21,072 nt of DNA. It comes from Thermoplasmata archaeon (GTDB taxonomy: Archaea > Thermoplasmatota > Thermoplasmata > GCA-020350865). The position numbers and the translations under genes were made by a program. Shown here in pieces: positions 1 through 21,072 of the stretch. The stretch is from positions 633,526 to 654,597 of the forward strand of contig CP070672.1 in NCBI GenBank assembly GCA_020351895.1, read 5' to 3'. A model generated the notes under the pieces. The model saw only the letters and a program-made list of their open reading frames with translations. It made no database searches and was not told the DNA's origin. Positions within the stretch are counted from its first letter, which is position 1; every line of letters starts with the position of its first letter.

Positions 1-654
1 AGTCTGTTCATATACAATAATATTCCCCGAACTTGAATTCGTTGCACCATCATTGTCGGTTACTGTCAACGTTATCGAATATGTCCCTGGAGATGTATAG
101 TAATGATTTGTGAAAATTCCTGTTGAGTTGGTCTCATCCCCGAAATCCCAGATATACATCACTATTATTCCATCCGAATCGGTTGATGATGATCCATCAC
201 AATTGATGTGTTCATACATGTCTGTTGACGTCCCGCTTAAAAAGATGGATGCAATAGGGGGAATGTTCTCAGGTATAACCTTTTCTGTCACATTAATGAT
301 GGTTGTGTCAGAAGCAATTTCTCCATCATTATCCACCACAGTCAAGGTCACAGTATAGGTATTGGCTGTGGAAAAAGCATGATTTGAATACATGCCACTA
401 TCCTTTCCGCCATCACCAAAATCCCAGGTGTACTCCACAATAACTCCATCCGTGTCTGTGGATTCCGAAGCATCGAACAATAGACCTGTTATTTCCTCTA
501 CTGTCGAATTGCTAACTGTAATAACAGCAGTTGGAGCCTCATTTTCCGGCTCTTCTTCATCTTCCCCGGGCACCGTAACTGCGAATATAGCCAGAATCAG
601 GGCCACAACCGCAATTATCAGAGTCACAATTTGTATTAGATTGTCCCTTTCCAT
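1..654 (-). CDS. PKD-domain membrane-anchored surface protein (N-terminal part, runs off the left edge)
   Basis: An open frame of 218 codons begins at ATG 654-652 and has no stop before the window edge, so only the N-terminal part is present. The start is preceded by GGTGAT, a good archaeal Shine-Dalgarno site. Residues 6-28 form a hydrophobic segment (uncleaved anchor or signal peptide), followed by an acidic linker. Two PKD (polycystic kidney disease) beta-sandwich domains follow at about 40-124 and 130-216, each with the family hallmark WDFGD (near 77 and 169), a TYTVTLTV/TYSITLTV strand and a DNDG turn. PKD domains are extracellular adhesion or spacer modules in archaeal S-layer and surface proteins. 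The ligand cannot be told. The gene lies downstream of the pilin on the same strand but is separated from it by a terminator-like hairpin, so it is probably transcribed on its own. Confidence 0.85.
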   Translation of the reverse strand, partial: MERDNLIQIVTLIIAVVALILAIFAVTVPGEDEEEPENEAPTAVITVSNSTVEEITGLLFDASESTDTDGVIVEYTWDFGDGGKDSGMYSNHAFSTANTYTVTLTVVDNDGEIASDTTIINVTEKVIPENIPPIASIFLSGTSTDMYEHINCDGSSSTDSDGIIVMYIWDFGDETNSTGIFTNHYYTSPGTYSITLTVTDNDGATNSSSGNIIVYEQT

Positions 655-769
655 ATCTATCACCCATACAACCCAAACAAACGCGGATTGTTAATTTTTC
701 GTAAGTTGTGCTACAATATATTATTTGTGGTGTATTGTTTTGTAAATGGGCATTAAAATAGAAAAAGAC

Positions 770-812
770 CCAAAGGGAATAAAAAAATAAAAAGAGAGGG
801 AGAAATCTCCCT
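770..812 (-). terminator. Hairpin plus T-run terminator of the pilin gene
   Basis: On the minus strand a 7-bp stem (AGGGAGA and TCTCCCT, positions 797-812, 2-nt nominal loop) overlaps the pilin stop codon and is followed by CTCTTTTTATTTTTTTATT. A stem followed by a T-run just after a stop codon fits transcription termination; T-runs alone terminate archaeal RNA polymerase. Confidence 0.6.
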
Positions 813-1314
813 AGTTTAATGTTTTTGTTGCGATGCTACCGCCTGTGGGTTCGTATACGAATTTAACTATGTCACCAGATTCCCCACCATGAATGACTAT
901 CATGTCAACTGCATTCAATTTGTCATCTTTGTTTATGTCCTTGTAGGTGAAGTTCAATCCACCTGAGATTTCCTTATGTTCTTCTTTATCTGGGTAAATA
1001 AGAAGAGTATCATCTCTGCTCTTGTCGTAAACACTTATTTCGATTTTCTTGAGGTTTACTGAGCCCTGGAATTCTCCAATATATTTTCCAGGATCGTCTC
1101 TATCTTCCTCGAACTGCACACTATGTATAGGTGTAACTTCGGTGTCTGGTAAAAGGACAGATACTATCGTATACAACACAGCCGCTAAAACCACAGTTAT
1201 AGCTACCATTAAAATGACCGCTATAACCGGAGACACGCCCCTCTCATCAAAGATTTTTCTTTGGGGGTATAGCCTGCCCGGGTGGACAGGTCTTTCTTTT
1301 ATGGGTTTTTTCAT
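811..1314 (-). CDS. Archaeal type IV pilin-like protein (DUF1628-type N-terminus)
   Basis: This 167-residue protein has a basic N-terminal leader and then the class III signal/pilin core RGVSPVIAVILMVAITVVL at 25-43, continuing to about 54. The SPVI-VILMVAIT pattern is the hallmark of the archaeal type IV pilin N-terminal domain, which a PibD/EppA-type prepilin peptidase processes and which packs into the filament core. The rest (55-167) is a soluble beta-rich head. Residues 116-127 (DINKDDKLNAVD) match an EF-hand or dockerin-type calcium loop with acidic/polar residues at positions 1, 3, 5, 9 and 12. The ATG at 1314 is supported by GGAGG 8 nt upstream. No pilus assembly ATPase is in the window, so this may be a stand-alone pilin-like surface protein assembled by machinery encoded elsewhere. 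Confidence 0.85.
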   Translation of the reverse strand: MKKPIKERPVHPGRLYPQRKIFDERGVSPVIAVILMVAITVVLAAVLYTIVSVLLPDTEVTPIHSVQFEEDRDDPGKYIGEFQGSVNLKKIEISVYDKSRDDTLLIYPDKEEHKEISGGLNFTYKDINKDDKLNAVDMIVIHGGESGDIVKFVYEPTGGSIATKTLN

Positions 1315-1322
1315 GGTTTGGT

Positions 1323-1380
1323 CCTCCGTAGGTTTCCCTACAAAATTAAATATGAGTATCCGTGCTAATAAATATCACGG
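1323..1380 (-). promoter_or_regulatory. Promoter and leader of the pilin gene
   Basis: Reading the minus strand, an AT-rich TATA-like box (GATATTTATTAG, 1365-1376) is flanked by the inverted repeat CCGTG/CACGG (1360-1364 and 1376-1380). A start of transcription near 1345 would give a leader of about 30 nt. That leader holds a 5-bp hairpin capped by a GAAA tetraloop (1328-1341) which directly abuts the GGAGG ribosome-binding site (1323-1327). The elements are seen in the sequence; the regulatory role is inferred. Confidence 0.45.
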
Positions 1381-1440
1381 TATTGTTCGGTGAGTGGCGA
1401 ACAAAAATAAGTTTTTTCAATCTACCCACCACCTTTACCA

Positions 1441-1504
1441 CCTCCTCCCACCCGAGAAATCTCATCTCATCCCTCCTCCAATAAATACCCCCTCCTCCCA
1501 CCCA
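1441..1504. repeat. Repeated C-rich (minus strand G-rich) tract, possible G-quadruplex
   Basis: CCTCCTCCCACCC occurs twice, at 1441-1453 and 1491-1503, with a related CCCTCCTCC at 1471-1479. On the minus strand this gives many closely spaced runs of two to five G, with another GGTGGTGGG just beyond. The tract lies between the 90-residue gene and the pilin, upstream of the pilin promoter. It is outside any coding frame I consider real. Confidence 0.5.
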
Positions 1505-1517
1505 AAATTAATTAAGA

Positions 1518-1551
1518 TAAAAAGGAACAGAAAAAATCGGAATAAAAAAAT
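1518..1551 (-). terminator. T-rich terminator after the 90-residue gene
   Basis: On the minus strand the stop codon at 1567-1569 is followed within 20-50 nt by three T-runs (ATTTTTTTATT, ATTTTTT and CCTTTTTATC). Oligo-T tracts are the main intrinsic termination signal in archaea. No strong stem is seen. Confidence 0.45.
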
Positions 1552-1566
1552 CCTGCTCAATCACAA

Positions 1567-1839
1567 TTATATGAGAGCCTGCTCATCGAAATACTCTGGA
1601 GCGTATTTACGAAGTTCCTTTACCATAATCTGGTGGACCATCTTCATACCTTCAGGGCCCAGGAACATCTCCAAAGCCTCTTTCATCTTCTCAATAAACT
1701 CCTCCGCTTGTTGAGGGGTAAGGTTCTCCTCAGTAGCCCCTACTTCCTGAAGTTGTTTTATTATTATTCCCGGCAGTACAATAGGTGCTATGGGGTCGAG
1801 CCTTTGCTGGATGCTTTGAACAAATTCCTTGGAATTCAT
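1567..1839 (-). CDS. Small helical protein of unknown function (90 aa)
   Basis: I do not recognise a named family. The protein is soluble and predicted all-helical, with a hydrophobic first part (DPIAPIVLPGIIIKQL, 15-30) and a charged amphipathic second half (41-83). The start ATG at 1839 is preceded by TGAGG that overlaps the stop codon of the upstream membrane-protein gene; the two genes are only 9 bp apart, so they are clearly one transcript. The pattern PGIIIKQL-x(9)-NLT resembles the C-terminal extensions of the two small GTPases at 18355-20091 (AIIRAQF and PVLRKQF, each followed by P-S/T), suggesting a shared helical module. That similarity is by eye only. Confidence 0.75.
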   Translation of the reverse strand: MNSKEFVQSIQQRLDPIAPIVLPGIIIKQLQEVGATEENLTPQQAEEFIEKMKEALEMFLGPEGMKMVHQIMVKELRKYAPEYFDEQALI

Positions 1840-1848
1840 TTGTGCGCC

Positions 1849-2175
1849 TCATACAGAGAACTTCTTAAGATGCTCTAAATGCTCCACCACTTTCTTGAAT
1901 ATCATGAAGAAACAAAATCCTAAACCAAAGGCGATAATCGCTCCAGCAGCATTGAATATCCACGAATCACCTAAGGCGCCGATGAACCTGAGCCCGTAAC
2001 TAAAAAGATAAAGAACTGAGGCGATCAAAAGGTATGTTACCGTGACCTCCACCATTCCTCCCCCGGTCAGTTTTAAAGCCTCTCTGCCCTTAGTCAATCC
2101 CATGAAGACGGCAAAAAGTGCGCAGAATACACCAAATAGCTCAAGAACAGACAAAACTATCGAAATCAAATTCAT
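1849..2175 (-). CDS. Small integral membrane protein (108 aa)
   Basis: No family is recognised. Three hydrophobic helices are visible at about 4-27, 44-66 and 72-95, with a short basic and glycine-rich loop (28-42) after the first and a charged, histidine-containing C-terminal tail (96-108). The ATG at 2175 is preceded by GGTGGT three bases upstream and by a TATA box at 2205-2220, so this gene is the first of a two-gene unit with the 90-residue protein. Its promoter is divergent from srp54. The pairing of a small membrane protein with a small soluble helical protein suggests that the second binds the first at the membrane, but this is inference. Confidence 0.75.
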   Translation of the reverse strand: MNLISIVLSVLELFGVFCALFAVFMGLTKGREALKLTGGGMVEVTVTYLLIASVLYLFSYGLRFIGALGDSWIFNAAGAIIAFGLGFCFFMIFKKVVEHLEHLKKFSV

Positions 2176-2204
2176 CTAACCACCAGAAAAAAATAAACAC
2201 ATGG

Positions 2205-2220
2205 AATATTTATTTATATT
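2205..2220 (-). promoter_or_regulatory. TATA box for the two-gene membrane-protein unit
   Basis: The minus strand reads AATATAAATAAATATT, centred about 38 bp from the ATG at 2175. Archaeal transcription starts about 26 bp past the box centre, which would give a leader of roughly 10 nt that still contains the GGTGGT ribosome-binding site. Confidence 0.55.
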
Positions 2221-2240
2221 GTTCTCATTATCTGATTCTG

Positions 2241-2277
2241 AATAATTGAAGTTCTGAACTTCTTCCATGAATAATTG
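2241..2277. promoter_or_regulatory. Operator-like palindrome between direct repeats
   Basis: GAAGTTC-T-GAACTTC (2248-2262) is a perfect 7-1-7 palindrome. The octamer AATAATTG occurs on either side at 2241-2248 and 2270-2277, 29 bp apart, about three helical turns. It lies between the divergent TATA boxes of the membrane-protein unit and srp54. The arrangement suits a dimeric DNA-binding protein; no regulator can be named. Confidence 0.4.
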
Positions 2278-2299
2278 CCCATTGTAGGAAAATCCACAA

Positions 2300-2310
2300 C
2301 CTTAATAAAC
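2300..2310 (+). promoter_or_regulatory. TATA-like box of srp54
   Basis: CCTTAATAAAC lies about 40 bp before the srp54 ATG at 2347. A transcription start near 2330 would leave a short leader. No clear Shine-Dalgarno site precedes the ATG. Confidence 0.4.
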
Positions 2311-2346
2311 CCTGACTCTCTTATGATTTGCGAGAACTGATGACCT

Positions 2347-3690
2347 ATGGTATTGGAAGGTTTGGGCGACTCATTGAAAACAACTCTGAGAAAGATAGCA
2401 AATGCTCCACATATAGATAAAGAACTGATCAAAGCGGTTGTGAAGGATATTCAGAGAGCCTTGTTGCAGGCTGATGTCAATGTCAAGCTCGTGCTTAATC
2501 TGACAAAGGGGGTAGAGAAAAGAGCCTTGACAGAAAAGCCTCCCGCAGGTATGAGCTCAAGGGAGCATGTAATTCGAATCATCTATGAAGAGTTGGTGAA
2601 CATACTTGGGGAAACCAAGGATGTGGAACTGAAAAAACAGATCATACTCATGGTTGGTTTGTACGGCCAAGGTAAGACCACAACTTCCGGCAAGTTGGCA
2701 AGATTCTTTCAAAAAAAGGGTCTAAAGCCAGCTTTGCTCGCAGGGGACACCCATAGGCCAGCAGCTTATGATCAGCTAAAACAGCTCGCTGAATCCATAA
2801 GTGTTCCATTTTACGGCGAGCCAAAGGAGAAGAAGGCAGTGAAAGTTGTTAAAAACGGTTTGAAAGAGCTTTCGGATAATGATGTTATCATCGTGGATAC
2901 TTCAGGTAGGCATTCTCTAGAGGACGACCTGATAAAGGAGATCAAGGCCATAGGAAAGGTCACAGCAGCCACTGAGGTCTTTCTGATTCTTGATGGTGCA
3001 ATAGGCCAGCAGGCCGGGCCCCAGGCAAAGGCATTTCATGAAGCCGTCAAGATTACTGGGGTAGTTATAACTAAATTGGACGGCACTGCAAAGGGTGGAG
3101 GAGCTTTAAGTGCAGTCTCTGAGACTGAGGCACCCATTGTTTTCATTGGTACGGGAGAGCATATAAACGATTTAGAGAAATTTGAGCCTCCAAGGTTCAT
3201 ATCCCGTCTTTTAGGTATGGGCGACATACAGTCACTCCTTGAAAAGGCCCAGGAGGTCATGGACAAGGATGTGGCTGAGGAAACAGCAAGAAAGATGCTC
3301 TCTGGCAAGTTCACATTGGTTGAGATGAGGGAACAGCTGGATATGGTTTCTGGGATGGGGCCCTTAAAAAAGGTCCTGAGCATGCTTCCAATGATGCCGG
3401 GCATGCCTGATAAGATCCCAGATATGGAGATGTACCAAACCCAGGATAGGCTGGAGAAATTCAAGGTCATTTTGGACAGCATGACAGAAGAGGAGATGCT
3501 CAATCCAAAGCTCATAAAGTCCTCTAGGATATCGAGAATCGCAAGAGGCAGCGGATGCGAACCCAAGGATGTTAAGGAACTTTTGAAGTACTACAATCAG
3601 ACAAGGAAGATGCTCAAGGGTTTCTCATCCAACAGGAAGATGAGGAAGGCCTTGATGAAACAGTTGAAATTCAGTGACATGGGAATGTAG
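2347..3690 (+). CDS. srp54: Signal recognition particle 54 kDa GTPase SRP54
   Basis: SRP54 binds 7S RNA and the signal sequences of nascent membrane and secreted proteins, and docks on the receptor FtsY through paired GTPase domains. The 447-residue length is standard for archaea. The N domain (about 1-90) opens with the typical MVLE-LG-SL-LRKI pattern. The G domain (about 95-295) shows the P-loop [10 protein letters not shown] (104-113), [11 protein letters not shown] (134-144), DTSGR (184-188, usually DTAGR) and TKLDG (242-246). The methionine-rich M domain (about 300-447) has the flexible finger near 333-363, rich in M, G and P, and the [14 protein letters not shown] RNA-binding helix around 392-403. 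The Y at P-loop position 106, where Q is more usual, and the S in DTSGR are mild variants. trmY follows after 30 bp on the same strand, probably cotranscribed. Confidence 0.96.
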
Positions 3691-3720
3691 TATCACATCT
3701 TAAGCATGGTTGGAATCTGA

Positions 3721-4317
3721 ATGCGAAGATTTGTGGTAATAGGGCATGGAGCTATCACCTCCTCGGAATTCAACCTAAACGATCTTTGCGGCTCCACAGG
3801 CAGATTGGATGTGCTTTTAAGGTGTATAAATTCGACTTTTTTTCTTTCACACGATCTAAGAAGAGATGTTGAGCTGTATCTGGTTCTCCAGGGGGAGCCG
3901 AATCCTCCAAAGACAATAAGATTGGTAGGAAATGAGCTTAAATATCTTAATCCCGATGAACGAAGTACAGCAGCCTTAATCAGAAATGCCCTTATGAAGA
4001 AACTGGAAGAAAAGGAGGAGTTCTCCACCCCAGGTATTTACATTTCAAGAGCCAGTTTTGAGGAGGTCCTGAAAAATCTGGCAAATATTTCAAAGTTAAT
4101 GTACCTGAAAGAGGATGGTAAGGTATTAGAACCGAAGGAGATAAAACAGGATTGTACCTTTATATTGAGCGATGATAAAGACATGAAGGATGAAGAGGAA
4201 ACAATAATACAAAAATACGAGCCTGATATAGTAAGTCTAGGTTCTATCAGCTATCATTCGGATCATTGCATTATCATGATTAATTGGATGCTGGATGACG
4301 AATCTGAATCGATATAA
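3721..4317 (+). CDS. trmY: tRNA (pseudouridine54-N1)-methyltransferase TrmY
   Basis: TrmY is a SPOUT-class, AdoMet-dependent enzyme that methylates N1 of pseudouridine 54 in the T-loop of archaeal tRNAs, giving m1-psi in place of bacterial-type ribothymidine. The 198-residue length matches the family. Recognisable signatures are FNLNDLCGSTGRLD (17-30), CINSTFFLSH-RRDVE (35-51), LNPDERSTAALI (76-87), LSDDKDM (149-155) and the C-terminal knot segment SLGSISYHSDHCI (172-184) with the family cysteine at 183. The ATG at 3721 follows directly on an in-frame TGA (3718-3720), so no longer start is possible. It follows srp54 by 30 bp and likely shares its message; the link is probably only transcriptional. 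Confidence 0.95.
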   Translation: MRRFVVIGHGAITSSEFNLNDLCGSTGRLDVLLRCINSTFFLSHDLRRDVELYLVLQGEPNPPKTIRLVGNELKYLNPDERSTAALIRNALMKKLEEKEEFSTPGIYISRASFEEVLKNLANISKLMYLKEDGKVLEPKEIKQDCTFILSDDKDMKDEEETIIQKYEPDIVSLGSISYHSDHCIIMINWMLDDESESI

Positions 4318-4447
4318 ACCTGGGTATATTTAATAGGTCAATATATTTTAAATAACGTGAACCGTAGGAAATCTTGCCCTGTTTTAGAGTAAAAAGAGAG
4401 GATTACCTATTTAAGCAGAAATCAGAAAAAGATGCATATCCTTAAGA

Positions 4448-4573
4448 TCACTCGACTGGGTAGTACAATGCATCCAATGTAAGAAAGCTTCTTGCGAATA
4501 GGTTAGACATCTCGGCATCGTCTCTCTCAAGGAATAGAAGAAGTCCCCTTGTCACAGCAAGCATGAAGTCCAT
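4448..4573 (-). CDS. Probable small protein (41 aa), unknown function
   Basis: ATG at 4573-4571 opens 41 codons ending in TGA at 4450-4448. The start is preceded by AAGGAGATTGAT (core GGAGAT about 10 nt upstream), which is a good match to the archaeal Shine-Dalgarno sequence, and an in-frame TAA sits immediately before the ATG, so the frame begins here. The product starts MDFMLAVTRGLLLFLERDD and ends LTLDALYYPVE. It has a hydrophobic first third, an acidic middle and an aromatic end, with natural-looking composition for a short helical protein. The family is unknown. It lies convergent with trmY and divergent from the regulator gene. A remnant of a longer gene is possible, but the intact start signal argues for a real small gene. 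Confidence 0.5.
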   Translation of the reverse strand: MDFMLAVTRGLLLFLERDDAEMSNLFARSFLTLDALYYPVE

Positions 4574-4690
4574 TTAATATCAATCTCCTTACTCTCTCTT
4601 TCGATTTAAGGTCTCAGCACGCCCAATTTCAGTTTATGCTAGTTCTGGTATTTTTAATTACCGTAATAATTAACACAATTCCAACCGTTA

Positions 4691-4724
4691 AAGATATATA
4701 ATTTAGCATCGATACATATAAATT
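4691..4724 (+). promoter_or_regulatory. TATA-like boxes upstream of the FilR1-like regulator
   Basis: Two AT-rich boxes, AAGATATATAATTT (4691-4704) and CATATAAATT (4715-4724), lie upstream of the regulator. The second would start transcription near 4745, giving a leader of about 90 nt to the ATG at 4834 or 20 nt to the alternative GTG at 4765. Confidence 0.4.
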
Positions 4725-4833
4725 AGTAATCGTGTAATTAAAGGCTCTCACAGGGCCGATTTAAGTGGGAGAGAGTATTGCTGAATTCGACGAAAATCCT
4801 GAAATTGAAGGGGGAAAAAATTGGAGGCCTGAA

Positions 4834-5568
4834 ATGGATGATCATGAATTGATGTTCGAGTTATCGCATTCTGGAAGGTTGGAAGCATTATATTTACTTA
4901 GCAAGGAACCACAACGGCTTACAGATATTTCCAAGGCACTAGGTCTTACTTCAGCGGAGATATCAAGACATCTTGGAAGGCTTTCAAAGGCCCAACTCAT
5001 CACAAAAGATGGAAAAGGACAATACAGCCTGACGCTTTTTGGGAAAATCATTCTTCAGGAATTATCGAATCTGAAGTTTGTTACAAAAAACAATCAATAC
5101 TTTTCTACACATGATTTTTCAGCAATTCCAAATGAAATTTGCTGGCTTAACGCCATGTCCAACTGCAAGTTGGTAAAGGGTACATTGGAAATCATGTCAA
5201 TGGTTGAGGATTTGAGTAAAAATGCAAACAAGCATGTTTATTTAATATCTGAACAACCCATGAGGACAATGGTGGATATCAATCTCAAAAGAGCGAAAAA
5301 AGGGATAGTCTTCCGGCTAATCTATCCAAAAGGAGTCGATGTGCCTGGTGAATATCGTAAAAAGAAAGGGATTCCAATTGAGGTTGGACTGGTGGATGAA
5401 GTTCTGTTTGGTATGAAATTGAATGAGAAATCCGGAGGTATTGTGGTTCCAGATCTAAACGGTAAAATCGATTATGGATTTGCATTGGTTGGTATTAATC
5501 CTCAATTCCTAGTATGGTTGAACATCTTGTTTGACAATTTTTGGCAGAAAGCTGAGTTGGCTTTTTAA
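4834..5568 (+). CDS. FilR1-like (DUF1724) winged helix-turn-helix transcriptional regulator
   Basis: This is an archaeal transcription factor of about 244 residues. The N-terminal winged helix (first ~75 residues) shows HSGRLEALYLLSKEP, then LTDISKALGLTSAEISRHL as helix-turn-helix, and a wing with KDGKGQYSLTLFGK, the ArsR/MarR-like pattern of archaeal regulators. The C-terminal ~140 residues match the FilR1/DUF1724 effector domain, including VYLISEQPMRTM and the final DYGFALVGINPQFLVWLNILFD segment. Such proteins regulate methanogenesis or filament genes in some methanogens; the target here is unknown. I choose ATG 4834 because GGAGG sits 6 nt upstream (4823-4827). A GTG at 4765 would add 23 acidic residues and has no ribosome-binding site. 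The gene is convergent with the 372-residue gene. Confidence 0.85.
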   Translation: MDDHELMFELSHSGRLEALYLLSKEPQRLTDISKALGLTSAEISRHLGRLSKAQLITKDGKGQYSLTLFGKIILQELSNLKFVTKNNQYFSTHDFSAIPNEICWLNAMSNCKLVKGTLEIMSMVEDLSKNANKHVYLISEQPMRTMVDINLKRAKKGIVFRLIYPKGVDVPGEYRKKKGIPIEVGLVDEVLFGMKLNEKSGGIVVPDLNGKIDYGFALVGINPQFLVWLNILFDNFWQKAELAF

Positions 5569-5627
5569 GAATGGAATGTTTTGGTGGTAAAAACTGTTTT
5601 GACAGACCTTTATTTCCATTCTAAAAG
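5561..5627. terminator. Inverted repeat over the ends of two convergent genes
   Basis: CTTTT-TA-AGAATGGAA (5561-5576) pairs with TTCCATTCT-AAAAG (5614-5627) as a 9-bp plus 5-bp stem with a 2-nt bulge. It includes the last codons of the regulator and of the 372-residue gene. In either direction it would fold in the RNA near a T-run, so it may serve as a shared bidirectional terminator or 3'-end stabiliser. Confidence 0.5.
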
Positions 5628-6728
5628 TAACTTAACCAGTTCGTTATGATTTCCCTGGTTTATGTAATTGGTATTAACAACTACGTCCAAGATTTGTATT
5701 CCAAGATTCTCTTTCTTAAAAATCTGAATAGATTCCTTAGCTAGAAGAAACGAAATGGGGTCATTGTTGAAACTTATTGAGTCCAATACGAACTTTTCAC
5801 TGATTTTCTTTATTTCTTTGATAAGCTTTGCATCGTGCACTATATTCATAATATCGGTTAAGTCGGGATCATCCGGATTGATTTCGTCCAAAAGCGAGAG
5901 AAAAGGTCTATTATCCTCCATTATAATAGTTGCTTTCGATTCCATGAATCTCGCGATCTTCAGGTTAAGGATAAATAAACTTTTCATGTCAGCCGCCTCA
6001 AAATCCAGTTTTTTGATGAACTTAGATGCAACTGCAGATACGGCTTCTTCCTGCTTGTTTGTGATGTTGCCACCCTCTATGGAGTAACTCTCCACATCAC
6101 CTGCTCCAAGGTCTTTAAAATCTTCAAAGGCCCTTTTCTTCTCCTCTTCATGTTCACCCAGTGGGGATATAACGATCACATGATTTTTATCTTCGTCTTC
6201 AGGGATAATAGAGGTGACTACGAATCCCCTTTCACTAGTATAAGGTTCACCGATTTCCTTGGTTATAGTCTCCATCTCCATTGCTGTGCTTTCATCATCC
6301 CCTTCCACTAGTCCTTCGAGGAATTTCTTCGCTACATCGGGATTGGATATTACAGTTTCCATCATCTCTCTCATCCCTTTATATACATCTTCTGTCTCAA
6401 CCTCCAATATCTCCTCTAGCAAAAGAGCACCACAATCGCTACATTCTTCCTCATCTGCGTAGACCGTTCCTTTGCAGAAGGGGCATTTGAACTTCTCGGT
6501 TGGGACTTCCTCTTCCTTTAAGCTCAAGAATTGGGAGAGTATTTTGTAATTGAGGATATCTACCAATCCTTTTTCCTTTGCCTCATCATCCAATGTGAAT
6601 TCCAGAAATTCACGAAGATGCTTAAATCCAGTATTGTACAATTCTGTTGCCTTTTCGATGGTAACATCAGGTATGCAAGTGAACTCTATTATAGCCCGTT
6701 CCTTTTCTTTGATTTTCACAATATCCAA
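5610..6728 (-). CDS. Helix-hairpin-helix-like, zinc-ribbon protein of unknown function (372 aa)
   Basis: The product is soluble and acidic. Residues 14-68 look like a helix-hairpin-helix-type domain (IPDVTIEKATELYNTGFKHL, then ILNYKILSQFL). A zinc ribbon follows with C82, C85, C96 and C99 (CPFC and CSDCG). The middle (about 105-220) is acidic with a short beta-like segment FVVTSIIPEDEDKNHVIVI (169-187). The C-terminal ~140 residues are helical, without a motif I know. The long frame opens at TTG 6728; a GTG three codons in (6719) is an alternative, and a TATA-like box on the minus strand (6741-6750) would place the transcript start almost at that GTG, suggesting leaderless translation. The HhH plus zinc ribbon combination recurs in the 1360-residue protein downstream. 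The function is unknown; nucleic-acid binding is an inference. Confidence 0.8.
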   Translation of the reverse strand: MDIVKIKEKERAIIEFTCIPDVTIEKATELYNTGFKHLREFLEFTLDDEAKEKGLVDILNYKILSQFLSLKEEEVPTEKFKCPFCKGTVYADEEECSDCGALLLEEILEVETEDVYKGMREMMETVISNPDVAKKFLEGLVEGDDESTAMEMETITKEIGEPYTSERGFVVTSIIPEDEDKNHVIVISPLGEHEEEKKRAFEDFKDLGAGDVESYSIEGGNITNKQEEAVSAVASKFIKKLDFEAADMKSLFILNLKIARFMESKATIIMEDNRPFLSLLDEINPDDPDLTDIMNIVHDAKLIKEIKKISEKFVLDSISFNNDPISFLLAKESIQIFKKENLGIQILDVVVNTNYINQGNHNELVKLLLEWK

Positions 6729-7048
6729 GCCTTAAAAACAGTATATCTTTTCGAGATAAAAAACTAACGGTTTTTGTAAAGGGGGTATCAGTAAGCACGA
6801 GATTTGTTGATTTCGAATCCTCATTTACCTTTGCTACGACACATTTTTTTAGGGGATGAGATACCGCTATTTTTCATCAAATATCGGATTTTGTTCGAGA
6901 TTATTTAACTTTAGACAATGATTAACATATAGTTTTACCAAAACTTAAATATATACCCAGACCATTTATTACCATATACATCTGGGTAGGAACTATCCAC
7001 AATATCTCCTAATACTGATTCGCAATTCTGGAGGGGGGAATCGATACC
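6729..7048. other. Divergent intergenic region
   Basis: The region carries the promoters of the 372-residue gene (minus) and of the 1817-residue surface protein (plus). Apart from the TATA boxes and the inverted repeat listed separately, I see no gene. A TTCGAATCC string at 6812-6820 recalls a tRNA T-loop, but it has no matching stem. Confidence 0.5.
6944..6988 (+). promoter_or_regulatory. TATA box and operator-like inverted repeat before the large surface protein
   Basis: CTTAAATATATA (6944-6955) is a good TATA box with a predicted start near 6975. It is directly followed by the 8-bp inverted repeat TACCCAGA/TCTGGGTA (6954-6961 and 6981-6988, 19-bp spacer), which brackets the expected transcription start. 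The 5' leader would be about 70 nt and ends in the G-rich ribosome-binding site GGAGGGGGG (7030-7038). Confidence 0.5.
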
Positions 7049-10000
7049 ATGTGGGCTAGTAAACACAATAGAAATCATGACTCTATCAATAGAATTCTTT
7101 CTGTGATCATGGCAATTTTCTTACTCTTTGGAGGATTGTTTTCCTTTATTTCTCTCTTTGTTCCAGAGAGCCTACCGAATGCTGGAGGTACAATCAGGAA
7201 CATCTTTTTTGACGATATGGAGGCAGGAGGACATGCAAATCAAGGCAATTGGACCACATTTGACATCATCGCCATGATGCCCCCACAACAAAGTGCCAGT
7301 AGATGGGAGTTAGGAGTACCTGCACCACCCCCTGATGCCTATTCTCCCACAAATTGCTGGGGTACGGAGTTATCAGGAGCGTATGCGACACCCACTGAAT
7401 ATCTGTTAATCACACCCATAATCGATTTGACCTCAGAGGCGATAAAAAGCGCGCAACTATCTTTTTGGCATATCTATTCATTTGCCTCCGGAGATGGTGG
7501 TTGGGTTGAGATAAATTCTAGTAGCACATTCAGAGGTGATTTAATACATCCTAATGGTGGTTATACCGGGTTAGTAAATTCAATAATGGGAGCTAATCCA
7601 GGCTATAATGGAACCATAATGTCTTGGAATCCCGCAAGTTTTGATATCTCGGCCTATATAGGCCGAACATTCCAGATAGGATTCCGCTTCTGTGGTCTTA
7701 TGGGGGATATGTTTTCTCGGGGTTGGTATATCGACGATGTGAAAATAGATGTTGAATGGCTGGACAGCCCGTTAATCGGTCCAGACCAAACAGGTATAGG
7801 ACTTGCAGGCGAGACCCTATCCTATACACTCAACATAGTCAATTATAATCTGGTTCCCGATTATATCGACATTCATTACATAGATACCGAGGGTTGGAAT
7901 GTCCAGGTACTCAACGCCACCAAACTGCAACCCTTGGAGGATAACGGTGGAATATTTGGCTTGCCAGATGTTTTTCTCTATCCCGAGGAATCCATAGATA
8001 TCGTGGTGAACATAACCATTCCTTTGGGGGTCATTGAATGGGATGTTTCAGATTTTACTACCATTTACGCAACATCATTTAACAATTCCAACTATGATAC
8101 CGCCGAGCTTGTTACTAAAACGCCCTTTCCTGACGTTGGTGTGGTTTCCTTAAATATGCCATCAATAGGGGGTGTCGGCAACACCGTTGTGGTTGATGCG
8201 GTAGTAAAGAACCATGGTGATTGGACCGTGAGCTTCGATGTTGAAGGAGTGATTTCGGCAATGTTGATCAACCCGCCATCCACAATGGAGCCATCGATAC
8301 AAATGATCTCAGATCTTGCTCCAGGGGAAACCGCAAATCTACAATGGACCTTTATCCCAACAGTTGCCTGTGATTACACTTTCACTGTAACATCTTTACT
8401 TGATATCGATCAAGTAATATCCAATAACAGATCCTCGAAAACCATATCTATTAAAGACATGTTGTGGGTGGACGATATGGAGACTGGGGGCGATGCCGCC
8501 AGCGGGTTGTGGGCAAGTTTTGAAACCAGCGGTTACAGCTTCCCCACCCAATGGGAGCTGGGAACCCTATTTGGGCTTGTGGGTCCTAGGTCAGCTCCTT
8601 CGCCAATAAACTGCTGGGGTACGGATCTGGACTCTACCTACCTGGAGGATACCGATTGTTACCTATTCACTCCCGCTCCTTCTGCATTTGATCTAAGAGG
8701 ATATTCCGAGATTAAATTGATCTTTAATCATTGGTGGCAAATCCAGGATACACCAGCCGGCGATAATGGTTATATAGTATATTCATACGATTCCGATCCG
8801 ATTTCCATACCTAGTATACAGGGCCCGGTCACTCAGTATATAGGTGTTTCTCCTGGATGGGAAAGCGAAGAGCTTGATATGAGCTTTTTAGCAGGTCAGC
8901 CTTATGTCAGGTTTGGCTGGCAACTTCTTGAAGATATCGGGGGCAATAAATTCGAACCAAACCAATGGCCAGGCTGGTATCTCGACGATGTTATGGTCTG
9001 GGCCATGTATGCCAGACCCATGTTGATAATCACCGAGGTGGTGGATAGCGGAGGCGATGAATATATCGAGGTCTATAATGCAGGAACCCTTCCTGCCGAT
9101 GTTTCTGATTATGACATAACCTTGGATTGGGGTTCCTCATATCTTACCTCAGGAACCTGGAATGTCGGGATATTACCCCCAAACGGACATGCCTATTACA
9201 GAATCCCGGCTGGTATTGATGATCTTGAGGATCAGGGTGATACAATAAGCATTGTGAATACCTCTTCTTCTGAGGGATTGATAAACGACCAAATTTCATA
9301 CGGTCAAAAGGGGACTGTACCTGATCCCATTCCCGGGGAGAGCGTATCAAGGTATTGGAATATCACTAAGTATGATGATACATGGGCAAGAGACCCAACC
9401 CCAACAGTTGGCTCGCAAAATGACGGACCCGGCCAAGTTGCCACAAAATATGTAGTACTAAACGAGGTTTTCTTCAATCCAATTTCCCCCTCTGATGCAT
9501 TCATTGAGGTTATGTATGTTGGAGATGAAAACGATCCTGATGTGGATGTTGATGGTTGGATATTAGTGGTAGGTGATTCTGTATTCCCCATACCTCCTGG
9601 CGCATACAGCACGCAACTGAATTATGCAAATCCTTTCTATGTGATAAATGCCAGCATGATACCAGGATTATTCGGCACAGTAGATGTGAATGGGGATAAT
9701 GTTTACCTATACACGGATTCAAGACTGTTTGTGGATGAAGTCGGGTGGAGCAACCCACATGATCCTGATACCTCGATGTCACGATATCCCGACGGATTTG
9801 GAGTACCCCTTCATGGGAAGCCATTTGGTTTGATGGGATATGATGACCAAAGCTCTATTTCTGCGGGATGGGTTTTCAATCGGCCTCCAACCATACCTCA
9901 CATCCTGGCATTCCCCGATCAAACTAAATGGAATTTCCCAGGAGAATATGTCAAGTTCAATCTGACAATAAGAAATCTTCAAGGAGAGGGAGATCTCATA

Positions 10001-12502
10001 GAGATTATAGGAACCAGCACCGCTGGTTGGCTAATTGAGATTTACGATGCACAGGGTATTATCCTGCTTTCGGACAGCGACTTGGATGGCAGTCCCGACA
10101 TATGGGTCAATGGCAATGAGGCTCTCAATATATCGGTTTGGATCTACATCCCGGAAGATTTTCCCATACCCGATGAAGATGATATTACCATTTATATTCA
10201 ATCTGATAATGATGTATTTGTGGGAGATTTTGCATTCCTCAATGTGAAGGTCTATCCGCATCTTGAGCCTTTAAAATCCATAGCCCCGTCTTCCATATAT
10301 GTGGAAGGAACAGGATACGGGGAACAGGCAACAATAACCCTGGAGGTTACGGGTGCGGGCCTTGCCATACCTGGCCAAAGATCCAATGCTGCGGACATTG
10401 TTTTTGTCATCGATGATACGGGTTCCATGGGGGATGTGATTGACGAGCTTAAACAAGCAGTAAACGAATTGGTTGATAGACTGGAGGAAAATATTTCGAG
10501 CCTACGCCTTGGATTGGTGAGTTTCAAGGACTTCCCTGAAATCGATATCGATCAGGACCTAACCTTTGATATGGATGCTTTCAAAAGCGCATTAAATGCC
10601 CTGGAGGCAATCGGTGGTGCTGATGGGCAAGAGGATGCAGATTATGCCCTTGAAACAGCAGCCAACCTTTCCTGGAGGACTGATACCAATGTCACAAAGA
10701 TCATGATTCTTATTACTGATTACGATACCCATGACAACCTGCACCTCACCAATGTAGCAAAATGGGCATACGAAAAAAAAGGTATCCACACAAATACCAT
10801 TGGAATCCCCCATATATTTGGATCACCTCCTGGATATTATGTGCTCCCCGAGGCTGAGTATTGGCTTAAAAGAACTGCCGAGAACGGCAGCGGATATTAC
10901 CGAGAATATGGATTAATGGATGACCTTGTTGACATAATCCTCAACGGAATAATGATGATAGTGCCAACGGTGGATCTTGCAGGGGAAGACCCTGATATAA
11001 CTGACTCTAATCCCATGATAACAGACGTTCTCCCACCTTATATTTCCTATGTCCCTGGCACTTTCTCTATCCCACCTGATAATATCTATGTGAACAGCGA
11101 AAACCGAACCATTCTCCAATGGAATGTCTCGCGCCTTCGAATAGGAGATATTTGGAGAACTTCGTTTAGGATCACGTCATCCGAATTGGGATTGGTGGAT
11201 ACCAATGAATATTTCCTTTCAATAATAGATTATACCCGTTGGGATAACAGCTCCAAAACAAACCTGTTTCCCAGAACCCAAATCTTTGTAAAGTTACCTG
11301 ATCCTCTTCCTCCAAAGCTATTTATAGATATTGTGGACGATTCTGGTGTTCCAAATGGCAAGGGAGACAATATTTTACTATACTGGATACCACCATCCTC
11401 TCCGAAAATAGAATATTATCTTATATACCGATCAGATGATCAGAGGAGTTTCGACTTCACTACACCATGGTTGCGAACCGATGTTTCCGATGACAATGGG
11501 GTTATTCCTCTTCGCACAACCTGGAATGACACAAGGGCAGCTAAGATCGGCGATTTGAATTACAGCCAAGAGGTGTATTATACAATAAGAGCCGTGAACG
11601 TTCTCGGTGAGATGAGCAGCACCAGCAGAACTGTTGGAAAATGGACAAAGACATTCCCTCAAGGAGTCTCCACATTTTCCCTCCCACTAAAATCCTTAGA
11701 GGCCATGAATAATACCACAGACTATTATCTAAATGATATGACCGCAAGATACATCAAATGGATGGACCCTGCAGAGCACATTTGGATGAAACATGGAGAT
11801 GGTGGGGTAAATGATTCACATATGGTGTTAGGAAGGGGCTATGAATGTGCATTCGATTCGCCAACTACCTACACATTCTTGGGTATTCCGGGTGCCATGA
11901 TCAGCTATGATGACGACAGCGGATTTTTTGGATTTGACAAAGCCAATGAAGCAAAGAGCCTTGCATTATCTGTTGAGGCAAACGGAGATGTGAGATTGAC
12001 CTGGGAGGAGCCGGGTGGTATGGATTCTGGAGATTTATATGAGGTGTACTATTCGAATAAAAGGGATGGTTTCTTCGGAATACTAAATGTTGATTACTTC
12101 CCAGCCTGCGCCCCTGTTTACTATGGAAACAATACCGCCACTCATATAAATGCCCAAGCCAACAACCCTGGGACTCAGCTTTACTACATTGTGGTGCCTT
12201 TCAATTCAACAGGTGTAAGGGGTTCAAGCACTTATAGCATGGGAATTTGGATGGAGGGATTCCAATCTCAATATGATTCTATAGGTATACCATTGAAATT
12301 GAGCAGTTACCCCACAGTGGACTGGTACTGTGACAACATTCCTGATACCGTGGGAATCAATTATTATATTGAGGGAGAGCAAAGATGGTGTTGGCATTCC
12401 ACAAGAATGCCAGAAGGAGCCTATGATCCTCAAATGGTGATGGGGGAGGGTTATCAGATATCCACCACAAGTGCTACGAAATTCATATACGTAGGGGTGT
12501 AG
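7049..12502 (+). CDS. Giant multidomain secreted surface protein (1817 aa) with VWA, lamin-tail and fibronectin-like domains
   Basis: Residues 16-38 form a signal peptide or membrane anchor. Visible domains in order: anchor-J/MAM-like jelly roll (51-236; FFDDMEAGG, WELG, NCWGT, WYIDDV); NEW3-like (240-350); CARDB-like (360-467); a second anchor-J/MAM-like domain (471-653; same motifs, WYLDDV); lamin-tail domains at 657-790 and 800-945; NEW3-like (955-1070) with a DxDxDG calcium-type loop at 1009-1017; a VWA domain (1114-1300) with MIDAS motif D1122-x-T-G-S1126 and ILITDYD (1220-1226); a DUF11-like stretch (1308-1395); and fibronectin-like domains at 1423-1530 and 1633-1730, each followed by a related ~83-residue module (1533-1615 and 1735-1817; PLK, MVLGRGY/MVMGEGY). 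There are many N-x-S/T sequons. No C-terminal membrane segment exists. A role in adhesion or the cell envelope is inferred; no protease or glycosidase domain is seen. Confidence 0.88.
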   Translation: MWASKHNRNHDSINRILSVIMAIFLLFGGLFSFISLFVPESLPNAGGTIRNIFFDDMEAGGHANQGNWTTFDIIAMMPPQQSASRWELGVPAPPPDAYSPTNCWGTELSGAYATPTEYLLITPIIDLTSEAIKSAQLSFWHIYSFASGDGGWVEINSSSTFRGDLIHPNGGYTGLVNSIMGANPGYNGTIMSWNPASFDISAYIGRTFQIGFRFCGLMGDMFSRGWYIDDVKIDVEWLDSPLIGPDQTGIGLAGETLSYTLNIVNYNLVPDYIDIHYIDTEGWNVQVLNATKLQPLEDNGGIFGLPDVFLYPEESIDIVVNITIPLGVIEWDVSDFTTIYATSFNNSNYDTAELVTKTPFPDVGVVSLNMPSIGGVGNTVVVDAVVKNHGDWTVSFDVEGVISAMLINPPSTMEPSIQMISDLAPGETANLQWTFIPTVACDYTFTVTSLLDIDQVISNNRSSKTISIKDMLWVDDMETGGDAASGLWASFETSGYSFPTQWELGTLFGLVGPRSAPSPINCWGTDLDSTYLEDTDCYLFTPAPSAFDLRGYSEIKLIFNHWWQIQDTPAGDNGYIVYSYDSDPISIPSIQGPVTQYIGVSPGWESEELDMSFLAGQPYVRFGWQLLEDIGGNKFEPNQWPGWYLDDVMVWAMYARPMLIITEVVDSGGDEYIEVYNAGTLPADVSDYDITLDWGSSYLTSGTWNVGILPPNGHAYYRIPAGIDDLEDQGDTISIVNTSSSEGLINDQISYGQKGTVPDPIPGESVSRYWNITKYDDTWARDPTPTVGSQNDGPGQVATKYVVLNEVFFNPISPSDAFIEVMYVGDENDPDVDVDGWILVVGDSVFPIPPGAYSTQLNYANPFYVINASMIPGLFGTVDVNGDNVYLYTDSRLFVDEVGWSNPHDPDTSMSRYPDGFGVPLHGKPFGLMGYDDQSSISAGWVFNRPPTIPHILAFPDQTKWNFPGEYVKFNLTIRNLQGEGDLIEIIGTSTAGWLIEIYDAQGIILLSDSDLDGSPDIWVNGNEALNISVWIYIPEDFPIPDEDDITIYIQSDNDVFVGDFAFLNVKVYPHLEPLKSIAPSSIYVEGTGYGEQATITLEVTGAGLAIPGQRSNAADIVFVIDDTGSMGDVIDELKQAVNELVDRLEENISSLRLGLVSFKDFPEIDIDQDLTFDMDAFKSALNALEAIGGADGQEDADYALETAANLSWRTDTNVTKIMILITDYDTHDNLHLTNVAKWAYEKKGIHTNTIGIPHIFGSPPGYYVLPEAEYWLKRTAENGSGYYREYGLMDDLVDIILNGIMMIVPTVDLAGEDPDITDSNPMITDVLPPYISYVPGTFSIPPDNIYVNSENRTILQWNVSRLRIGDIWRTSFRITSSELGLVDTNEYFLSIIDYTRWDNSSKTNLFPRTQIFVKLPDPLPPKLFIDIVDDSGVPNGKGDNILLYWIPPSSPKIEYYLIYRSDDQRSFDFTTPWLRTDVSDDNGVIPLRTTWNDTRAAKIGDLNYSQEVYYTIRAVNVLGEMSSTSRTVGKWTKTFPQGVSTFSLPLKSLEAMNNTTDYYLNDMTARYIKWMDPAEHIWMKHGDGGVNDSHMVLGRGYECAFDSPTTYTFLGIPGAMISYDDDSGFFGFDKANEAKSLALSVEANGDVRLTWEEPGGMDSGDLYEVYYSNKRDGFFGILNVDYFPACAPVYYGNNTATHINAQANNPGTQLYYIVVPFNSTGVRGSSTYSMGIWMEGFQSQYDSIGIPLKLSSYPTVDWYCDNIPDTVGINYYIEGEQRWCWHSTRMPEGAYDPQMVMGEGYQISTTSATKFIYVGV

Positions 12503-12527
12503 AATCAAGGGCGTACCCCCTGTTTTT
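12493..12527 (+). terminator. Terminator of the large surface protein gene
   Basis: AGGGGT (12493-12498, within the final codons) can pair with ACCCCCT (12515-12521), allowing one bulged C, followed by GTTTTT. An alternative short stem is GGG-CGTA-CCC. It lies across the stop codon and is followed by a second T-run near 12534. Confidence 0.45.
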
Positions 12528-12635
12528 ACCCCATTTTAGCATATTAAGAGAGTGAGTTCAAATCTGTGTTAATCTCATATGTCAAGTAACATATCGAGCC
12601 TTGGTACAATTTAATAATCCGATTTTTATCTCGTA

Positions 12636-12650
12636 AAATTATTATATAGT
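12636..12650 (+). promoter_or_regulatory. Promoter of the TPR/GTPase operon
   Basis: AAATTATTATATAGT, containing ATTATATA at 12641-12648, lies about 36 bp before the ATG at 12681. A start near 12670 would give a very short leader; the GGTGAGG ribosome-binding site is at 12667-12673. This is the only clear promoter before the four-gene run. Confidence 0.5.
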
Positions 12651-12680
12651 GACAATACGTTACATAGGTGAGGCAGTCTC

Positions 12681-14243
12681 ATGGCCTGCTTAAAGTGCGG
12701 TAAGAGCACCGAGCGAGAGGTATATATCTGTAAAAGGTGTGTTGAAGAGGCGAATTCCCAATTTCACCTGGGCAGGAGCACGGTAGTTTGCCCTTCGATT
12801 CTCAATTATCCGGATTTGAGCGGAGCCACCTTATTAAGTGTGGAGGAGGATATAAATCTCGATGCTCTGAACCTTCTTGGTGATATTGCAGAGGATGCGC
12901 ATTATATTGATGCATTATCCACCCAGGTGGAGGATGCCACTGAGGATGATGGTAACAACCTTTTAAAGAAATTTTCCAGAATATTGGCCAATTGCGGACT
13001 TCATCATGATATCGAAGAAAGTCCGCCGCCACTTTTATCCCAGGGTGATTTGGTGCTGGCTGAAGGTGTGCTAAAAGGAGCAGTCAATTTGGAGAGCAAA
13101 TTTCCAAGCCTGTCTGATGCTGAGCTTTATCTCCTTACGGGGAGTTTGTACTACAATCTCAGTACGGCTAACAGCGGAGTTATTCCCATTACAAAGAGGG
13201 AAGACCATTTGGAAAAGGCTGCGGAATATTTCGACAAGGCATTGAGCATAGACCAAGGCTCAATTTCTGCCTGGAAGAACAAGGCCAAGGTCCTCCTTGA
13301 AAAAGGGGAGAACAGCGAAGCAATCGAATGTCTTAACTGGATACTTGAAAACCTCGAACTTCCTGGGGATGATCTCAGTGTTTTGCTTAATAAGGGAATT
13401 GCATTATTGAACTCACAAAATTACGAAGAGGCTTCAAACTGCTTTAATGAGATACTTGATAAGGATCCAGCAAACGTCGAAGCTTGGCGGAAAAAAGGAG
13501 ATATTTTCGCAGAGACAGACAGGTGGGGAGGTGCGATTCAGTGCTATAACGAGGCTGTCAAACATGATCCGAGCAGAGACGATATTTGGATAGCAATCAG
13601 TAAAATCTATATCAGCCATGAGAAATATAAAGAGGCCTCTAATTGCCTTGATGAAGTATTGAGGACTAATATCTGGAGTCATGAAGCATGGTATCTTCAG
13701 GGGGTTGTTTTTTCAAAGATTGGCAGGTGGGGTGCCGCAGTACAGTGTTTGAACAAGGCCCTGAGTATAAATCCCTCCCATATTGAGGCCTGGAAAGCAA
13801 AAGGAGATCTTCTTGCAGGTAGCAATCGATATGATGATGCCCTGGATTGTTACGAAAGAGCCTTGAAGATACAACCCGATAATTTTGAGTTCATCGTTTC
13901 AATAGCAAGAGTCCTAAAATCCATGAAGAGGTACAATGATGCCCTTCAGATCTTTGGGAAAGCTTTGAAGGTCAAAGAAGATATTTCAGAAGCTTGGTAC
14001 GAAATGGGCGACATACTTCAAGAGACTGGGAAGGTATACAAGGCTCTAAAGAGTTTTGATCATGCCCTTAAAATCGATCCATCAATGATAGAGGCTTATT
14101 ATAAGAAAGGACTGACTTTGGAGAAGCTCAGAAGGTATAAGGAAGCACTTCAATGCTACGATAAAGCCTTGGAATTGGATCCAAACTTCGAGAAGGCTTT
14201 GAGGGCTAAGAATGATTGTCTGCTTAAAATGAAGGATAGATGA
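12681..14243 (+). CDS. Zinc-ribbon TPR-repeat scaffold protein (520 aa)
   Basis: The N-terminus carries a small zinc-binding knuckle (C3, C6, C17, C20: CLKC and CKRC), followed by an acidic helical region (about 45-150). From about 163 to 516 come nine to ten tandem tetratricopeptide repeats with the family pattern (AW-KG at the start of helix A, YDDALDCYERAL in helix B, DP at the turn); the last ones, such as RRYKEALQCYDKALELDPN, are near consensus. TPR arrays are protein-binding solenoids. The ATG at 12681 has GGTGAGG 7 nt upstream. The stop overlaps the next gene by 4 bp (ATGA), which implies translational coupling. The repeats resemble those of the next protein, so one may derive from the other or both bind a common partner. 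No enzyme activity is seen. Confidence 0.88.
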   Translation: MACLKCGKSTEREVYICKRCVEEANSQFHLGRSTVVCPSILNYPDLSGATLLSVEEDINLDALNLLGDIAEDAHYIDALSTQVEDATEDDGNNLLKKFSRILANCGLHHDIEESPPPLLSQGDLVLAEGVLKGAVNLESKFPSLSDAELYLLTGSLYYNLSTANSGVIPITKREDHLEKAAEYFDKALSIDQGSISAWKNKAKVLLEKGENSEAIECLNWILENLELPGDDLSVLLNKGIALLNSQNYEEASNCFNEILDKDPANVEAWRKKGDIFAETDRWGGAIQCYNEAVKHDPSRDDIWIAISKIYISHEKYKEASNCLDEVLRTNIWSHEAWYLQGVVFSKIGRWGAAVQCLNKALSINPSHIEAWKAKGDLLAGSNRYDDALDCYERALKIQPDNFEFIVSIARVLKSMKRYNDALQIFGKALKVKEDISEAWYEMGDILQETGKVYKALKSFDHALKIDPSMIEAYYKKGLTLEKLRRYKEALQCYDKALELDPNFEKALRAKNDCLLKMKDR

Positions 14244-17200
14244 GTAAAAGGTCGAAAGATGCGATACTAGAGATGATAGAGTTGGAAAAAGAAATGTATG
14301 AAAAAAATGAACTTGATACACATCTTATAGACGCAGTTAACCGAATGGACAGTGAAGGATTCAGATCTTTCGCAATTAAATTAATATCTTCTTTGGGCCT
14401 AGAAGCGATATCCCACGATTTTATGGGAGAGAGTGCAAATATAGAGGCTAAGGTGGGGGAAAAAATACAGGATGCCGAGTATCCAGTCTATAATATAAGA
14501 ATTCAGAGGAAGAGGGATGTGATTGAACCTGAGATCCTTCAGGAATTCATTGCAGAACAAAAGGGTAAGGATAGAGGAATGATATTTATCACAACCTCTC
14601 GCTTTACAGACGATGCAAAGCTGTATGCGAAAGAATTTGAAATAGATATCGTGGATGATGCATCATTGGTTGCTATTATGCGAAAATTCGACCTCGTGCG
14701 CGATGTTATGACATACAAGGATTCCAAGATTCTAAAAACAGAAATAGGAAGGTTTCTTCCCAGTATTGACAGGCTAGAAAATATAATGGAATCAGGAAAT
14801 AAGGCATACATTAATAAGGACTATCCTGAGGCCTTGAGATATTTTTCAAGGGCTACTGAATTGAAACCAACTTATGACACGGCATGGTATATGACGGGTG
14901 TGATTTTAAACGATTTGGAGAGGTACATTGAGGCCTTGGATGCATTCATGAAAGCACTAGAAAGTAATATCGAGAATGAGAAAGCCTGGTACAGTATGGG
15001 TTTGGCCCTGTTCTCTCTCGGTAGATTCGATGAGGAACTTGAGTGTTATGATAAGGCTATTGAATTGAAGAGGGACTTTTTAAGTGCTTGGAACAACAAG
15101 GGCGCTACACTGCTTCAGCTGGAAAGGTTCGAGGAAGCGATTACATGTTATGATGAGATTTTAAAACGAAATGATAACTTCAAAATGGCCTGGAACAACA
15201 AAGGGTTGGCACTTAAGAAATTACGGAGGACAGACGAAGCAATGGATTGCTTTAACAAGGCCATAAGAATAGATTCCAATTACATAGATGCTTGGATGAA
15301 TAAAGGATACTCACTTTTGGACGCGAGGCGATACAAAGAGGCATATCATTGCTTCGAGACCATCTTGGTCCTGGATGCCAATAAGTTATCGGCTCTTTAC
15401 GGTAAAGGAAGGGCTCTGGAGGGTATTGGCCAGTACAGCGAGGCTGTAAAGTGCTATGAAAGGATAATTACCATTGATTTGGGTTTTAATGCGGCTAAAC
15501 GGCGAAAAAAGAAGGCCACCAAATCTTTTGAGCAGAAGGGGGACTCACTTCTAGATGAAGATTTCTTCGACATAGGGGCAGAAATGGCATTGGAATATCA
15601 GGTCACATCACCTGGTGGAGAGAAGGGAAGAATCCTCGTTGAAAAGAAAGTGTCATTACCGCAAGTAATTGAGGTGGAGTCTAAAGAGATGAAAGAAGAC
15701 GATATCGAGGTTTTAATGGAGCGTGAATTAGAGGAGGAAATCAAAGGTGTAAAGGATTGGATAGAAAAAGAGCGGAGTGATATTGGAAGAAAAACTCATG
15801 AATTAGCAGTTAAAGCAAAGGCAGTGGAAAAAGAGGCACAGGAATACAATGAAAGACAAAGAGAGCTTGAAGAAAAGTGGAATGAATTAGAGCGAAGTGA
15901 AGAAGAAATCAGAGAGACAACTCTTGCCCTGACAGAGGAGAGGAAAGCAATTGAAAATGATAGAAGAGCCCTTGAAAGAGAAAAAAATGAGGTGGCGAGA
16001 CAGGCTCAAGCCGTAACGAAGGCTAATAAGAACATGACGGCAAAGGAAAGAAATTTAATCTCAAGGGAAGAGGAGATGAGAAAGCGTTATGAAGCCTTGG
16101 AAAACAAAGAGAAAGACATATCCCTTGACGAGAATGACATCAAGTCCGCAACAATGATTCTTAAAGAGGAGAGAGAGGCATTGGAAGATGAGAAAGAAGC
16201 CATTAGAAAAGAGAGGGAGGCCTTTGATAATGAGAAGGAAAAGGTTGCTCGGCAAGTTGAGGCTTTAGCACAGGCGAGAGAAAAGATGTCATTAAAAGAA
16301 GATACGATACGTACCAAAGAAGAGGAAATGAGAGAGTATGATGAGGGTATTGAGAACAAGGTTGATGAGCTGACCCGAAAGGAGAGGGAACTGGAAAATG
16401 TTGCGGCTGAGCTAAAAAAACAGCAGCAAGATATAGAAGTGCAGATGAAAATTCTAAGGGATAAGGAAAGAAGCCTTCAAGAAGATATGAGACTTCATGC
16501 TGAGAGGATTTCGGAAGAAGGAAAGGATCAGGGGCAGGAAGAATTTGAGGAACCTGAAACAGAAGGGAGGGTTGAAGAGGAAGAGGAGGTTGAAGCCGCT
16601 TTACAAGAACTGTTGAAGGCCGGTGATTTGGCAAAAAAGGAGGAGGCGGTGATTGCAGAAGCACAAGAGGAAGTCATGGCGGTTACAGAAGGGGAAGGCG
16701 TTTTGGATCAGGCTGAAGAGATATTTGAACCCATGGAAGAAGAACCGTCACCGAGTATCATGCCTTTACCAAAAGAGGGGATGGAAAAGGGTTTGGCTAT
16801 TGAGGAAATGACGGCATTTAAAGAAATACTCGCATATTACAGCCTGGAGTATTTTGATGATGCCTTGGAGAGCATAGAGCAATCTCTACGGGATGGTTTA
16901 AAATCTAAACTTCTTTGGAACTTGAAGGGGAATATTCTTCGAGAGAGAAAACAACTTGAAGAGGCCATGGTCTGCTACGATAGTGCCCTTAATTTGGACC
17001 AGAATAATATCATCACTTTGACTAACAAGATGTCGCTGAGTTCCGATCTTGGAAGAAATGAAGAGGCTCAAAAATGCTGTAAAAGGATTCTCGCCTTAAG
17101 GCCAAATGATAGGATGTTTTTCCTTCAGAAAGGCCTTTTAGAGGTGAAAGCAGGTATGATTGATGAAGCCATTTCCACAATCGATAATCTACTTAATATC

Positions 17201-18322
17201 CATGATAATCTGGAGGTAGCCTGGAATCTTAAGGGGATCCTTTTACAGGGCCAGAACAAGGATGAAGAGACAATATATTTCTATGAAAAAGCATTGGAGA
17301 AAAATCCAGAGTATGCCACGGCATTAAACAACAAAGGGGTTATGCTTTTTCATTCTAAAAAATACGAGGAGGCCCTGGATTGTTTTAACAAGGCTCTCGA
17401 GTTCATGCCCAATGATCTTATTGAACGTAACAAAAAGGCTACCCTCCTACATCTGGATAAATCCGATATTATCGAAGATCAAATGGAGCCGGAAGTAACA
17501 GATAAGGAAATTGAAGGATTTATCGAAACAAGAGATCCCTCTGAGGTGATCGATGAAGCAATTAGCGAGTTAGAAAAATTCCCCGAGGCCCAAGAAGAGG
17601 TTGTAAAGGAGGAAGAGAGCGGTGGGGTTGCCTCCCTTTTCATGTGCCCCTCATGCGGGGCTTTCGTCAGTGAATCTGCAATAAAATGCGAAAAATGTGG
17701 TTATGACTTCGAAGAAGAAATGGAGCATATGATTGATGAAAAAGGTGAGGAAGGGATCGAGGAAAAGACCGAAATGGAGGTTTCGGAAAGGCCAAAGGAG
17801 CAAGTTAAGGAAGAGATTATTGGAAAACCCAAAGTGGAGGTTGAGGAAGAAATCAAGAAACCAGTTAAAAAGGAACAAAGGGGGAAGCCCAAGGAAAAGG
17901 TGGAGAAGGAATTAGAGAAGAAATATAAAGTTAAGGCAAATAAGGAAATCGAAAAAAAGGCCAAGATGGACACTAAAAAAGAGCAAAAAGATAAAGTTGA
18001 GAAAGATATTCATAAGAAACCTAAAGAGAAGGTTAAGAAGGAAATTATTAAAAGACCAAAAAAGGAAAAAATGAAGGTACCAAGAAAGGAACCCCCTAGG
18101 AAGGCTAAGAAGCCCACCAAGGAGGAAACTATATCAAAACTCATGGGTATTTCAGGTGTGGGCAGATCGAAAGCTGAAGCATTGTATGATGCAGGTTACA
18201 GAAGTTATGATTCCCTAAGAAAAGTTTCCATATCAGATCTATCAAAAGTCAAGGGAATTGGGAAAAACCGGGCCAAAGATATTAAAAACTGGCTGAAAAT
18301 TAAAAAACTCAAGGATGATTAA
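14240..18322 (+). CDS. Mrr-type nuclease-like domain fused to TPRs, coiled coil, zinc ribbon and HhH (1360 aa)
   Basis: Domains in order: an Mrr/restriction-endonuclease-like domain (about 33-152) with Q89-R-K91 (the QxK signature strand, IRIQRKR), a possible acidic partner E69, and the typical GMIFITTSRFTDDAKLYA (113-130) and IDIVDDASL segments; about seven TPRs (181-425); a long charged coiled coil (about 485-760); a Glu-rich spacer (765-850); about six TPRs (856-1068); a zinc ribbon with C1136, C1139, C1150 and C1153 (CPSCG, CEKCG); a Lys/Glu-rich linker (1160-1292); and a C-terminal double helix-hairpin-helix (1294-1352; GISGVGRSKAEAL, VKGIGKNRAKDI). HhH and zinc-ribbon parts suggest DNA binding; TPRs and coiled coil suggest scaffolding and self-association. 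Whether the nuclease domain is active is unclear, because the usual aspartate is not obvious. It overlaps the upstream TPR gene by 4 bp and precedes the first GTPase by 32 bp. Confidence 0.85.
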   Translation: MSKRSKDAILEMIELEKEMYEKNELDTHLIDAVNRMDSEGFRSFAIKLISSLGLEAISHDFMGESANIEAKVGEKIQDAEYPVYNIRIQRKRDVIEPEILQEFIAEQKGKDRGMIFITTSRFTDDAKLYAKEFEIDIVDDASLVAIMRKFDLVRDVMTYKDSKILKTEIGRFLPSIDRLENIMESGNKAYINKDYPEALRYFSRATELKPTYDTAWYMTGVILNDLERYIEALDAFMKALESNIENEKAWYSMGLALFSLGRFDEELECYDKAIELKRDFLSAWNNKGATLLQLERFEEAITCYDEILKRNDNFKMAWNNKGLALKKLRRTDEAMDCFNKAIRIDSNYIDAWMNKGYSLLDARRYKEAYHCFETILVLDANKLSALYGKGRALEGIGQYSEAVKCYERIITIDLGFNAAKRRKKKATKSFEQKGDSLLDEDFFDIGAEMALEYQVTSPGGEKGRILVEKKVSLPQVIEVESKEMKEDDIEVLMERELEEEIKGVKDWIEKERSDIGRKTHELAVKAKAVEKEAQEYNERQRELEEKWNELERSEEEIRETTLALTEERKAIENDRRALEREKNEVARQAQAVTKANKNMTAKERNLISREEEMRKRYEALENKEKDISLDENDIKSATMILKEEREALEDEKEAIRKEREAFDNEKEKVARQVEALAQAREKMSLKEDTIRTKEEEMREYDEGIENKVDELTRKERELENVAAELKKQQQDIEVQMKILRDKERSLQEDMRLHAERISEEGKDQGQEEFEEPETEGRVEEEEEVEAALQELLKAGDLAKKEEAVIAEAQEEVMAVTEGEGVLDQAEEIFEPMEEEPSPSIMPLPKEGMEKGLAIEEMTAFKEILAYYSLEYFDDALESIEQSLRDGLKSKLLWNLKGNILRERKQLEEAMVCYDSALNLDQNNIITLTNKMSLSSDLGRNEEAQKCCKRILALRPNDRMFFLQKGLLEVKAGMIDEAISTIDNLLNIHDNLEVAWNLKGILLQGQNKDEETIYFYEKALEKNPEYATALNNKGVMLFHSKKYEEALDCFNKALEFMPNDLIERNKKATLLHLDKSDIIEDQMEPEVTDKEIEGFIETRDPSEVIDEAISELEKFPEAQEEVVKEEESGGVASLFMCPSCGAFVSESAIKCEKCGYDFEEEMEHMIDEKGEEGIEEKTEMEVSERPKEQVKEEIIGKPKVEVEEEIKKPVKKEQRGKPKEKVEKELEKKYKVKANKEIEKKAKMDTKKEQKDKVEKDIHKKPKEKVKKEIIKRPKKEKMKVPRKEPPRKAKKPTKEETISKLMGISGVGRSKAEALYDAGYRSYDSLRKVSISDLSKVKGIGKNRAKDIKNWLKIKKLKDD

Positions 18323-18354
18323 CAGTTCATAACACAAGATTAGGTGTGATAGAA

Positions 18355-19209
18355 ATGACCGAAGTTAGGGACTTGATGAAGAAGATGTGCGTGATCGGTG
18401 AAGCAAGTGTTGGAAAGACAAGCCTGATTCGCCGGTTCGTGGTGGATAAATTCGATGATAAATATATTGTCACAATTGGCACAAAAACCTCAAAGAAGAT
18501 CTTAAATTTCAAAGATGGTGACACCAGTGTCAATTTAAAATTGATAATCTGGGACATTCTTGGGCAAAGAAGCTTTCCCAAGCTTAAGGAATCGGCTTTT
18601 AAGGGCTCGAATGGGGCCTTTATAGTTTTGGATCTATCAAGGAGGGAAACCCTGTACGCATTTGAGGGTTGGCTTTCATCTCTCTACAAGGTGGTGGGTG
18701 AGATTCCAGTGATCGTTCTGGCTAATAAGAACGATTTAAAGGGGGAGTTCGGCAAGGAGGAGATAGATATGCTTGTCAAGGACTATGGTTTTCCATATTA
18801 CTTAACCAGTGCCAAGACTGGGAAGAATGTAAACGATGCTTTCTATACCCTGGGAAGAATGATGCTTAAGCCCTCGAAGGAAAAGAAAATCGGGCCAGTG
18901 CTTGAAAAGTCCAGGGCATTTAAGATGGAGATCGATAAAGAGATAGACCCAGACAGGAGATTCACAATATTAGAGGTTGAGGATATAATCATGACAAGGT
19001 ACTGCGAGCTTCTTGAGGACCCTGAGTATGCCATGGCTATCATCAGAGCACAATTCAAAAGAGCAGATCTGGATTTCAGAAATCCTTCAATTGAGGGTCT
19101 TAAACAGGTTGTTGATTTCCTTATCAGTGCCGCCGCAGATCAGGTAGAGTCATCACGGTTGGATAAAGAAGGAATAGTTTATGCGAATTTGATAAGAAGA
19201 ATCGGTTGA
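18355..19209 (+). CDS. Ras-like small GTPase with helical C-terminal extension (first of a pair)
   Basis: The GTPase fold spans about 8-165: P-loop GEASVGKTS (15-23), switch-I threonine in VTIGTK (40-44), G3 WDILGQ (66-71, Ras uses DTAGQ), G4 NKND (124-127) and G5 TSAK (151-154). It resembles Rab/Ran-type Ras-superfamily proteins (RRFVVDKFDDKYIVTIG). All nucleotide-binding motifs are intact, including the catalytic-type Gln 71. The remaining ~115 residues form a charged linker and a helical extension (about 205-260; EDPEYAMAIIRAQFKRADLD). No lipidation cysteine is present. I choose ATG 18355, preceded by GGTGTGAT 4 nt upstream; a GTG at 18346 lies inside that site. It follows the nuclease-like gene by 32 bp and is paralogous to the next gene. 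Confidence 0.92.
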   Translation: MTEVRDLMKKMCVIGEASVGKTSLIRRFVVDKFDDKYIVTIGTKTSKKILNFKDGDTSVNLKLIIWDILGQRSFPKLKESAFKGSNGAFIVLDLSRRETLYAFEGWLSSLYKVVGEIPVIVLANKNDLKGEFGKEEIDMLVKDYGFPYYLTSAKTGKNVNDAFYTLGRMMLKPSKEKKIGPVLEKSRAFKMEIDKEIDPDRRFTILEVEDIIMTRYCELLEDPEYAMAIIRAQFKRADLDFRNPSIEGLKQVVDFLISAAADQVESSRLDKEGIVYANLIRRIG

Positions 19210-19217
19210 AGAGGCAG

Positions 19218-19231
19218 AATATATATTAAAA
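19218..19231 (+). promoter_or_regulatory. Possible internal TATA box before the second GTPase
   Basis: AATATATATTAAAA lies in the 42-bp gap between the GTPase genes, centred 26-27 bp before the ATG at 19252, the spacing expected for a leaderless archaeal transcript. The AT-rich gap could also be simple spacer, and the gene has a GGTGTGAT site for coupled translation. Confidence 0.3.
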
Positions 19232-19251
19232 TTAAATTGGTGTGATTGACC

Positions 19252-20091
19252 ATGACCAATCTAAAAGAAATTCAAAAGAAGATCATTCTTCTCGGTGATG
19301 GGGCGGTGGGAAAAACAAGCCTAATTAGAAGGTTTGTTGTGGACAAATTCGATGATGAGTATATCGTTACAATAGGCTCGAAAATCACTGCAAAGGATCT
19401 ACAGATGAATGTGGATGGTGGGATGATCTACCTCAAGCTCCAAATTTGGGATATACTAGGTCAGAAAGGGTACACAAAACTGCATAACTCCAGTTTTAGA
19501 GGAACGGATGGAGTATTCTTTGTAGCGGACATAACGAGGAAAGAGACCCTTGAGAACTTGGAGAGCTATTGGATCCCAGAAGTTCAAAACATAGCAGGCA
19601 CGGTTCCTTTCGTTATAATGGCAAACAAATCCGATCTTATAAGAAAAGCGGAATTCAATGAGAATGAACTGAAATCATTTGCATCCAAACACAAGGCGCC
19701 TTTCTACCTTACGAGTGCTAAAAGCGGCGAAAATGTGAAAAGAGCATTCGAAGCCATTGGTCGAAGAATGCTTAAACTCTGGGTTGTAGAGCCTCCAAGA
19801 CCCACTGAAACTGGGCCGATGGATGATAAAGTAAGCGATATTTCCATAGTAATCGACAAAATAATGGACGATTTTTGCCAAGAATACGGTGATCTAGAGG
19901 ATGCGATGCCTGTTTTGAGAAAACAATTCGAACTTGCAGAGTTGGATCTCAACCACCCCACTGAAGAGGCCTTAAGAAGGGCTGTTGGAAGATTGGCGAT
20001 GATCGAAAAAGGCTATAAGAAAAAGGAAATTGCAGATATAAATTATAATAAAAGGATCAAATGGATAGAAGGAAAAGAAACCCAATCATGA
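19252..20091 (+). CDS. Ras-like small GTPase with helical C-terminal extension (second of a pair)
   Basis: This 279-residue paralog keeps all G motifs: P-loop GDGAVGKTS (15-23), VTIGSK (39-44), WDILGQ (66-71), NKSD (125-128) and TSAK (154-157). The segment KTSLIRRFVVDKFDDEYIVT is almost identical to the first GTPase, and the DNA there is also close, so this is a tandem duplication. The C-terminal helical extension (about 185-250; LEDAMPVLRKQFELAELD) aligns with that of its neighbour; the last ~30 residues are basic. ATG 19252 is preceded by GGTGTGAT 5 nt upstream; the TTG at 19246 that would add two residues overlaps that site. Two diverged GTPases side by side may act as a pair or on different partners within the operon. 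Confidence 0.92.
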   Translation: MTNLKEIQKKIILLGDGAVGKTSLIRRFVVDKFDDEYIVTIGSKITAKDLQMNVDGGMIYLKLQIWDILGQKGYTKLHNSSFRGTDGVFFVADITRKETLENLESYWIPEVQNIAGTVPFVIMANKSDLIRKAEFNENELKSFASKHKAPFYLTSAKSGENVKRAFEAIGRRMLKLWVVEPPRPTETGPMDDKVSDISIVIDKIMDDFCQEYGDLEDAMPVLRKQFELAELDLNHPTEEALRRAVGRLAMIEKGYKKKEIADINYNKRIKWIEGKETQS

Positions 20092-20303
20092 AAGATCCCA
20101 AAGCTCGAAACGAAAAAATCACCTTCAATGTCAAATTCATTATTAATGCATCATTGTATTAGGATATAGACCTGCTAGTGAATCATCCAGTGTACAATTT
20201 TTCTTCCGCTTTTTGATAATCAAACATGATTTTCTAGTCAAAAGTTTTAATCAATTTTAGTAGCTATGATATGTACGGCTATTATAACATATAAACAGTG
20301 GTT

Positions 20304-21072
20304 ATGAGCGAAGAAAATGGGGAAAAAATAGCACCGATAAAAGTTAACGAATCAGAAAATGCCATTGGGATCAATTCAATTGTAATCATAATCAAGCATT
20401 TAATAGGTCGAGGCCAAAAGATGCTCAAAAGTTGGACGAAGAAGGTGTATTCCCTCTGCTTAATCTTAATGCTCATTATATCCCCTCAAATTTCCATATT
20501 TCTTTGGAATGGGAAAGAATTAGCAAAAGGCGCAACACTTTTAGATCCCATGGCGACAATAACGGGTCCGGATGATGAAAGCAGATTTGGATGGAATGTA
20601 TCCTGGGTAGGAGATGTGAATGGTGACGGGTATGATGATATCATTGCAGGGGCGCCCTATAACGACGCAATTGTGGGGAACTGGTGGGATTTAAATTGGA
20701 TGTATCGCATGAAACTGACATTCAACAACAGCGATCAAACTGAAACTCTACAGGATTTTCCGGTTCTAGTGAATCTAAGCTCAATAAATATTGATTATGG
20801 AAGGTTAAAGCCAGATGGGACGGATTTGAGATTCGTTGACGCGGATAACCAAACTGAGCTAAAATATCACATTGAAGAGTGGGATATCTCGGGATACAGC
20901 TATGTTTGGGTGAATGTTACGGAAATTCAAGGCAGCCCATCATCGGAACATATCTGGATGTACTACGGAAATTCGGATGCCTCCAATGTTCAGGATGTCA
21001 AGGGAACCTACGATGGTAGTTTTTCCGGGGTGTGGCATATGAATGAAACCTCAGGGATACACTTAGATGCCA
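20304..21072 (+). CDS. FG-GAP/DUF2341/LamG-type surface protein (N-terminal part, runs off the right edge)
   Basis: An open frame of 256 codons from ATG 20304 reaches the window end without a stop. Residues 40-68 have signal-peptide shape (MLKSWTKK followed by VYSLCLILMLIIS). A short FG-GAP (integrin-alpha-like) repeat follows at about 82-112, with FGWNVSWVGDVNGDGYDD and its DxNxDGxxD calcium loop. A DUF2341 domain covers about 121-230 (WMYRMKLTF, DFPVLVNL, LRFVDADN, HIWMYYGN), and GVWHMNE begins a LamG/concanavalin-like domain. Such chains are seen in archaeal cell-surface proteins that bind sugars or other surfaces. ATG 20421 (M40) would make the signal peptide N-terminal and is a strong alternative start; the 39 residues before it would be cytoplasmic. 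The ligand is unknown. Confidence 0.8.
   Translation, partial: MSEENGEKIAPIKVNESENAIGINSIVIIIKHLIGRGQKMLKSWTKKVYSLCLILMLIISPQISIFLWNGKELAKGATLLDPMATITGPDDESRFGWNVSWVGDVNGDGYDDIIAGAPYNDAIVGNWWDLNWMYRMKLTFNNSDQTETLQDFPVLVNLSSINIDYGRLKPDGTDLRFVDADNQTELKYHIEEWDISGYSYVWVNVTEIQGSPSSEHIWMYYGNSDASNVQDVKGTYDGSFSGVWHMNETSGIHLDA

Follow-up and report, generated by a model that had tools for sequence, protein, structure and literature searches.

Two Rab-like GTPase genes behind an old TPR scaffold gene pair in a Thermoplasmata archaeon: a candidate GTPase switch outside Asgard archaea

Gene content and layout of the locus

The window, by which we mean the whole 21,072-nt stretch of Thermoplasmata DNA analysed here, contains a cluster of four genes on one strand, with surface-protein genes on both sides of it. 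The features referred to below are as follows.

12642..12648, + strand: TATA-like element TTATATA ahead of gene 1 (putative; direct reading)
12681..14243, + strand: gene 1, 520 aa, N-terminal zinc ribbon and TPR repeats (ORF, Pfam, reading)
14240..18322, + strand: gene 2, 1360 aa (ORF, Pfam)
14339..14680, + strand: gene 2 residues 34–147, Mrr_cat fold match without the catalytic D-(E/Q)xK (Pfam, motif comparison)
17645..17710, + strand: gene 2 residues 1136–1157, zinc ribbon (Pfam, direct reading)
18137..18286, + strand: gene 2 residues 1300–1349, HhH domain (HHH_5; Pfam E=3.9e-12)
18355..19209, + strand: gene 3, 284 aa, ATG start, Rab-like GTPase with a C-terminal helical domain
18967..19206, + strand: C-terminal helical domain of gene 3, four predicted helices (AlphaFold2 model, mean pLDDT 69.5)
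19252..20091, + strand: gene 4, 279 aa, ATG start, second type of Rab-like GTPase
20298..21072, + strand: start of a surface-protein gene (FG-GAP, DUF2341), cut by the end of the window

Genes 1 and 2 overlap by 4 bp, and gaps of 32 and 42 bp separate gene 2 from gene 3 and gene 3 from gene 4, respectively, exactly as a preliminary description of this DNA had given them; both gaps hold exactly if the ATGs of genes 3 and 4 are taken as their starts, and the ATG start of gene 3 is matched by its 284-aa homologues. The same description placed the four genes behind one clear promoter. We recovered a single TATA-like element, at 12642, but an AT-rich stretch (ATATATATTAAAA) precedes gene 4 and could be a second, internal promoter. 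A sequence resembling a ribosome-binding site (GGTGTGAT) is repeated before genes 3 and 4.

Within the window, Pfam returned TPRs in genes 1 and 2 and the Ras family in genes 3 and 4. Gene 1 is, as first described, a zinc-ribbon TPR protein, its ribbon being readable directly as CxxC..CxxC from residue 3. Gene 2 encodes, in order, a degenerate Mrr-like fold, a TPR block, a charged helix-like region, a second TPR block, a zinc ribbon, a Lys/Glu-rich linker and the HhH domain; the domains originally assigned to it hold, except that the proposed coiled coil is better put as a charged, helix-like region, judged by composition.

Age of the gene 1–gene 2 pair and fate of the Mrr-like fold

One genome per species was scanned with the peptide pattern R(F/Y)LPS(I/V/L)(D/N/E)(E/R)LE from the N terminus of gene 2, which matched 36 stretches, 29 of them encoding a relative; the records of these relatives read Thermoplasmata, Thermoplasmatota, Methanomassiliicoccales, Proteinoplasmatales or merely Euryarchaeota archaeon. 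A TPR homologue of gene 1 lies immediately upstream of gene 2 on the same strand in all 28 testable loci (the remaining locus, L028, begins inside gene 2), either overlapping it or separated by no more than 67 bp. In five of these (L003, L010, L011, L018 and L019) the gene 1 homologue was read from the locus listing, and in L019 gene 2 has an ambiguous start. The homologue starts with a zinc ribbon in 25/28 loci; none was seen in L013 (5′ end open), L020 or L021. Genes 1 and 2 make up a pair of long standing, and in most cases their reading frames overlap.

Among 145 genomes sampled from the phylum to which bin33, a close relative of the window's genome, belongs, 15 match the N-terminal profile of gene 2, seven of them to its last positions. 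In bin33 gene 2 has gene 1 upstream of it, as it does in five of the six others with the full profile, the exception being G127 (L053), where the gene 2-like protein lacks the LPS..LE motif and the upstream 107-aa ORF gave no match to gene 1. In all eight genomes where the full profile was found, it occurs once per genome. Two of the genomes, G048 and G082, have the genes flanking gene 2 in common, as judged by eye. The L002 locus (bin33) has the same upstream genes as the window: Methyltrn_RNA_2, an ArsR-like regulator and the zinc-ribbon ORF at 5610–6728.

The Mrr_cat profile matches gene 2 residues 34–147 at 34.1 bits (cut-off 21), so that a likeness to Mrr-family restriction endonucleases exists at the level of a fold match in sequence. 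Mrr-type (PD-(D/E)XK) nucleases carry the catalytic motif D-(E/Q)xK. In the alignment with Mrr controls, however, N replaces the catalytic D of gene 2 and R-x-Q replaces (E/Q)-x-K, whereas all five controls (L084, L085, L086, L093 and P0222) retain D and (E/Q)CK. Four of these controls came from 12 places with Mrr matches fetched from related genomes, P0222 being added; a fifth fetched match, L090, also has EID and ECK, two more (L089, L091) proved to be homologues of gene 2 and five lay outside the comparison. In an alternative and most generous register, which placed its one control two residues off, the full motif appears in 2/35 sequences, the window's not among them. Comparison of the region with solved structures returned one true Mrr relative (1y88, E=0.0099), ranked under COMMD10 matches that we take for chance, and a shorter profile of the region found nothing useful there. 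Because the catalytic residues are missing, we infer that the fold may have been retained for binding rather than cutting.

These data bear on the suggestion, made in the preliminary description, of a nuclease, defence or DNA-quality role. A defence system, of Mrr-type restriction or DNA-quality kind, with the GTPases as its switch would be in keeping with a Pfam Mrr_cat match above cut-off and with the C-terminal HhH, but the catalytic residues are gone, gene 2 is a single full match per genome in eight genomes, with common flanks in G048 and G082, and PADLOC gave weak matches only. The latter fall over the TPR region of gene 1 (best PrimPol at 36 bits, also the unlabelled PDC-M16B) and on gene 3 (a 19-bit P-loop match), with none for genes 2 and 4 and no defence model fitting in system arrangement. 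Viral contigs yielded 31 pattern matches and no relative among them. Given the lost catalytic residues and the weak PADLOC matches, we rejected the nuclease/defence reading of gene 2, and a GTPase-switched defence system seems to us barely credible.

A chromosome organiser, in which the HhH and the Mrr-like fold would bind DNA, the charged region and TPRs would bridge and the GTPases would gate assembly, could draw on the HhH, the degenerate fold and the long charged region of gene 2, along with an SMC-like match that falls far short of the cut-off (E=0.0015, 16.3 bits). That match is probably compositional, however, an ATPase head is absent and nothing matching the window's HhH turned up in two relatives of gene 2 (L003 and L051), leaving the organiser very improbable.

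Rab-like GTPases and their linkage to the pair

Genes 3 and 4 are two small Ras-like GTPases, as first described: both have complete G1–G5 motifs on direct reading, including the Gln of WDILGQ. Against solved structures (PDB), a comparison covering gene 3 only of the two, the best match of gene 3 was a Thorarchaeota Rab (98.8 bits), followed by Rab32 and Rab21, and its model matches Rab1b and Rab8a. The C-terminal domain of gene 3 had no Pfam match above cut-off. A C-terminal Cys for prenylation is absent from both proteins, gene 3 ending directly after its helical domain, and the available text of PMC4915359 describes archaeal Rab-like proteins as generally lacking such a residue.

In the close relatives bin396 and bin33 the GTPase profile matches 31 and 39 times, respectively (25 and 34 above 100 bits), mostly at places away from the gene 1–gene 2 pair; five stretches in these genomes match the C-terminal domain alone. 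Earlier work, in the parts available, lists one Rab-like copy each for 'Thermoplasmatales archaeon' and Aciduliprofundum sp. (PMC4915359) and describes the Rup and MglA families (PMC4316618). The GTPases studied here share the canonical G1–G5 with Rup and the earlier archaeal Rab-like proteins (as far as PMC4915359 and PMC4316618 were available), and differ from those surveys in their 31 and 39 profile matches, their C-terminal helical domain and their tandem clusters.

GTPase clusters mix two types, here called type 3 and type 4. The catalytic Gln is present in 9/9 type 4 GTPases of the loci examined. Type 3 copies beside gene 2 (window, L001 and L002) have it in 4/4, whereas those in three clusters beside surface proteins carry Leu or Val instead (Gln in 0/5); in a wider set it occurs in 81/130 type 3 sequences. 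A short GTPase of L079 (with Gln) fits either type poorly and was left out of the type counts. Small as the numbers are, they hint that the scaffold-linked copies may hydrolyse GTP normally.

Rab-like GTPases adjoin the pair in 2/29 loci, L001 (bin396) and L002 (bin33), which belong to the two closest relatives of the window's locus; this count is a lower bound because many of the other contigs are short. The four-gene order set out in the preliminary description is thus upheld in relatives for genes 1 and 2 (28/28 testable loci) but not, beyond those two loci, for the GTPases, so that the pair stands without a neighbouring GTPase in most lineages. Since gene 1 is so constant and the GTPases are linked so seldom, the pair is the older element, and the GTPases are an addition made late, in one clade. 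Their number directly after gene 2 varies: three in bin33, two in the window, and in bin396 one followed by a 96-aa ORF that resembles a GTPase end only and is a remnant.

In a protein search, at least six of ten close gene 2 orthologues share the exact size of their contig with a GTPase of the family, namely bin396, bin33 and four metagenomic ones (gene 2/GTPase: P0122/P0041, P0125/P0031+P0039, P0128/P0032 and P0131/P0029), among 120 listed of 792 GTPase matches. We read the equal-sized contigs as the same contigs. For P0124, P0126, P0127 and P0129, no GTPase contig of equal size was among those 120. In close relatives, linkage between gene 2 and the GTPases exceeds chance.

Co-occurrence at genome level, held up in the preliminary description as a check, gave a divided answer. 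All seven genomes with the full gene 2 profile have a GTPase match, against 45/145 overall with weak matches included (hypergeometric 2e-4, kinship ignored), and, for 14 of the 29 loci, the genome has GTPase matches in 14/14 cases, from 1 to 39 each; one genome with a 1,486,778-bp contig combines the pair with a single GTPase. However, the GTPase-rich genomes G094 and G040 have no gene 2 match, and G031 has a weak partial match only.

The four genes may simply be neighbours without a joint function, a GTPase pair having landed behind genes 1 and 2 in a GTPase-rich clade and been kept there by synteny. The linkage in only 2/29 loci, the clustering of the same GTPase types elsewhere, beside surface proteins, and the varying number of GTPases (three, two, one plus a remnant) all agree with this. 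Against it, the order is kept in both closest genomes, four more of the ten close gene 2 orthologues lie on contigs equal in size to one with such a GTPase, the gaps are short with a repeated ribosome-binding-like site before genes 3 and 4, and gene 2 and the GTPases co-occur at genome level. The Gln of type 3 (4/4 beside gene 2 vs 0/5 elsewhere) also speaks against mere adjacency, with small numbers and 81/130 in the wider set. On balance we regard mere adjacency as unlikely, while taking it seriously.

Surface proteins, longin-like domains and a possible switch

Three GTPase clusters in bin396 and bin33 lie directly downstream of giant surface proteins that have a cytoplasmic domain in common and a hydrophobic segment that looks, by eye, like a membrane helix. 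In bin33, the next gene downstream of the cluster equivalent to the window's, at a distance of 326 bp, encodes a 3605-aa surface protein of Ig-like repeats ending in a longin-like domain. At the corresponding place in bin396, the surface gene meets 100 N near its end and gave no longin-domain match in six frames. A model of the cytoplasmic domain family, built on a relative of the bin33 protein and of moderate confidence (mean pLDDT 72.7), predicts a longin fold with the order beta-beta-alpha-beta-beta-beta-alpha-alpha. We had labelled the domain roadblock-like and dropped that label, since the element order of the model and VIA-align favour longin. None of the eight window proteins had a roadblock-family Pfam match; Pfam also missed the longin-type domain of the relatives.

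Together, bin396 and bin33 contain 31 longin-like domains. Five have a GTPase within 1 kb, in every case on the same strand (0.58 expected; 0/2000 shuffles, which count domains of one gene as independent although some share a gene), and 26/31 do not; at 10 kb the excess is weaker (9 vs 3.6 expected; 20/2000 shuffles). The count left out 7/70 GTPase-profile matches, five of them matching the C-terminal domain only and two partial. In other genomes, a longin-like domain lies within 1 kb of a GTPase on the same strand in at least six cases (G006, G008, G012, G013, G014 and G094) and in opposite orientation in at least four (G007, G008, G009 and G035). P0257, in which a membrane domain of this kind runs into a GTPase, was not used as a fusion, as it breaks inside the domain and comes without a contig.

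No longin domain lies within the window, where the ORF from 20298 onward is cut before any could appear. This ORF has 40.6% identity over 128 aa to the longin-bearing surface protein beside the six-GTPase cluster of bin33, a putative link that is weak because the clade has FG-GAP/DUF2341-type surface domains in other proteins as well.

The cluster might instead organise the membrane or envelope, as a Rab/longin-type machine for polarity or something akin to trafficking, its scaffold positioning a surface complex and having no DNA role. Longin-domain surface proteins adjoining some GTPases, surface-protein genes flanking the window's cluster on both sides and a dead nuclease motif would suit such a machine. 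The HhH and zinc ribbons of gene 2 nonetheless point to nucleic acid or protein binding, and the GTPases lack a C-terminal Cys that could be prenylated, so we consider a purely envelope-based role improbable.

The reading we favour, tentatively and at a little under an even chance, is that the two Rab-like GTPases form a switch pair that acts by way of the TPR scaffold and is probably controlled from the membrane. Roadblock and longin proteins elsewhere bind GTPases and set their nucleotide state; by analogy, the longin domain of the surface protein would bind the GTPases here and set theirs. The GTP-bound product of gene 3 or gene 4 would then dock on the TPRs of gene 1 or gene 2, as MglA-GTP does on SgmX, and gene 2, through its HhH, its zinc ribbons and its dead Mrr fold, would anchor the complex on DNA or on some other partner, without cutting. 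We counted against this switch the 2/29 linkage, the GTPase-rich genomes without gene 2, the missing longin match in bin396, the lack of a longin domain within the window, the 26/31 distant longin-like domains with their weaker excess at 10 kb, the location of most GTPases away from the pair and the absence of gene 1 in G127.

The nearest worked-out analogue is that of MglA and SgmX in Myxococcus xanthus, where the available text of PMC7668184 reports that MglA-GTP binds TPRs 12–14 of the all-TPR protein SgmX. The MglA/MglB-SgmX system, as presented there, resembles ours in joining a Ras-like GTPase, a roadblock/longin-class partner and a TPR-built effector (PMC7668184). In our case, by contrast, the GTPases are Rab-like, the cluster showed no MglB-type gene, the longin-type domain belongs to a surface protein (in relatives) and the scaffolds add zinc ribbons, an HhH and an Mrr-like fold.

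Actinobacterial conservons reportedly form an operon of a sensor kinase-like protein, a roadblock protein, a DUF protein and a Ras-like GTPase. Compared by description, they share with our clusters a sensor, a roadblock-class protein and a GTPase in an operon; they differ in that no kinase-like sensor was seen here, where there are two GTPases, TPR scaffolds and, in bin33, a giant Ig-type surface protein.

Asgard archaea, in the portions of PMC10933270 and PMC4915359 available, likewise have Rab-like GTPases in tens of copies with longin and V4R partners, whereas the Rab-like GTPase/longin set described here lies outside Asgard. According to the available text of PMC10933270, the GTPase genes of MK-D1 are generally not in operons with roadblock, longin or TRAPPC3 genes, and in this our genomes differ, several of their GTPase genes adjoining such partners.

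The preliminary description could match the combination of genes to no described system, and we found no published description of this arrangement either, in literature whose coverage of subscription papers was thin. We file the gene set as a version of the prokaryotic Ras-like GTPase switch.

A wider reading is possible though rather doubtful: the clade may have a network of receptors, longin domains and Rab-like GTPases, with tens of GTPases, some encoded beside giant Ig-type receptors that would end in longin domains on the cytoplasmic side. In this network the window's pair would drive an ancient TPR scaffold with a dead Mrr fold and an HhH. Of the two GTPase types, one has retained its Gln throughout the copies examined, whereas loss of it is frequent in the other.

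Discussion of Rab-like GTPases and longin domains usually centres on Asgard archaea, where they are seen as forerunners of the membrane traffic of eukaryotes. Because some of the relatives' switches adjoin surface proteins with a trafficking-like inner domain, and others follow the scaffold pair, our data suggest an undescribed signalling system outside Asgard archaea, in one group of Thermoplasmatota. Whether operons will reveal the targets of archaeal GTPases is asked in the available part of PMC4917890, and the operons described here name candidate partners outside Asgard, namely a longin-domain surface protein and a TPR scaffold. If the wider network is real, an operon-wired Rab/longin toolkit would exist outside Asgard archaea.

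Rab-like GTPases beside surface proteins and V4R-DUF835-like proteins

Clusters of Rab-like GTPase genes were found at L066, L067 and L068, three loci of the two closest relative genomes (bin33 and bin396), comprising six, three and three GTPases, respectively. Directly 5′ of each cluster lie giant surface proteins that carry a longin-type domain on the cytoplasmic side. The catalytic glutamine position was examined in these clusters and in the GTPase pair of the window (18355–20091): in the three clusters the type 3 GTPases (those resembling gene 3) carry leucine or valine, and the type 4 GTPases (those resembling gene 4) carry glutamine.

A second arrangement, in which a protein similar to a V4R-DUF835 protein is encoded directly 3′ of a GTPase gene, was detected in nine genomes:

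L032, L033, L035, L036, L038, L043, L047, L074 and L076: GTPase, then V4R-DUF835-like protein

At six of these nine loci, the V4R-DUF835-like gene is preceded by a tandem of two GTPase genes, one long and one short. Pfam confirmation of both V4R and DUF835 is limited to L033 and L043. According to PMC10933270, V4R is related to TRAPPC3.

Matches to the GTPase C-terminal helical domain alone were returned at G002:C1:4117783-4118115 and at four similar places. Further on from the former are a longin-type domain (~4.4 kb) and a 182-aa GTPase lacking the C-terminal helical domain (5 kb).

Genes flanking the TPR genes

Among the genes ahead of gene 1 in the window are:

5610–6728, minus strand: zinc-ribbon protein, 372 aa
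7049–12502, 5′ of gene 1: surface protein, 1817 aa, VWA and lamin-tail domains

The zinc-ribbon protein matched no Pfam family above the cut-off; its bin33 counterpart occupies the same place (62 % identical). The C-terminal part of the surface protein has a match 5′ of gene 1 in bin396 and none at the bin33 locus.

At L005, L008 and L009, gene 2 is followed by a third TPR gene, the N-terminus of which appears SAP-like by eye in L005.

An intact Mrr domain in a relative

In L084 (bin396), an intact Mrr domain is joined to a P-loop region (GDYGTGKT); this fusion may be a defence protein.
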